DNA from: Komagataeibacter sp. FNDCF1
GTDB lineage: Bacteria > Pseudomonadota > Alphaproteobacteria > Acetobacterales > Acetobacteraceae
Direction of reading: 5' to 3'
NCBI RefSeq assembly: GCF_021295335.1
Contig: NZ_JAIWOT010000001.1
Location: 995,001-1,059,000 of the forward strand
DNA: 64,000 bases
The notes under the pieces are model-generated. The model ran no database searches and was not told where the DNA came from. It worked only from the letters and a program-made list of their open reading frames with translations. Of the stretch, positions 1 through 64,000 are shown piece after piece; positions within the stretch are counted from its first letter, which is position 1, and each line of letters begins with the position of its first letter. Position numbers and translations under genes: made by a program.

Positions 1-3000
1 GATCGCCCCCGTATCGTTACCGCCGGAACCGTTGGAGGAACTGCTCATCTGCAACCGGTCCAGATGCAGCGTCTTGCGCACCATGCCCAGCGGGTCAAAG
101 GCGGAGCCGCCGCTCAGTGTAGCCACCGCCGCCGCGATGGAAGCCATCTGCGTGGGCGAGAGCGACTGCGTATCCGTGCCGAACAGCAGGATGGCCAGGA
201 TCTGGTCCTGTGACAGTGGCGGTGTTGAGGAAAACGTGATCTTGGGCGCGCTGGCATAGCCACCCACGTTCAGGCGCGCGGTACCATCATTCGTGCTGCG
301 CTCGGCCACGAAGTCCAGCGTCGGATCGATCTTGTGGGTCACCCCCACCCCATTGAAGCCCACCTGCCCCTTGCTGAAATCAAGCGAGATGCCGCCCAGT
401 GAAAACCCGCCCTTGACCAGCGAGAACCCGCCCGACACCAGTGGCGCCGTAGCCGTGCCGCCCGCATGAATCTTGCCATGCATTTCGGTATTCAGCCCGT
501 GCCCGCGCACATAAAACCGACCCGGGGATGCAACATCCAGCCCCAGCCCGACCACCAGCGGGGATGTATGGGCGGCTTTCGCCTGCGCGCTTTCATCGCC
601 GGGGCGGATCACATCCAAGTGGGCGACCGAAGTGGGCAGGGAGTCGGGAATATTGATGTCCACCCGCCTGAGCGTGATGGCGCCCGTGGCGTCGATGCGG
701 CTGGCAAGCTGGCCCTTTATGCCCAGATCGCCATCAAGGGTTGTGGTGATCAGGTCACTGGCCAGCGGGCGGGCGTTATCAGCATGGACATGCAGGTCGA
801 TCGGCTGGCCGGGTTCAAGCACGCCATAGCTGCCCGAGGCACTAATGCTTCCCTTGCCTGCCTGCGCCGCAAGGTCGGAAATGACCAGCCGGTCCCCCAT
901 CGCGTTGACCGTGCCATGAATGGCGGCAAGCTGTATGCCCTCGCCAAAATCATGGAACAGGCCGTTGGCAAGTGTCAGCGTGCCACCAAGACGCGGCTGG
1001 GCCGGGGTGCCACGCACGCCCAGGTTCATCTGGAGCATGCCCCCCGCCTGCATGCCCTGCGCACCCAGATAGGCATTGGCCACCGCAAGATCCACGTTCC
1101 CCTCGGTCTGCAGCGTGATCTGCCCCGTCCCGTTGACCGGGGTCGTGCCATGCACCCCGAGATTGACCTGCGTGCCGGCCTGCATCCGCGCATCGACCCG
1201 CGCCATGCCGGACGTCAGGACGGCAGTTGCATCCAGCGATGCGGGTGCGAGGGAGGATGTATAGTCCGTGTGGTATTTCAGGCCCGTGCCGTTCACGCTT
1301 ATCCGGCCCGATGGACGGTCGAGGGTACCACTCAGCCGTGCCTCCGCCGAAAGCTGGCCCTGGGCGTGCAGCGATGGCACGAAAGGGGTGACCAGATCGG
1401 GTGAGAGGCGGGCCAGCGTTGCATGCAGGTCCAGTGTGGGCCTGATTTTGCCTGCCACCTCCACGCTGCCTGACTGGCCGCCTGGCGGGATCAGGCTCAT
1501 GCGCAGGTGATCGATGGCAATTTCCTTGCCATAGGTCACGCTTACGGGCGCATCAAGACGGACCTGTTCGCGCCGGGCCTCGGCCACCAGCCGGTGCATG
1601 GCCACCGAACTGGCGGGAAGATTGGCCACCAGCGCGGTATCAAGGGTGGCGGGACCGGTCCAGGGCGTATCAAGCCCGGACTGGGCGGTCACGTTCAGCG
1701 CCGATGTCGGCCCCTTTGCCGTGACATGGGCATGGCCGCTCATGTCACGGAAATGGGCGTTGTCCACCATCAGGTCCAGATCGCTGGTGGGGGTTGCGCC
1801 CACCGGGTCGAGCACCCTGCCCCTGAGCACCAGCCGGTCGATGCGCGCGATGGGGGCTGCCAGCGCACTGTCCACGTTCACGGCAAGGGCTGATGGAGAG
1901 TCCGCTGTCGCACTGGTACTGTGCAGGCTGGCGGATAGGTGGCCACCAATGTCCTGCCCGGTCAGGTCACGCAGGTCGGCCAGCCGGGTCATGTGCAGGT
2001 CCAGCGTGCCCGATGGCACCAGCCGGCCCGCAGGCAGCGTCATGTCCGCCTGCCCGGTCAGGCTTTTCCAGCTCAGATGCTCCACGGTCAGATGGCGGCT
2101 GGTGTCGGCATTGCTGTCCAGACGGGCCGCGACCTGAACCGGCGCGCGGTCCACGGTGCCGGAAATGGCCAGCACGCCCTGCCTGACCTGTGGCAGGTGC
2201 TGCATGTCCAGACTGGCCTGCACATCACCCGCCGCCGTGTTGCTGGCCGCGATGCTGGCCTGCGTGGTCAGGCTGGCGGCAAGGTCGCTTACCGGGCCCG
2301 AGGCATGCAGGTCGGCCTGCATGTGCCCCTTCAGCGTGGGGGCCAGCACATGCAGGTCCGACAGGGCCAGATGCGCGGTAGTGTCCACCGCAAGCGGGGT
2401 GCCGGTCACGATGCGGGTGGGCGTTGCCTCCAGGTGCAGGGTTTTCCCCTCAGCCAGCAATGTGGTGAAGGTGAGCGTGCGCGCACCATGCACCGCCGGT
2501 GTGATGCTGCCCGCCACGTTCAGGTGACCCGCATCGCCCACCAGCCCCACGGCAACCGGCAGGCCGCCATCAAGCACGATATGGCTGTCCAGCCCGAAAT
2601 GCCCGTCCTGCCCCGCAACCGGCAGCGTGACATTGCCATCAACCGCCGCATGACCATGCAGTTCCGTCCCGCCCGCCGCCGCAAGCGGGGCCAGGGCGGG
2701 CAGGTCGGCATGGAAGGTGGCGGCCACAGGCCCTGCGGTCAGCACCTGCCCGGTCAGCCGCGCCAGCGGGTGGGTGAGCAAGAGGTCGACCGGACCGCCC
2801 CGGTCATCGGGGTGCCACAGCACGTCCAGACTGACCGGATCAGCGGCAAAAAGCGTGGGCTGGCTGCCCGGCACCAGCAGGCCGGTGATGGTGGCGTGGA
2901 TGGCGGCATGTTCCGGCTGGCCAGTCCCCTGCCCGCTCAGGCCATCGGCCACGAGATGCAGCGCGCCAAAGCCTGCGCCGTTGCTGGTCAGGCGGTCCAC

Positions 3001-3990
3001 ATCCAGCGTGCCGTTGCCGGTGGGGCGCTCCAGCGTGCCACCCATATGGGCGGCCAGCCGCGCGCCCTGCCAGCCGGTGGCGCCATCCAGCACCATGGCC
3101 GGGCTGCTCGCCGCCACGTCCAGCGCCATGTGGTGACTGACCAGCCCCACCTGCCCCTTCGCACTGGCCTGCACCGCCCCCGTGGCCAGCGCAAGCGCCA
3201 GCCGCGTATCATTACGCGGCCCATCAAGGCTGAGTGACAGGTCCAGTGGCGCCAGCGCGGGTATCTGGCCCAGCGTGGCCACAAAGCCGTCAGCCCCTTC
3301 ATGCGCATGCAGGTCAAGGGCTACGGTACGCCGGTCCAGCCGGGTTGTCAGCGCCAGCGTGCCGGGATGGTCGAGACGGGTCAGGTTCAGCGCGATATCG
3401 GCCGGTGGCAGGGTGGCGACGGAAAAACTGTCCAGCACCGGCGCAATATCGGCCAGGCTGGCATGTCCCTCCAGCCGGAAGGAGGCAGGCACGCGGGCAA
3501 GGGCCGCCCCCACGTCAATCCGCGCCACGTGCACCGCATGGATATCGATGCCCATATGGATGCTGTTCGATGTCTGGTCCGGTGTTTTTTTTGCGGGATG
3601 GGCGGGGTCATCCTCGCTCAGACGCGGGATGGACAGTCGTGCCATGGACAGGTTGCTTATGACCGCGCGCCGCCCCAGCAGCCGCAGCGGCGACCAGTCC
3701 AGTTGCAGCCCGTCGATGGACAGCCACGCCCCCTTGTAGTCATCCAGTTCCAGATGGGCCACACGCAGCGCGTCGGGAAAGCGCCCCCCCAGTCCCGACA
3801 GGTGCACACTGCCGCCGGTAAGTCCTGGCAGGCGACGTTCGATCTCACGCTGGCCGGCACCCGTATTGGCCACCACCAGCACCATGCCCAGCGCCACGGC
3901 CACCAGCCCCACGGGAATGCCCAGTGCCAGCGCGACACCGCGCAGGATACGCCGCCCGCGCGGCGGCGCGGCAGGGGTCTGTCCAGGCAT
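1..3990 (-). CDS. tamB: TamB, translocation and assembly module inner-membrane protein (partial, C-terminus outside window)
   Basis: TamB is a very large periplasm-spanning protein, anchored in the inner membrane, that works with TamA in outer-membrane assembly or lipid transport. Translating leftward from the ATG at 3990 gives 1330 codons without a stop, so the 3' end lies before base 1. The N-terminus is a short basic stretch, one hydrophobic segment (about residues 17-40) and then the typical GRFPDALRVAHLEL region. The long middle is repetitive and beta-rich. The last visible part contains ILAILLFGTDTQ, typical of the C-terminal DUF490/TamB domain, so probably only about 100 residues are missing. 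The start codon overlaps the tamA stop (TGATG), indicating translational coupling. Confidence 0.9.
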   Translation of the reverse strand, partial: MPGQTPAAPPRGRRILRGVALALGIPVGLVAVALGMVLVVANTGAGQREIERRLPGLTGGSVHLSGLGGRFPDALRVAHLELDDYKGAWLSIDGLQLDWSPLRLLGRRAVISNLSMARLSIPRLSEDDPAHPAKKTPDQTSNSIHMGIDIHAVHVARIDVGAALARVPASFRLEGHASLADIAPVLDSFSVATLPPADIALNLTRLDHPGTLALTTRLDRRTVALDLHAHEGADGFVATLGQIPALAPLDLSLSLDGPRNDTRLALALATGAVQASAKGQVGLVSHHMALDVAASSPAMVLDGATGWQGARLAAHMGGTLERPTGNGTLDVDRLTSNGAGFGALHLVADGLSGQGTGQPEHAAIHATITGLLVPGSQPTLFAADPVSLDVLWHPDDRGGPVDLLLTHPLARLTGQVLTAGPVAATFHADLPALAPLAAAGGTELHGHAAVDGNVTLPVAGQDGHFGLDSHIVLDGGLPVAVGLVGDAGHLNVAGSITPAVHGARTLTFTTLLAEGKTLHLEATPTRIVTGTPLAVDTTAHLALSDLHVLAPTLKGHMQADLHASGPVSDLAASLTTQASIAASNTAAGDVQASLDMQHLPQVRQGVLAISGTVDRAPVQVAARLDSNADTSRHLTVEHLSWKSLTGQADMTLPAGRLVPSGTLDLHMTRLADLRDLTGQDIGGHLSASLHSTSATADSPSALAVNVDSALAAPIARIDRLVLRGRVLDPVGATPTSDLDLMVDNAHFRDMSGHAHVTAKGPTSALNVTAQSGLDTPWTGPATLDTALVANLPASSVAMHRLVAEARREQVRLDAPVSVTYGKEIAIDHLRMSLIPPGGQSGSVEVAGKIRPTLDLHATLARLSPDLVTPFVPSLHAQGQLSAEARLSGTLDRPSGRISVNGTGLKYHTDYTSSLAPASLDATAVLTSGMARVDARMQAGTQVNLGVHGTTPVNGTGQITLQTEGNVDLAVANAYLGAQGMQAGGMLQMNLGVRGTPAQPRLGGTLTLANGLFHDFGEGIQLAAIHGTVNAMGDRLVISDLAAQAGKGSISASGSYGVLEPGQPIDLHVHADNARPLASDLITTTLDGDLGIKGQLASRIDATGAITLRRVDINIPDSLPTSVAHLDVIRPGDESAQAKAAHTSPLVVGLGLDVASPGRFYVRGHGLNTEMHGKIHAGGTATAPLVSGGFSLVKGGFSLGGISLDFSKGQVGFNGVGVTHKIDPTLDFVAERSTNDGTARLNVGGYASAPKITFSSTPPLSQDQILAILLFGTDTQSLSPTQMASIAAAVATLSGGSAFDPLGMVRKTLHLDRLQMSSSSNGSGGNDTGAI

Positions 3991-5987
3991 CAGAATGTCT
4001 CCCCCAGCCCCACGTACAGTTCCCACTTGTCGCCCTTTGCCGGGCGGTTGAGCGGTACGGCCACATCCAGCCGCACCGGGCCGATGGGGGTGTAGTAGCG
4101 CGCACCCGCACCCGCGCCCACACGCACCGTACCCTCGAACGGCGTGTGATTGCCCGTGACCTGGCCTGCGTCAACAAAGCCCACGGCCCCGAATTTCTGC
4201 AATATGCGCTGGCGGTATTCAAACGATCCCGCATCCATGGATGTGCCACCCACGGCGTAGCGCGTGTTAGCGAACTGCGGACCCACCCCCTGGTAGCGGA
4301 AGCCGCGCACCGTGGCCGACCCGCCGGCGTAAAGCCGCTGGTCGGGCGGGATGGCGAATGTCGAGGCGCCTTCCACGTTACCGATGGTCCCGCGCCATGC
4401 CAGCACGCTGCGGCCGGGGTGTGAAAGGCCAAGATGCGTGAGATCGAAATAGGTCGAGACGGTCGCCTGCATGATGGCGAAGAACGATGTCCCGTCGGTC
4501 AGAGAGGCGGAAGGCGTGATGCTGGCCCCGATCCGCACGCCATGGGTCGCGGGCGTTATGGGGTTGTCCACCCCCGTGCCGTCATAATTGGCGGTGAGTG
4601 GCAGCGACACGATGAAATAGCTGTTGGTGGTGCGCATCTGCTGGATCTGTTCCTGCTCGATCTCGCCGCCAAAGGATACGTTCCACAGCCGGTTGACGTG
4701 GCGTACCACGCCAACGCGCGCCAGAAGCGCGGTCTGGCGGTAGGAATAGAGTTCCTGCTTGATACCCTCCAGCCGGGCGCTCAGGTTCTGCTGGCGCGAC
4801 CCGAAATCGGGCTTCATCAGGTCGGCATAGAAATCATAGCCCAGCCCCTGCTCCGCCGAGCCGCCAAGCCCGGTGATCAGTGCCGTCAGCCGCAGCCGCT
4901 CGGCATTGCCGAACAGGTTGTTATGGGTCCATGTGACACCCGCGCGGCCACCCAGGTCGGTCGAGTATCCGCCCTCCACGCCCACGCTGTGGCGCTTGCC
5001 CTCCCGGAAGGTGAAGTCGAGCGGCATGGTGCCGTCGCTGGCCAGCGTGTCGCCATGGTTGACCTGCACATCGGAGAATAGTCCGGTGGCGGCGATATCC
5101 TGCCGTGCGCGCTCGATGCGTGAGGGCTGGTAGAGTTCCCCCGGCGCGATGGTCATCCGGCGCGCGATATAGGCCGGATGCGTGCGCTGCAGCCCCGCAA
5201 AGTCGAACGCACCCAGATTGACCACCGGCCCCCGGTGCACCGTATAGGCCAGGTCCAGCGTATGGGTGGCGGGCCGCAGCCATGCCTGGGGCGTGCCGAC
5301 ATGGGCAAGCGCGTAGCCTTCCTCCGTCAGGGCGACCTGCAGTGCGGCGCCGGCGGACAGCACGCCTTCGGCCTGTGCAGGGATGCCCGGCTTCATGCCG
5401 AAGGCCCGTGCCTCATCCGCGTTCAGATGGACCGGAGGGTCCCCGCTGTCGGGGTTGAGGGTCACGGTGCCGATAAGGAACTGGACACCCGGCGTGACAC
5501 TGATCGTGACCTGCGCCCTGTGCCCCGCCGGAATGGCCTGCATCCATTCCGGCAGGTCGGGGTCGCGGCCGTCATGGCCCGCGCCGGACGTGTCCCCTGC
5601 CCTGTCCCCAGCCTTGTCCCCGGCCTTGGAGTGGCCCGCCACGTCAGTCACGGTCATGGTGATGCCACCCGCATAATAGCCGTAGCTTTCCAGCGCGCTG
5701 ATCAGGCGGGAATAGTCGTTATGAATGCGCCCGGTCAGGGCAAAGGGGCTGACCGCCTGCGTCTTCTGCAGGGAAAGCAGGTCGGAGGAGGCACGCAGTG
5801 CCGCGTCCAGATCGGCATTGCCCGTGGGCCGGAGCACGGTGGTGTAGTCCTGCGGGTCGGCAGCGCGTGCGGCGTCCCCCCTTGGCACGAAGGCCGCCAT
5901 GATCACACACAGACTTGCATAACCGGCACTGCGCGTGACATGGGCACCCAGGGTGCATGCCATGCGGAGATGACGCAATCGTGTCAA
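3990..5987 (-). CDS. tamA: TamA, BamA-family outer-membrane protein
   Basis: TamA is an Omp85/BamA-family outer-membrane beta-barrel with periplasmic POTRA domains. The protein is 665 residues, a usual length. It starts with an N-terminal export signal (about residues 1-43, ending near AARAADP). POTRA-like segments follow, and the C-terminal barrel begins near FREGKRHSVGVEGGYSTD. It ends in aromatic Phe (VGLGETF), the usual C-terminal barrel signature. A Gly/Asp-rich low-complexity insert containing GDKAGDRAGD interrupts the first POTRA region. The stop codon overlaps the tamB start, so the two genes form an operon. The start gives a long but plausible signal peptide. Confidence 0.9.
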   Translation of the reverse strand: MTRLRHLRMACTLGAHVTRSAGYASLCVIMAAFVPRGDAARAADPQDYTTVLRPTGNADLDAALRASSDLLSLQKTQAVSPFALTGRIHNDYSRLISALESYGYYAGGITMTVTDVAGHSKAGDKAGDRAGDTSGAGHDGRDPDLPEWMQAIPAGHRAQVTISVTPGVQFLIGTVTLNPDSGDPPVHLNADEARAFGMKPGIPAQAEGVLSAGAALQVALTEEGYALAHVGTPQAWLRPATHTLDLAYTVHRGPVVNLGAFDFAGLQRTHPAYIARRMTIAPGELYQPSRIERARQDIAATGLFSDVQVNHGDTLASDGTMPLDFTFREGKRHSVGVEGGYSTDLGGRAGVTWTHNNLFGNAERLRLTALITGLGGSAEQGLGYDFYADLMKPDFGSRQQNLSARLEGIKQELYSYRQTALLARVGVVRHVNRLWNVSFGGEIEQEQIQQMRTTNSYFIVSLPLTANYDGTGVDNPITPATHGVRIGASITPSASLTDGTSFFAIMQATVSTYFDLTHLGLSHPGRSVLAWRGTIGNVEGASTFAIPPDQRLYAGGSATVRGFRYQGVGPQFANTRYAVGGTSMDAGSFEYRQRILQKFGAVGFVDAGQVTGNHTPFEGTVRVGAGAGARYYTPIGPVRLDVAVPLNRPAKGDKWELYVGLGETF

Positions 5988-6387
5988 ACGGTGCCGCCCC
6001 TGTTCCTGTCTCGCGTGCGGTTATTTTCCCACTGTGTGATTTCTGCCATTCCCGGCATGCATGATCAAACCGATATTAACGTCCACGTCTTAATAAGTTC
6101 CGAATATGTCATCCCCGTGCCCGGAATCGCACCGCCCTGTTGCAAACCGTCACCAGTCCGCCGATCTTGGCTTGACAGCACCCCGATTCCGCGGGGCATG
6201 ATCATTGCAGGCAGGAAGGGTTGCCGCGCCCGGCAGCCCTGAATTACTTGGCGGGAGCGTTGATGGCGGGACCCCGTGTTCCCAGGGCTATCGGTCGCAA
6301 GGCACTTGACCGCGCGCAGCCGAACCATGATGTGTTGCGCCCGTTGTGCGGGTATCGGCCCGCCCTGCTGCCTGAGGATACCTGACC
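5988..6387. other. Intergenic region between divergent tamA and miaB
   Basis: These 400 bases separate the divergent tamA (leftward) and miaB (rightward) genes and should hold both promoters. No convincing small gene or RNA was recognised. Short open frames here lack a ribosome binding site and recognisable sequence. Confidence 0.5.
6172..6202 (+). promoter_or_regulatory. Candidate sigma70-type promoter for miaB
   Basis: A perfect -35 hexamer TTGACA lies at 6172-6177, followed after 19 bases by CATGAT, a weak -10. It sits about 190 bases before miaB in the correct direction. The long spacer and weak -10 keep this tentative. Confidence 0.3.
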
Positions 6388-7794
6388 GTGAACAGCCTGT
6401 CTCCCCTTTCCGGCGTGGCGCAGCCACCCTCCAGCACATCATCCGCGAGGGGCCTGCATGTCATAACATGGGGCTGCCAGATGAACGTGTATGACAGCGA
6501 GCGGATGACCGACGTGCTGCGCCCGCTGGGCTACCGGGCCGTGAACACGCCCGATGACGCGGACATGATCATCCTGAACACCTGCCACATCCGTGACCGC
6601 GCGGCGGAAAAGGTATTTTCCGAGCTGGGCCGTCTGCGCAAGGTGAAGGAAGCGCGCGCCGAACGCGGCGAAGGCACCGTGCTGGCCGTGGCCGGATGCG
6701 TGGCGCAGGCCGAAGGGCAGGAAATCCTGACCCGCGCGCCTTATGTTGATATCGTGCTCGGTCCCCAGACCTATCACCGCCTGCCCGAGATGGTGGCCCG
6801 TGCCGCGCGCGCGGCCGGCGCCGTGATCGAAACCGACTTCCCCGTCGAGCAGAAATTCGACTTCCTGCCCGCGCACCGCGAGGTGCCCGCCGGTGGAGCC
6901 GCCTTCCTGACCATTCAGGAAGGATGTGACAAATTCTGCTCCTTCTGCGTCGTGCCCTATACGCGCGGAGCCGAAAGCAGCCGCCCGGTCATGGCTGTCC
7001 TGTCCGAAGCCCGCCGGCTTGTGGCCGCCGGCGTGCGCGAGATCACGCTGCTGGGCCAGAACGTCAACGCCTATCACGGCGAAGGGCCGGATGGCGCCAC
7101 GTGGGGGCTGGCGCGTCTTGCCCGCATGCTGGCCGATGAGGTGGGTGTCGCGCGCATCCGCTACACCACGTCCCACCCGCGCGACATGGAAGATGACCTG
7201 ATCACCGCCCACCGTGACCTGCCGCAGCTCATGCCGTTTTTGCACCTGCCGGTGCAGTCCGGCTCCGACCGGGTGCTGGCGGCCATGAACCGCGGCCACA
7301 CGGCTGATGAATACCGCCTGCTGGTGGACCGCCTGCGCAATGCGCGCCCTGATATGGCCCTGTCATCCGATTTCATCGTGGGCCACCCCGGCGAGACGGA
7401 TGCCGACTTTGCCGACACCATGCGCCTGATCCGCAATGTCGGATTCGCACAGGCCTATTCGTTCAAGTATTCCCCCCGCCCCGGCACGCCGGCCGCAGGC
7501 GCGGGCCAGCAGGTACCCGAGGACGTGAAGGATGCGCGCCTGCAGGAACTCCAGGCCGTGCTGCGCATGCAGCAGGACGCCTTCAACGATGCAAGCATCG
7601 GCCAGGTGGCACCCGTCCTGTTTACCGGACGCGGGCGCAAGCCGGGGCAGGTTTCCGGCAAGAGCCCGTGGCTGCAGGCCGTGAACGTGGAAGGGCCGGA
7701 AAGCCTGATCGGCCATATCGCCAGCGTGGATATCCGCCACAGATACACCAATTCCCTTGGTGGTGTCCTGACAGAGGAGACAGACAGGGCTTGA
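6388..7794 (+). CDS. miaB: MiaB, tRNA-2-methylthio-N6-dimethylallyladenosine synthase
   Basis: MiaB is a radical-SAM methylthiotransferase that adds a methylthio group to i6A37 of tRNAs reading UNN codons. The 468-residue protein has the whole family layout. The N-terminal UPF0004 domain has cluster cysteines in [21 protein letters not shown] and AGCVAQAEG. The radical-SAM CxxxCxxC motif (CDKFCSFC) is at about residues 180-187, and a C-terminal TRAM domain ends the protein. The start is GTG, preceded by a good ribosome binding site (TGAGGATA). It heads the miaB-phoH-ybeY-corC order widely conserved in alphaproteobacteria and overlaps phoH by four bases. Confidence 0.95.
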
Positions 7795-8948
7795 GAGAAC
7801 AGACACAATCCACGCTCCACGCCCCCCGTCGCAGCGGCGGGCGGCGGCCTCCCCATCATGGCGCGGCCGCGGCGAATGACCGCACCGTGACCCTGCAGTT
7901 CGAGGACAATGCGCTGCTGGCACAGCTTGTGGGGGATCACGACCGTCATCTCCTGCATCTTGAACGTGGATTTGATGTCCGGCTGGCGTGCCGGGGCAAC
8001 CGTATCGCCATTACGGGTGCGGCCCAGCGGGTTGCACTGACACAGGGCACGCTGACCGATCTCTACAGCCGCGCCCGCACGGGCCAGGTGGTGGATACGG
8101 CTGCCGTGGATACCGCCATCCGCATGGCGGCGCATGCCTTCTCCGCCCCATCCACCGCGACCACAGCAGGGGACATAGCAACCATGCACGATGCCCGCAC
8201 GCCCGTCGCCCCGCCCCGCCCGTCACTTGCGGACCTGCCCACAATCATGACCCGGCGCGGCCCCATCGCCCCGCGCTCCGTCGGACAGGGGCAGTACATG
8301 GACATGCTGGCCCGGCAGGAAATGGTATTCGGCCTTGGCCCCGCCGGCACCGGCAAGACCTACCTGGCCGTGGCCCAGGCCGTGGCCATGCTGCAGGCGG
8401 GACAGGTGGACCGCATCGTGCTTTCACGCCCCGCGGTGGAAGCGGGCGAGCGGCTGGGCTTCCTGCCCGGCGACATGAAGGAAAAGATCGATCCCTACCT
8501 GCGCCCGCTCTATGATGCGCTGCATGACATGATGCCGGGTGACCAGGTAATCCGCCGCATGGGTACGGGGGAGATAGAGGTGGCGCCGCTCGCCTTCATG
8601 CGCGGGCGGACGCTGGCACACTGTTTTGTCATTCTGGACGAGGCGCAGAACACCACCCCCGCCCAGATGAAGATGTTCCTGACCCGCATGGGGGAAGGCA
8701 CGCGCATGGTCATTACCGGCGACCTGAGCCAGGTTGACCTGCCGCGTGGCGTGACATCCGGCCTGCGGGAAGCGGTCGAGACGCTCGACGGCCTCCCCGG
8801 GATCGGCATGATGCGATTTGAATCGCGTGACGTGGTGCGCCACCCGCTGGTGGCGCGTATAGTGGAGGCATACGACCAGCGCGCCGGGGCACATGACCGC
8901 CCCCACCGCGCCCGGTCGCAGCAGGAGAACAATGAAACCTCGAAGTAG
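7791..8948 (+). CDS. phoH: PhoH-family ATPase
   Basis: A PhoH-like P-loop ATPase, a family related to SF1 helicases and linked to RNA metabolism; its partner is usually YbeY. Walker A (GPAGTGKT) lies near residues 183-190 and the Walker B/DEAQ-type motif is [10 protein letters not shown], followed by [11 protein letters not shown]. The start chosen is the TTG at 7791, because it overlaps the miaB stop (TTGA) and follows a strong GAGGAG at a proper distance. No in-frame ATG is available near the conserved N-terminus. The 385-residue length is a little above the common 320-350 because of an extended N-terminus. The end overlaps the ybeY start by 17 bases. Confidence 0.92.
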
Positions 8949-9513
8949 CACTGGCCCCGCCCGTTCCGGCGGGGTCGCGGATGCACCGGGGCGGGCGCAC
9001 ATGCCCGGCCCCACGGCCATTCCGGTCGGGCCCGACATAACCGTGGCGGACAGGCGCTGGCATCGCGCCGTCCCCCACCCGGCCCGTCTTGTCACCCGCG
9101 CGGTCAATGCCGCGCTGGACGCCACGGGCGAGCGCGGGCCGGTCACGGTCGTGCTGGCGGATGACCGTACGGTCATGCACATGAACTGGCGGCATCGCGG
9201 GCGCAACAGGCCCACCAATGTCCTGACATTCGAATATGCCCCCGCGCACGCCACCGGCGGGTTGTGGGGTGGTGACATCATCATCGCGTTTGAAACGGTC
9301 GCGCGTGAAGCCCGTGCGGCAGGCCGCAGCATGGCGGCCCATCTGGCGCATCTGGTTGTTCACGGCGTGCTGCATCTGGCGCGGTACGACCACCATCACC
9401 CCGGCGAGGCCCGGGAAATGGAAATGGAAGAAGGCCGTATCCTGTCCACCCTGGGCTTTGCCAATCCGTGGAAACCCGGCCGCATGGCCACGGCGCGGGG
9501 GGCACGCTCATGA
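8932..9513 (+). CDS. ybeY: YbeY, endoribonuclease/16S rRNA maturation factor
   Basis: YbeY is a zinc-dependent single-strand endoribonuclease needed for 16S rRNA 3'-end maturation and ribosome quality control. The metal-binding H3xH5xH motif is complete (His144, His148 and His154 in HGVLHLARYDH). The conserved RPTNVLTF strand precedes it. The start at 8932 follows a clear GCAGGAGAACA and gives 193 residues; an upstream in-frame ATG at 8893 has no such site. It overlaps phoH before it, and its stop overlaps the corC start (ATGA), so the four genes are probably translated as one operon. Confidence 0.93.
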   Translation: MKPRSSTGPARSGGVADAPGRAHMPGPTAIPVGPDITVADRRWHRAVPHPARLVTRAVNAALDATGERGPVTVVLADDRTVMHMNWRHRGRNRPTNVLTFEYAPAHATGGLWGGDIIIAFETVAREARAAGRSMAAHLAHLVVHGVLHLARYDHHHPGEAREMEMEEGRILSTLGFANPWKPGRMATARGARS

Positions 9514-10451
9514 GCAGGCCGGGAAATGATGGCGCGGGGAGCGCGGAACCTCCGTCCGGGTCGCGCGGCAGGGGATTCCTGTCACTGTTCAGCCGCAGGC
9601 GCGCCGAACAGGGACTGCGCCATTCCATTGCCGCGCTGGTCAAGGAAGCCGATGATGCCGCGGGGAACGAAGGGGAACCCGGTTCCTCGGAACTGGACCG
9701 GCAGGAACGCGCCCTGCTGGCCAACGTGCTGCGCCTGCGTGGCATCACGGCGGATGACGTGATGATCCCGCGCGCCGATATCGTGGCGATGCCCGTCGAT
9801 ATCAGCCTGGACGAAGCACTGGCCATGATGCGGCGGGAAAACCATTCCCGCATGCCGGTCTATCGCGGGCAGCTCGACAACATCGAGGGCATGATCCACG
9901 TCAAGGACCTGATTGCCTATGTCGGCACATCGGAAGCCTTCCGCATGGAGCCGCTGCTGCGCCAGCCGCTGATGGTCGCGCCCCAGCTGCCCGTGCTGGA
10001 CCTGCTGCTGCAGATGCGCGTGCGGCATGTCCACCTTGCCCTCGTGATTGATGAATATGGCGGCATTGACGGGCTGGTCACCATCGAGGACCTGATCGAG
10101 ACGATCGTGGGTGACATATCGGACGAGCATGACGAACCGACCGTCAACATGATCCGTGATCGCCCCGACGGCACGCTGGACGTGGATGCCCGCACCCCCG
10201 TCGCAACCTTTGAGGAAAAGGTCGGCCCCGTGCTGACACGTGACGAGCGCGAGGCCGAGATCGAGACCGTGGGCGGGCTCGTGTTCCGCCTGGCGGGCCA
10301 TGTGCCGACACGCGGCGAGATCGTGACACACGAAAGTGGCATGGTCTTCCGCATCCTTGATTCGGATGCCCGCCATATCCGCCGCGTGCGCGTGCGCCTG
10401 CCACCGCAGGACGGCCCGCAGCCCAAGGCCCAGCCCGCCACCCGGTCATAA
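9510..10451 (+). CDS. corC: CorC/HlyC-type CBS-domain protein
   Basis: This 313-residue protein has two CBS domains (about residues 75-190) followed by a CorC_HlyC transporter-associated domain (about 215-300). It lacks the membrane DUF21 domain, so it is the cytosolic CorC type rather than a membrane hemolysin. CorC-type proteins are linked to Mg2+/Co2+ efflux, but the exact role is uncertain. The start at 9510 overlaps the ybeY stop (ATGA). In many alphaproteobacteria lnt follows corC; here it does not, and a DsbA-like gene comes next. Confidence 0.85.
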   Translation: MSRPGNDGAGSAEPPSGSRGRGFLSLFSRRRAEQGLRHSIAALVKEADDAAGNEGEPGSSELDRQERALLANVLRLRGITADDVMIPRADIVAMPVDISLDEALAMMRRENHSRMPVYRGQLDNIEGMIHVKDLIAYVGTSEAFRMEPLLRQPLMVAPQLPVLDLLLQMRVRHVHLALVIDEYGGIDGLVTIEDLIETIVGDISDEHDEPTVNMIRDRPDGTLDVDARTPVATFEEKVGPVLTRDEREAEIETVGGLVFRLAGHVPTRGEIVTHESGMVFRILDSDARHIRRVRVRLPPQDGPQPKAQPATRS

Positions 10452-10570
10452 GTCCGGCGCGCCGCACGGGCGAAAGGGTGGATTTACGCCCGCCCTCCGC
10501 CTCTCTACACTTGCATCATTGCCGGGGCGCGCATGGCCCCGCCCCAGCCCATACCGGAGAGTTGACCGCG

Positions 10571-11197
10571 ATGCCCATCAAACGCCGCACCCTGCTTGCC
10601 CTTGCCCCCGCACTGATTGCCGGCGGCGGCCTGCTTTCGGGTCGGGCCATGGCGCAGACCGCCGATCCGCGTCTGTCGATCCGCGCGGTGGGCAATCCGT
10701 CTGCCAAGGTCCATGTCGAGGAATGGTTCTCCCTGACCTGCACGCATTGCGCCCGCTTTGCCGCCGACATCTTTCCCGAGGTCCGCAGCAAGCTGATCGA
10801 CACGGGCAAGGTATACTACATCTTCCGCGACTTCCCGCTGGACCAGGTGGCGCTGACCGCCTCCATGGTGGCCCGCAGCCTGCCGCCCGAACGCTATGAG
10901 CCGTTCGTCCTTGCCCTGCTGTCCAGCCAGGACCACTGGGCCTTTGGCAAGACGCCGGAGGAATCACAGGAAGAAATCCGCAAGATGGCGGCGCTTGCCG
11001 GCATGTCATCCGAACTGTTCCAGCAGACCATCCATGACGATACGCTGCGCCATGCGATCATGGACGAGGAGGACCGCGCCCAGACCCAGTACAAGATCGA
11101 CGGCACCCCCACCTTCCGCTTCAATGACAGGGAGCAGGTCGCGCAGGAACTGACCTACGACGAGTTTGCCCGGAAGGTCGAGGCGGCAAGCCACTGA
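10571..11197 (+). CDS. DsbA-family thiol:disulfide oxidoreductase (exported)
   Basis: A DsbA/DSBA-like thioredoxin-fold protein of 208 residues that probably forms or shuffles disulfides in the periplasm. The active site is Cys57-Thr-His-Cys60 in FSLTCTHCARF. The N-terminus (KRRTLLALAPALIAGG...AMAQ) is an export signal with a twin-arginine-like start. A cis-Pro-type loop is visible in IDGTPTFRFND. ATG 10571 is chosen because CCGGAGAG precedes it and it begins the signal peptide directly. It may be co-transcribed with smc, which starts 16 bases after its stop. Confidence 0.88.
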   Translation: MPIKRRTLLALAPALIAGGGLLSGRAMAQTADPRLSIRAVGNPSAKVHVEEWFSLTCTHCARFAADIFPEVRSKLIDTGKVYYIFRDFPLDQVALTASMVARSLPPERYEPFVLALLSSQDHWAFGKTPEESQEEIRKMAALAGMSSELFQQTIHDDTLRHAIMDEEDRAQTQYKIDGTPTFRFNDREQVAQELTYDEFARKVEAASH

Positions 11198-11213
11198 CCG
11201 GGACCATTCCATC

Positions 11214-14200
11214 ATGACCGCCCGTTTCGTCCGGCTGCGCGTCGCAGGCTTCAAAAGCTTCGCCGACCCGGTTTCCCTTGATATCCTGCCCGGGCTGACC
11301 GGCATCGTGGGCCCTAATGGCTGCGGCAAGTCCAATGTGGTCGAAGCCCTGCGCTGGGTCATGGGGGAGACCAATGCCCGCTCCCTGCGTGGCAGCGAGA
11401 TGGATGACCTGATCTTCGCCGGCACCACCGCGCGGGCCGCGCGCAACATGGCGGATGTCACCCTGACGCTGGAGGGTACGGCCGAAGTCGCTCCCGCCCC
11501 CTTTCAGGGGCAGGACGAACTGCAGGTCTCCCGCCGGGCCGAGCGGGGATCGGGCAGCGGCTACCGCATCAACGGGCGCACCATGCGCGGGCGCGACGTG
11601 CAGACCCTGTTTGCCGATCTGGCATCGGGTGCGCGGTCCTCGGCCATGGTCAGCCAGGGCCGCGTCTCCGCGCTGGTCAATGCCCGGCCGGAGGAACGCC
11701 GCACGATCCTGGAGGAAGCCGCCGGCATTACCGGCCTGCATGGCCGCAGGCATGAAGCCGAACTCAAGCTGCGTGCGACCGAAGCCAACCTGGCCCGGGC
11801 GGAAGACCTGCGCATCCAGCTTGAATCCCGGCTGGACGACCTGCGCGAGCAGTCCGGGCAGGCCGCGCGCTACCGCGAACTCTCACAAGGGCTGCGGGAA
11901 GCGGAAACCGCCCTGCTCGCCCTGCTTCACGCACGCGCCCACAAGGGTGTGGCGGAGAGCGAATCCGCCCTCCACACCGCCCGCACAGACCTGAGGGCGG
12001 CGGAGGAAATGGCGGAAAACGCCGTCATTGCCGATTTTGAAATCACGCAGACCCTTCCGGCCCTGCGTGATGAACTGGATACGCGCCGCACCGCCCTTGA
12101 ACGCTTCAAGGTCCGGGCCGAAACCATTGCCGATGAACTGGCCAGCGCCGAATCCACGCTGGCCGCGGCCCGCAGCCGCCTTGACGAATGTGAAGGCGTG
12201 CATGCGCAGGCGCTGGCCCGGCGTGATGACGCAACCGTCATGCTGACACAGCTTGAAGCCGAGCGTGCACAGGTGGAGGAACGGCTGGCCGCCCTCCCCG
12301 CCCTGCGCGACGCCCTGGAGGCGGAACGGACGGCGCTGGGCCAGAAGGCGGCGGACATGGCCGCCCGTGTGGAACAGGCCACCACCACATTGCGCGAAGC
12401 CCAGTTGCAGACCACACAGGCCCGCACGGCACTGGAAGCGGCGACCGCAACACATGCCAGCCTGGCCACCCAGCACAGGGAACTGGCCACCGAGATCATG
12501 GCCCTTGAATCCGACATGCCAACCGAAGCCGCGATCGCGGCCCATGAGGAACGGATTACCGATACGGCGGCGCGGGCCACCACAGCACTCGCCGCGCGTG
12601 AAGAGGCCACCCGAACCCATTCGGAAGCCGTGCTGCAGGCCGGACTGGCGCGCAACGCCGCCACGGAAAGCACCCGCCTGCACGCACAGGCGACCCATGA
12701 CGCCAGTGCCGTGAAGACCCGGCTTGACGCGCTGGAGCGTGACGTGACGGCCCTGCGCGCCCGGGTGGAGCAGGCCCGCGCCAGTCTGGTGCCCGAGGCC
12801 GAGCGTGACCGTCTGGCGCAGGCCCTGCACGATGCGGAGGGCACGCTGGCCACCGTCCGCACCGGACTGGAGGCGGCGGAAGAAGCCCGCGCACAGGCCA
12901 CGCAGGCTGAAATCCAGGCCAATGCCCGCCTGAAGGAAGCCCGCTCCACCCGGCAGGCGACCGAGGAATCCCTGCGCGCGGCGCAGGCTGCCCACACCCG
13001 TGCGGGCAGCGAGGTGGAAACGCTGGCCACCGGCATGGAACAGTTACGCGCGCAGGCCGTGCCCGATTCCGCCCTGCATGCGCTAACAGCCCGCCGAGAG
13101 GCCGCCGAGCACACGCTGGAAACCGCGCGCAACCACATGGACGCCGCCGAATCCGCCCTGATCACCGCAACGCGGGAGGAAGAGTCGCATACGGCCGGGC
13201 TGGCGCAGGCCCGCGCCCGGCTGTCCGGTCTGGAAGCCGAAGCCGATGGTCTGGCCCGTGCCCTGCAAAGCGACACGGAACAGACCGCCGTAACCGGCGT
13301 GACACTGGCCGAAAACCTGCATGTGCCCGCCGGGCTGGAAACCGCTCTGGCCGTGGTACTGTCCGACGGACTTGAAGCCGCCGTGAAGGGGTCCGCCCCA
13401 CGTGAATGGCATGACCTGCCGCCCGGCACGCCTGCCCCCTTTCCCTCAGCGGGAATCAGTCCGCTGTCCACCCTGCTGGAAGCGCCCCATGCCCTGTCGC
13501 GCGCGCTGGGTGCGGCGGGACTGCTGCCCGAAGGCATGGATGGTGCCGCCCTGCAGGCGGGTCTTGCCCCCGGGCAATGCCTTGTCACGCGTGAGGGAGC
13601 GCTGTGGCGGTGGGATGGCTACGTTCAGGCACCCAACCTGCCCGGACGCGCGGCCCTGCGGCTGAAGCAGCTGGGCCGCCTGCGCGAACTGCGTGCGGAA
13701 CTGGAACAGGTCCAAGCCGAAATCCCGACGCTGGATGAGGCGATGACGACCACCGCCGCCACGCGACAGAAGGCGGCCCACGCACTCGATACGGCACGCG
13801 AGGCCCGCGTCAGTGCCGAGAATGCCCTGCAGGCCGCCCGCACGGAGGAAGCCGACCTGTCCCGGCGGCACGCCACCGTCGCAGCACAGATCCATACGCT
13901 GTCCGTGCAGCACGAGACCGCGCAGGCCGCACTGGACGAGGCCCGCGCAAGCCTGGCCCGTGCCCGCGCGCAGGAAGCAGCCCTGCCGGACACGGTTGAA
14001 CTGACGCAGGCCCAGCAGACGGCACAGCACCATGCTGCACAGGCACAGGCCGAGGAAAGCCGCCTGCGCACGGCACGCCAGCAGGCCGAAGCCGCGCTGG
14101 AACGCGCCCGTCAGGCGCTGCATGCCACCCTGGCCAGCCATAACGGGGCCGAAACCCGCCTGCAATCCATGCTGCCCGAACTGAGCCGGCTGGACACCGA

Positions 14201-15749
14201 CCGCGATGCGCTGGCCCGGGAATACGCCACCCGGCAGGAACATCTGTCCAGCCTGCCCGCCCCCGCCATAGCGCAGGAAGCCGCCACGCAGGCGGCCACG
14301 CACGCCGCCAATGCGGAACAGGCCCTGCGCCATGCGCGTGAAGCGGTCGAGACCACTGCCGTACAGCTGGAACAGGCACGCACCGCACGCACCAGCCTTG
14401 AGCAGAAAATGCGCGAGACGGGCGCAAGGCTTGAAGCACGGCGTGCCCGTATGGCCGACCTGACCCATGCATTGGACCAGGCGGAAGAAGCCGAGCAGGC
14501 TGCCCGCGCGCATCTTGCCGCCCTGCCCGACATCGTGGAACTGGAGCATGACCTTGCCGCCCTGCGCGCGCAGGCGGCAGCGGTGCAGGCGCAGGATGAT
14601 GAACGACGTGAAGCCCTGAGCCAGCTTCAGGCGGAAAACGCGACCCTGCGCCAGCGCTTCGATGCCTCGGCTCAGGAAATGACCCAGTGGACCGCCCGCG
14701 TGGAAGCAGCGGCGCTGGAAGCCGAAGCCGCACGGGCCCGCCTGCACAACGCGCAGGCCGAACATGACCGCGTGGCCCCCCTGCCCGTGGCCGTGCGTGA
14801 ACGGCGCGACGCAATCGCAAGCGAACTGGAAGAACATGCCACCCGGCACGATGCGGCAGCACAGGCCCTGCAGGTGGCGCAGGCCCGTGCGGCTGAACGC
14901 CAGCAGGCCCGCGGCACGGCACAGGACACACTGATTGCCGCGCGTGAGGAACTGGTCCGCGCCGAAGGCAGGTGCGAACAGGCGCAGCTTCTGCTGGCCC
15001 AGATTCAGGCGGAATCCGAGCCGCCGCCTGGCGTGGTGGCCGCCGACCTGAGCACGGGGGCCGAAACCAGCCTGCGCCGCCGGGTCACCCGCCTTGAGCG
15101 CCAGCGCGAGGAACTGGGTCCCGTCAACCTGCGCGCCGAGATCGAGGCACAGGATGCGTCAGGCAAGATCGACACCATCCTGCATGAACGGGACGAACTG
15201 CAATCCGCCATTGCCCGCCTGCGCGGCATGATCGGCCAGCTCAACCGCGAGGGGCGGGAACGGCTGATGGCCGTGTTCTCCCAGATCGACCAGCATTTCC
15301 AGGCGCTGTTCGCGCGCATGTTCAACGGTGGCCGTGCCCATCTGGGCATGGTGGGCAATGACGACCCGCTGCAGGCCGGGCTGGAAATCTATGCCCAGCC
15401 GCCGGGCAAGAAGCTGGCGACGCTTTCCCTGCTGTCGGGCGGCGAGCAGGCACTGACCGCGCTGTCGCTCATCTTTGCCGTGTTCCGCTGCAACCCTGCC
15501 CCAATCTGCGTGCTGGACGAAGTGGATGCCCCGCTGGATGACGCCAATGTGGGCCGGTTCTGCGCGCTGCTGGCTGATATGGTGGCCGAAGCGGGCACGC
15601 GCTTCCTGGTCGTGACCCACCACCAGCTGACCATGGCGCACATGGACCGGCTGTATGGCGTGACCATGCAGGAGCGTGGCGTGAGCCGCGTGCTGTCGGT
15701 TGATCTGGAACGCGCCACCGAAATGGTGGACGGCGAACCTGCCCGCTAG
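11214..15749 (+). CDS. smc: SMC, chromosome segregation/condensin ATPase
   Basis: Structural maintenance of chromosomes ATPase that organises and segregates the chromosome together with ScpA/ScpB. The N-terminal head carries Walker A (GPNGCGKSN). The C-terminal head has the ABC signature LLSGGEQALTAL and Walker B ICVLDEVDAPLDD. Between them lie two long Ala/Glu/Arg-rich coiled coils and a hinge at roughly residues 690-810. At 1511 residues it is longer than the 1150-1200 of typical bacterial SMCs, the extra length being in the coiled coils; similarly long forms are known in Acetobacteraceae. ATG 11214 starts directly at the conserved RLRVAGFKSFADP region. scpAB is not in the window. Confidence 0.95.
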   Translation: MTARFVRLRVAGFKSFADPVSLDILPGLTGIVGPNGCGKSNVVEALRWVMGETNARSLRGSEMDDLIFAGTTARAARNMADVTLTLEGTAEVAPAPFQGQDELQVSRRAERGSGSGYRINGRTMRGRDVQTLFADLASGARSSAMVSQGRVSALVNARPEERRTILEEAAGITGLHGRRHEAELKLRATEANLARAEDLRIQLESRLDDLREQSGQAARYRELSQGLREAETALLALLHARAHKGVAESESALHTARTDLRAAEEMAENAVIADFEITQTLPALRDELDTRRTALERFKVRAETIADELASAESTLAAARSRLDECEGVHAQALARRDDATVMLTQLEAERAQVEERLAALPALRDALEAERTALGQKAADMAARVEQATTTLREAQLQTTQARTALEAATATHASLATQHRELATEIMALESDMPTEAAIAAHEERITDTAARATTALAAREEATRTHSEAVLQAGLARNAATESTRLHAQATHDASAVKTRLDALERDVTALRARVEQARASLVPEAERDRLAQALHDAEGTLATVRTGLEAAEEARAQATQAEIQANARLKEARSTRQATEESLRAAQAAHTRAGSEVETLATGMEQLRAQAVPDSALHALTARREAAEHTLETARNHMDAAESALITATREEESHTAGLAQARARLSGLEAEADGLARALQSDTEQTAVTGVTLAENLHVPAGLETALAVVLSDGLEAAVKGSAPREWHDLPPGTPAPFPSAGISPLSTLLEAPHALSRALGAAGLLPEGMDGAALQAGLAPGQCLVTREGALWRWDGYVQAPNLPGRAALRLKQLGRLRELRAELEQVQAEIPTLDEAMTTTAATRQKAAHALDTAREARVSAENALQAARTEEADLSRRHATVAAQIHTLSVQHETAQAALDEARASLARARAQEAALPDTVELTQAQQTAQHHAAQAQAEESRLRTARQQAEAALERARQALHATLASHNGAETRLQSMLPELSRLDTDRDALAREYATRQEHLSSLPAPAIAQEAATQAATHAANAEQALRHAREAVETTAVQLEQARTARTSLEQKMRETGARLEARRARMADLTHALDQAEEAEQAARAHLAALPDIVELEHDLAALRAQAAAVQAQDDERREALSQLQAENATLRQRFDASAQEMTQWTARVEAAALEAEAARARLHNAQAEHDRVAPLPVAVRERRDAIASELEEHATRHDAAAQALQVAQARAAERQQARGTAQDTLIAAREELVRAEGRCEQAQLLLAQIQAESEPPPGVVAADLSTGAETSLRRRVTRLERQREELGPVNLRAEIEAQDASGKIDTILHERDELQSAIARLRGMIGQLNREGRERLMAVFSQIDQHFQALFARMFNGGRAHLGMVGNDDPLQAGLEIYAQPPGKKLATLSLLSGGEQALTALSLIFAVFRCNPAPICVLDEVDAPLDDANVGRFCALLADMVAEAGTRFLVVTHHQLTMAHMDRLYGVTMQERGVSRVLSVDLERATEMVDGEPAR

Positions 15750-15762
15750 GGGACCGATAAGG

Positions 15763-15847
15763 AATAAAAGCTTCCGGGCGCCGCCTTTTTTCAAAAAGGC
15801 GGCGTCCTGCAAAGCTTTTTGAAAAAAGCCTCACCAAAAACTTTTAT
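15763..15847 (+). repeat. Intergenic palindromic element, copy A
   Basis: An 85-base element between the convergent smc and aarC stops. Its core is a strong hairpin, GCCGCCTTTTTT paired with AAAAAGGCGGC, followed by a second hairpin (GCTTTTTGAAAAAAGC). The ends are near-inverted (AATAAAAG and CTTTTAT). Similar copies lie at 27396-27485 (inverted), 42340-42427 (diverged) and 51483-51571. A/T runs on both sides of the GC stem would terminate transcription in both directions. Confidence 0.8.
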
Positions 15848-15910
15848 GGCTTTCGGTATGCCCCGTGGGCGAAGGGAGCGGATCTGTCCGACCCGCATCC
15901 CTCCGGCGCA

Positions 15911-17958
<2,048 letters not shown>

Positions 17959-18653
17959 TTGAGACGTCGGTTTCCCTCCCACCGGCCTGTCATGGCACGG
18001 GATGGCGCGGCCATTCCCCCGGGCGTGAGGGATGACCCGATGCCCGCCATCACGGTACCGGCGCACCCGCTGGCCGGCCTGCTGGCTGGCAGGAAGCTGC
18101 GGGTGGTGGGCGACGTACATGGTGACCTGCATGCCTTCCGCCACGCGGCCGCGACGGACCGTTTTGTCATACAGCTGGGCGACCTGATCGATTACGGCCC
18201 GGACAGCGCCGTGACCCCCCGCTCATGGAAACGCTGGCCCAGTTCATGGCCGAGGAGAACGCCGACGTGCACCAGCGCGCGCTGGCCGACCTGGCGCGCG
18301 CGCCCGCGTGGATCGTGATCGGGCAGTCCATATTCGTGCATGGGGGCTTTCATGCCCGCATGCTGGGCGAACTGCCGCCGCCGGGTCTGGGCACGGTGAC
18401 CCCGCTGCTTTCGCGCGCACTGTTTGGCGAGACCACGGGCCGGATGCAGAAGGACGGCTACCCCGAGCGCCGGCTGAACTGGGTAGACCACATCCCGGCA
18501 GGCTATACGGTTTATTGCGGGCATGACCGCCGCTCGACCGACGGGCGGCCATGGGTCCGCCAGGGGCGCATGGGCGGACGGGCCATATTTACCGATACGG
18601 GTGCTGGCAAGGGCGGGCATCTGGCATGGATCGACCTGCCACCGCTCCTGTAG
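17959..18653 (+). pseudogene. Disrupted calcineurin-like metallophosphatase (internal deletion and frameshift)
   Basis: The first frame (from TTG 17959 or ATG 18040) carries metallophosphatase motifs VGDVHGDLHAF and QLGDLIDYGPDS, then leaves phase at about 18210. The rest of the protein continues in another frame from near 18213 (DPPLMETLAQFMAEEN) to 18653, with SIFVHGGFHARM and GYTVYCGHDRRS. The segment that should hold the GNHD metal-ligand motif is absent at the junction. This points to a deletion of perhaps 30-50 codons that also shifted the frame. TTG 17959 follows a strong AGGAGAGG; ATG 18040 is a second possible start. The product should be inactive unless a sequencing error is involved, which could not by itself explain the missing motif. 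Confidence 0.75.
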
Positions 18654-18701
18654 GCAGCCCCCTGCATGATACCCTGATTTCACAAAGGAAAATCGACCCC
18701 G

Positions 18702-19019
18702 ATGAACAGCATCCAGGCCCAGCATGAAGCAGCCCAGCAGAAGCTGGAGGAACTGCGCCGCAGCATCGATAACATCGATGCCGCCCTGATCTACATGCTG
18801 GCCGAACGCTTCCGCCACACGCAGGCGGTGGGCAAACTCAAGGCCACCAATGACATGCCGCCCGCCGACCCCGCGCGTGAGGCGCGCCAGGTCGCCCGCC
18901 TGCGCCAGCTTGCCACCGCCGCCCAGCTTGATCCTGACTTCGCGGAAAAATTCCTTGCCTTCATCATCCGTGAGGTAATCCGCCACCACGAAGCCATTGC
19001 CGCCAGCGAAGGGCGGTAA
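18702..19019 (+). CDS. Chorismate mutase, AroQ class
   Basis: A 105-residue monofunctional chorismate mutase of the all-helical AroQ type, converting chorismate to prephenate for Phe/Tyr synthesis. The pattern LEELRRSIDNIDAALIYMLAER is followed by a TQAVGKLKA helix (Arg and Lys of the active site) and a C-terminal helix, FAEKFLAFIIREVIRHHE. A ribosome binding site (AAAGGAAAA) precedes the ATG. It lies between the broken phosphatase and aarB with short gaps and is probably co-transcribed with aarB. Confidence 0.88.
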   Translation: MNSIQAQHEAAQQKLEELRRSIDNIDAALIYMLAERFRHTQAVGKLKATNDMPPADPAREARQVARLRQLATAAQLDPDFAEKFLAFIIREVIRHHEAIAASEGR

Positions 19020-19026
19020 GCCGCCC

Positions 19027-19578
19027 ATGACCGACACAGCCGTACGCCCCGCATCACCTGCGGGCCAGCTGGTGCTGATACGCCACGCGCAGGCGGCTCC
19101 CGCCCCCTTTGGAGAGATGGGCCAGCATGCCGACATGCGCCGTCCCCTTACCGCCCGGGGCCATGACATGGCGGCCCGCTGCGGGGCGTGGCTGCGCGAA
19201 TGTCTCTTCGCGCCGGACCTGGTACTGGTCAGCCCTGCCCTGCGCACGCTGCAGACGCTGGAGGGCATCGGATCATTTTATGGCGATCGGCAGCCCGCTA
19301 TCCGACATGTGAACGCCCTGTATGACGCCACCACCGACACCATCCGGGACATGTTGTATGAGGTTCCGGATAAATGCAGCAATATCATTATATTAGGTCA
19401 CAATCCTGGCCTTTCTGCACTGGTCTGCCACTGGGCGGCAGGCCGGTGCCCGGCCGCACTGGAACCGGCGCTGCACCAGGGCTTTCCACCGGCCGCAATG
19501 GCCTGTTTCACCACCGGGAAGCCATGGAACACGGCCACGGACAGCGAAATCCGTCTTCAGGACCTGTATTGCCAATAA
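19027..19578 (+). CDS. aarB: AarB/SixA-type histidine phosphatase
   Basis: A small histidine-phosphatase-superfamily protein (183 residues) of the SixA type. The catalytic RHA motif is at Arg19-His20-Ala21 (LVLIRHAQA). A second catalytic region (SPALRTLQTLE) and the late histidine in ILGHNPGLS are present. In A. aceti the SixA homologue AarB sits with citrate synthase aarA and aarC; here it lies directly before aarA. SixA proteins dephosphorylate His-phosphorylated proteins, but the target in acetic acid bacteria is not established. The start at 19027 lies seven bases after the chorismate mutase stop. Confidence 0.85.
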   Translation: MTDTAVRPASPAGQLVLIRHAQAAPAPFGEMGQHADMRRPLTARGHDMAARCGAWLRECLFAPDLVLVSPALRTLQTLEGIGSFYGDRQPAIRHVNALYDATTDTIRDMLYEVPDKCSNIIILGHNPGLSALVCHWAAGRCPAALEPALHQGFPPAAMACFTTGKPWNTATDSEIRLQDLYCQ

Positions 19579-19800
19579 TGTCATTGCCCGTGACCGTGCA
19601 GGTGGATTGCCACGGCAGGGGTTTCGTTCCTATCGTCTGTGCCGAGGCCTGATGCCAGCCGCCCCGTGCGGCCATCGGGTAAATAAATTTGGGCACACTT
19701 ACAAACTGCCGCACGAACGGCAGATTGCCCGGAGGTTGGAGACACGTGTCGCCCCGTGCCCATGCGCACGCCGCGGTGACACCCAAGAGGAGTGTTGTAG

Positions 19801-21099
19801 ATGAGCGAGTCCGGAAAAACCGCCACAATGTCGCTGGATGGCAAGAATATCAGCCTGCCCATGCTGTCAGGCACGCTTGGCCCGGATGTCATCGACATCC
19901 GCAAGCTGCCCGCGCAGGCAGGGGTATTCACCTATGATCCCGGTTATGGCGAAACGGCTTCATGCTCCAGCAAGATCACCTTCATCGACGGTGAAAAGGG
20001 TATCCTGCTGCATCGCGGCTATCCCATCGCGCAGCTGGCCGAGCAGGCGACCTTCATGGAAGTGGCCTACCTGCTGCTCAATGGTGAACTGCCCAAGAAA
20101 ACCGAATACGACGCGTTCGTAAGTTCCATCAAGCATCACACGCTGCTGCATGAGCAGATCCGCAATTTCTTCAACGGTTTCCGCCGTGATGCCCACCCCA
20201 TGGCCATCCTGTGCGGCACGGTGGGGGCGCTGTCCTCCTTCTACCATGAAGGTCTGGATGTCTCGAACGCTGCCACCCGCTACCAGTCGGCGCTGCGCAT
20301 CATCGCCAAGATCCCGACCATTGCGGCATGGGCCTACAAATATACGCAGGGCGAGACCTTCGTTTACCCGCGCAATGACCTGTCATATGCGGAAAACTTC
20401 CTGTCGATGATGTTCGCCGTGCCCAGCGAGCCGTACAAGGTCAACCCGGTGCTGGCACGCGCCATGGACCGCATCCTGATCCTGCATGCCGACCATGAAC
20501 AGAATGCCTCCACCTCCACCGTGCGTCTGGCAGGCTCCACCGGTGCCAATCCGTTTGCCTGTATTTCGGCAGGCATCGCGGCCCTGTGGGGACCCGCCCA
20601 TGGTGGTGCCAACGAGGCGGTGCTGAAGATGCTGGCCGAGATCGGGCACAAGGACAACATCCCCGAATTCATCGCCAAGGTGAAGGACAAGAACAGCGGC
20701 GTGCGCCTGATGGGCTTTGGCCACCGGGTGTACAAGAACTTCGATCCGCGCGCGAAGATCATGCAGGCCACCTGTCATGAAGTTCTGGGCGAACTGGGGA
20801 TCAAGGACGACCCGCTGCTCGACCTTGCGATCGAACTGGAAAAAATCGCCATCCACGACGAATATTTCGTCAAGCGCAGCCTGTATCCGAATGTCGATTT
20901 CTATTCGGGCATCATTCTCAAGGCCATGGGCATTCCCACCAGCATGTTTACCGTGCTGTTCGCCGTGGCCCGCACCACGGGCTGGATCAGCCAGTGGAAG
21001 GAAATGATCGAGGAGCCGGGCCAGCGCATCGGCCGCCCCCGCCAACTCTATACCGGCGCGCCGGAACGCGATTTCACGCCGTTTGACAAGCGTGGCTGA
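19801..21099 (+). CDS. aarA: AarA, citrate synthase
   Basis: Type II (hexameric, Gram-negative type) citrate synthase of 432 residues that condenses acetyl-CoA with oxaloacetate. The active-site segments are [29 protein letters not shown] (near residue 305) and the Asp-bearing NVDFYSGI. A strong ribosome binding site (AAGAGGAG) precedes the ATG. In A. aceti the orthologue is the acetic-acid-resistance gene aarA. The 222 bases upstream contain an AT-rich patch (19678-19700) that may hold its own promoter, so expression may be partly independent of aarB. Confidence 0.95.
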
Positions 21100-21110
21100 A
21101 TAAAAAATTT

Positions 21111-21141
21111 ATGCCAGGCAGGTATCCTTCCTGCCTGGCAT
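21111..21141 (+). terminator. Strong hairpin after citrate synthase
   Basis: A perfect 12-base inverted repeat (ATGCCAGGCAGG and CCTGCCTGGCAT, loop TATCCTT) begins 11 bases after the aarA stop. It probably ends the aarA transcript. The T-rich side (AAAAAATTT upstream) would favour rho-independent termination on the minus strand, so it may instead protect the mRNA 3' end. Confidence 0.6.
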
Positions 21142-21217
21142 AACAGTCTGGTTTTCAGAAAATCGAATCACTTAGATTGATATTGTCATAACACATCGAC
21201 TAAGTCACCATACGGGC

Positions 21218-23158
21218 ATGGACCGTGCATATTTATCGATCGAATCATCTGAAGTTGAATTTACGAATAATAGCTATTTATTCGGATTATTAGCTCAGAA
21301 GCTTCCCTTTGCCATTGAGCCAACCCAAAGAGCCGCTTGGGATTACCAAATCAGGCATTTACGAGAACTAGCAGAACAACTGCCTGGTGCTCATTTTTTT
21401 ATGGAATTTCTTATTCCGCGGATGGGACGACGGGTTGATCTTGTTATCCTGTTTAAAGGGATAATTTATGTGATCGAATACAAAGTTGGCGCTTCCCAAT
21501 TCGATCAATCTAGTTTGGACCAAGTGTACGGTTACGGTCTAGACTTAAAACATTTCCACGAAACTAGCCATAATCAACGAATTGTGCCAATTCTTGTTGC
21601 AACACAAGCAAAGGAGTCGCATGAACCACACGTGCATTGGGATGCTGATGGTCTTTCCAAGCCTTTAAAAGTTACACCAAGCCTATTACCTGTGGTAATA
21701 AAACACATAGCACACTGTATAAATACATCGCCTTTGCCTGCGGAAAAATGGGTTAAAGGCCGTTACAAACCTACTCCAACCATCGTTGAAGCAGCTCAAG
21801 CGCTTTATCAAGGCCACGATGTTGACGAAATCTCACGTTCTGAGTCCGGGGCTGAGAATTTAACGCACACTGCAGATTACGTGGCTGAAGCCATTGAAAA
21901 TGCCAAACGCACACACCGTAAAATGATATGCTTTATTACTGGTGTCCCCGGCTCAGGCAAAACTCTTGCTGGTCTTAATATAGCCACATCTCGACAACGC
22001 ATGCATAGCGATGAGCATGCTGTTTTCCTATCCGGAAACGGTCCTCTTGTTGAGGTCCTGCGTGAAGCGCTAGCCCTTGATGCTGTTGCTCAAGCACATT
22101 TTAAAGGCCAACCATCAAGCAAGGTGGAAGAAAGGCGTCGCGCAAGCGCTTTCATTCAAAATATTCATCATTTTCGTGACGAGGCCCTTACGACAGATCA
22201 GCCCCCTATCGAAAAAGTTGTCATTTTTGATGAAGCTCAACGTGCATGGAACATTGAGCAAACATCTAAATTTATGCAGCAAAAGAAAGGACAACATGGT
22301 TTTTCTATGTCAGAGCCTAGATTTTTGCTGAGTGTAATGGACCGTCATACTGATTGGTGCGCTATTATCTGCCTTGTCGGAAATGGCCAAGAAATTAATA
22401 CTGGTGAAGCTGGTATTGAAGAGTGGCTTCGTACTCTGCAATGCTATTTTGCACATTGGCAGGTTCATCTACCCGGAACTTTAGTGCATTCTTGCTCAGT
22501 CTCAAACGAAATATTGACCCCCTGTTTGCATCTAGCCACCTCTATCCGTTCATTTCGAGCAGAAAGACTTTCTGATTTCGTCGGATATATGTTAAAAGGC
22601 GACAAAGAGAATGCTAAAAAAACTAAAGAAACACTGAATCATTATCCATTATTTATTACACGTGACTTAGCAAAAGCAAGGCACTGGCTAAGAAACAAAC
22701 GGCGAGGCAACGAACGTGCCGGGCTTTTAGCTTCATCAAATGCAAGCCGTCTCAAACCCTACGGTATTTTTGTTAAATCCCAAATCGAACCGACAAAATG
22801 GTTTCTTGCACGCCCTGATGATGTGCGATCATCAGATGCCCTAGAAGATGCTGCTACGGAATTTGACGTACAAGGACTAGAACTAGATTGGGCCTGTCTA
22901 TGCTGGGATGCCAATTTACGTCATGACGTACAATGGAAAGCGTGGCGCTTTGCTGGGACACGCTGGGGTCAAATCCATGATCCGATGCGCCAAGCATACC
23001 TTATCAATGCTTACCGCGTATTATTAACACGGGCACGACAAGGTCTTGTAATATTCGTTCCTCATGGCGATGCGCATGATCTCACGCGCTTACCAATCAT
23101 GTACGACAAAATTTACGATTTTTTAGTGACTTGTGGATTTCAGATATTAGAAATCTAA
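21218..23158 (+). CDS. Predicted PD-(D/E)XK nuclease fused to SF1/DUF2075 ATPase-helicase
   Basis: A 646-residue two-domain protein. Residues about 55-130 look like a PD-(D/E)XK nuclease: Glu63, Asp74 (GRRVDLVI), Glu87-x-Lys89 (VIEYKVG), then a QVYGYGLDL helix. Residues about 235-610 form a DUF2075/SF1-type motor: Walker A GVPGSGKT (242-249), Walker B FDEAQ (337-341), an Arg-containing SIRSFRAE (442-449), VQGLELD (551-557) and LLTRAR (601-606). Base composition is far more AT-rich than every neighbour, with many ATT, TTA and AAA codons, so recent transfer is likely. It stands alone between two hairpins with no partner gene. A DNA-targeting or anti-phage role is an inference from architecture; no substrate is known. 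Confidence 0.8.
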   Translation: MDRAYLSIESSEVEFTNNSYLFGLLAQKLPFAIEPTQRAAWDYQIRHLRELAEQLPGAHFFMEFLIPRMGRRVDLVILFKGIIYVIEYKVGASQFDQSSLDQVYGYGLDLKHFHETSHNQRIVPILVATQAKESHEPHVHWDADGLSKPLKVTPSLLPVVIKHIAHCINTSPLPAEKWVKGRYKPTPTIVEAAQALYQGHDVDEISRSESGAENLTHTADYVAEAIENAKRTHRKMICFITGVPGSGKTLAGLNIATSRQRMHSDEHAVFLSGNGPLVEVLREALALDAVAQAHFKGQPSSKVEERRRASAFIQNIHHFRDEALTTDQPPIEKVVIFDEAQRAWNIEQTSKFMQQKKGQHGFSMSEPRFLLSVMDRHTDWCAIICLVGNGQEINTGEAGIEEWLRTLQCYFAHWQVHLPGTLVHSCSVSNEILTPCLHLATSIRSFRAERLSDFVGYMLKGDKENAKKTKETLNHYPLFITRDLAKARHWLRNKRRGNERAGLLASSNASRLKPYGIFVKSQIEPTKWFLARPDDVRSSDALEDAATEFDVQGLELDWACLCWDANLRHDVQWKAWRFAGTRWGQIHDPMRQAYLINAYRVLLTRARQGLVIFVPHGDAHDLTRLPIMYDKIYDFLVTCGFQILEI

Positions 23159-23187
23159 ATGTTTCTTTAATCACATATAACATCAAA

Positions 23188-23215
23188 GAGACGAACTGCT
23201 CATGCAGTACGCCTC
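23188..23215 (+). terminator. Hairpin after the nuclease-helicase gene
   Basis: GAGACGAACTGC and GCAGTACGCCTC pair over 12 bases with two mismatches around a TCAT loop, 29 bases after the stop codon, followed by ATCTTTG. It is a plausible weak terminator of the AT-rich gene and perhaps also of the convergent small gene. Confidence 0.45.
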
Positions 23216-23243
23216 ATCTTTGTGTCAGAGAATTTCCGAATGA

Positions 23244-23498
23244 TCATTCACACTCGCAGCCATTTGTCGGGCCGGAACGCTTCTGAATGACGTGATGGTC
23301 GATCCATTCCGACACCAGACGCCGTGCCTCGTTAAGCGAGGATTCGGGATGGTGGATCCGGTACAGCGTGGTACAGGCATGAAACGCCGATACATCGCTG
23401 GTCCCGACGCCACGCAGTTCCTGGTAGGCGGTGATGACGGCACGCTCACACTTGCGGGAGATGCGACTGTTTTCAACGGACACGATGCGATGATCCAT
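23244..23498 (-). CDS. Small orphan protein under a Fur-type promoter
   Basis: An 84-residue protein of unknown function, predicted soluble and mostly helical, with four cysteines including a C-terminal CECE. I do not recognise its family. It is supported as a gene by its promoter: a -35/-10 pair and a Fur box lie directly before the ATG. No Shine-Dalgarno sequence is visible between the Fur box and the ATG, so the leader is very short or the real start is slightly inside. A role in iron-starvation response is inferred only from the Fur box. It is convergent with the AT-rich nuclease-helicase. Confidence 0.6.
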   Translation of the reverse strand: MDHRIVSVENSRISRKCERAVITAYQELRGVGTSDVSAFHACTTLYRIHHPESSLNEARRLVSEWIDHHVIQKRSGPTNGCECE

Positions 23499-23502
23499 TA
23501 AT

Positions 23503-23521
23503 GAGAATGATTATCAGTATT
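23503..23521 (-). promoter_or_regulatory. Fur box
   Basis: On the minus strand, TGATAATCATTCTCA matches the 7-1-7 Fur consensus (TGATAAT-N-ATTATCA) at 13 of 14 positions. Over the 19-base E. coli consensus it matches 16 of 19. It covers the predicted transcription start of the small gene, the usual position for iron-dependent repression. Confidence 0.7.
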
Positions 23522-23524
23522 GGC

Positions 23525-23553
23525 ATATTAGAGCGAATACCCCTCGGGGGCAA
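23525..23553 (-). promoter_or_regulatory. Promoter of the Fur-controlled small gene
   Basis: On the minus strand, TTGCCC (23548-23553) and TAATAT (23525-23530) are separated by exactly 17 bases. Transcription would start near 23518, inside the Fur box. Each hexamer matches 4 of 6 consensus bases. Confidence 0.5.
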
Positions 23554-23726
23554 GGGAAGCATGGCCCCCTACCCTGCCGTTCAGGTCACGTTATGTTTCC
23601 AACAGCAGCTTTTTTTCGGCAATTCTGGCACAGGCCCGCGCTGACCGATGGATTTTCCCATCTGTTGCGGTTAATCGTCTGTACAGTCATTCACGACAGC
23701 ACATATCATTGGGCCGGAGATAGGGT

Positions 23727-24488
23727 ATGCACGACGCCACGGGGAACGGGGCTGGACTTTCAACAGGGTCAACGGCGTGGGACCGTGATGCCGCGCTGAT
23801 GACGGCGCGCCTGCTGCTGGAAATAAAGGCTGTCAATTTCCGCCCCGATGATCCCTATACCCTGACATCAGGCTGGAAATCCCCGGTTTATATCGACTGC
23901 CGCCGCATCATCTTCTTCCCGCGCGCGCGGCAGAAGATCATGGAACTGGCGGTGGAAAAGATCGGCCGCCATGTCGGTTACGAAAGCATCGACGCGGTTG
24001 TGGGGGGCGAGACGGCGGGCATTCCCTTCGCCGCCTGGATTGCCGACCGCATGATGGCGCCCATGGCCTATGTGCGCAAGAAGCCCAAGGGTTTCGGCCG
24101 CAACGCACAGATCGAAGGTGATGTGCCCGAAGGCATGCGCACCCTGCTGGTGGAAGACCTGACCACGGATGGGTCATCCAAGGTACAGTTCGCCAATGCC
24201 CTGCGCAATGCCGGTGCGATCGTAGATCACACATTCGTTGTGTTTTTCTATGGCGTATTCCCCGGTGCCTACCGCACGCTGGCCGACATGAACATAAGCC
24301 TGCATGCGCTCTGCACATGGTGGGACGTGCTGGAGGCCTGTGCCGGCAAGCCCTACTTTGCAGAAAAAGATGCTGCCGAGGTCCGACGTTTCCTTGAAGA
24401 CCCCTGCGCATGGTCGGCAAGGCATGGCGGCGTGGGCAGTGCGGAGGAAGCGCTTGCCCTCAAGGCAAAGCGTGATGCCGGAGCCTGA
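23727..24488 (+). CDS. pyrE: PyrE, orotate phosphoribosyltransferase
   Basis: Converts orotate and PRPP to OMP in pyrimidine synthesis. The 253-residue protein has the PRPP-binding motif TLLVEDLTTDGSSK (near residues 135-148) and the substrate-loop region YVRKKPKGFGR. GRRGAGA-type ribosome binding sequence (GCCGGAGA) precedes ATG 23727. The first 25 or so residues are not conserved, and a start near 23799 is possible. It is 13 bases before murI and probably co-transcribed with it. Confidence 0.92.
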   Translation: MHDATGNGAGLSTGSTAWDRDAALMTARLLLEIKAVNFRPDDPYTLTSGWKSPVYIDCRRIIFFPRARQKIMELAVEKIGRHVGYESIDAVVGGETAGIPFAAWIADRMMAPMAYVRKKPKGFGRNAQIEGDVPEGMRTLLVEDLTTDGSSKVQFANALRNAGAIVDHTFVVFFYGVFPGAYRTLADMNISLHALCTWWDVLEACAGKPYFAEKDAAEVRRFLEDPCAWSARHGGVGSAEEALALKAKRDAGA

Positions 24489-24501
24489 TCCGGGCTGACT
24501 G

Positions 24502-25338
24502 ATGGCGCGGATCCTTGCATTCGATTCCGGTATTGGCGGGCTGGGGATTGTAGCCCAGCTCCGCACGCTGCTACCGGGCGTCCCGATCGATTACCTGGCC
24601 GATACTGCCGTTTTTCCCTATGGCGAACAGCCCGATATCCTGCTCAGGCAGCGGATTGTCACCCTGTTGGGCCAGGCCATTGCCCGCCTGCGCCCCAGCG
24701 TGGTGGTGGTTGCCTGCAATACCGCCAGCACCCTGGCGCTGGATAGCCTGCGCGCGACTTACGCCGTGCCTTTTATCGGCTGCGTGCCGCCCATAAAATG
24801 GGCGGCGGACCGCACCCGTACCGGCACCATCGGGCTGCTGGCCACCCGCGCCACGGTACGCAGGCCCTATCTGCTGGACCTGCATGCCCGCTTTGCCCCC
24901 CACTGCACCCTGCTGGCCCACGGCGCGCGTGGTCTGGCCGATATGGCGGAACAGGCCTTTCGCGGCCTGCCGCCGGACCACGCAAAACTCAGGGCCGAAC
25001 TTCACGGGCTGTTCGGGCAGGAAGGGGGAGAAAATATTGACGTGGTCGGCATTGGTTGCACGCACTACACCTTCCTGCTCGACGCCATGCGTGAAGTCGG
25101 CCCGACGGGCGTAACATGGCTGGACCCGGCTCCTGCCGTGGCGCGCCAGACCGCACGTGTGCTGGCGGAATGTGCAGCCCCCGGCGCAACGGTGGCCCCC
25201 GTGGAGGGGGAGCAGGTCAGCTTCACGGCCATGCCGGCTGACCTCCCTGCCCTGCTGCCCGGCCTTGCAAGGCTGGGTTACGGACCGGATGCGCCATCCC
25301 TGTTTCAGGAAGATGAGGCCCTGCCGCATATCCCATGA
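24502..25338 (+). CDS. murI: MurI, glutamate racemase
   Basis: Makes D-glutamate for peptidoglycan. The 278-residue protein has the family start AFDSGIGGLGI, the first catalytic cysteine in ACNTAS (Cys72) and the second in IGCTHYTFLLD (near residue 185), so the two-cysteine mechanism is complete. It is the second gene of the pyrE-murI pair. Its end converges on the polyprenyl synthase gene. A weak hairpin (CCCGGCA/TGCCGGG, 25341-25364) follows the stop without a T run. Confidence 0.93.
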   Translation: MARILAFDSGIGGLGIVAQLRTLLPGVPIDYLADTAVFPYGEQPDILLRQRIVTLLGQAIARLRPSVVVVACNTASTLALDSLRATYAVPFIGCVPPIKWAADRTRTGTIGLLATRATVRRPYLLDLHARFAPHCTLLAHGARGLADMAEQAFRGLPPDHAKLRAELHGLFGQEGGENIDVVGIGCTHYTFLLDAMREVGPTGVTWLDPAPAVARQTARVLAECAAPGATVAPVEGEQVSFTAMPADLPALLPGLARLGYGPDAPSLFQEDEALPHIP

Positions 25339-25436
25339 AACCCGGCAGGCCTGCTCATGCCGGGCAGGCAGGCGGGATGGTGCCGCCCGCCACGGTTGAT
25401 GCATGCAAAAAACGTAAAATCCCGTACGCCTGCACC

Positions 25437-26441
25437 CTAGCGCAGGCGGTTGACGGTATAGCTGGCCGTGTCCTGCAATAGCTGACGCAGGCGGCTGGGG
25501 GGGAAGATGGACAGCGCTTCACACGCGGCCTGCGCATATTCGGTGGCACGGTCGAGCGTGATGCGGATGGCACCGGTCCGGGCAATCAGTTGCAGGGCGT
25601 GATCCAGGTCCTCGGGCTGCTGTTCGCTCTGTTCGATCACGCGCTGCCAGAATGCGCGGTCCTCCTCCGACCCGGCGGCATAGGCTGCAAGCACCGGCAG
25701 GGTGATCTTGCCTTCACGGAAATCATCACCCACCGTCTTGCCCAGATGGGCCTGGTCGGCAGCGTAATCCAGCGCGTCATCCACCAGTTGGAAGGCCATG
25801 CCAAGGTTGGTGCCATAGGATTCGAGGGCGCGTTCCACCATCTCGTCCCGTCCGGCCACCACCGCACCTACACGGCAGGCTGCCGCAAAAAGCGCCGCAG
25901 TTTTGCCATGAATCACTTCCAGATACTGGTCAATGCGCGTGGAAAGGTCATTCTGCGTGGACATCTGCAGCACTTCCCCTTCCGCAATGGTGGCGGAAGC
26001 GGATGAGAGGATATTCATGACCTTGAGCGAGCCATCATCCGTCATGAGCTGGAACGAGCGGGCGAACAGGAAGTCCCCCACCAGTACCGATGCCTTGTTG
26101 CCGAACACCGCATTCGCGCTGGCCATGCCGCGGCGCAGGGAACTTTCATCCACCACGTCATCATGCAGCAGGGTTGCGGTGTGAATGAACTCCACACAGG
26201 CTGCCAGACCTACATGGCGCTGGTGCGTGGCATCGGGTTCGTAGCCGCACAGCCGGGCTGAGGCCAGTGTCAGCAGCGGGCGCAGCCGCTTGCCACCGGC
26301 AGCCACCAGATGGGCCGCAAGCTGGGGAATGAGCGCAACCGGGCTGTCCATCCGCTCGACAATGGCGCGATTGCACGCCGCCATGTCATCCGCAAGATAT
26401 TCCGCCAGATCGCGCAGGGCGACTTCTGATCCATCTGCCAT
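25437..26441 (-). CDS. ispB: Polyprenyl diphosphate synthase (octaprenyl/decaprenyl type)
   Basis: A trans-isoprenyl diphosphate synthase that makes the long side chain of ubiquinone. The first Asp-rich motif is Asp94-Asp95-x-x-Asp98 (LLHDDVVDE) and the second is Asp221-Asp222-x-x-Asp225 (LVDDALDY). The KRLRP region lies near residue 51. The start at 26441 gives 334 residues, the normal family length. The open frame continues upstream to 26669, but that part overlaps the divergent methyltransferase gene and is not conserved-looking. Exact chain length cannot be told from sequence alone. Confidence 0.88.
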   Translation of the reverse strand: MADGSEVALRDLAEYLADDMAACNRAIVERMDSPVALIPQLAAHLVAAGGKRLRPLLTLASARLCGYEPDATHQRHVGLAACVEFIHTATLLHDDVVDESSLRRGMASANAVFGNKASVLVGDFLFARSFQLMTDDGSLKVMNILSSASATIAEGEVLQMSTQNDLSTRIDQYLEVIHGKTAALFAAACRVGAVVAGRDEMVERALESYGTNLGMAFQLVDDALDYAADQAHLGKTVGDDFREGKITLPVLAAYAAGSEEDRAFWQRVIEQSEQQPEDLDHALQLIARTGAIRITLDRATEYAQAACEALSIFPPSRLRQLLQDTASYTVNRLR

Positions 26442-26601
26442 CGGGCGGCGAGCCCCTTCGTCTTTCTGACTTGCCGTTTCGTCGGATTCCGGCAGACTAA
26501 CTGCTAGGGCCAAAAGGTTACTCTCCCGGTTCCGAATGTATGAACATAGATACGAGTATATGGGCGGCGCTGGAATAACGGTCAAGCCGGAGCACGCAGG
26601 C

Positions 26602-27396
26602 ATGGGGTACGGGACGGCAGGCATCCTGCCCCCTCCACCATCCGGCATGGACCCGGTCACAACCGGCACTTTGCTGGGCGGAAAGGTAATCTATCGCCAG
26701 TTTCCGACCGGAAACCGGACCGGACTGGAGCCGGTTCTGATGGCTGCTTTTGTGCCTGCGCGCCCCGGACAGGTGGTTGCCGAAGGCGGATGCGGCGCGG
26801 GCGCGGGGCTTCTCTGCCTTGCGAATCGGGTGCCGGGACTGACCGGAATCGGACTGGAACATGACAGTGCCACCGCCAGCCTTGCCGCCCATAATTTCCA
26901 GCTTAATGGACGTGACGGGCTGCGGGTGCGCCAGACCACCCTGCCTGCCCTGCCCGATGACCCGCTGCTGTCCGGCCCCGGCCTGCGGCGCATCGACCAT
27001 GCCTTTGCCAACCCGCCATGGCATGGGCACGATTCCTCGGCGTCGCCCCATACACAGCGTGACCTTGCCCGGCGCCCGCCCACGGGGCAGCTGCCGGGCT
27101 GGGTGCGCGTGATGGCGGCCCAACTGCGCCATCATGGTACGCTGACCCTTGCCCTGCCCGCCAGCCTGCTGGGCGCGGGCGTGAGCGCAATGGAAACGGC
27201 ACGCCTGGGCGGCATACGGATTTTTCCGTTCTGGCCACGCCCTGGTCACGCAGCACGCATCGTACTGGTGCAGGGGCGTGCCAATTCACGCGCGGGCAGC
27301 CAGATGCTGCCCGGACTGGTGCTGCATGAAGCAGGTGGCGGCTTTACCCCCGCCGCGCGCGCGGTACTGGAGGGTGGCGCACCGCTGGCGGGCTGA
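26602..27396 (+). CDS. Class I SAM methyltransferase, TrmN6-like
   Basis: A Rossmann-fold N-methyltransferase resembling the tRNA1(Val) A37 N6-methyltransferase group. Motif I is AEGGCGAGAG (about residues 60-69), the acidic strand is GIGLEHD (residue 86), and the catalytic motif is NPPW (137-140), a variant of N/DPPY used for amino-group methylation. An N-terminal LLGGKVIYRQ segment is typical of the family. The start is uncertain: 26602 has GGAG before it, 26536 and 26647 are alternatives. It is divergent from ispB. The substrate is inferred only. Confidence 0.75.
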   Translation: MGYGTAGILPPPPSGMDPVTTGTLLGGKVIYRQFPTGNRTGLEPVLMAAFVPARPGQVVAEGGCGAGAGLLCLANRVPGLTGIGLEHDSATASLAAHNFQLNGRDGLRVRQTTLPALPDDPLLSGPGLRRIDHAFANPPWHGHDSSASPHTQRDLARRPPTGQLPGWVRVMAAQLRHHGTLTLALPASLLGAGVSAMETARLGGIRIFPFWPRPGHAARIVLVQGRANSRAGSQMLPGLVLHEAGGGFTPAARAVLEGGAPLAG

Positions 27397-27485
27397 AAAA
27401 GTTTTTTGGCGAAGCTTTTTTCAAAATGCTTCAGGGAACGCCGCCTTTTTGAAAAAAAGGCGGCACCCAAAAAACTTTTATTCTT
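27396..27485 (-). repeat. Intergenic palindromic element, copy B
   Basis: Inverted relative to copy A, lying between the convergent stops of the methyltransferase and nrdB. It has the same GCCGCCTTTTTGAAAAAAAGGCGGC core, the same second hairpin (GAAGCTTTTTTCAAAATGCTTC) and near-inverted ends (AAAAAGTTTTTT and AAAAAACTTTTAT). It fills almost the whole gap, consistent with a bidirectional terminator. Confidence 0.8.
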
Positions 27486-27499
27486 TGGGACGCGCCGGT

Positions 27500-28501
27500 T
27501 CAGTCGCCGAAGGCTTCATCCCACGTGCCCGTGGTGGAAGCGCGGCTGTATTCGGTTGCCCGGTTTTCAAAGAAATTGGCGTGTTCGACCGCGTTGACCA
27601 TCTCGTCCACCCACGGCAGCGGGTTGGTGGCGATGTCATAGATTCCATCCAGCCCCAGCTGGCCTAGGCGGCGGTTGGCCACGAAGCGGATGTAGCGCTT
27701 GACCTGTCCGGCATCCAGGCCTTCCACCGCCCCCATCTCGAAGGACAGGTCGATGAACGCATCCTCGTGATCGACGATGTCACGACAGATCTGGCGGATG
27801 TCATCACGCAGGGTATCGGTCCAGATTTCCGGGTTTTCCTGCACGAACACCCGGAACAGCCGGGCCATCGAATCACAGTGCAGCGATTCGTCACGCACCG
27901 ACCACGACACGATCTGCCCCATGCCCTTGAGCTTGTTGTGGCGGGGGAAGTTCAGCAGGATGGCAAACGAGGCAAAAAGCTGCAGCCCTTCGGTAAATGC
28001 GCCAAAGGCTGCCAGCGTGCGGGCGATCTGGTAGTTATCACTGACCGAGAACTGCTGCATGTAGTCATATTTATCCTTCATTTCCTTATATTTAAGGAAA
28101 GCGGAATACTCGGTCTCGGGCATGCCGATGGTATCGAGCAGATGACTGTAGGCAGCGATGTGGATGGTCTCGATGTTGGAAAACGCCGAGAGCATCATCA
28201 GCACTTCAGTCGGTTTGAACACCTGGCTGTAGTGCTTCATGTAGCAGTTGTTCACCTCCACATCCGACTGCGTGAAGAAGCGGAAGATCTGGGTCACCAG
28301 ATGCCGCTCGCTCTCGCTCAGGGTGCGGTGCCAGTCCTTCACGTCATCGGCCAGCGGCACTTCCTCGGGCAGCCAGTGGACGCGCTGCTGGGTCAGCCAT
28401 GCATCATAGGCCCACGGATAGCGGAACGGCTTGTAGACGGGGTTGGCCGTCAGCAGGCTCTGTTCCACGGGGGCATCTGCGACGGGGGCTGTATCGGTCA
28501 T
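27500..28501 (-). CDS. nrdB: NrdB, class Ia ribonucleotide reductase beta subunit
   Basis: The small radical-generating subunit of aerobic ribonucleotide reductase, 333 residues. The di-iron ligands can be placed at Asp80, Glu111, His114, Glu170, Glu204 and His207. The radical-bearing tyrosine is Tyr118 in ETIHIAAYSHLL, so this is a tyrosyl-radical enzyme and not the Tyr-less class Ic type. No N-terminal ATP-cone is present. It is the second gene of nrdA-nrdB, separated from nrdA by 108 bases that hold a strong hairpin. Confidence 0.93.
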   Translation of the reverse strand: MTDTAPVADAPVEQSLLTANPVYKPFRYPWAYDAWLTQQRVHWLPEEVPLADDVKDWHRTLSESERHLVTQIFRFFTQSDVEVNNCYMKHYSQVFKPTEVLMMLSAFSNIETIHIAAYSHLLDTIGMPETEYSAFLKYKEMKDKYDYMQQFSVSDNYQIARTLAAFGAFTEGLQLFASFAILLNFPRHNKLKGMGQIVSWSVRDESLHCDSMARLFRVFVQENPEIWTDTLRDDIRQICRDIVDHEDAFIDLSFEMGAVEGLDAGQVKRYIRFVANRRLGQLGLDGIYDIATNPLPWVDEMVNAVEHANFFENRATEYSRASTTGTWDEAFGD

Positions 28502-28528
28502 GGCCGTGCTGTCCTGTACATGGGTTAA

Positions 28529-28552
28529 GCTGCCGGGCGCAGGCCCGGCAGC
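28529..28552 (-). promoter_or_regulatory. Perfect hairpin between nrdA and nrdB
   Basis: GCTGCCGGGC and GCCCGGCAGC form a perfect 10-base stem with a four-base loop, 28 bases before the nrdB start. There is no T run after it on the nrd strand, so it looks more like an RNA stability or processing element than a terminator. It could set the NrdA:NrdB ratio. Confidence 0.55.
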
Positions 28553-28609
28553 GGAGCATAATCGGTACCTCCCGCATAAAGCCGGAGGGATATGTTGCTG
28601 GCCGGCCGG

Positions 28610-30556
28610 TTACTGGCAGGCCAGGCATTCCTCATAATCCGTGGTGGTGGCAGGCCCCGCCCCTTCAGCCGGACTGCTCCCCTCTTTGTGCGTCATGTCG
28701 CGCTTTTCCTGCCCGTCACTGACCGCATCGGCACGCTGGATGGACAGCGAGCGGCAGTAATACAGTGACTTCACGCCCCGCTTCCACGCCATGTAATGGA
28801 TCTGGTGCAGGTCACGCTTGTGCACGTTAGCGGGCAGGAAGATGTTGATCGACTGTGCCTGGCAGATGAAGGGCGCGCGATCGGCCGCATGTTCGATCAC
28901 CCAGCGCTGGTCCAGTTCGAATGCGGTCTTGAACACGTCCTTTTCCTGCTGGGTCAGGAAATCCAGATGCTGGACGCTGCCCTTGTTCAGCGTGATGGAG
29001 GACCAGACCTCGCCCGTGTTCTGGCCGCGTTCGGTCAGCAGGCGGTCAAGATGGCGGTTACGCACGGTGAACGAGCCGGACAGTGTCTTCTGCAGGAACA
29101 CATTGGCGGCAATCGGCTCGATGCCGGGGCTGGCATTGCCCGCGATGATCGAGATCGACGCCGTGGGCGCGATCGCCATCTTGTTGGAGAATCGCTCCAT
29201 CACGCCATAATCCGCGGCATCCGGGCATGGCCCGCGCTCTTCGGCCAGCTTGCGGGATGCCGCGTCGGCCTGCGTGCGGATGTGCCTGAAAATCTTGCGG
29301 TTCCAGCTTTTGGCCACAACACTTTCAAACGGAACATTGTTGGCCTGCAGGAAGGAGTGGAACCCCATCACCCCCAGGCCGACCGAACGCTCGCGCATGG
29401 CGGCGTAGCGGGCGCGCTCCATGTCGTCCGGCGCGCGGTCGATGAAGTCCTGCAGCACATTGTCGAGGAACAGCATCACGTCCTCGATGAACTGCGGGTT
29501 ATCCTTCCACTCGTCCCACGTCTCCAGGTTGAGGGAGGACAGGCAGCACACCGCCGTGCGCTCGCGGCCATGCTGGTCCATGCCGGTGGGCAGCGTGATT
29601 TCCGCACACAGGTTGGAGGTCTTGACTTCCAGCCCCGCCAGCTTGTGGTGCTCGGGACGGGCATTGTTCACATGGTCGGAGAAGATGATGTACGGCTCCC
29701 CCTGCTCCATGCGCGCGGTCAGGATGCGGATCCACAGCGCGCGCGCCGAGATCTTGCGGATGACCGTGTTGTCCTTGGGGGAAAGCAGCGCCCATTCGTC
29801 ATCATCCGCCACCGCGCGCATGAAGGCGTCGGGCACCAGCACGCCATGATGCAGGTTGAGCGCCTTGCGGTTGGGGTCACCACCCGTGGGGCGGCGCAGT
29901 TCGATGAATTCCTCGATCTCGGGATGCCAGACCGGCAGGTACACCGCAGCCGACCCGCGGCGCAGCGAGCCCTGGCTGATGGCCAGCGTCAGGCTGTCCA
30001 TCACGCGGATGAACGGAATGACGCCGGACGTCTTGCCGTTACGGCCCACATTCTCGCCAATCGAGCGCAGGTTGCCCCAGTACGAGCCGATGCCACCGCC
30101 CTTGGACGCCAGCCAGACATTCTCGTTCCACAGGTCCACGATGCCGCGCAGGCTGTCATTCGCCTCGTTCAGGAAGCATGAGATGGGCAGGCCGCGCGTC
30201 GTGCCGCCATTGGACAGGACGGGCGTTGCGGGCATGAACCAGTGGCGCGAGATATAGTCATACAGGCGCTGCGCATGGGCGGGATTCGCCCCGTAGTAGG
30301 ACGCCACGCGACCGAACAGGTCCTGGTAGCTTTCACCGGGCAGCAGATAGCGGTTATCCAGCGTGGCCTTGCCAAACGCCGTCAGCAGCGCATCACGGGC
30401 ATGGTCCACCCGCACGGGGTGATGGCCGGGCAGCTGGACCACATTGTCCAGCATGTCAGACATTTCAGGCATCGTGGCACTGTCCTTTCCCTGAACGATT
30501 CCATCCCCGCTGGCTGAACCATCGACCATGCCGCCGGATACATCGTCCAGGACCAT
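28610..30556 (-). CDS. nrdA: NrdA, class Ia ribonucleotide reductase alpha subunit (no ATP-cone)
   Basis: The catalytic subunit of ribonucleotide reductase, 648 residues. Key cysteines are visible: PISCFLNE and CCLSSLN for the active-site disulfide pair, NLCAEI for the thiyl radical, and a C-terminal ECLACQ redox pair. The radical-transfer tyrosine region is SLYYCRS. The N-terminus enters the catalytic fold directly (RDALLTAFGKATLDNRY), without the roughly 90-residue ATP-cone of classic NrdA, so dATP overall-activity control through that domain is missing. The ribosome binding site is CGGAGAAA. Tandem NrdR-like boxes lie about 85-130 bases upstream. Confidence 0.93.
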   Translation of the reverse strand: MVLDDVSGGMVDGSASGDGIVQGKDSATMPEMSDMLDNVVQLPGHHPVRVDHARDALLTAFGKATLDNRYLLPGESYQDLFGRVASYYGANPAHAQRLYDYISRHWFMPATPVLSNGGTTRGLPISCFLNEANDSLRGIVDLWNENVWLASKGGGIGSYWGNLRSIGENVGRNGKTSGVIPFIRVMDSLTLAISQGSLRRGSAAVYLPVWHPEIEEFIELRRPTGGDPNRKALNLHHGVLVPDAFMRAVADDDEWALLSPKDNTVIRKISARALWIRILTARMEQGEPYIIFSDHVNNARPEHHKLAGLEVKTSNLCAEITLPTGMDQHGRERTAVCCLSSLNLETWDEWKDNPQFIEDVMLFLDNVLQDFIDRAPDDMERARYAAMRERSVGLGVMGFHSFLQANNVPFESVVAKSWNRKIFRHIRTQADAASRKLAEERGPCPDAADYGVMERFSNKMAIAPTASISIIAGNASPGIEPIAANVFLQKTLSGSFTVRNRHLDRLLTERGQNTGEVWSSITLNKGSVQHLDFLTQQEKDVFKTAFELDQRWVIEHAADRAPFICQAQSINIFLPANVHKRDLHQIHYMAWKRGVKSLYYCRSLSIQRADAVSDGQEKRDMTHKEGSSPAEGAGPATTTDYEECLACQ

Positions 30557-30639
30557 TCATTTTCTCCGATAAATCGCCCGCAGCCACGCGCAGGACCGGT
30601 CGGATCCTGTGTGCGGGCCTAGGCGTCGATTTCAATATG

Positions 30640-30688
30640 ACCCCATATATGGATCAAACGACGGTCGATTGCACTACATAATGTATGG
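30640..30688 (-). promoter_or_regulatory. Tandem NrdR-box-like sites upstream of nrdA
   Basis: Two 16-base palindromes, ACCCCATATATGGATC (30640-30655) and ACTACATAATGTATGG (30673-30688), have centres about 32 bases apart, close to three helical turns. NrdR boxes typically occur as such pairs over ribonucleotide reductase promoters. The second box is the weaker match. NrdR itself is not in the window. Confidence 0.55.
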
Positions 30689-30785
30689 GGACAAAATGTG
30701 GAGCGATGTTCCGAATCAGCGGACAAGCTGGGGTCAAGGCTTTGCAGGGCGACTTTTATTTTTTTAAATTTTGCCCCTGTCACTT

Positions 30786-31250
30786 TTATGCCCCCAGCGT
30801 GCCCCAGCGCGTGGTGGCCGCATCATCACAGGCACGCGGCTCGACCCAGGCCGTGCTTCCATCGGCAAATTCCTCGCGTTTCCAGAATGGTGCGTGGGTC
30901 TTGAGCCAGTCCATCATGAACGCCGTCGCCTCCAGCGCCGCCGCGCGGTGGGCTGCGGCGCACAGTACCAGCACGATCGGCATGCCCACCTCCAGCCGGC
31001 CCACGCGGTGGATGACGGTGCAGCCCGCAAGCCCGAATCGCGCGCAGGCGGATTCGGCAATCTGGCGCATCATGGTCTCGGTCATGCCGGGATAGTGCTC
31101 CAGTTCCAGCGCCACCAGGCCATTCCCACCACGGACAAAACCGGTAAACGCGCCAACGCCCCCCACGGCTTCCCCGTCCGCCAGCAGCTGCGCGGTCTCA
31201 TGGGTGGAATCGAACGCTTCCGCCTGCACGCGGATCGTAACGCGGGGCAT
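30786..31250 (-). CDS. moaE: MoaE, molybdopterin synthase large subunit
   Basis: The catalytic subunit of molybdopterin synthase, which adds the dithiolene sulfurs to cPMP. The 154-residue protein has GAFTGFVRG, the LELEHYPGMTE strand, HRVGRL and the active-site Lys in APFWKREEF. It follows moaD by six bases in the same operon. Acetic acid bacteria depend on molybdopterin for aldehyde and other dehydrogenases, which fits. Confidence 0.93.
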   Translation of the reverse strand: MPRVTIRVQAEAFDSTHETAQLLADGEAVGGVGAFTGFVRGGNGLVALELEHYPGMTETMMRQIAESACARFGLAGCTVIHRVGRLEVGMPIVLVLCAAAHRAAALEATAFMMDWLKTHAPFWKREEFADGSTAWVEPRACDDAATTRWGTLGA

Positions 31251-31256
31251 GTGGCG

Positions 31257-31511
31257 TCAGCCTCCCGTAACGGGGGGGAAGAAGGCGATCTCATCATTGG
31301 CGGCAATGGAGGCCGCGTTTGTGGCGAAACTCTGGTTCACGGCAACACGGATCAGTTCGGGCCTTGCAAAGATTTCCGCATACGCGCCGCCACGGGCGCG
31401 CAGCTGATGGATCAGGCCATCCACTGACTCCACACCCGGCGGCAGGGTGATCGTCTCACCGGGGCGGCCAAGCCGGTCCCGCAGCCATGCAAAATAGAGA
31501 ATGCGCAGCAT
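31257..31511 (-). CDS. moaD: MoaD, molybdopterin synthase sulfur carrier
   Basis: The small ubiquitin-like subunit of molybdopterin synthase, 84 residues, ending in the required Gly-Gly (PPVTGG), which is activated and thiocarboxylated. The N-terminus (RILYFAWLRDRLG) is typical. The start at 31511 follows AGGAGATGAG; the open frame extends much further upstream but overlaps the lipoprotein gene. It lies six bases before moaE. Confidence 0.92.
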   Translation of the reverse strand: MLRILYFAWLRDRLGRPGETITLPPGVESVDGLIHQLRARGGAYAEIFARPELIRVAVNQSFATNAASIAANDEIAFFPPVTGG

Positions 31512-31563
31512 TCCGGTCTCATCTCCTGCCATACAGGCCATGACGGGTGGCTCCGGGCCATCC

Positions 31564-32070
31564 TCAGGGGGTCTGCTGTTCCTGAACCGTGCCGTCAGCC
31601 CCGACCACGGTGCTGGTGCCATCCCCGTTCGGGACGATGATGGCTGAATCCGACACGCCCTTATGCGTCGCCTCGGCACCCGAAGACAATGTGGAAATGG
31701 AAGCCCGCCCCCCCTGTGCGCCATCGGGTGGCGTATCGTTGCCGATCTGCATCTCGCCGCCTGCGGGCAGGTCCACCTCGCGCTCGACCAGTCGCGAGCG
31801 GTCGGCGGCACTGGTGGGACCATCCGGCCCGGCGCCGATTGCGGCCAGCGCCGCCTGACCAGAGGGCACGACAGGCCAGATATTATGTTCCTCCGGCAGG
31901 ATCGGCAGCATCTGCGGGGCCTGCCCAGCCACGCGGCGCATGTTTTCCACGTCCGCGCGGGGGGTATTGGGCAGGCTTCCGGGCAGTTCCGTATTATCGG
32001 ACAGGATCTTTCCAAACCCGCCGCATCCGGCCAGACATAGCAGCAATGATAGCAGCATTGCGTTGCGCAC
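31564..32070 (-). CDS. Hypothetical lipoprotein
   Basis: A 168-residue predicted lipoprotein with a clear lipobox, LCLAGCGG, after a short hydrophobic signal. The mature part is Pro/Gly/Asp-rich and probably largely disordered, with no recognised domain. GTG 32070 is chosen because it follows AGGGAGAAC and starts the signal peptide directly; an upstream ATG would add a charged leader before it. It lies between pgsA and moaD, all leftward, with gaps of about 91 and 52 bases. Confidence 0.7.
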   Translation of the reverse strand: MRNAMLLSLLLCLAGCGGFGKILSDNTELPGSLPNTPRADVENMRRVAGQAPQMLPILPEEHNIWPVVPSGQAALAAIGAGPDGPTSAADRSRLVEREVDLPAGGEMQIGNDTPPDGAQGGRASISTLSSGAEATHKGVSDSAIIVPNGDGTSTVVGADGTVQEQQTP

Positions 32071-32161
32071 CGTGTTCTCCCTTTCTGGCCTGTCCGGCAC
32101 AAGGCAGGCCGGTCGGCCTACAGGAGAGAGCAACCACGGGGCGCGTTAATTTTTCATGTAA

Positions 32162-32761
32162 TCAGGGCGATAATTTTGTCGCGCCGGAGTGATTGCCACT
32201 GACATGCCGCAGCCCGGTGGACAGGTAATCCCACCCGGTAATCAGGGTCAGGATGGCGGCAATCCACATCATGATGGCACCCAGCGCATCAACCGGCAGC
32301 CAGCCGATATGCAGCAGATGCGCCGTGCTGTCGCCCGCCAGCAGGAAGCCGATGGCGGTCATCTGGAATCCGGTTTTCCATTTGGCGAGTCTGGTCACCG
32401 GCAGCCCCACCCGGGTCGCGGCCAGGTACTCGCGCAGGCCGCTGACCAGGATCTCACGCGACAGGATGATGATCGCCGGATACAGGCAGCCATACGGCAG
32501 CCGCCCCAGCCCCGCCATGACCATGAGCGACGCGCCCACCAGCAGCTTGTCCGCAATCGGGTCGAGCATGCGGCCCAGATCGGAATTCTGGTTCCACGCA
32601 CGCGCCAGCTTGCCATCCAGATAGTCGGTAATCCCGGCCAGGATGAACAGGACGCAGGCGGCGCAGTCAGTCTGGGCGGTGTGAAGGACAACCAGGCCGA
32701 CGACAAGGGGAACCACGACAATGCGGGACAGGGTCAGGAGATTGGGCAGGTCGGTAAGCAT
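32162..32761 (-). CDS. pgsA: PgsA, CDP-diacylglycerol-glycerol-3-phosphate 3-phosphatidyltransferase
   Basis: A membrane CDP-alcohol phosphatidyltransferase making phosphatidylglycerol phosphate. The family signature DGx2ARx8Gx3Dx3D is exact: Asp49, Gly50, Ala53, Arg54, Gly63, Asp67 and Asp71. Several hydrophobic segments surround it. The 199-residue length is normal. It lies 92 bases after uvrC in the same direction, the uvrC-pgsA-moaD-moaE order seen in other alphaproteobacteria. Confidence 0.93.
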   Translation of the reverse strand: MLTDLPNLLTLSRIVVVPLVVGLVVLHTAQTDCAACVLFILAGITDYLDGKLARAWNQNSDLGRMLDPIADKLLVGASLMVMAGLGRLPYGCLYPAIIILSREILVSGLREYLAATRVGLPVTRLAKWKTGFQMTAIGFLLAGDSTAHLLHIGWLPVDALGAIMMWIAAILTLITGWDYLSTGLRHVSGNHSGATKLSP

Positions 32762-32853
32762 GCTGGTACTGCTATAGCCAAGGATGGAGAAAAGCCGAAA
32801 TACTGATAACGCCTGTCAGGCACGTTCTGCGCTCACATCTGCATGACAGGCGA

Positions 32854-34740
32854 TCAGTCCCCTGTCCAGTCGGGATGGAAATATCCGTATATGACGCGCG
32901 CCATGTCACGGTTGATACCCGGTGCATTTTCCAGTTCCCCCAGGCCCGCCTGCCGCACGCTGCGCGCCGAGCCGAAATGCTTGAGCAGCGCGCGTTTGCG
33001 TGCAGGACCAACGCCGGGAATATCATCCAGTTCCGAGCGCACCAGCGTTTTGGAACGGCCGGCGCGATGGGTGGTGATGGCAAAGCGGTGCGCCTCGTCA
33101 CGCAGGCGCTGAAGGTAGTACAGCACCGGGTCGCGCGGCGGCAGCTGGAAGGGCGGCCGCCCAGCCATATGGAACCATTCGCGCCCCGCATCCCTGTCCG
33201 GCCCCTTGGCAATGGCGACCAGCGTCACGCCCGTCACCCCCAGTTCATCCAGCACGCCGCGCACGGCAGTGTACTGTCCCGCGCCGCCGTCGATCAGCAG
33301 GATGTCGGGCCAGTCCTCCGGGCGCACGCCCTCTTCCCTGTCCTTCAGCGCGCGGCGGAAGCGGCGTTCCAGCACCTCGCGCATCATGGCGAAGTCATCG
33401 CCCGGCGTGACCGGTCCCTTTATGGAGAATTTGCGGTAGGCCCGCTTGTCAAACCCTTCCGGCCCGCCCACCACCATCACGCCATAGGCGTTGGCCCCCT
33501 GGATATGGCTGTTGTCATAGGTCTCGATCCGCTGTGGCGGCGCGTCCAGCCCGAACAGGTCGGCAACCCCCTGCAGCAGCCGTGCCTGCCCGGCACTTTC
33601 GGCCAGCCTGCGCTCCAGCGCTTCACGCGCGTTGATCTCGGCATGTTCGATCACGCCGCGCTTTTCCCCGCGCTGCGGGTGGATGATCTCGACCTTGCGG
33701 CCCCGGCGCAGGGTCAGGGCCGATGTCAGCACCGCCAGTTCCGGCAGGTCCTGATTGACCAGCACATGGGCGGGCGGTGGTTTGTCGTCATAGAACTGCC
33801 CGATGAAGGCGGCGAGTACATCGGGCGCGTTCTCGTCACGCGCGTGGCTGGGAAAGAACGCCCGGTTGCCGTTGTTGCGTCCCGCGCGGATAAAGAACAC
33901 CTGAATGCACGACTGACCCGCGATCTGCCAGATGGCAATGATGTCCGCATCCATTACCGTCGACGGGTTGATGACGCTGGAATCCTGCTGCAGCGCCGAA
34001 AGCCCGCGTATGCGGTCACGGATGGCGGCCGCGCGCTCGAACTCCAGCGCCTGCGCCGCTTCTTCCATCTCGTGGCCCAGCTGTTCGCGCATGTGCGGGT
34101 TCCTGCCCGCCAGGAAATCACGCGCCTGACCCGCCAGTTCGGCGTAATCCTCGCGGCTTATGCGGTCCGTACAGGGGGCGGAGCAGCGGTGGATCTGGTG
34201 CAGCAGGCATGGGCGCGTGCGGCCCTGCATCTCGCTGTCGGAACACGACCGCAGCAGGAAGGTGCGCTGGAGCAGGTTGAGCGTCTGGTTGACCGACCAA
34301 GCGGAGGCAAATGGCCCCCAGTAGCTTGCCCCCTTCACCGGCTTGCCCCGGTGCTTGCTGATCTGGGGAAAGTCGTGCCGGTCGGTCAGCATGATCCACG
34401 GATAGCTTTTGTCATCGCGCAGCAGGATGTTGTACCGCGGCTGCATGCGCTTGATGTAATTGGACTCCAGCAGCAGGGCCTCGGCCTCGGTATGGGTGGT
34501 CACGATCTCCATGCCATGGGTTTCGGACACCATGCGCCGCAGCCGTTCGGTCAGGCGGCTGACATGGGTGTAGGACGCCACGCGCTTCTTCAGGTTCAGC
34601 GCCTTGCCCACATACAGCACGTCCCCCTTTGCCCCGAGCATGCGGTACACGCCGGGGGATTGCGGCATGGTATGCAGGGCATGATGGATCGCCTCCACCC
34701 CCACCGGCCGGGTGGGAGGGGCTGAAATGGCGGTTGTCAT
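32854..34740 (-). CDS. uvrC: UvrC, excinuclease ABC subunit C
   Basis: The dual-incision nuclease of nucleotide excision repair. The 628-residue protein begins with a GIY-YIG domain (GVYRMLG and VLYVGKA, about residues 30-46). A UVR motif and the RNase-H-like endonuclease domain ([18 protein letters not shown]) follow. It ends with helix-hairpin-helix repeats ([18 protein letters not shown]). ATG 34740 is chosen because it opens directly before the conserved domain; an upstream in-frame ATG at 34845 adds a Cys-rich unconserved leader. Confidence 0.94.
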
Positions 34741-35120
34741 GGTCGGTAGCCGTTCATCCACTGATGATGTGGATAAGTCTGTGGAGCAGCAGCAGAAAAA
34801 AACGTGCGGATGGCGGTTTTCCTTTCCTGCACTTGGATTGCCCAAAAAAACATCACTAACGGTAACCTACTGTTTTATAATAACTATATTTGAGAACCCA
34901 TGGCGCTGAAAAAAAATCTTACGCAAGATCGGCCGGATTCAAGCCTGTCAACCCCGTAAGTGGACAAATTGTGGCATTCGCGTGATGGGTGTGTCCGGTT
35001 TCCTTTTTATCCGAAATATCAGCCGCCTTTTATAATTCGTTCCTGTTTTTGTCTCGCACCGTACGACCGGGTGGGAAAAATATTCTTGTCAGCCCGCGCC
35101 GGATCGGCAATGCACCCGAT
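34741..35120. other. AT-rich intergenic region between divergent uvrC and xth
   Basis: These 380 bases are markedly AT-rich for this genome and must hold both divergent promoters. Two perfect TATAAT hexamers occur (near 34876 and 35031), neither with a good -35 at standard spacing. The second is about 85 bases before xth on the correct strand and is the better promoter candidate. No gene or RNA was recognised. Confidence 0.4.
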
Positions 35121-35915
35121 ATGCGTATCGTAACCTGGAATATCAATTCCCTCCGCCTGCGGATGCCCCTGCTCGCCCGGCTCTGCGCGGAAACATCACC
35201 CGATATGGTCTGCCTGCAGGAAACCAAGGTGCCTGACGCCCTGTTCCCGCACGAAGCGGTGCGCGCGCTGGGATTCGGACATGTCGCCTACCGGGGCATG
35301 AAGGGGTATAACGGTGTTGCCATCCTGTCCCGCCAGCCCGTGCAGGTGCTGGAAGATACGCCGGACTGGTGCCAGAAAGGCGACTGCCGCCATCTGGCCG
35401 TGCGCCATGGCACGGGCGATGACGCGATCGACGTGCATGATTTCTACGTACCGGCCGGTGGCGATATTCCCGACCCGGTAGAAAACCCGAAATTTGCCCA
35501 CAAGCTGGCATTCGTGGAAGAAGCGCGCCACTGGTTTTCCGCCCGTGCCATGCGGCGCACGGTGCTGGTGGGGGACCTGAACATCGCCCCGCTGGAGCAC
35601 GATGTATGGAGCCACAGGCAGCTCCTGAAGATCGTCAGCCACACACCACCGGAAACCGAACGCCTGCTGGCATGGCAGCAGACCGGCTTTGTCGACGCGA
35701 TGCGCCACTTCGTCCCCCCGGAGGAGAAGCTGTACACCTGGTGGTCATACCGCAACCGTGACTGGCGCGCGTCAAACCGCGGGCGGCGGCTCGATCATGT
35801 CTGGATCACGCCGGACCTGCGGGATGCGCTGCGTGGCATGCAGGTGCTTCAGGATGCGCGGGACTGGGAAAAGCCATCCGACCACGTGCCGGTCATCATC
35901 GATATCGACGCCTGA
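35121..35915 (+). CDS. xth: Exodeoxyribonuclease III
   Basis: An AP endonuclease/3'-5' exonuclease of the EEP superfamily for base-excision repair. The 264-residue protein has every motif: Asn7 in TWNINSLR, Glu34 in CLQETK, GYNGVAI, VGDLNIAP, and the C-terminal Asp254-His255 in SDHVPV. ATG 35121 begins the first beta strand; the longer upstream open frame is not conserved. It stands alone after an AT-rich promoter region. Confidence 0.94.
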   Translation: MRIVTWNINSLRLRMPLLARLCAETSPDMVCLQETKVPDALFPHEAVRALGFGHVAYRGMKGYNGVAILSRQPVQVLEDTPDWCQKGDCRHLAVRHGTGDDAIDVHDFYVPAGGDIPDPVENPKFAHKLAFVEEARHWFSARAMRRTVLVGDLNIAPLEHDVWSHRQLLKIVSHTPPETERLLAWQQTGFVDAMRHFVPPEEKLYTWWSYRNRDWRASNRGRRLDHVWITPDLRDALRGMQVLQDARDWEKPSDHVPVIIDIDA

Positions 35916-35996
35916 GCGCCCGCCCACCCTGAAATGCGACCGGGCCACCCAGAACCGGGCGGCCCGTCACGAAAATCCTCACCGTCTGCCTGTCGT

Positions 35997-36716
35997 TCAG
36001 GCCAGGGCGGGCTTGCCCCCTTCGGGGTCGAGGCGATAGCCGCCCCCTTCCGTCACCAGCAGGGAGGCATTGGTGGGATCGGGCTCGATCTTCTGCCGCA
36101 GGCGGTAGATATGCGTCTCGAGCGTATGGGTTGTCACTGCGGCGTTATAGCCCCAGACCTCGTTAAGCAGCACCTGACGCGGCACCGGGCGCGTACCCGC
36201 GCGGTACAGGAATTTCAGGATCGCGGCTTCTTTTTCCGTCAGGCGAATACGGCGGTTCTTCGCCGTCTCCTGCAGTAGCTTGGCCGACGGGCGGAAGATG
36301 TATGGCCCGATGGCGAATACCGCATCCTCGCTGTTCTCGAAAATCCGCATCTGTGCACGCAGCCGCGCCAGCAGTTCGGCAATGCGGAACGGCTTGGCCA
36401 CGTAATCATTGGCGCCCGCGTCCAGGCCGCGCACCACGTCCGTCTCGTCATCCGAACCTGTCAGGATGATGATCGGGATCCGCTTGCCCTTGCGCCGCAG
36501 GTCGGCACAGAAATCACGACCATCCCCATCGGGAAGGGAAACATCGAGAATGATCGCATCGAACCGGGCGCCCGGCACCTGCAGTCTTTCCCAGGCTTCG
36601 GCAACGGAGCCAGCCTCGATCGCTTCAAATTCACCATCAATCTGTAGCTGTTCAACGAGCATTTGACGTAAAGTCTGATCGTCGTCCGCTATCAGTATGG
36701 GACGTGCTCCTGCCAT
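35997..36716 (-). CDS. OmpR-family response regulator (orphan)
   Basis: A two-domain response regulator of 239 residues. The receiver has the acidic pocket at residues 11-13, phospho-acceptor Asp58 (IILDVSLPDGDG), a Thr in IILTGSDDE and a Lys in YVAKPF. The DNA-binding half is a winged helix with THTLETHIYRLRQKIEPD. All phosphorylation residues are present. No sensor kinase gene is next to it or elsewhere in the window, so the partner and regulon are unknown. Confidence 0.88.
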   Translation of the reverse strand: MAGARPILIADDDQTLRQMLVEQLQIDGEFEAIEAGSVAEAWERLQVPGARFDAIILDVSLPDGDGRDFCADLRRKGKRIPIIILTGSDDETDVVRGLDAGANDYVAKPFRIAELLARLRAQMRIFENSEDAVFAIGPYIFRPSAKLLQETAKNRRIRLTEKEAAILKFLYRAGTRPVPRQVLLNEVWGYNAAVTTHTLETHIYRLRQKIEPDPTNASLLVTEGGGYRLDPEGGKPALA

Positions 36717-36884
36717 CGAACCCTCTTCATCACTTTAGTTCCGGCCCGTTATCGGCCCGGTTTCTGTCCAGTCATTCATGCCCGGCCCCGTCGGCAGCCA
36801 GGCCCATGACCTGATGGCCATGATGCCGCATGCATTCGAATCAGGCTGGAGATACCATACACAAGACCTGATCCAGAGGAATTC

Positions 36885-37394
36885 ATGATACGCGCTATTT
36901 TACAAACGAATACAGGGCTGGATGCACGACTGCATTGCATGGGCGAGAACATGCCGGCCATTATCGGTGCGGCAGGCGTAAAAAACCACAAAATCGAGGG
37001 GGATCACGCCACTCCGGCAGGAATCATGCCCCTGCGGCGGGTTTTTTATCGGGCGGACCGGGTGGCATCACCTGTTTGTCATCTGCCGGTGGAACCGCTC
37101 TCGCCGCATGATGGATGGTGTGACGACCCTGCCCATCCCGACTATAACCGCCATGTCATCCTGCCCCACCCCGCCCGGCACGAGCGGCTGTGGCGCGAGG
37201 ATCACGTTTATGACATTCTCGTGGTTCTGGGTTATAACGACGACCCCGTCCATTCCGGTCGGGGCTCGGCCATCTTTGCCCACCTGCCACCAGCGGGCGG
37301 CAGGCCGACGGAGGGGTGCATCGCCCTGCCCGAACCCGTCCTGCGCCGCCTGCTGGCGGCGGGCCTGGCGGAAATTGAGGTCAGGCCGGTATAG
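36885..37394 (+). CDS. YkuD-type L,D-transpeptidase family protein
   Basis: A 169-residue YkuD-fold protein with the catalytic motif ending in PTEGCIAL (nucleophilic Cys) and the preceding His in IFAHLP. It has no signal peptide or other domain, as in the small DUF-type branch of the family. The usual role is 3-3 cross-linking or anchoring in peptidoglycan, but an exported location is not shown by this sequence. Its 3' end overlaps the convergent antiporter gene by 14 bases. Confidence 0.82.
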   Translation: MIRAILQTNTGLDARLHCMGENMPAIIGAAGVKNHKIEGDHATPAGIMPLRRVFYRADRVASPVCHLPVEPLSPHDGWCDDPAHPDYNRHVILPHPARHERLWREDHVYDILVVLGYNDDPVHSGRGSAIFAHLPPAGGRPTEGCIALPEPVLRRLLAAGLAEIEVRPV

Positions 37395-39240
37395 CATCCC
37401 GCGTGGCAGGAGGATGGGCCGCCGCCCGTGCCGCCGTATCAGGTGGCACGAAGCGGATGATGATGTCACCGGGCGCGGCTTCGGCGGGGATCGCATCCTC
37501 GGCGGAGCAGATCCAGATCGCGGTGCCCTTGCGGATGATCATGAACAGCATGGGCGGGCCTTCGAGCAGCTGCTCCTCCCCTGCCTCCTCGCTCATGACA
37601 TGGCTGGCGAAGCGCCATCCCTGGGCATAAAGCGAATCTATGAGGGAGAAATTCCATCCCGGTTCCCCCAGCACCTTGCCGCGTGAATCGCGGCTCAGCC
37701 CATGGTACAGGTCCAGCCGGGCGATGCCGGGACTGACCTGGAACACGCGCTGGCGCCCGAGATCGGGCGCCATGCGCGCGCAGACAAGACCGTTATAGAT
37801 GGAATCGGGGGTCGCGGCGATCAGGTAGTCCGCCGGGCGTTCCTCCAGGCTTTCCTGTCCCGCATCCGACAGCAGTTCGGCACGCAGGATCGGTACGCCC
37901 AGCTTCGCCGCCTTGTTCAGCGCAGGCGCATAGGTATCGACCAGCAGCACCGGCACGCCCTGTTCATGCACGGCGCGGGCCAGGTTGGTGGACCATGCAT
38001 TCGCACCCATTATGGCCAGTGCCGGTTCATCGGACAGGGTCAGCCGCAGGGCACGCGCAAGCGGCCGGAGCGAGAAGCCATGCAGGATCATGGTAGATGC
38101 GATCAGCGCGAACACGGCAGGCGTAATCAGGTTGGCGCCGGGATAGCCCGCTTCCCGCAGCTGGATCCCGACCACGCCCGCCACCGCTGCCGCCACGATG
38201 CCGCGCGGCGCGATCCAGCCCACGAACAGGCGTTCCTGCCATGACATGCTGGCCCCGATAGTGGACAGGAAGATGCCCAGTGGCCTGACCACGAACATGA
38301 TCGTGAACGTGAGCGCCATGATGGGCAGGGAAAGCTGGGCAAGCAACGTGCGCTGCAGGTCCGCCGTCAGCAGCACGAACAGGCAGGACACCACGATCAC
38401 GCCAAGCGATTCCTTGATGCGCTGCAGTTCCGACATGCCGGTCACATGCAGGTTCGCCAGCGCCATGCCGAACACGGTTGCCGCCATCAGGCCGGCCCCC
38501 TGCATGAGCAGGTTGCAGAATGCCGCAACCCCCATGGCAAAGGCCAGGATCATGGGTATGCGCAGGATTTCGGGCAGCAGGTCGCGCGCGGAAAGGAACT
38601 TGATCAGCAAGGCGGGAAAGACGCCACAGGCAATGGAAAACATGGTGGCGAACAGCAGGTGTGGCCCGATCTCGATGGCAGCCAGTGACATGCCCGACAG
38701 GTGCGAAGGCCGCAGCAGCAGGCATTCCAGTACAAGGGTGGCAAGGATGGCCGCGATCGGGTCATTGACAATCGCCTCCCACCGCAGGAAGGCCGCGACC
38801 CGTGGCCGCAGCTTGGTATGCCGGAGCAGCGGCAGCACCACCGTGGGGCCGGTCACCACCACGATTGCGCCAAACAGCCACGCCGTGCCCCACGGCAGGT
38901 GACCGACATAATGCGCCGCGATCGACCCCAGCAGCCAGTTGATGGGCAGCGCGGCCGCCGTCAGCCGCAGCACGCCCTCGCCCGATTCACGCCATTGCCG
39001 CAGGTCGAGCGCAAGCCCGCCCTCGAACACGATGAAGGCCACCGCCATGGAAACCAGCGGATGGAAATAGGGCCCGATCGCCGCCGCCGGATGCAGGATT
39101 CCCAGGCCCGGCCCGTAGATCAGCCCAAGGCTGAACAGCAGTACGATGGCAGGCAGCTTGAATCGCCACGCCACCCATTGGGCGGCGATTCCGCCGCCCA
39201 GCACGCACAGAATTCCTATGGCAAGGTTGGTTGCCTGCAT
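37381..39240 (-). CDS. Cation:proton antiporter (CPA family) with C-terminal nucleotide-binding-like domain
   Basis: A 619-residue membrane antiporter. About 12 hydrophobic segments fill residues 1-390, including the conserved FEGGLALDLR and VVTGPTVVLPLL with the ion-binding Asp in IVNDPIA. A cytosolic Rossmann-like domain follows (about 405-520, LAIMGANAWSTNLARAV, VLLVDTY). It probably exchanges Na+ or K+ for protons and supports pH homeostasis, useful in an acid-producing cell. Ion specificity cannot be told. It seems to be transcribed alone. Confidence 0.88.
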   Translation of the reverse strand: MQATNLAIGILCVLGGGIAAQWVAWRFKLPAIVLLFSLGLIYGPGLGILHPAAAIGPYFHPLVSMAVAFIVFEGGLALDLRQWRESGEGVLRLTAAALPINWLLGSIAAHYVGHLPWGTAWLFGAIVVVTGPTVVLPLLRHTKLRPRVAAFLRWEAIVNDPIAAILATLVLECLLLRPSHLSGMSLAAIEIGPHLLFATMFSIACGVFPALLIKFLSARDLLPEILRIPMILAFAMGVAAFCNLLMQGAGLMAATVFGMALANLHVTGMSELQRIKESLGVIVVSCLFVLLTADLQRTLLAQLSLPIMALTFTIMFVVRPLGIFLSTIGASMSWQERLFVGWIAPRGIVAAAVAGVVGIQLREAGYPGANLITPAVFALIASTMILHGFSLRPLARALRLTLSDEPALAIMGANAWSTNLARAVHEQGVPVLLVDTYAPALNKAAKLGVPILRAELLSDAGQESLEERPADYLIAATPDSIYNGLVCARMAPDLGRQRVFQVSPGIARLDLYHGLSRDSRGKVLGEPGWNFSLIDSLYAQGWRFASHVMSEEAGEEQLLEGPPMLFMIIRKGTAIWICSAEDAIPAEAAPGDIIIRFVPPDTAARAAAHPPATRDAIPA

Positions 39241-39344
39241 GCCCGTGTCCCGCGTTGTTGCAAACGCCCGCCCTGCCCGTGTGCCTGTGTCTCATTGGCG
39301 GGGCATGCGATCATGGCGCATGGATTTAGCTGATATCCTATATA

Positions 39345-40640
39345 TCAGCTATCGCGCTGCATGATGGCAGCAAAAAAACCATCGGTATGATGCTGGCGTG
39401 GTGTCAGGCTGACCTGTCCATCATTACTCAGGCCGAGGGGCAGGTCGTCGTGCACAGCGTCGGGCGTGACCAGCGAAAATGCGGGATTGCGCGCCAGGAA
39501 GGCTGCGATCTGGTCACCATTTTCCTCACGCAGTACGGAGCATGTGGCATAGACCATGCGCCCGCCGGGACGGACCAGGCTGGCCGCGCGATCCATGATT
39601 TCGGCCTGCTTGGCGGTCAGTTCCAGCAGGTCCTGCTCACGCAGGCGCAGGCGGGCATCGGGGTTGCGCCGCCATGTGCCGGTGCCCGTGCACGGCGCAT
39701 CGACCAGCACGCGGTCGAAGCTGCCGGCACGCCGCCGCGCCCAGCGGTCGCCCGCCACCAGCAGGTGACGCTCGGCATTGTGAACACCCGCGCGCCGCAG
39801 GCGGCGCACGGCCCCCTCCAGCCGGGGTTCGGATACATCGCACGCCACGATATGGCCGCGATTTTCCATGGTCATGGCCATGCCCAGGGTCTTGCCCGCA
39901 GCCCCTGCGCAGTAATCCAGCACGCGCATGCCAGGGCGTGCCCCCACGGCCGCCACGACAAGCTGGCTGCCTTCATCCTGTATCTCGACCAGTCCGTTGC
40001 GGAAGGCGGTGCTGGACGTGACCGGCTGGCGCCCCGCCACGCGCAGCCCCCAGGGGGAAAGCGTCGTCTCCTCCGCCCGTATGCCATCGCCATCCAGCGC
40101 CACGCGCGCGCCGGCACGATCGGACCTGAGCAGGTTTACCCGCAGGTCCAGCGTGGCTTCTCCCTCCATGGCGGCCAGTTCGGCTTCCAGCCCGTCACCA
40201 AACGTGCGCTCCAGCCGGGGCAGCAGCCAGTCCGGCACTTCCAGCCGGACCGCGCGCGGCATGTCGGCATGCGCCAGCGCCTGACCGCGCAGCCGGTCAT
40301 AAAGCGCGCTTTCATGCCCGATCAGCCCCAGCGGAGCATACCGCCCGCCGGTAAACAGTTCGCGCGGGTTTTCCCGGCTGTCAGGTTCCAGCGCCATCAT
40401 GGCCAGAACCAGCGTGCGCGGCGTGACCTGCCCGCCTGCGCGTTCGATCCACCAGTGCAGCCTGCGCCAGTGGCGCAGCACGCGCCATATGCGTGCCGAT
40501 ATGGCGCGGCGGTCGCCCCCGCCAATATAGCGCCGTTCGCGGAAGAAGGCGTTGGCCAGCGCATCGGCAGGCCGCCGTGGCGTTGCCTCCATTGCGGCAA
40601 GCAGGTCAATGGCGGCGGAAAGCCGTGCGCTGGGTGTCAT
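39345..40640 (-). CDS. RsmB/NOP-family rRNA (cytosine-5) methyltransferase
   Basis: A SAM-dependent RNA m5C methyltransferase of 431 residues, similar to RsmB (16S C967). An N-terminal NusB-like helical region is followed by the catalytic domain: motif I DYCAGAAGKTLGMA, motif IV VDAPCTGTGTWRR, and the catalytic cysteine in ATCSVLREENGDQ. The two-cysteine arrangement is complete. It follows guaB by 36 bases in the same direction, a usual pairing in acetic acid bacteria. The exact target base is not certain. Confidence 0.88.
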   Translation of the reverse strand: MTPSARLSAAIDLLAAMEATPRRPADALANAFFRERRYIGGGDRRAISARIWRVLRHWRRLHWWIERAGGQVTPRTLVLAMMALEPDSRENPRELFTGGRYAPLGLIGHESALYDRLRGQALAHADMPRAVRLEVPDWLLPRLERTFGDGLEAELAAMEGEATLDLRVNLLRSDRAGARVALDGDGIRAEETTLSPWGLRVAGRQPVTSSTAFRNGLVEIQDEGSQLVVAAVGARPGMRVLDYCAGAAGKTLGMAMTMENRGHIVACDVSEPRLEGAVRRLRRAGVHNAERHLLVAGDRWARRRAGSFDRVLVDAPCTGTGTWRRNPDARLRLREQDLLELTAKQAEIMDRAASLVRPGGRMVYATCSVLREENGDQIAAFLARNPAFSLVTPDAVHDDLPLGLSNDGQVSLTPRQHHTDGFFAAIMQRDS

Positions 40641-40676
40641 GAATTATGGAACCGTTACTGTGGAAAACCGGCAGGG

Positions 40677-42194
<1,518 letters not shown>

Positions 42195-42339
42195 TCAGCG
42201 GATGGCGGCTTCCCCGCGCCTCGGGTCACCGACCGTTGGCGCTCCCTCTTAGGGGGCTGCGCGCCTGCTGGCAAGCCTTACGCGCGGGGATGGCGTGCTT
42301 TCTTGCATGAATGACGCAAAAATACCCCATCCCTGAAAA

Positions 42340-42427
42340 GCGCATGAAGGTTTTCGGGTACCGCCCTTTTCAAAAGGCGGTGTTGTTCGAAGCTTCATGC
42401 GGAAGGCCCCACCAGAAACCTTTGTTA
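42340..42427 (+). repeat. Intergenic palindromic element, copy C (diverged)
   Basis: The most diverged of the four copies. The core hairpin is kept (ACCGCCCTTTTCAAAAGGCGGT), the outer arms (GCATGAAGG with CTTCATGC) have changed but still pair, and the ACCAGAAACCTTTGTTA end matches the family end. It lies downstream of the MBL-fold gene and upstream of guaB. Changes that keep the stem suggest that the structure matters. Confidence 0.6.
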
Positions 42428-42450
42428 TCTAATTATTTAAAAACAGTCTT

Positions 42451-43236
42451 TTACACATGCAGGCGCAGGCCATCATAAGCAGCCTCCACGCCTTCGGGCA
42501 GGTTGGCCTGCATCCAGCCCCAGTCCATGTCCGGCCCCATATGGGTCAGCACGGTGCGGCGGGGCTGTATGATCCTGCGCCAGCGCAGCACCTGCGCCAG
42601 CCACCCGTGGGAGGGATGGACATCACGCTGGAAGCAGCCGACCACCCACGTATCCACCCCGCGCAGCGTATCAAGGGCCGCGTCACCCAGTTCGGCCACG
42701 TCGGTGCAGTAGGCCATGGGCCCCACCCGCAGGCCCATGGTTTCGGTCCGGCCATGCTGCTGCACGAACAGGTCCACCTCCATCCCCGCGATAACCTGCC
42801 TGGATGGCAGGGGGACGGGATGGACATCCAGCACGGGGCGGTAGATGTGCGGCGGTGTCCAGGGGCGAAAGGCATAATCAAACCGGCACGCCAGTTCATC
42901 CAGCACCGGCTGCGTGCCATAGACCGGCAGCGGCGCGCGGGTGATGCGGTTGATGGAGCGCAGTTCGTCCAGACCCGCGATATGGTCGGCATGGGCGTGG
43001 GTATAGATCACGGCATCCACCACGCTCACATGCCGGGCCAGCAGCTGCGTACGCAGGTCCGGCCCGGTATCGACCAGCAGCCTGCGGCCCGGCCCGTCGC
43101 TTATGATGACGGAGGAACGCGTCCGGCGGTTGCGTGGCTCCGCCGGGTCGCACATGCCCCAGTCCCCTGCCCCGTCCGCGCCACCGATCATGGGCACGCC
43201 AGCCGAACCGGCGCAGCCAAGGATGATCATCTCCAT
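42451..43236 (-). CDS. MBL-fold metallohydrolase (PhnP-like)
   Basis: A metallo-beta-lactamase-fold hydrolase of 261 residues. The metal motif is YTHAHADHIAGLDEL, with further ligands in YCTDVAEL and the final VLTHMGPDMD. The Cys-containing early part (CDPAEPRNRRTRSS) resembles PhnP-type phosphodiesterases. It is the last gene of the leftward tmk-holB-metG-tatD operon, five bases after tatD. This position is conserved in many alphaproteobacteria but the substrate is unknown. Confidence 0.85.
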   Translation of the reverse strand: MEMIILGCAGSAGVPMIGGADGAGDWGMCDPAEPRNRRTRSSVIISDGPGRRLLVDTGPDLRTQLLARHVSVVDAVIYTHAHADHIAGLDELRSINRITRAPLPVYGTQPVLDELACRFDYAFRPWTPPHIYRPVLDVHPVPLPSRQVIAGMEVDLFVQQHGRTETMGLRVGPMAYCTDVAELGDAALDTLRGVDTWVVGCFQRDVHPSHGWLAQVLRWRRIIQPRRTVLTHMGPDMDWGWMQANLPEGVEAAYDGLRLHV

Positions 43237-43241
43237 GCCGG

Positions 43242-44039
43242 TCAGACCGCCTGGCTGAACAGGCGGCTGAAGTTGCGGGTGGTCATCTCGGCAAAGGCCG
43301 CATCCTCCATCCCGCGCAGTTCGGCCAGCACACGGGCGGTATAGGCCACGTAACCCGGTTCGTTGCGCTTGCCACGCCGGGGTACGGGGGCAAGATAGGG
43401 GGAATCCGTCTCGACCAGCAGGCGATCGGCCGGCACGTCCTTCGCCACGTCGCGCACCGACTGCGCGCGGCTGAACGTGGCAATACCCGAGAAGCTGATA
43501 TACCCCCCCAGTTCCAGCGCACCACGCGCAAGCTCCGGCCCGGAGGAAAAGCAGTGGATCAGGAACGGGAATGCCCCGCCGCTCTGCGTCTCGTCACGCA
43601 GGATGGCCAGCATGTCGTCATCGGCTTCCCGCGTATGGATCACCAGCGGCAGGCCGGTGCGGCGCGCGGCATCGATATGCACGCGGAAGCTCTCCTGCTG
43701 GGCGGGCCGGATTTCGGGCTGACCATGGAAGTAGTCCAGCCCGCTTTCACCAATGCCCACCACGCGCGGGTCATCGGCCAGCGCCATGAGTTCCGTAGCC
43801 TCGGGCAGCGTTTCCTCATCCACATGGTCTGGATGGGTGCCGATGGTGCACCAGACCCGCAGGTCCGGCGTATCCAGTTCTGCCAGCTTCTTCTGCTGGT
43901 CCGCACGCGACAGCCTTGTGCCGATGGTCACCATGCCGTCCACCCCCGCCTGCCGCGTGCGGGCCAGGATTTCGGGCATTTCCTCATCGGAGAAATGATC
44001 CAGATGACAGTGGGAATCGGTCAGTCCCAGGCGGGTCAT
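43242..44039 (-). CDS. tatD: TatD-family deoxyribonuclease
   Basis: A TIM-barrel metal-dependent hydrolase of 265 residues. Ligands are visible in TDSHCHLDHF, GIGESGLDY, VIHTREA, IHCFSS and VETDSPYLAP, all as in TatD/YcfH 3'-5' DNases. The start overlaps the metG stop (ATGA), so translation is coupled. A role in DNA repair or turnover is inferred from the family. Confidence 0.92.
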   Translation of the reverse strand: MTRLGLTDSHCHLDHFSDEEMPEILARTRQAGVDGMVTIGTRLSRADQQKKLAELDTPDLRVWCTIGTHPDHVDEETLPEATELMALADDPRVVGIGESGLDYFHGQPEIRPAQQESFRVHIDAARRTGLPLVIHTREADDDMLAILRDETQSGGAFPFLIHCFSSGPELARGALELGGYISFSGIATFSRAQSVRDVAKDVPADRLLVETDSPYLAPVPRRGKRNEPGYVAYTARVLAELRGMEDAAFAEMTTRNFSRLFSQAV

Positions 44040-45574
44040 GAAGCCTCCGGTTCGACGTAACGGGGGAAGATACCCTGTGGGGCGGGCAGTTCACGGCCTG
44101 CGGGCAGCGGCGTGCCGAGCGATGCGAAATCCCGCTCGCCCGGTTCCACGCCAAGCTGGGTCAGCATCCTGTCCATGCTGCCGGGCATGTAGGGCTGGAG
44201 CACGGTGGCGATGATGCGCAGCGCATCAGCCAGCACACGCAGCACGTCGCCCATGCGGGCGGCATCGGTCTTTTTCAGCTTCCACGGGGCCTGATGGTCG
44301 ATATAGGCGTTGCAGGCGCGGATGACCTTCCATACCTCCTCCAGCGCATCGGTCAGGGCCTGGCGGTCGATCTGCTCATGCATGATCTGTGGCAGCAGGC
44401 CTGCGGGGGCAAGCAACGCCATATCCTCCGCCGTGCGGGTCCCCTGCGCCGGCAGCCTGCCTTCGCAGTTGCGCGCGATCTGGGAAAGCGTGCGCTGGGC
44501 AAGGTTGCCAAGGTCATTGGCCAGTTCGACATTCATGCGCGAGATGATGGCGCGCCTGCTGAGGTCGCTGTCTCCGCCAAAGGGCATCTCGCGCATCAGG
44601 AAGAAGCGGATCGGGTCAAGGCCGAAGGTCTCCACCAGGTCACGCGGGTCCACCACGTTGCCCAGCGACTTGCTCATCTTCTGCCCCTCGATGGTCCACC
44701 AGCCATGCGCGAACACACGGTCAGGCAGTTCCACCCCCGCCCCCATCAGCAGCGCGGGCCAGTAGATGGCGTGGAAGCGCAGGATGTCCTTGCCCACCAG
44801 ATGCAGGTTGGCAGGCCAGAAATCATGGCGCGGGGCCGTCCGGTCCGGGTAGCCGATGGCGGAGAGATAGTTGGCCAGCGCGTCCACCCACACATACATC
44901 ACATGCTTCGGGTCGCCCGGCACGGGAATGCCCCAGTTGAAGCTGGTGCGGCTGATCGACAGGTCACGCAGCCCCTGACGCACGAAGCTTGCGACCTCGT
45001 TACGGCGGCTGTGGGGTTCAATGAAGCCGGGGCGGCTTTCATACAGTTCCAGCAGTCTGTCACCGAATTTGGACAGGCTGAAGAAGTAGGATGGCTCCTT
45101 CACCCATTCCACGGCCGCACCCGTGGGGGCAACCTTCTTCCCGTCCGGCCCGTCAACCAGTTCTTCCTCGCCATAGAAGCACTCGTCCCGCGTGGCGTAC
45201 CAGCCTTCGTATGCGCCGAGGTAGATGTGACCATTTTCCTCCAGCTTCTTCCACAGTGCTTGTGCGCCCTGCACATGACGCGGCTCGGTCGTGCGGATGA
45301 AGTCATCGTAGGAGATGGCCATCTTGTCGTACATGTCACGGAAATCGGCCGCGACCCTGTCAGCAAGGGCAACGGGCGTCACGCCCGCGGCCTGGGCCGC
45401 CTGCTCCACCTTCTGCCCGTGCTCGTCCGTTCCGGTCAGGAAGAAGACATCAAATCCCGCCAGCCGCTTGAAGCGTGCGATCACATCCGCCGCAACGGAT
45501 GTATAGGCGTGGCCGATATGCGGCGCCCCATTCACGTAATAGATCGGTGTTGTGACGTAGTAGCGCCGTGTCAT
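44036..45574 (-). CDS. metG: MetG, methionyl-tRNA synthetase
   Basis: Class I aminoacyl-tRNA synthetase, 512 residues. The HIGH motif is PHIGHAYT (residues 18-25) and KMSKS is intact (GQKMSKSLGN, near residue 298). The connecting region lacks a four-cysteine zinc knuckle and there is no C-terminal EMAPII-like tRNA-binding domain, so this is the short form. The start overlaps the holB stop by four bases. Confidence 0.95.
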   Translation of the reverse strand: MTRRYYVTTPIYYVNGAPHIGHAYTSVAADVIARFKRLAGFDVFFLTGTDEHGQKVEQAAQAAGVTPVALADRVAADFRDMYDKMAISYDDFIRTTEPRHVQGAQALWKKLEENGHIYLGAYEGWYATRDECFYGEEELVDGPDGKKVAPTGAAVEWVKEPSYFFSLSKFGDRLLELYESRPGFIEPHSRRNEVASFVRQGLRDLSISRTSFNWGIPVPGDPKHVMYVWVDALANYLSAIGYPDRTAPRHDFWPANLHLVGKDILRFHAIYWPALLMGAGVELPDRVFAHGWWTIEGQKMSKSLGNVVDPRDLVETFGLDPIRFFLMREMPFGGDSDLSRRAIISRMNVELANDLGNLAQRTLSQIARNCEGRLPAQGTRTAEDMALLAPAGLLPQIMHEQIDRQALTDALEEVWKVIRACNAYIDHQAPWKLKKTDAARMGDVLRVLADALRIIATVLQPYMPGSMDRMLTQLGVEPGERDFASLGTPLPAGRELPAPQGIFPRYVEPEAS

Positions 45575-46560
45575 GTTTCACTCACCCGCGCAAGCGCCAT
45601 AAGCAGCGCCTGCTGTTTGTCCAGATTGAATTGTTCGGTCTCCGCGCGCAGGCGCGCCATGTCCTGCCACAGCAGGGCCAGGCGGGCGGGGCGCAGGTCA
45701 CCGTCACGCGGCGTGGCCGTGTTGCGGGCCAGGTCGCGTGCCCTGCCAGATATGGCATCGCAGAGCAGATCGAAAAAGACGGAAAAGCCATTTTCCTCCG
45801 CCAGCACCCGTGCGGCCGTCTCGTAATCCGCGGCGGCGCCCCCGTGCCCCGCCATGACCTGCCCCACCAGTCCGGCCAGTTGCGCCCCGCCTTCATGCAG
45901 CAGGTCCAGCGCCCTGCCCGGCGCCCCATGGGCCAGCGGCACGATGGCGTCCAGCCTGTCTGGCGGCGGGGCGTCGGGCATGGCGGACAGTACGGCACGC
46001 ATGGCGGCATCATCCAGCGGGGTCAGGTTCAGCACCCGGCAGCGGCTGCGTATGGTGGGCAGCAGGCGGCCGGGCATGGCGGCGGTCAGGATCAGGATCG
46101 CGCGCTCGGGCGGTTCCTCCAGTATCTTGAGAATGGCGTTGGCCGCCGTGCGGTTCATGTAATCCGCGCCATCCACGATCACCACGCGCCAGCCACCTTC
46201 CGCCGCCGTGCGGTGCAGGAAGGTGCCGATGGGCCGGATGTCATCGGCCACGATCTCGCGCCGCAATGCCGGGCTGCCGCCCTTTCCACCTTTTTTACGG
46301 CCCTTTTCGTTCACGCCACGGGCAATGACCAGCAGGTCGGCATGGGTGCCCATGCTGACCCGCCGGCCAACGGGGCTGCCATGGTCCTCCGCCCCCAGCA
46401 GGGTGCGCGCCATCATGAAGGCCATCGTGGCCTTGCCAATCCCCTCCGGCCCGGTCAGCAGCCAGGCATGGTGCAGCCTGCCGGTACGGATGACGGACAG
46501 GAATTCCGACCAGGCCCCGTCATGCCCCACAAGCCTGCGGCAGGTGCGCGGGTCATCCAT
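45571..46560 (-). CDS. holB: HolB, DNA polymerase III delta' subunit
   Basis: Clamp-loader subunit of 329 residues. The P-loop-like segment is LTGPEGIGKAT (residues 35-45) and the Walker B region is VVIVDGADYMN. The sensor-type region ILKILEEPPERAILILT is typical of delta'. The open frame extends to 46770, but that part lies over tmk; ATG 46560 starts eight bases inside the tmk end. It sits between tmk and metG, the usual alphaproteobacterial order. Confidence 0.9.
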   Translation of the reverse strand: MDDPRTCRRLVGHDGAWSEFLSVIRTGRLHHAWLLTGPEGIGKATMAFMMARTLLGAEDHGSPVGRRVSMGTHADLLVIARGVNEKGRKKGGKGGSPALRREIVADDIRPIGTFLHRTAAEGGWRVVIVDGADYMNRTAANAILKILEEPPERAILILTAAMPGRLLPTIRSRCRVLNLTPLDDAAMRAVLSAMPDAPPPDRLDAIVPLAHGAPGRALDLLHEGGAQLAGLVGQVMAGHGGAAADYETAARVLAEENGFSVFFDLLCDAISGRARDLARNTATPRDGDLRPARLALLWQDMARLRAETEQFNLDKQQALLMALARVSET

Positions 46561-47200
46561 CGGCACGCAGGCCCGCCAAGCGGGGCGCCAGTGCGGCGCG
46601 GATGGCCTGCTGCACGCTGTCGGTATCGCCACTGGCGTCAATGCGGTGGCAGCGTGCGTCATCACGGCGGGCGATTGCATCGAACCCCGCCGCCACACGG
46701 GCGTGGAATCCGATGTCCTCCGCCTCATAACGGTCGGCGCGGGCATTGCCGCGCTGGCGCAGGCGGGCATGGGCCACGTCGGGAGGCACGTGCAGCACGA
46801 GGGTCAGGTCAGGCCGGACAGGCATGAGCGCGCGCAGGCGGGCGATCATGTCCAGCAGGACGGGGTCACCATGCCCCTGTCCATAACCCTGATAGGCTTC
46901 GGTCGAGTCGGAAAAGCGGTCACAGATCACGATGCGCCCCTGTGCCAGCGCGGGCTGGATGCTGCGTTCCACATGATCGGTACGGGCGGCGAAATGGGCC
47001 AGCACCTCTGCCCGGGCGGACAGGTCATGGCCACCGAACAGCAGGAAATCCCGCAGGGCTTCCGCCCCCGGCGTGCCACCCGGCTCCCGCGTCAGGTCCA
47101 CATCATGGCCGCAGGCCCGCAGGTGATCGGCCAGCAGCCCGGCCTGCGTGGACTTGCCGGCCCCCTCGCCCCCTTCAAGCGTGATGAACAGGCCCGCCAT
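46553..47200 (-). CDS. tmk: Tmk, thymidylate kinase
   Basis: Phosphorylates dTMP to dTDP. The 215-residue enzyme has the P-loop LEGGEGAGKS (residues 8-17), TREPGGTPGAEALR, the DR(F)S-type motif ICDRFSDSTEAYQGYG and an Arg-rich lid (RQRGNARADRYE). It starts three bases after the dacC stop and overlaps holB by eight bases, so it belongs to a tightly packed operon. Confidence 0.94.
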   Translation of the reverse strand: MAGLFITLEGGEGAGKSTQAGLLADHLRACGHDVDLTREPGGTPGAEALRDFLLFGGHDLSARAEVLAHFAARTDHVERSIQPALAQGRIVICDRFSDSTEAYQGYGQGHGDPVLLDMIARLRALMPVRPDLTLVLHVPPDVAHARLRQRGNARADRYEAEDIGFHARVAAGFDAIARRDDARCHRIDASGDTDSVQQAIRAALAPRLAGLRADG

Positions 47201-47203
47201 GGC

Positions 47204-48424
47204 CTAGCCGTGTCCCAGCTTGCGGCCCAGTGCCGCCGAAGCCCTGCCCACCAGCCCCAGCCGGCCAACGGCGGCCCCCGCGACAAGCGGGATGCGGATA
47301 TCGGCCAGGCCGGTATTGGCAATGACCATTTCCCCCAGTTGCTGCCCGGCCAGGACAGGGGCGGGCACGGGGCTTGCGTATTCCATGCTGACATGCACCC
47401 GGTTCTGCCAGCCATGGGGCAGCGTGAGCGTGACATCCCGCGTTGCGACCAGCGGCACGGTGGGCGCCTGCCCCAGCCATACGGGCGCGTTGTCCACCAC
47501 CGCGCCATCATGGATGATGGTCGTGTTCTCGAAATTGACAAACGACCATTCGAACAGCCGCTCGCCTTCCTGCGCGCGGGCGTTGCTGCTGGGCAGGCCA
47601 TTGACGGCCATGATCACGCGGTTGCCACCCCGCTCGGCGCTGGCGCACAGGCCGAAGCCACCCGCATCGGTATGGCCGGTCTTGAGACCGTCGGCCACGC
47701 CACGCACCACCAGCGCGTTGCGGTTCTCCTGCGATATCTTGTTGTAGCGGAAGCTCTTTTCCGAAAAGAAATGGTAGTAATCCGGAAAATCGTGGATCAG
47801 GTGCATGGCGATGGTCGTCACGTCGCGCGCGGACATGTAATGCCCGTCCATCGGCCAGCCGGTGGCGTTCAGGAAATGCGAGTTGGTCATGCCAAGTTCG
47901 GCGGCCTTGGCGTTCATCAGGCCGACAAACTGGTCTTCCGACCCGGCAACGCCCTCGGCCAGTACGATGCAGGCATCATTGCCGGACTGGATCACCATGC
48001 CCTGGATCAGGTCGGACACGGCCACCGCACCATCGAGCGGCACGAACATTTTCGAACCCTGCATCCGCCATGCCTTTTCACTGACCGGCAGCGTCTGTTC
48101 CAGTGTCAGCCTGCCCGCGCGCAGCATGCCGAACACGATGTAGGCCGTCATCATCTTGGTCAGCGACGAAGGGGGCATCCGCTCATCGGCTGCCTTTTCC
48201 AGCATCACGGCCCCCGTGGTATAATCCACGATGCACGCCCAGCGTGCGATGGTATCGATCGGACCGATCAGGCTGTTGGCCGGCGCGGAGGGCACGACAG
48301 GGGCTGCCGCCGCATCAGCCGCCGCGGGTGCCGCGCGGCGACGGCGGGCCACGGGTGCTGCAAGCGCCGTGGAGGATACAAGAAGGCTGGTTGCCCCAGC
48401 CAGAAGGAAACGTCGGGTGTGCAT
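47204..48424 (-). CDS. dacC: D-alanyl-D-alanine carboxypeptidase (penicillin-binding protein 5/6 type)
   Basis: A serine-type DD-carboxypeptidase trimming peptidoglycan pentapeptides. The three class motifs are Ser87-x-x-Lys90 (PSSLTKMM), Ser147-Gly-Asn149 and Lys248-Thr-Gly250. ATG 48424 starts a signal peptide (RRFLLAGATSLLVSSTALA) and follows AAGGATG. An Ala/Arg-rich linker comes before the catalytic domain, and a PBP5-like C-terminal beta domain follows. The symbol dacC is one of several used for this family. Confidence 0.92.
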   Translation of the reverse strand: MHTRRFLLAGATSLLVSSTALAAPVARRRRAAPAAADAAAAPVVPSAPANSLIGPIDTIARWACIVDYTTGAVMLEKAADERMPPSSLTKMMTAYIVFGMLRAGRLTLEQTLPVSEKAWRMQGSKMFVPLDGAVAVSDLIQGMVIQSGNDACIVLAEGVAGSEDQFVGLMNAKAAELGMTNSHFLNATGWPMDGHYMSARDVTTIAMHLIHDFPDYYHFFSEKSFRYNKISQENRNALVVRGVADGLKTGHTDAGGFGLCASAERGGNRVIMAVNGLPSSNARAQEGERLFEWSFVNFENTTIIHDGAVVDNAPVWLGQAPTVPLVATRDVTLTLPHGWQNRVHVSMEYASPVPAPVLAGQQLGEMVIANTGLADIRIPLVAGAAVGRLGLVGRASAALGRKLGHG

Positions 48425-48489
48425 TGCATCCTTGGTCCGGTAGGTACCGGCCGGGCAGGCGCGCCCGGCTGGCGTGACAGGGTGGTCCG

Positions 48490-49512
48490 TCACGTGATTT
48501 CGTTGCCCAGCAGGCCGACGGCCAGCGCATAGAAATCCGATGGATTATAGCGGCGGATCGCGGCGAAATTGCGATAGACCATGAAGGCATCCCCCCCCGG
48601 CCCGTCGGGGCGCAGCACCGCACCCGTGGCATCGGGCCGGGCAAAGGGCACGCCGCCGGGCTGGGTCACGCCCATCTGCATCCATTCCGCCAGCGTGCGC
48701 ACCTGCGTGCGCCCCAGTGCGGACTGGGCCAGGCTGTCGGGCACGGAAATCTCCTGCCCCCAGGTCTCGCCCGCGACCCAGCCCGAACCGGCAAGGTAGC
48801 TGGCGATGGAGCCGAATATGTCGGGCATGGAATGCCAGATGTCGCGCCGCCCGTCACCATCGATGTCGACGGCGTATTTCACATAGGCGCTGGGCATGAA
48901 CTGGGGCTGGCCCATGGCGCCGGCATAACTGCCGGTCATGAGTTCGGGGGTAATGTCTCCCGCGTTGAGGATGGCGAGCGCGTGGAACAGTTCATCATGA
49001 AAGAACTTCGCGCGCCGTCCCTCGAACGCCAGGGTGCACAGCGCGTCGACCACCGCGAATTTGCCCATGATCGTGCCATAGGCCGATTCCAGCCCCCATA
49101 TGCCCATCACGGCGCCCGCCGCCACGTCGTAGCGGGTCAGGACCTGCTGCTCCAGTATGGCGCGCCGGGCGGTAAAGGCGGTGCGTCCGTCATCTATCTT
49201 GTGCTGGGTCAGCACACGGCTGCGGTACTGTGCCCATGTCATGTGGAATTCGGGCTGGTTGCGGTCACGCGCGATGACCTGCGTGTTCGGCGCGGACAGG
49301 TCGAGCGCGCGGGTAACGCTGTCCGCCGTCAGTCCCTGCCGAATCGCCTGCGCACGGATACCGTCCAGAAAACCGGCGTAATCCCCTGCCGCGCGCACTG
49401 GCGCCGCGGCTGCAAGATGGTGGTGCGCCGCCCGTGCGGGCAGCAGCCATGAAGCGCCCGCACCCGCAAGGGATGCAGCGGCAGCGTGAAGAAGGCGGCG
49501 ACGTACAAGCAT
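48490..49512 (-). CDS. mltB: Lytic murein transglycosylase B
   Basis: An MltB-family lytic transglycosylase that cleaves glycan strands to 1,6-anhydromuropeptides. Catalytic Glu142 is in GIWGLESAYGT, with GAMGQPQFMPSAY and DGDGRRDIW further on. ATG 49512 starts a signal peptide (RRRLLHAAAASLAGAGASWLLPARAAH); no lipobox cysteine is seen, so it is periplasmic rather than a lipoprotein. No clear ribosome binding site marks this start, and longer in-frame starts (49593) are possible. It is the first gene of the leftward operon. Confidence 0.88.
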   Translation of the reverse strand: MLVRRRLLHAAAASLAGAGASWLLPARAAHHHLAAAAPVRAAGDYAGFLDGIRAQAIRQGLTADSVTRALDLSAPNTQVIARDRNQPEFHMTWAQYRSRVLTQHKIDDGRTAFTARRAILEQQVLTRYDVAAGAVMGIWGLESAYGTIMGKFAVVDALCTLAFEGRRAKFFHDELFHALAILNAGDITPELMTGSYAGAMGQPQFMPSAYVKYAVDIDGDGRRDIWHSMPDIFGSIASYLAGSGWVAGETWGQEISVPDSLAQSALGRTQVRTLAEWMQMGVTQPGGVPFARPDATGAVLRPDGPGGDAFMVYRNFAAIRRYNPSDFYALAVGLLGNEIT

Positions 49513-49784
49513 ATCCGAAGCTGTGCCACGGCCTCCCGCCCGTTTCAATGACTCACTTGCCCCGCAGTCCGCGCCCGCACTGCCCTGATACATTACGCCA
49601 CATAATTTCGCGTTTGTGACCACAGGCGAAGCATGCAACAAGAACGCCACCGGTCGCTGGCACGTTGATCCCCGATGGCCGACAGATTTTTCCCCGCCCG
49701 CGCCCCGGGCCGACTGAAGGACGTGTGCTTGCGTAGTTCCGGTTTTCCCCTCCCGCCCGGTCAGGGCACGCCGAAACACGCCGC

Positions 49785-50360
49785 ATGCCATCCCTGACAG
49801 CCATCCTCGCGGCGGCGGGGGCTTCCCCTGTCATGCAGGGGCTTGCGATCATCATCGGCACCTTCATCCTGGAAGATGCGGCAACGATCCTGACCGCCAT
49901 GCAGGTCCGCACCGGCCATGTGGCGCTGGGCGTGGCGCTGGTCGCCCTTTATATCGGCATCGTGGTGGGCGACATGGGACTGTACGGCATGGGCCGGCTG
50001 GCAGCACTCTGGCCGCCCGCGCGGCGCTGGATCACGCTGCCGGGCACCGTGCGCGAAGGCCACTGGTTTGACCGCAACGTGTTCCGCATCGTGTTCATAA
50101 GCCGTTTCGTGCCCGGCGCGCGCTTGCCGCTTTACACGGCGTGTGGTTTCTTCCGTGCGCGGTTCGGGCTGTTCTGTATCGCCGCGGTGCTGGCCACACT
50201 GATCTGGACATCGCTGCTGTTCCTTGTCTCGCTGCGGGTGGGGCAGTTCCTGATCGACCACCTGGGTACCTGGAAATGGGCGGGCATGGCCGGTTTTGCC
50301 CTGACCATATTCCTGATCAGCCGCATGATCGCCCGCTTGCAAAGTAATGAGACCCGATGA
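49785..50360 (+). CDS. DedA-family membrane protein
   Basis: A DedA/VTT-domain membrane protein of 191 residues with four or more hydrophobic segments. The family signature is FISRFVPGARLPLYTACGFFRA. DedA proteins have been linked to lipid (including undecaprenyl phosphate) recycling and envelope homeostasis. The start lacks a clear ribosome binding site. Its stop overlaps the next start (ATGA), coupling it to a membrane-anchored ATP-grasp enzyme. Confidence 0.85.
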   Translation: MPSLTAILAAAGASPVMQGLAIIIGTFILEDAATILTAMQVRTGHVALGVALVALYIGIVVGDMGLYGMGRLAALWPPARRWITLPGTVREGHWFDRNVFRIVFISRFVPGARLPLYTACGFFRARFGLFCIAAVLATLIWTSLLFLVSLRVGQFLIDHLGTWKWAGMAGFALTIFLISRMIARLQSNETR

Positions 50361-51451
50361 CCGACCTATCCACAGCCGTTGACAGCGGAACCGCAGCACC
50401 GGACGCCGCCCCTACCGTCTCCGCGTTCGAGTTCTGGCCGGGCTGGATTTTTTATACGCCCATCGTGCTGTACTGGATCATCCTGGGCCTGTGGTACCGT
50501 GACTTCAGCCTGCCCACGGCCGCCAACCCGCGTATCGAGACCGGTGGCCTGTGCGGGGAAAGCAAGAGCTCGATCCTGGACATGGCGGGCGATGCGGCGC
50601 GCAGATGGATTGCCCCCTATGCCGTGCTGACCACGGGCGTGGATGACACGGCGCGCGCCCTTGCGGCCATGAAGGGGGCGGGCCTGTCCTTTCCCGTCGT
50701 GCTCAAGCCCGATATCGGCTGCAACGGCACCGGCGTGCGGATCATGCGCGATGAGGCCGGTCTGGCACAGGGCATGGCCGCCTTCGGGCGCGGGGTGCCG
50801 GTCATGCTCCAGCACCTGATCCCCTACGGGCACGAGGTGGGGATCTTCTACATCCGCCACCCCGACCAGAAGAGCGGCCGCATCACCTCGCTGACCTACA
50901 AGGAAGTGCCCTGCCTGACGGGTGATGGCCATTCCACGGTGGAAGAACTGATCCACGCCGATGCACGCACCCGGCTGGTGCCGCACATCTACATCCCCCG
51001 CCTGCGCGCGCGCCTGGCCGAAGTGCCGCCTGCCGGGCAGTCGCTGCCGCTGGTCTTTGCGGGCAATCACTGCAAGGGCTCGATCTTTCATGACCGCGCC
51101 ATCGACATCACCCCGGAACTCGAAGCGCGCGTGAACGAGATCATGCGCGACATACCCGACTTCCATTTTGGCCGGATCGACGCCAAGGCCCGGAGCCTGG
51201 CCACCCTGCGCAAGGGCGAGGACTTCCAGATCATCGAGATCAATGGCGTGGGGTCGGAAGCCACCCATATCTGGGATGCGCGCACCACGCTGCGCCACGC
51301 CTACGCTACCCAGTTCATGCATTACCGCGAGACCTTCCGCATTGGCGCGAAGAAGCGGCGCGAGGGCTGGAAAAGCAGCGGGGCCATGGCCATGCTGCGC
51401 GCGTGGCTGCGCCAGCGCAGGCTGATGGCGTCCTACCCGCTGAATGACTGA
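50357..51451 (+). CDS. Membrane-anchored ATP-grasp ligase-like protein
   Basis: A 364-residue protein with one N-terminal hydrophobic segment (about residues 25-47, WPGWIFYTPIVLYWIILG), then a conserved-looking TAANPRIETGGLCGESK stretch and an ATP-grasp fold. ATP-binding parts are VVLKPDIGCNGTGVRI and the metal-binding EINGVGSEATHIWD. Relatives are often labelled D-alanine-D-alanine ligase-like, but it is not a normal Ddl and the substrate is unknown. Coupling to DedA suggests a lipid- or envelope-linked reaction at the membrane; this is inference. Confidence 0.75.
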   Translation: MTDLSTAVDSGTAAPDAAPTVSAFEFWPGWIFYTPIVLYWIILGLWYRDFSLPTAANPRIETGGLCGESKSSILDMAGDAARRWIAPYAVLTTGVDDTARALAAMKGAGLSFPVVLKPDIGCNGTGVRIMRDEAGLAQGMAAFGRGVPVMLQHLIPYGHEVGIFYIRHPDQKSGRITSLTYKEVPCLTGDGHSTVEELIHADARTRLVPHIYIPRLRARLAEVPPAGQSLPLVFAGNHCKGSIFHDRAIDITPELEARVNEIMRDIPDFHFGRIDAKARSLATLRKGEDFQIIEINGVGSEATHIWDARTTLRHAYATQFMHYRETFRIGAKKRREGWKSSGAMAMLRAWLRQRRLMASYPLND

Positions 51452-51482
51452 GGGGCCATCTGAAACAACCTATTGATGAAAC

Positions 51483-51571
51483 AGAACAGAAGCTTCCGGG
51501 TGCCACCTTTTTTCAAAAAGGCGGTACATCCTGAGGCTTTCTGAAAAAAGCTTCACCAGCAGATTTTTACG
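51483..51571 (+). repeat. Intergenic palindromic element, copy D
   Basis: Close to copy A: AGAAGCTTCCGGGTGCCACC, then TTTTTTCAAAAAGGCGGT core, then GGCTTTCTGAAAAAAGC and a TTCACCAGCAGATTTTTA end. It lies between the convergent stops of the ATP-grasp and mlaD-like genes, again suited to bidirectional termination. Confidence 0.75.
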
Positions 51572-51589
51572 GATTGCACATCGGCCAGC

Positions 51590-52045
51590 CTAGTCCGGCA
51601 GGCCGCCATTGCCGAAAATGTAGTTGCTGATCCGCTGTTCCAGGCTGAGCGGCTCCTGCGTATTGGTCACCACCGCCCCCGGCGCAAGCCTGCCGGCCGA
51701 CTGCCCCGCCTGCACCAGCAACGCCGTATCGGCCGTAAGGGTAGGACTGCCGATGCCAAGGCTGCTATCCTCGGGCAGCGCGATGTTGCGATCCAGCGTA
51801 AAACCCACATTGGCCATGTAGGTCGTGGGGTCGAGTTTGATGGACAGCACCCGGCCCACCGGCACGCCGTCCATGTCCACATCGGCGCCCACCTTCAGGC
51901 CGTTGGCGGATACGAAGCGCGCGGTCAGGGGATAGCGGTCTTGTGATCCACCACTTTGCGACGCCCGGGCGTAAATACAGAAGCCGCCTGCAACAAGAAG
52001 GACAAGCCCGCTGGATATGATTGCGCCACTTCTCTGCCTTGCCAT
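51590..52045 (-). CDS. MlaD-domain protein
   Basis: A 151-residue protein with one N-terminal membrane anchor (SGAIISSGLVLLVAGGFCIYA) and an MlaD/MCE domain (about residues 40-120, LTARFVSANGLKVGADV). MlaD is the periplasmic substrate-binding part of the Mla phospholipid transporter. ATG 52045 follows CAGGGAACC; two longer starts exist. The permease and ATPase (mlaE, mlaF) are not beside it, so it either works with unlinked partners or has its own role. Confidence 0.82.
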   Translation of the reverse strand: MARQRSGAIISSGLVLLVAGGFCIYARASQSGGSQDRYPLTARFVSANGLKVGADVDMDGVPVGRVLSIKLDPTTYMANVGFTLDRNIALPEDSSLGIGSPTLTADTALLVQAGQSAGRLAPGAVVTNTQEPLSLEQRISNYIFGNGGLPD

Positions 52046-52168
52046 GCCGGTTCCCTGCCCCATACCGCCGCGCGCCATCCCGAAAACCGCCGCATTGCCG
52101 GGCCAAGGGGGTGCGGCATTCTGCCTTGCCTTATTCTTTCATTCTACTGCGTCATGGACGGGGGGACA

Positions 52169-53011
52169 ATGACACTCATTCAGGCCATCATCATTGCAAT
52201 CATACAGGGTTCGACCGAACAGTTCCCCATAAGCAGCCTTGGGCACGCGGCCATCGTGCCCGCCATCCTGCACTGGCCGCTGGACCTGCATGGGGAAATG
52301 TTCCTGCCCCTGCTGGTCATGCTGCACCTGGGCACATGCGTGGCCCTTCTGGTCTTTTTCTGGCGTGACTGGGTGGCGCTGTTCACCGGCGCGCTGGGCC
52401 GGAATGGTGAAGCCATACAGATGGACAGCATCCGCATCCTTGCCCTGCTGGTCGTGGCCACCATTCCTGCCGTGCTGATTGGCGGGCTGTTCGAACATGC
52501 GATCCGCAACCTGTTCGGCACGGCGCGATATGCCGCGGTCTTCCTGACGCTGAATGGCGTGATGCTGCTGCTGGTCGACCGCATGCGCGCGGGCCTGCTG
52601 CCCGCCACCACGCGCTCACTGGCCTCACTGGGGTTCGGGGAGGCGCTGCTGATCGGACTGTTCCAGTGCCTGGCGTTCTTTCCCGGCCTGTCGCGCTCGG
52701 GCGCGTGTATCGTGGGCGGACTGCTGCGCGGGCTGTCGCATGAAAACGCGGCACGTTTCGCCTTTCTCATGGCGCAGCCGGTCATCCTGGCCGCCACGGT
52801 GCTGGAAGCGCTCAAGCTGCGTCATGCGCCGCCGCAGCCAGAACAGATGCACATGGCCATCATTGCCGCCGTGGTCGCCGCCGTGGTGGCGCTGGTGTGC
52901 ACCGGCATCCTGATGCGCTACTTCCGTGATCACGAGGACTGGGCGCTGCGCCCGTTCGGCTGGTACTGCATTGGCGCGGGCGCGCTGTCGTTCCTCTACC
53001 TGTCCTTCTGA
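52169..53011 (+). CDS. uppP: UppP/BacA, undecaprenyl-diphosphate phosphatase
   Basis: A membrane phosphatase that recycles undecaprenyl diphosphate for peptidoglycan synthesis, 280 residues with about eight hydrophobic segments. Motif 1 is QGSTEQFPISSLGH, where the first Glu of the usual EGxTEFLPVSSTGH is Gln; motif 2 is PGLSRSGACI. ATG 52169 follows a strong GGGGGGA. The divergent MlaD-like gene and this one share a short promoter region. The stop is 17 bases from the convergent MscS-like gene. Confidence 0.88.
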   Translation: MTLIQAIIIAIIQGSTEQFPISSLGHAAIVPAILHWPLDLHGEMFLPLLVMLHLGTCVALLVFFWRDWVALFTGALGRNGEAIQMDSIRILALLVVATIPAVLIGGLFEHAIRNLFGTARYAAVFLTLNGVMLLLVDRMRAGLLPATTRSLASLGFGEALLIGLFQCLAFFPGLSRSGACIVGGLLRGLSHENAARFAFLMAQPVILAATVLEALKLRHAPPQPEQMHMAIIAAVVAAVVALVCTGILMRYFRDHEDWALRPFGWYCIGAGALSFLYLSF

Positions 53012-53028
53012 ACCGTATGGCCGGGGGC

Positions 53029-54258
53029 TCAGCCATGCCCCTGGCCGCCATCACTCGAGCCCATGCCGCCACCACCGGTACCATCGCGCGGCCCCATATA
53101 GGAACCCGGTGGCGGCCGCCTGACCGGCGGCACCATCATCCCCGGATCACCCATCACATCCAGACCTGATACCGACGCCACGTGGGAAAGCCGGTCACGC
53201 GGCAGGGCCTCGGGGCATTCGTCACGCAGGAAGGCGATGATCTGCTCACGGATCTCGCAGCGCAGGTCCCAGCTCTGCATGGCTGAACGCGCGCTGGCGA
53301 TGACACGGACGGTCATGACATGGGCATTGCAGTCCGACACCTGCACCGCGAATTCCTTGCCGTCCCATAGTGGGGCCGAATGCACGATTTCGCGCAGGCG
53401 CTCACGGATGCGTTCCATCGGCGCATTGAAGTCCAGATGGATGAACACCACGCCGATCAGCGCCGCCGAATTATGCGTCCAGTTCTGGAACGTGTTTTCC
53501 AGGAAATAGGAGATCGGCACGATATGCCGCCGCCAGTCCCATACCCGCAGCACGACATAGGTGGAGGTGATTTCCTCCACCCATGCCCAATCCCCATTGA
53601 TGATGATCAGGTCTTCCATGCGGATGGGCTGGGTCATGGCGATCTGCATGCCTGCGAACAGGTTGGTCAGCAGCGGGCGCGCGGCCAGACCCACCACCAG
53701 TGAAGCGGCGCCGGCAGAGGCGAAAAGGCTGAGCCCGTACTGCCGCACCGGCTCGAATGTCATGAGCGCCGCACCAATGGTCAGCAGCCCGATCATGAGG
53801 TCGGTCGTACGCCGCAGCACGCGCACCTGCGTCATATGCGTGCGCAGCAGGATGTCGTCCTTGTCATTCTTGCCGTTGATGCGCTTGAGATAGGCATCGG
53901 ACAGGATGCGCGTGGCCACGACCGCCGCATAACCCAGCATCAGCACGAACAGCACCACCAGCGCATGTGTCGTGGCCTGCATGATGTCATACGGCAGGCC
54001 CGACACCGGCAGCGCGGTACCGACGAACACGATCACCAGCATGATGCGCACCGGGCGCTGCATGGCCATGGTGAAGGAACGCACGAAGGCCCCGCGTTTC
54101 TGCCCCGGAATGCGCAGGATCAGCTTCGTGATGAACCGGCTGAACATTTCCGCAACCAGTCCTGCCACGCACAGCATGAGGATGGAGGACAGCAGTCCCG
54201 GCAACCATCCGAACAGGTGCCTGATATGGGTAAGAAGGGCGAGGAATTCGGTTTTCAC
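53029..54258 (-). CDS. MscS-family mechanosensitive channel
   Basis: A 409-residue small-conductance mechanosensitive channel-like protein. Four to five N-terminal membrane helices are followed by the pore helix (SAGAASLVVGLAARPLLTNL) and the MscS beta domain (IRMEDLIIINGDWAWVEEIT). The C-terminal 45 residues are a Pro/Gly-rich tail (GDGTGGGGMGSSDGGQGHG type) outside the fold. It should protect from osmotic down-shock; the gene is last before the tRNA. Confidence 0.87.
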   Translation of the reverse strand: MKTEFLALLTHIRHLFGWLPGLLSSILMLCVAGLVAEMFSRFITKLILRIPGQKRGAFVRSFTMAMQRPVRIMLVIVFVGTALPVSGLPYDIMQATTHALVVLFVLMLGYAAVVATRILSDAYLKRINGKNDKDDILLRTHMTQVRVLRRTTDLMIGLLTIGAALMTFEPVRQYGLSLFASAGAASLVVGLAARPLLTNLFAGMQIAMTQPIRMEDLIIINGDWAWVEEITSTYVVLRVWDWRRHIVPISYFLENTFQNWTHNSAALIGVVFIHLDFNAPMERIRERLREIVHSAPLWDGKEFAVQVSDCNAHVMTVRVIASARSAMQSWDLRCEIREQIIAFLRDECPEALPRDRLSHVASVSGLDVMGDPGMMVPPVRRPPPGSYMGPRDGTGGGGMGSSDGGQGHG

Positions 54259-54420
54259 GAAGGATGCACAGCCTTTTCCGGTTGGTGCCGTATTGTGGTG
54301 AGCGACCGATAGTACCCCCTACTGGGGGGATGTGACAAATCATGGGGGATTCCGTGGCTTTTCTTCCATGTTTTCAAAACACGGGTTGACTTGCCCCATG
54401 AGCGCGGGTATTCCGCACAC

Positions 54421-54521
54421 ATCCTAACGCGATGGCGGTGTAGCTCAGCGGTAGAGCAGGGGAATCATAATCCCTTGGTCGGCGGTTCAAATCCGTCCAC
54501 CGCTACCATCTGCGTTAGGAT
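54421..54521. repeat. Perfect 10-base inverted repeat flanking the tRNA
   Basis: ATCCTAACGC (54421-54430) ends three bases before the tRNA and GCGTTAGGAT (54512-54521) begins three bases after it. In the precursor RNA they would pair and close a stem around the mature tRNA. They may guide RNase P/tRNase processing or act as the terminator. Confidence 0.7.
54434..54508 (+). tRNA. tRNA-Met (CAT), elongator type
   Basis: A complete 75-base cloverleaf. The acceptor stem GGCGGTG pairs with CACCGCT (one G-U at the end). The D arm is GCTC/GAGC, the anticodon stem GGGGA/TCCCT has loop ATCATAA (anticodon CAT), and the T arm is GGCGG TTCAAAT CCGTC. CCA is encoded. The G1 start and lack of three G-C anticodon-stem pairs in initiator form favour elongator Met; a tRNA-Ile2 read by lysidine at C34 is the less likely alternative. 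Confidence 0.92.
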
Positions 54522-54576
54522 TGATTTCCAATGACCTGGCTATGATTTTGGCGCTTCTATGGAGCGCCTTTGCCAG

Positions 54577-54893
54577 TCACTGAATTTCCCCCTTTTCTGT
54601 AACGCTGGTCACTGCCCTCACCCGGCTCTCGGTATCAAGTGCACGGTTTGACAGTTTTGCAATGGCGTTGATGCCGCGCGTTTTCTGCTCGGCATGCCAC
54701 ACATACACGCTCACCGACGCTGCTGTGGTGTGTCCTGTGATCGCCATGATCTCGCGTTCCGAACATCCTGCCCGGCCATCCATTTTGTGGCAATGACCCG
54801 AAGGCCGTGCGTCACGATTCCCCATAGCCCTACGGGCACGGACCTGCGCGCCCATCTCAGGGCGGAAATGACCGGTCTTCCACGCCGCGCCAT
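54577..54893 (-). pseudogene. Remnant of a tyrosine recombinase (integrase), C-terminal part, frameshifted
   Basis: Two overlapping frames together give an integrase C-terminus. One frame has VTHGLRVIATKW (box II, His-x-x-Arg). After a one-base shift near 54780 the other frame continues CSEREIMAITGHTTAASVSV and YVWHAEQKTRGINAIAKL, with the Gly-His of box III and a candidate nucleophile Tyr. Nothing upstream of about 54893 matches an integrase in any single frame. The fragment points toward the tRNA-Met 3' end, the usual target for such enzymes, so it is probably the scar of a lost island. It cannot be functional. Confidence 0.75.
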
Positions 54894-55007
54894 CTACCCC
54901 GGTCAGGATACTGCCGGCATCATGGCGGGGGCATCGTATCCGGCAACGACCTTCCCTGCTTGTGCATGGGAATTCAGACCCGTGCACGCGTCTTGCGCTG
55001 GATACCA

Positions 55008-55223
55008 TAAATCCCCTACCCCGTCGTAATCCGACCATTTCATCCTGATCAGATCCTGACCGCGCTGACCGGTTATGCTGGCGAGAATGCCCGCGCGCCT
55101 GAAGCGGTCGATGATGATGCCATCATCTGCCTTCCGGCCACGCCTGGCACCCGGCGCGTGTATTTTATCGGCGGGAACGCCATGGTCGGCACGCCCATCA
55201 TACCCTGGTGGCTCGCGGTATGA
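55008..55223 (+). pseudogene. Orphan coding fragment next to the integrase remnant
   Basis: An open stretch without a good start reads YPVVIRPFHPDQILTALTGY, then DDDAIICLPATPGTRRVYFI, ending GTPIIPWWLAV and TGA. Its codon use (G/C at third positions) looks like real coding DNA, but I do not recognise the family and there is no start codon with a ribosome binding site. It may be the 3' end of a gene brought by the lost island. Low confidence. Confidence 0.35.
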
Positions 55224-55238
55224 TACCGGCCTGCCTGT

Positions 55239-56096
55239 TCAGCCTTTCTGTATGACGAATGTCTGTGAAACCCCGGCCAGGGTGCCCATTGCCCTGTCTT
55301 CCCTGACTTCCAGCACTTTCGCGCCACATCTGTGTATGATCTCGAATACGGACCGCTGCGGCAGGGCGTTCATTTCCATCTGTGGTTGTGGACGGGCAAG
55401 GTAATCAGCCACGACAAAATGCTGGCCCTGAATATAGGTTGGCAACTGTATGATGGCGACCCCATGGGGGGAAAGTGCATCGAGCAGCTTTTCAACCAGT
55501 ACCGCCATGACGGGGGGCGGGTTGTGCTGCAGGACAATGGAACTGATGATCAGGTCAAAACTGCCCTGCCAGTGATCAAGCCCGCCCACACTGGAAAGTT
55601 TTTCAAACGTGACATTGGTGATGCCCCGCTGCGCCGCCCGTTCACGCGCCAGACGCAGATGACCGCCTGAAATATCAATCCCCACGACATCCCGCACCCT
55701 GTCGGCCAGCGCAAATGTCAGGCGGCCCACGCCACACCCGAAATCCATGGCACGTTCCATCCGTGACAGATCGGCCCCGGCCCGCCGTGCCATCTGTAGC
55801 ATGGCATTGACCGGCTCCCGTCCCGATGCATAGAATTCGTCGATATTTTTTTCGATGTTCCCGGTCCGGAACCTGTCATTGACCAGAACGGACCAGTAGG
55901 GCTCCGTTTCCCCGAACTGTCCCCATGCGGCGGCAATGCGATCAAGCATGCGCCGCAGTTCATCGGGGGAGCAGTCAACCTGTACCTGCTGGGGCGGCGC
56001 ATCGAGATAATCCCCGATGGCTGGCGGGCGTGGCTTCCGGCCAATCTTTTTCAAAAGCTTTTTCGCAAGCCGCAACGGTGCAGGCTGTTTGGCCAT
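55239..56096 (-). CDS. Class I SAM-dependent methyltransferase
   Basis: A 285-residue methyltransferase. Motif I is MDFGCGVGRL (about residues 117-126) and the acidic residue after strand 2 is in VVGIDISGGH (Asp141). The post-motif FDLIISSIVLQHNPPP is typical of methyltransferase type 11/25 domains. The N-terminus is a short Lys/Arg-rich stretch (RLAKKLLKKIGRK). The substrate is unknown; it stands alone beside the island scar and could be accessory. Confidence 0.8.
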   Translation of the reverse strand: MAKQPAPLRLAKKLLKKIGRKPRPPAIGDYLDAPPQQVQVDCSPDELRRMLDRIAAAWGQFGETEPYWSVLVNDRFRTGNIEKNIDEFYASGREPVNAMLQMARRAGADLSRMERAMDFGCGVGRLTFALADRVRDVVGIDISGGHLRLARERAAQRGITNVTFEKLSSVGGLDHWQGSFDLIISSIVLQHNPPPVMAVLVEKLLDALSPHGVAIIQLPTYIQGQHFVVADYLARPQPQMEMNALPQRSVFEIIHRCGAKVLEVREDRAMGTLAGVSQTFVIQKG

Positions 56097-56320
56097 TCAG
56101 ATGATCTCCTCCAGAACTACAGCCGATATAGGCCATGTTTCCGGCAGGCGTAATCCTTCCCCTTCATGGCCCTGATGTTTTACCTGATGCTTTCCCGCAG
56201 GTATCGTGAAGACCTTCGATGCCATCGTTCAGCCGGGCCGTCATGCTTCATGGTCTCCGGCACGACGGCCCGCATTGACCGGGTCAGGACAGTTCAGGGA
56301 CAGACCTTTGCGGCCATCCC

Positions 56321-57223
56321 TCAACCCCCGCAATAGGGCGCGGCCGCCTTGGGCAGCCCGTCTTCTATCGGCAGGGCTTCATTACGCGACCACTCGTTCC
56401 ATGAACCCATGTAGATGCGCAGCCGTGTAAAGCCCGCGGCACTCAGTGCAACATAGGTATTGGCCGCCCGCGCGCCCTTGAAGCAGTAGATAATGATGTC
56501 ATCATCAGGACGCAGCCCACGGGTCGCCGCAAGCGTGCGGATTTCTTCCGCACTGCGGAAGGCGGCATGGCCGTCCTCCACCTTCATGAAGTCGTACCAC
56601 TCGATCCACACGGCACCCGGAATGCGCCCTTTGCGCGGGGCAAAGTCAACACCGTAGGGCGATGAGCTTTCGCCCAGCCATTCAACACGGTCACGATTGT
56701 CGAGCAGCCTGACCGTACTGTCGCCCAATGCGGCGCGCACGTCCTCGTACGTGGCCATCAGGCCGGTATTGATGTGCAGCGGGAATTCGGTGCGCGTGGG
56801 CCGGGTCGTATCGGTAACGAGCGTGCCGCCCTGCCTGCGCCAGCCGCTCAGGCCGCCATCAAGTATTCCGACGCTGGGGTAGCCGAGATAGCGCAGGATC
56901 CAGTAGCCCCGGCAGGAACCGCCATAACGGGTGTGCAGGGCGTCCTCATAGACAATGGCCGTCTTCTTTCCATCCAGTCCGAAATCGGCAAACAGGGTGG
57001 CGAAAGTCTGCTGCAGGGTTTTCAGCCCCTCCTGCGTGGTTTCCGCCAGATAGGTGAAGATATCGGGCATATTGACCGCGCCGGGAATATGGCCTGCCTC
57101 GAAATCCTTCCGGTCGCGTACATCAATCAGGATAGCCCCGTCACTGGCGGCAAGCCTGCGCACGTCATCAGGTGAATAGAGAACGGTTGTCGGCATTACG
57201 GCTTCCTGCATGGTTCTGGACAT
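56321..57223 (-). CDS. Tandem-rhodanese sulfurtransferase (thiosulfate/3-mercaptopyruvate type)
   Basis: A 300-residue protein with two rhodanese domains (about residues 15-125 and 145-285). The first begins GAILIDVRDRKDFEAGHIPGA and lacks an active cysteine; the second has the catalytic loop YCFKGARAANT. Loop sequence CFKGAR differs from both CRKGVT (thiosulfate) and CGSGVT (mercaptopyruvate), so the donor is uncertain. ATG 57223 follows AGGGATGG; a longer upstream start at 57283 is less likely. Confidence 0.85.
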   Translation of the reverse strand: MSRTMQEAVMPTTVLYSPDDVRRLAASDGAILIDVRDRKDFEAGHIPGAVNMPDIFTYLAETTQEGLKTLQQTFATLFADFGLDGKKTAIVYEDALHTRYGGSCRGYWILRYLGYPSVGILDGGLSGWRRQGGTLVTDTTRPTRTEFPLHINTGLMATYEDVRAALGDSTVRLLDNRDRVEWLGESSSPYGVDFAPRKGRIPGAVWIEWYDFMKVEDGHAAFRSAEEIRTLAATRGLRPDDDIIIYCFKGARAANTYVALSAAGFTRLRIYMGSWNEWSRNEALPIEDGLPKAAAPYCGG

Positions 57224-57325
57224 ATCACCATCCCTACCAGCAATTCCACGCGTGATGGAGGCAGCCTGCCACGGTGCCGCCATGTCCCGGGCGGGACACG
57301 GCAGGCCATGGGCTACCCGGCCCGT

Positions 57326-58726
57326 TCAGTGCGACAGGTCGGTGATGATTGAAAGCAGATAGTCGATGCCCGGCGCGATGGAGGCGACCGGCGTGCGTTC
57401 ATTCAGGCCATGGGAAAAATTTTCCGATTCCCTGATGAACAGCGGACTGGCCCCATAGCCGGGCACGCCATGCGCGCGGAACCACATGCTGTCGGTCGCC
57501 CCCGACAGCATGGAGGGAATGACCGGCAGGCCGGGATAGACGGTATCCACCGCCCTTGTCACCGCATCGACAAAATCCCGCCGCACCGGGGATGGCGGGG
57601 TGACAACGGAGCCCACCGTCACGTCCGTTATCGTGACCGCCGGGTCCGCAATGACCTGCTGCAGTTCGGCCATGATGTCGTGCGCGGAATGACCGGGGAA
57701 GATGCGGCAGTCGATATTGGCCGTCGCACGCTGTGGCAGCGCATTGGCCGCATGGCCGCCCTGGACCATTGTGACAACACAGGTAGTGCCGATGCGTCCC
57801 ACCATGGCGGGATCGGCCGAAAGGGTGGCGATGGCTTTCCGGTCAGCCGGATTGGCGGCAAAATCCTTCATGGCCTGGCCAAGCGGGCCGGGCTGCAGCC
57901 GGGCCGCCTGCGTGAAATAGCCGCGGGTCAGGTCATTCACTTCCGGGCGGAAGCGGTGCGCCTGCACCCGCAGCAGGGCCGCCGCCAGCACGTTGATCGC
58001 ATTGTCCGCCCGCGGCTCGGATGAATGGCCACCGGGGTTGGTGACGGTCAACTGGTAGTCGATGCAGGTCTTTTCCGCCCCGGTCCAGGCAAAATATTTC
58101 GGTTTGCCTGTCCGTTCGTCCAGCACGCCGCTGGCAAGGTCGACATTGAGCACCATCTCCGCATCTGCCAGCCGGTCGGCCAGTGCCTTACCGGTGCGCA
58201 TCCGTGTTTCCTCATCACCGGAGAAGGCCAGTATGATCGTGCGTTCCGGCCTGTATCCTTCGCGCCGGAGTTCCAGCACGGCGGCAATGACCATCGCGTC
58301 ATCCAGTTTCATGTCCGTCGCCCCGCGGCCGAACAGGTAGCCGTCTTCCACAACCGGCGTGAACGGGTCGCGCCGCCAGTCAGCGGGCCTGGCTTCCACC
58401 ACATCCATATGGCCCAGCAGCACCAGCGGCTTCAGCGCAGGGTTGGTACCCGGCCACGTGGCGGTCATGTAGACCGCATCCCCTACGGGGGTGATGGTGA
58501 TGTCCCTGCCGGAAAAACCACCGGCAAGCAGGGTTGCGCGGAACAGCTTCGCCACGTCCACCGTCCTGTTCCCCGGCCCCGCGACCGAACGCAGGGCGAT
58601 CACCTTTGTGGCCAGGTCCAGTGCCTGCCCGTCCGCCTGCGGATGGGGCACCACGTCCGCCCGCGCGGCACACGGGTCCATGGCGGGAACCGCCACAAGG
58701 GCAAGGAAAGCAAGGACTTTACGCAT
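57326..58726 (-). CDS. M20-family metallopeptidase, exported
   Basis: A 466-residue M20/M25/M40 peptidase. The N-terminus is a signal peptide (LAFLALVAVPAMDPCAARA). Zinc-ligand motifs are visible: LGHMDVVEA, GRGATDMKLDD, FSGDEETRM (catalytic Glu) and the C-terminal His in NFSHGLNE. The interrupting dimerisation domain spans about 220-340. It is an aminopeptidase or carboxypeptidase of unknown specificity, probably periplasmic. Confidence 0.87.
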   Translation of the reverse strand: MRKVLAFLALVAVPAMDPCAARADVVPHPQADGQALDLATKVIALRSVAGPGNRTVDVAKLFRATLLAGGFSGRDITITPVGDAVYMTATWPGTNPALKPLVLLGHMDVVEARPADWRRDPFTPVVEDGYLFGRGATDMKLDDAMVIAAVLELRREGYRPERTIILAFSGDEETRMRTGKALADRLADAEMVLNVDLASGVLDERTGKPKYFAWTGAEKTCIDYQLTVTNPGGHSSEPRADNAINVLAAALLRVQAHRFRPEVNDLTRGYFTQAARLQPGPLGQAMKDFAANPADRKAIATLSADPAMVGRIGTTCVVTMVQGGHAANALPQRATANIDCRIFPGHSAHDIMAELQQVIADPAVTITDVTVGSVVTPPSPVRRDFVDAVTRAVDTVYPGLPVIPSMLSGATDSMWFRAHGVPGYGASPLFIRESENFSHGLNERTPVASIAPGIDYLLSIITDLSH

Positions 58727-59056
58727 GTGGTCAGGCTGCCGTCGGATTCCGTTTCATTTTGATAGTGACATGAAGCATGTCTACGGACCAGTCACCGCGA
58801 CGCCGTGAGATGGCGGGCCGACTGCATAAAATATGTCATAACAGGTGGCACCAGCTGCCACGCCAACCTGCCGGCGCCCCACCCGGTCCTACATAACGGG
58901 GGCTGGATAACGATGGCATGCACGGCATGATGCCTCAATCCCATGCGCCAGACGTCACTCAGACATGCATTAAACGTTGCATATGATCATGCATTATGGT
59001 TTTGTCTGTTATGCGTATGACGCAACTTCCTTCATCATTTATGCAGAAGAGGCGAC
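58727..59056. other. Intergenic region before the CsbD-like gene
   Basis: These 330 bases hold no gene I can support. The stretch at 58964-58995 is AT-rich and dense in short palindromes (ATGCAT, TGCATATGATCATGCA), suggesting a regulated promoter for the small gene downstream. A weak TTAAAC/CATTAT pair with 16-base spacing lies here. Confidence 0.35.
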
Positions 59057-59245
59057 ATGGACCGTTTCAAGACAATGCTACGGGGCCGCACCAACATGCT
59101 TGTGGGCCAGCTGAAACAGGAAATCGGTTATGCCACCGGCCTGCGCAGGCTGGAACGCCAGGGAATTGCGCAGGAAATGCGTGGTTTTTCCCAGACAGCC
59201 CGACTGCACCGCATGGCCGCCATGGAACAGACGGAACAGGGCTGA
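59057..59245 (+). CDS. CsbD-like small stress protein
   Basis: A 62-residue protein resembling CsbD-type proteins: a glycine-anchored helix pair, LRGRTNMLVGQLKQEIGY followed by RQGIAQEMRGFSQTAR. A good ribosome binding site (AAGAGGCGAC) precedes the ATG. CsbD-like proteins are general-stress proteins in several bacteria, with no known biochemical activity. The match is by pattern and should be treated as tentative. Confidence 0.6.
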   Translation: MDRFKTMLRGRTNMLVGQLKQEIGYATGLRRLERQGIAQEMRGFSQTARLHRMAAMEQTEQG

Positions 59246-59361
59246 GCGATGCAGCCCGTCACGCCGGTCACGAATGCATAACCGCATCGCGCGCAGGGTG
59301 GTTGCCGGGACACCGGCAACCCGTACGATGGCCTGTTACCTATTGATTCAGGAATATGGCC

Positions 59362-59601
59362 ATGAGCAAAGACCAGATCATCGACATGCCCTTCACCACC
59401 GCCGCGATGAAATCCGCCATCGAGCGGCGCATCATCCAGTCTCCCCAGCTATCCGACGCCGAGAAGCATGACCTGAGCGTCACGCTTGCCCGGCTTGATG
59501 CCACGCATCTGGCCACCCTGGTCGAGACGGTGCTGGGCCATGCCATCGAGTCCGGTTCCGAAATCCTGCCCTACCTGCAGCGCCTGGGCCAGCGCGGATA
59601 G
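59362..59601 (+). CDS. Small hypothetical protein
   Basis: A 79-residue, soluble, helix-rich protein of unknown family (SKDQIIDMPFTTAAMKSAIE start). The start at 59362 has AGGA nine bases before it; the in-frame ATG at 59356 is too close. The coding-like base use and ribosome site support it as a gene. It lies between the CsbD-like gene and the convergent DUF2075 gene. Confidence 0.55.
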   Translation: MSKDQIIDMPFTTAAMKSAIERRIIQSPQLSDAEKHDLSVTLARLDATHLATLVETVLGHAIESGSEILPYLQRLGQRG

Positions 59602-59690
59602 CATCCTGTCGGGATGCGGGCGGCAGGCCGCGCCAGACCACAGGCCCATGGCGCGCCTGCCGTGACCGCGCATGTTCCCCCGGCAGCCGC

Positions 59691-60923
59691 TCACTTTCCC
59701 TGCCGTTGCGCCCATAACGTGGCAAGGCGGGCATGCAGGGCCGGATTGCTGGCGTAGATGTACAGTCCCCTGACCCCACGGGTCATGATCACGTTGATGG
59801 AATTGAGGATGATCCGCGCCATCACCGCCGCCGGTTCCCCTACCCCGTCACGCCCGGCAAAGGCGGCACGGTCCTCATAGCGCGCGGGGTCGATCACGAT
59901 CCGGTCGGTGGCCGGATCATAGGTGACCGATGGCCCCAGGATGATGCCGGCGTAATTGAGGTCGAAGCCCTGTATGGTGTAGACGGACCCCACCTCGTCA
60001 ATCGTATCGGGGCGTTCGGCCCACGGCAGGCGCGCCTGCGGCATGGCGCGGTCCCAGCGCAGGTGGAAGCGCCCTTCGGTAATGAAATGGTCCTGCCCGT
60101 TCAGGGTATAGGGATAGTCGTAGGTCGCCAGCATGCGGCACAGGCCGTATCGCGCATTACGCTGCCTTATGGCTTCGTACATGGTCCGGGCATCATCGAA
60201 AATACGGAAGTCGAACGCCTGCGGTGCGGGCAGCGGGCGCAGGACCCCGTCACGAAAGGCGCGCACCCAGTCCATCACATCCGCATTGGCGTGCATGCGG
60301 AACTGCTGGTCCAGCCTGCGCGTCACCACCGGGTAGCCCGCCACCAGCCGCGCCAGGGAGGCATCGCTCCACAGGCTCTTGAACCGGAGGACCTGCCGCG
60401 CATCAAACACGATCACCACCACATGGGCATGACGGATGATTTCGCGCAGCTGGTTGTCGTGCCGGAAGCGGTTGTACGGGTCGCGGCGGGTCAGCAGCAG
60501 GTGGGCCTCATCCACCAGCACGATATCTGCACGGCGGGTGGCGGTGTCCATCTGGTTGATGAAGGTGGTGGGACGCTCGAAATCCTTCTTGCGCAGGCAT
60601 TTCCGCCCTTCGGCAATGTTGCGGTAGAGCTTGATCATTTCCGGATGGTTCACCAGCAGCCAGTTCCGGCTGCCATGCAGCGGGTCCGTGCCGTCATGCC
60701 CGCGCGCGGCGGTCTGGATGGCCGTGAAAACCGTATTCAGCAGCAGGCTCTTGCCGGTGCCCGCATCGCCTTCAATGATGAACAGCGCATGGTCATCCGC
60801 CCGGTGGGCGCGGCAGAAGGTCAGCACCTCGTCCTTCAGTGCCGCCTGGTCCGCAGTCAGCGCCATGGTTGGGGCAAGACGGGTCAGCGCGCTGTCGGCC
60901 CGGGCGGCGATGGATTCCTGCAT
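59691..60923 (-). CDS. DUF2075-type ATPase
   Basis: A 410-residue P-loop ATPase with Walker A GDAGTGKS (52-59), Walker B VDEAHLL (137-143), a Gln/Arg motif LDQQFRMHANADV (204-216), YTIQGFDLNYAGIILG and an Arg motif VIMTRGVRGLYIYAS, which place it with DUF2075/SF1-like helicase-type enzymes. It has no nuclease domain. Base composition is like the host. ATG 60923 follows GGGGAGAGAC; 60935 is an alternative. The function is unknown. Confidence 0.8.
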   Translation of the reverse strand: MQESIAARADSALTRLAPTMALTADQAALKDEVLTFCRAHRADDHALFIIEGDAGTGKSLLLNTVFTAIQTAARGHDGTDPLHGSRNWLLVNHPEMIKLYRNIAEGRKCLRKKDFERPTTFINQMDTATRRADIVLVDEAHLLLTRRDPYNRFRHDNQLREIIRHAHVVVIVFDARQVLRFKSLWSDASLARLVAGYPVVTRRLDQQFRMHANADVMDWVRAFRDGVLRPLPAPQAFDFRIFDDARTMYEAIRQRNARYGLCRMLATYDYPYTLNGQDHFITEGRFHLRWDRAMPQARLPWAERPDTIDEVGSVYTIQGFDLNYAGIILGPSVTYDPATDRIVIDPARYEDRAAFAGRDGVGEPAAVMARIILNSINVIMTRGVRGLYIYASNPALHARLATLWAQRQGK

Positions 60924-61082
60924 GTCTCTCCCCATACCCGCCCGGCGTGATGGCGGCCGGGGCAGGCCAGCTATGTCAGATACGACGTAAGATCATGCAT
61001 CCTATCGGTTTTCGTGTCCGGTCATAAGTTATAACGTGCGCCCACGCGCATATCGCGCTTCACCAGACAGGATACGACCGAC

Positions 61083-61334
61083 ATGACCGACAAACCCACC
61101 GCCGCCGCAAGCGAACACCTGCACAAGCTGGCCGAACGCGGCCTGAAGGAACCCAAGCTTCTGCAGAAGGAAGAAGTCATCGCCCTTGCCCAGCATGTCG
61201 GCAAGGAACATGGCCGTGCATCGGGTACCGAGCACGAAATCGCCAAAAAGGCCCAGCACAATCCCGAAGGCGTGAGCGCTGCTGAAATCCAGGCCCTGTG
61301 CGCCCATATCACGGGTGAGCGCACGGCCCGCTGA
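61083..61334 (+). CDS. Small hypothetical protein
   Basis: An 83-residue charged helical protein (Lys, Glu and His rich, LQKEEVIALAQHVGKEHGR), with no signal or membrane segment. I do not recognise its family. It starts 160 bases after the DUF2075 gene's start, in the opposite direction, so the two may share a regulatory region. Composition suggests a stress-type small protein, which is inference only. Confidence 0.55.
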   Translation: MTDKPTAAASEHLHKLAERGLKEPKLLQKEEVIALAQHVGKEHGRASGTEHEIAKKAQHNPEGVSAAEIQALCAHITGERTAR

Positions 61335-61477
61335 GTCAGGGCGGCAGGATGGTCCCATCCATCCTGCCGCGCATGCCGCCGCAACCTGTCCCGCCATGCG
61401 GCCTGCGTGGCGACAGGCATCACCATTGGCGGAAGGCGGTCCATCCACCGGAATAACAAGGCTTTTTCCCCGCGCAT

Positions 61478-62152
61478 ATGGATATCAAAACACGTTTCCC
61501 CGTCTATTCCGTGCTGGAACGGGCAGCCGACCTGCTTGTGCATATCGTGGGGCTGGTGGCGCTGGGATATGGCATGGTGTGGCTGGTCCATACCGCCATG
61601 CTGTCGCACTCACGGGCGGAAACGTGGGTCACGCTGCTGTACTGCGGGGGCATACTGGGCACATGCCTGTCCTCGGCCGCATATAATTTCTGCCCGTCCT
61701 GCCGCCTGAAAGGCGGGCTGCAGCGTGTGGACCAGTCGGTCATCTTCATTGCCATTGCCGCAAGCTACACTCCTTTCATCGTGCTGGGGGGGCATGGCGC
61801 GGCCAGCCGGTGGTTCTGCGGCCTGCTGTGGGCGATGGCGCTGGTGGGGGTCGTGACCAAGATGTGCTTCTTCACATGGTCCCGCCGGTACCATGTCGTG
61901 CCCTACCTGTGTGTTGCGTGGATCTTCTTTCTCTGCCCCGACCCCGTGGTGTGGCAGCTGCCCGGCGCGACCTTCCTCCTGATCGTGCTGGGGCTGGTCT
62001 TCTACTGTATCGGGGTGGTGTTCTACATGCGGGAGAAGATGCCGTTTTCCAATGTGTTATGGCATGTCATGGTGGTGCTGGGGGCCGGGACCCACATGGG
62101 GGCGGTTGCCGCGCTGCTGCTGCATTGCGCCGGTGCCGCCCCGCACGGCTGA
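61478..62152 (+). CDS. Hemolysin III family membrane protein
   Basis: A seven-helix membrane protein of 224 residues, of the hemolysin III/PAQR-like family. The conserved parts are HSRAETWVTLLYCGG, SSAAYNFCP and the late HVMVVLGAGTHMGAV helix with the His pair expected for this family. The usual His/Asp metal-site residues are partly visible. The biological role is unclear; it may act in lipid or stress signalling. Confidence 0.82.
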   Translation: MDIKTRFPVYSVLERAADLLVHIVGLVALGYGMVWLVHTAMLSHSRAETWVTLLYCGGILGTCLSSAAYNFCPSCRLKGGLQRVDQSVIFIAIAASYTPFIVLGGHGAASRWFCGLLWAMALVGVVTKMCFFTWSRRYHVVPYLCVAWIFFLCPDPVVWQLPGATFLLIVLGLVFYCIGVVFYMREKMPFSNVLWHVMVVLGAGTHMGAVAALLLHCAGAAPHG

Positions 62153-62167
62153 AGCCTGATGACGGGG

Positions 62168-63607
62168 CTAGCGCCCGATCCGGCGCAGCGGGCGCCCGGC
62201 TTCCAGATGCGCCTCGATCACGTCCAGCGGCACATCGCGGGTTTCAGGCACCACAAGCAGGGTAAAGAGCATGAACACGACGTTCATCACGCTGAAACCG
62301 GCAAAGGTCCATCCTGCCCCCGCCACCGCCACGATGCTGAGAAACGTGTTGCTGACCGCCCAGTCCATGCCCCAGTTGGCAAGGGTGGAGCAGCCCACGC
62401 CAAAATCACGTCCCTCGATGGGCTGTATTTCAGAGCATAGCGTCCATACAAGCGGCCCCGCCCCCATGCCAAACCCCGCCACGAAGACCAGAAGCGCCAC
62501 CATGAGCGATACCACCGCCCCCATGCCCTGCAGGTGCAGCCCCTCGATCACGGCCGCCGCCGCCAGGGCGCACGCCATGATCACGCAGCTTGTCACCAGC
62601 AGCGGCCTGCGCCCCCAGCGTGACACCATGAAGATGGCGCCCACGCCCACCACCGCATTGACCACGCCGACCATCACCGTCGCCCACGCGGCGGCGGATG
62701 TGCCGAAATGCGCATTTTCGAGTATCTTGGGCGCATAATACATTACCACATTGATGCCGGTGAGCTGCTGCATGATTTGCAACCCCACCCCCAGCGCCAC
62801 GGAGCGGCGGAAATACGGCCTGGTGCGCAGCAGCATGAAGCCACCCACCGGTTTGCTGGTGCCCAGTTCTGCCTGGATGCCGGCCAGTTCGTGGTCCGCC
62901 GCCGCCTCATCGCCGCGCAGGGTACGCAGCACGGCGCGCGCTTCCTCGAACCGGCCGCGCGCGGCAAGCCACGATGGGCTGGACGGCAGGAACGCACACC
63001 CCGCGAACAGCAGCACGGCAGGTACGAACGGCAACCCGACCATAAGCCGCCAGTGCCCACCCCCCGACAGGATCCCCCCCGCCAGGTACCCCAGCAGGAT
63101 ACCGGCGGACTGGAGCATGGAAAACGTGGTGACCATGGTACCGCGCATACGCCCCGTGGTCAGTTCGGAAATATACAGCGGTGCGGTAAACGTACAGATG
63201 CCGATGGCTACCCCGATCAGGAATCGCCCAAGCAGGATCTGCCCGATCATGGCGGCGGTGGCGCATAGCAGCGCTCCCACCCCGATCAGCAGGGTGGCGG
63301 CACCCAGCGCCATCCTGCGCCCGAAACGCCGGGAAAACACCCCCGCCCCCAGCGAGCCCAGCAGCGCGCCGACCATAAGTACCGACACGATCCATTCCTG
63401 CATGCGCGCGGTGGCATGGAAGTCACGGCCGATGAACCCGAGCGCCTCGGCAATCAGCCCGGTATCCAGTCCGACCAGCAATCCCGCACAGGCCGTGGTC
63501 AGCGCCGCCCGCCCTGCCCTGCCGCCCTGCCCCGTGGGCGCTGGCGTGCCGGGCGTGGATGGCGTGCCGACAGCGGACAGGTTCGATGAATTTACAGTTT
63601 TCAGCAC
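62168..63607 (-). CDS. MFS sugar porter
   Basis: A sugar-porter family major facilitator of 480 residues with 12 membrane helices. Family signatures are RRFGRRMALG (after helix 2), LPSSPSWLAARGR between helices 6 and 7, and GINVVMYYAPKIL in helix 7. GTG 63607 is chosen because it follows AGGGGATGG; the ATG at 63637 has no ribosome site. It probably imports a hexose or pentose, consistent with sugar-oxidising bacteria. Substrate unknown. Confidence 0.88.
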   Translation of the reverse strand: MLKTVNSSNLSAVGTPSTPGTPAPTGQGGRAGRAALTTACAGLLVGLDTGLIAEALGFIGRDFHATARMQEWIVSVLMVGALLGSLGAGVFSRRFGRRMALGAATLLIGVGALLCATAAMIGQILLGRFLIGVAIGICTFTAPLYISELTTGRMRGTMVTTFSMLQSAGILLGYLAGGILSGGGHWRLMVGLPFVPAVLLFAGCAFLPSSPSWLAARGRFEEARAVLRTLRGDEAAADHELAGIQAELGTSKPVGGFMLLRTRPYFRRSVALGVGLQIMQQLTGINVVMYYAPKILENAHFGTSAAAWATVMVGVVNAVVGVGAIFMVSRWGRRPLLVTSCVIMACALAAAAVIEGLHLQGMGAVVSLMVALLVFVAGFGMGAGPLVWTLCSEIQPIEGRDFGVGCSTLANWGMDWAVSNTFLSIVAVAGAGWTFAGFSVMNVVFMLFTLLVVPETRDVPLDVIEAHLEAGRPLRRIGR

Positions 63608-63774
63608 GTCATTCCATCCCCTGGCCTGCGGCGCCATCTGGATCGACAGGGCCGGTCACATGGATTCATAGGCAATGCTGCCACCACCGATCCATGACAC
63701 AACCCCCATTCCGGCGCGATCCGGCGGTTCATGACGGAAATGGACTTCATTTTTCCGCAGGGTGCGGGCGTGAT

Positions 63775-64000
63775 ATGGGCAGGGCTGCACCGGACAAGGC
63801 TTCGCATTTCATGAAAGCGCCAGCATGCATCACCTGCTTCCCCCGCCTGTTCCCCGGTGAAGGGGTAGGGCTGGCCATATGTTTCACCTTCCTGCTATGG
63901 GCAAACGCCGTGACACCGCTCTGGGCGGATGATTATTGCCGGACCATGCCTTTCAGCCTGCCCACCATCATGCATATCGTATGGGGCAACTACAATTTCT
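63775..64000 (+). CDS. N-terminal part of a membrane protein (cut by window end)
   Basis: An open frame runs off the window. From ATG 63775 (or 63811) it reads a hydrophobic helix (GLAICFTFLLWANAVTPL) and then WADDYCRTMPF, a pattern like GT-C/DUF6056-type membrane glycosyltransferases, whose first loop carries Asp-Asp. Without the rest, the identity is only a guess. Gene symbol none. Confidence 0.45.
   Translation, partial: MGRAAPDKASHFMKAPACITCFPRLFPGEGVGLAICFTFLLWANAVTPLWADDYCRTMPFSLPTIMHIVWGNYNF

Follow-up and report, generated by a model that had tools for sequence, protein, structure and literature searches.

A PDC-S41-type nuclease-helicase gene beside aarA in Komagataeibacter sp. FNDCF1, a candidate for defence against invading DNA

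The gene and its protein

The window, a stretch of 64,000 nucleotides from the genome of Komagataeibacter sp. FNDCF1, holds a 646-aa ORF on the forward strand (ATG at 21218, stop codon ending at 23158), which lies between aarA and a small ORF on the opposite strand (Table 1). The GC content of this gene is 0.435 (43.5%) and its GC3 is 0.335, whereas 42 further ORFs with a length of 150 aa or more, chosen from the window by a simple rule, average 0.643 (sd 0.028), the next lowest being 0.580. The single low-GC gene of 646 residues described in an earlier note on this DNA is thus confirmed.

Table 1. Features of the locus, with positions counted from the first base of the window
Feature	Position	Strand	Basis
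aarA (citrate synthase; name per the earlier note), left flank	19801..21099	+	900-base segment in 19/19 genus genomes, own included
Hairpin after aarA, probably the aarA terminator	21109..21143	.	Hairpins also 3' of aarA at gene-less sites (by eye)
AT-rich leader that arrived with the gene	21150..21217	+	Aligned in the three congeners with a 5' remnant; beyond the alignment at gene-less sites
PDC-S41-type nuclease-helicase gene, 646 aa	21218..23158	+	PADLOC PDC-S41 match, residues 1–644, 886 bits
N-terminal PD-(D/E)XK nuclease domain, residues 1–185 as modelled, core about 35–128	21218..21772	+	Model pLDDT 93.5; best Foldseek hits Cdn1, McrC
Predicted nuclease active-site residues E63, D74, E87-x-K89, Q102-xxx-Y106	21404..21535	+	Invariant in 57 sequences
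SF1 helicase domain, Pfam SLFN-g3_helicase, residues 235–615	21920..23062	+	265 bits, cut-off 24; whole-model fold hits
Walker A, GVPGSGKT, residues 242–249	21941..21964	+	Alignment
Walker B / motif II, FDEAQ, residues 337–341	22226..22240	+	Alignments of 57 sequences and of the wider set
Motif VI, YRVLLTRARQG, residues 599–609	23012..23044	+	R605 and R607 invariant in 57 sequences
Small ORF, right flank	23244..23498	-	ORF list and genus site comparison

The encoded protein matched the PADLOC profile PDC-S41, a single-gene phage defence candidate, over almost its whole length (E 2.8e-267; profile positions 1–653 of 657), a match judged without a curated PADLOC cut-off, as none is given. No difference between the protein and this family was found, and the gene is a member of a family that is already listed rather than a new one; in its own genome, the protein was the sole match at E ≤ 1. 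The earlier note had spoken of a little-described family, which fits the literature within reach of our search (most subscription papers lay outside it), where the name PDC-S41 was not found, but not PADLOC-DB, which already contains the candidate. A search for the phrase “schlafen group 3” did not find it either, and the accessible parts of the papers on DUF2075 contained nothing on defence. PDC genes as a class are described as unexplored candidates in the accessible part of one report (PMC11514479).

The N-terminal region was modelled with confidence. AlphaFold2 gave a pLDDT of 93.5 for residues 1–185 alone (86.1 for the whole protein) and a core with the order helix, three strands, helix, strand. 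In a Foldseek search, this domain retrieved Cdn1 (E 5.5e-4) and McrC (3.3e-3), followed by Can2 and the small subunit of R.BspD6I, all of which we take to be PD-(D/E)XK enzymes; these E-values are modest, with one hit at E ≤ 0.001. The earlier note had picked out E63, D74 and E87-x-K89 as nuclease residues and had named structure prediction of the N-terminus as a check, with the lack of a nuclease fold counting against its reading; the fold was obtained, and the residues did not vary across an alignment of 57 sequences (56 relatives, from 80 fetched loci, and the window protein). Invariant in the same alignment were Q102 and Y106, a motif that the note had missed. A QxxxY motif after the ExK is a mark of RecB/Cas4-type PD-(D/E)XK nucleases, and the protein has it; there was also a weak Cas4 profile match at residues 72–123 (E 0.017). 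In a wider set, comprising 82 S41 rows and 27 rows from a sister clade in Acetobacteraceae, E63, D74, E87 and K89 were all present in 81 of the 82 S41 rows (one gap) and in all 27 sister rows, with Q102 in 24 and Y106 in 26 of the latter. The model, with its core fold and its E, D and ExK residues, supports the assignment of the N-terminus as a putative PD-(D/E)XK nuclease.

The remainder of the protein carries the motor. Pfam SLFN-g3_helicase (PF09848), formerly DUF2075, matched with 265.2 bits, and the helicase motifs were intact. Residues invariant in the 57 sequences included G242, G245, G247 and K248 of Walker A, D338 and E339 of Walker B, and Q391, R444, R605 and R607, so that an intact DUF2075/SF1 motor with Walker A, Walker B and arginine motifs, as the earlier note had stated, is supported. 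The six Walker residues were kept in 82 of 82 S41 rows and 27 of 27 sister rows, and the invariant positions of the first alignment held throughout the wider set except for single gaps and for Q102 and Y106 in the sister rows. The whole model retrieved SLFN11 (E 6.9e-10), SLFN14, RecBCD chain D and Upf1 in Foldseek; because the TM-scores were near 0.3, the class of the motor is supported without a close match. We read the protein as an SF1 motor placed, according to the model, behind a RecB-like nuclease.

Two functions other than defence by DNA cleavage are suggested by these comparisons. One is that of a Schlafen-like nuclease acting on tRNA or rRNA, which would stop translation on infection. 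Pfam names the motor after Schlafen group 3, and the fold search with the complete model ranked SLFN11 and SLFN14 first; however, the fold of the N-terminus is like that of restriction and CRISPR-ancillary nucleases, and the RNase core that characterises Schlafen and AlbA proteins was absent from the 14 Pfam matches of the protein at E ≤ 1. We regard this function as very unlikely. The other is that of an accessory cellular nuclease-helicase for DNA repair or recombination, of the RecB, AddAB or Dna2 type, whose mobility would be incidental. The ExK and QxxxY residues fit the consensus of RecB-like nucleases, and RecBCD chain D and AdnAB were among the fold hits; further evidence on this function comes from the distribution of the family and from the neighbours of its members, described below.

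The insertion site in Komagataeibacter

Of 19 genomes of the genus, own included, 2 have an intact gene at the site next to aarA, 3 keep a remnant of its 5' part and 14 lack it. The distance from the aarA stop codon to the next conserved stretch is 2143 bp in the window. At the gene-less sites, 147–257 bp without a match were found in 13 genomes and 341 bp without a match in one (G302, locus L043); the occurrence of such sites confirms the insertion that the earlier note had placed between aarA and a gene presumed there to be Fur-controlled. The three remnant genomes (G222, G254 and G303) have 650–915 bp at this position, in which the similarity is confined to the leader and the gene's 5' portion (E 1.6e-17, 1.5e-6 and 1.0e-9, reached by none of 100 shuffles in each case; the last two matches rest on about 100–170 bases). 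The second intact copy (G307), at the same site as the window gene, is taken to be that of K. swingsii (L053), whose ORF is the same.

The earlier note had also described the gene as flanked by hairpins. Hairpins do exist, at 21109–21143 and, as a 5-pair stem, downstream, but they are unlike the ends of an element: the upstream one follows aarA, as hairpins seen by eye also do at gene-less sites. A search for a direct repeat flanking the window gene, or for an inverted-repeat pair bracketing it, found none.

Acquisition by the window strain alone was considered and is ruled out by the intact K. swingsii copy at the same site and by the 5' pieces in three congeners. A single insertion at the genus site is favoured from the sequences, because the leader could be aligned in all three remnants. 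On an aarA tree, the two intact copies fell in different groups among gene-less sites; the three states of the site needed only 4 changes and were barely more clustered than in shuffles, 43 of 200 of which scored as low. Exchange between congeners, or a double insertion at this site, is therefore also plausible and would imply fewer losses than a single insertion.

The window and K. swingsii copies differ with dN 0.068 and dS 0.709 (ratio 0.10); for the same pair of species, the values are dN 0.023 and dS 0.387 for aarA, and dN 0.011 and dS 0.586 for the ORF at 23727. To judge from these substitutions, the intact copies are under purifying selection, with function kept in both species, and the gene is not new to the window strain. 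In GC content, both Komagataeibacter copies (the window gene and L053:10001-11941) fall short of their flanks or neighbours by about 20 points, although the closest relatives outside the genus are not AT-rich, with a GC content of 0.54–0.64 at 17 loci. An origin of the AT richness in an AT-rich donor among the sampled relatives is therefore not supported. At 9 of 76 other S41 loci, the gene is more than 10 GC points below its flanks.

Spread of the family and the sister clade in Acetobacteraceae

A scan of a genome collection yielded 341 relatives. The best 80 of the 341, at 47–88% identity, comprise 50 from Pseudomonadota, 29 from 16 further named phyla and 1 without a named phylum; 76 are bacterial and 4 archaeal. 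Copies occur on two Persicobacter plasmids (48% identity) and two Bacillota plasmids (29%), and a 69% identical copy lies on an IMG/VR viral contig. The locus on that contig (L031) appears to be the same as a Samsonia locus (L054) and so is not an independent find. A 44% identical copy was also seen on an unverified phage scaffold, where the other ORFs looked by eye like a restriction cluster. In a survey of the class, a match at E ≤ 1e-60 was found in 3 of 190 genomes, own included, and in 1 of 14 named control genomes.

In a tree built by a quick method, the window and K. swingsii copies fell within a group of 19 (starred in the tree) made up of 15 sequences from Sphingomonadales, one from Samsonia and three from Acetobacteraceae, and the sister clade of Acetobacteraceae stood apart; a caution on this tree is that two long branches, the outgroup and the sister clade, join each other. 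The window copy served for L001 (its own locus), which was left out of the tree, as were six broken, partial or duplicate loci (L025, L031, L067, L068, L074 and L084), and no closed ORF was found at L012, L063 and L071. Among the best 80 of the 341 loci, the commonest shared neighbour family occurred at only 7, and neighbours that looked by eye like tyrosine and serine recombinases were present at 5 and 4 loci, respectively. The tree group rich in Sphingomonadales, the gene-less sites in the genus, the many phyla and the plasmid copies bear out the horizontal acquisition proposed in the earlier note, and these sequence comparisons indicate that the PDC-S41 family is a mobile accessory gene that has spread horizontally.

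A mobile gene may serve its carriers rather than the cell, for example through superinfection exclusion by prophages or plasmids, competition between elements, or replication. The ORFs beside the viral-contig copy, which by eye resemble lysis, tail-fibre and Bro-N genes, point in this direction, as do the recombinase-like neighbours just mentioned. The window copy, however, stands alone in a chromosomal site that is common to two species, and we consider a service to the carrier element improbable.

A different picture emerged within the family Acetobacteraceae. A survey at E ≤ 1e-10 found a match in 158 of 299 Acetobacteraceae genomes, own included, mostly as one copy; among the family matches listed, two were close (the own gene and one in G149, 63%) and the others were 36–44% identical. 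The latter belong to the sister clade (L003–L030), and the 26 sequences placed in the tree formed one clade with support 99. They share the catalytic residues and motifs of the window protein, and the one member tested matched the PDC-S41 profile with 699 bits. They are unlike the window gene in forming a separate clade, in occurring in about half of the sampled genomes of the family, in having the GC content of their flanks (mean difference +0.014 at 23 loci) and in having partly conserved neighbours. Neighbourhoods were fetched for 20 sister loci, 3 of which yielded no focal gene; among the remaining 17, a family judged by eye to be acyltransferase or FemAB-like lay upstream at 8, another family was present at 6 and a RidA-like family at 4. 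From these sequence data, the sister clade looks like a vertical, settled chromosomal gene, and the same architecture is thus found in two forms, one scattered and mobile, the other settled within a bacterial family. The earlier note had held that homologues spread along vertical lineages with housekeeping neighbours would tell against defence; the sister clade goes part of the way towards this description, but the window's own clade does not.

The sister clade also bears on a role in cellular repair. Its presence in about half of the sampled family genomes, mostly as one copy, and the neighbour family that 8 of 17 loci have in common speak for such a role. Against this, few genomes of the class carry the S41 clade (3 of 190), which is found on plasmids and a viral contig and is absent from 14 of the 19 genus genomes. 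A repair function for the window gene is a possible but doubtful reading. Because a sister clade that is about 40% identical occurs in about half of the family genomes with partly shared neighbours, the PDC-S41 label in itself is not proof of defence.

Defence neighbours and the proposed function

The earlier note had also called for a survey of the neighbourhoods of homologues. Single cases were striking: GajA and GajB of Gabija adjoin the gene at L066, and PD-T4-4_A, an Avs3a-like protein and PDC-S06 were found at L057, L058 and L061, respectively. On an Exiguobacterium plasmid, McrC and an AAA ATPase are adjacent to a 29% identical relative. As an overall rate, enrichment in defence genes was not statistically supported. 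The 272 near neighbours yielded 12 defence labels (10 in a first set of 140, 2 in a second set of 132), compared with 4 in 148 far neighbours and 2 among 148 genes drawn at random from 20 of these genomes. The excess over random genes had a one-sided Fisher p of 0.078, or 0.41 if all four random mad3 matches are counted instead of one, and near and far flanks differed with p = 0.28. Taken by itself, the near set closest to the window (10 of 140) gave p = 0.014, but this split was unplanned. An excess short of statistical support also counts in favour of a repair function.

System labels were counted at E ≤ 1e-64, where all lists are complete, with one protein assumed per label. With a threshold of 1e-15, 103 and 22 PADLOC families came from the two near sets. 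In the controls, the figures were 84 for 148 far genes, 18 for 148 genes taken at random from the same genomes, 7 for 87 neighbours of sister genes and 0 for 97 random genes of Acetobacteraceae. Labels were counted instead of families because one Gabija pair can yield most of the 103 (GajA 54 and GajB 33, at the looser 1e-10). The count omits 49 of 321 near neighbours (L121–L132), the neighbours of L053, L084, L133 and L134, 12 of 160 far genes and 6 of 154 random genes; neighbour ORFs came from a simple rule of length and GC position, and some may be wrong frames.

Two neighbourhoods showed features of their own. Directly 3' of the PDC-S41 gene of Polynucleobacter sp. UK-Gri1-W3 (L088:11913-13808) lies a gene for a distantly related 631-aa protein that weakly matches the PDC-S41, AbiO and Nhi profiles. 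In Novosphingobium flavum (L069:12240-16283), three ORFs beside the PDC-S41 copy are by eye deaminase-like, an extra PurA-like and RNase H-like; this trio had no PADLOC match at 1e-10.

Several known systems also combine a nuclease with a motor. In the accessible part of its description, Nhi of Staphylococcus epidermidis is a single-gene nuclease-helicase immunity, as the window gene would be, and escape from it is linked to the phage SSB (PMC12904381). The likeness to Nhi drawn in the earlier note holds as an analogy only, since the Nhi profile matched just 36 residues round Walker A (residues 224–259, E 4.4e-5) and not the full length; a search of the own genome with this profile gave 3 matches, the window gene not among them. 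Hna of Sinorhizobium meliloti, as far as the accessible text goes, likewise has a motor and a PD-(D/E)XK nuclease in one protein, and is an ssDNA exonuclease stimulated by phage SSB (PMC13381803). Its SF2 helicase is N-terminal and its nuclease C-terminal, whereas the window protein has an N-terminal nuclease and an SF1 motor, so that it does not belong to Hna. That the protein falls outside both Nhi and Hna is no argument against its working like them. Gabija (GajA and GajB) and Hachiman (HamA and HamB), from the parts of the sources available, also direct a nuclease and a helicase against phage, but with two genes each instead of one. AbpAB, according to the accessible part of its report, is activated by phage Gp32 (PMC10732053).

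On balance, we think that the window gene most likely encodes a mobile, one-protein, ATP-driven DNA translocase with a RecB-like nuclease that acts against invading phage or plasmid DNA. By analogy with Nhi, Hna and AbpAB, the SF1 motor would load on single-stranded or end-bearing intermediates of the invader and would feed its DNA to the N-terminal nuclease; self DNA might be spared through sensing of phage SSB or of DNA ends, our leading guess, as reported for Nhi, Hna and Gabija. We infer in this way the DNA substrate, the trigger, the coupling to ATP, the outcome and the benefit of defence. The predicted fold, the conserved catalytic residues, the horizontal spread, the presence on plasmids and a viral contig, the purifying selection and the pattern at the genus site were computed here. 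We count for defence the nuclease, the motor, the mobility, the patchiness, the striking defence neighbours and the kept function, and against it the statistically unsupported enrichment in defence labels, the lack of a conserved partner and the match of the PDC-S41 profile to a vertical-looking sister clade. Absence from most genomes of the genus fits a defence gene, and equally a gene of little value. The acquired anti-phage or anti-plasmid module proposed earlier is thus upheld in its nuclease fold, its motor and its horizontal acquisition, with defence itself as the probable reading of these features.

The PDC-S41 family is a listed defence candidate with one gene, defined catalytic residues and a tractable host. 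In Acetobacteraceae, a PDC-S41 call may often denote a settled chromosomal gene, and counting it as defence could mislead surveys. A bolder view, which we advance tentatively and regard as unlikely in its full form, is that PDC-S41 works as an immune system of a single nuclease-helicase gene, moving between phyla and into archaea, with one branch domesticated in Acetobacteraceae. If this is true, the mobile immune form and the settled cellular form would be a direct pair in which to see how a nuclease against invader DNA becomes a genome-maintenance enzyme, or the reverse.
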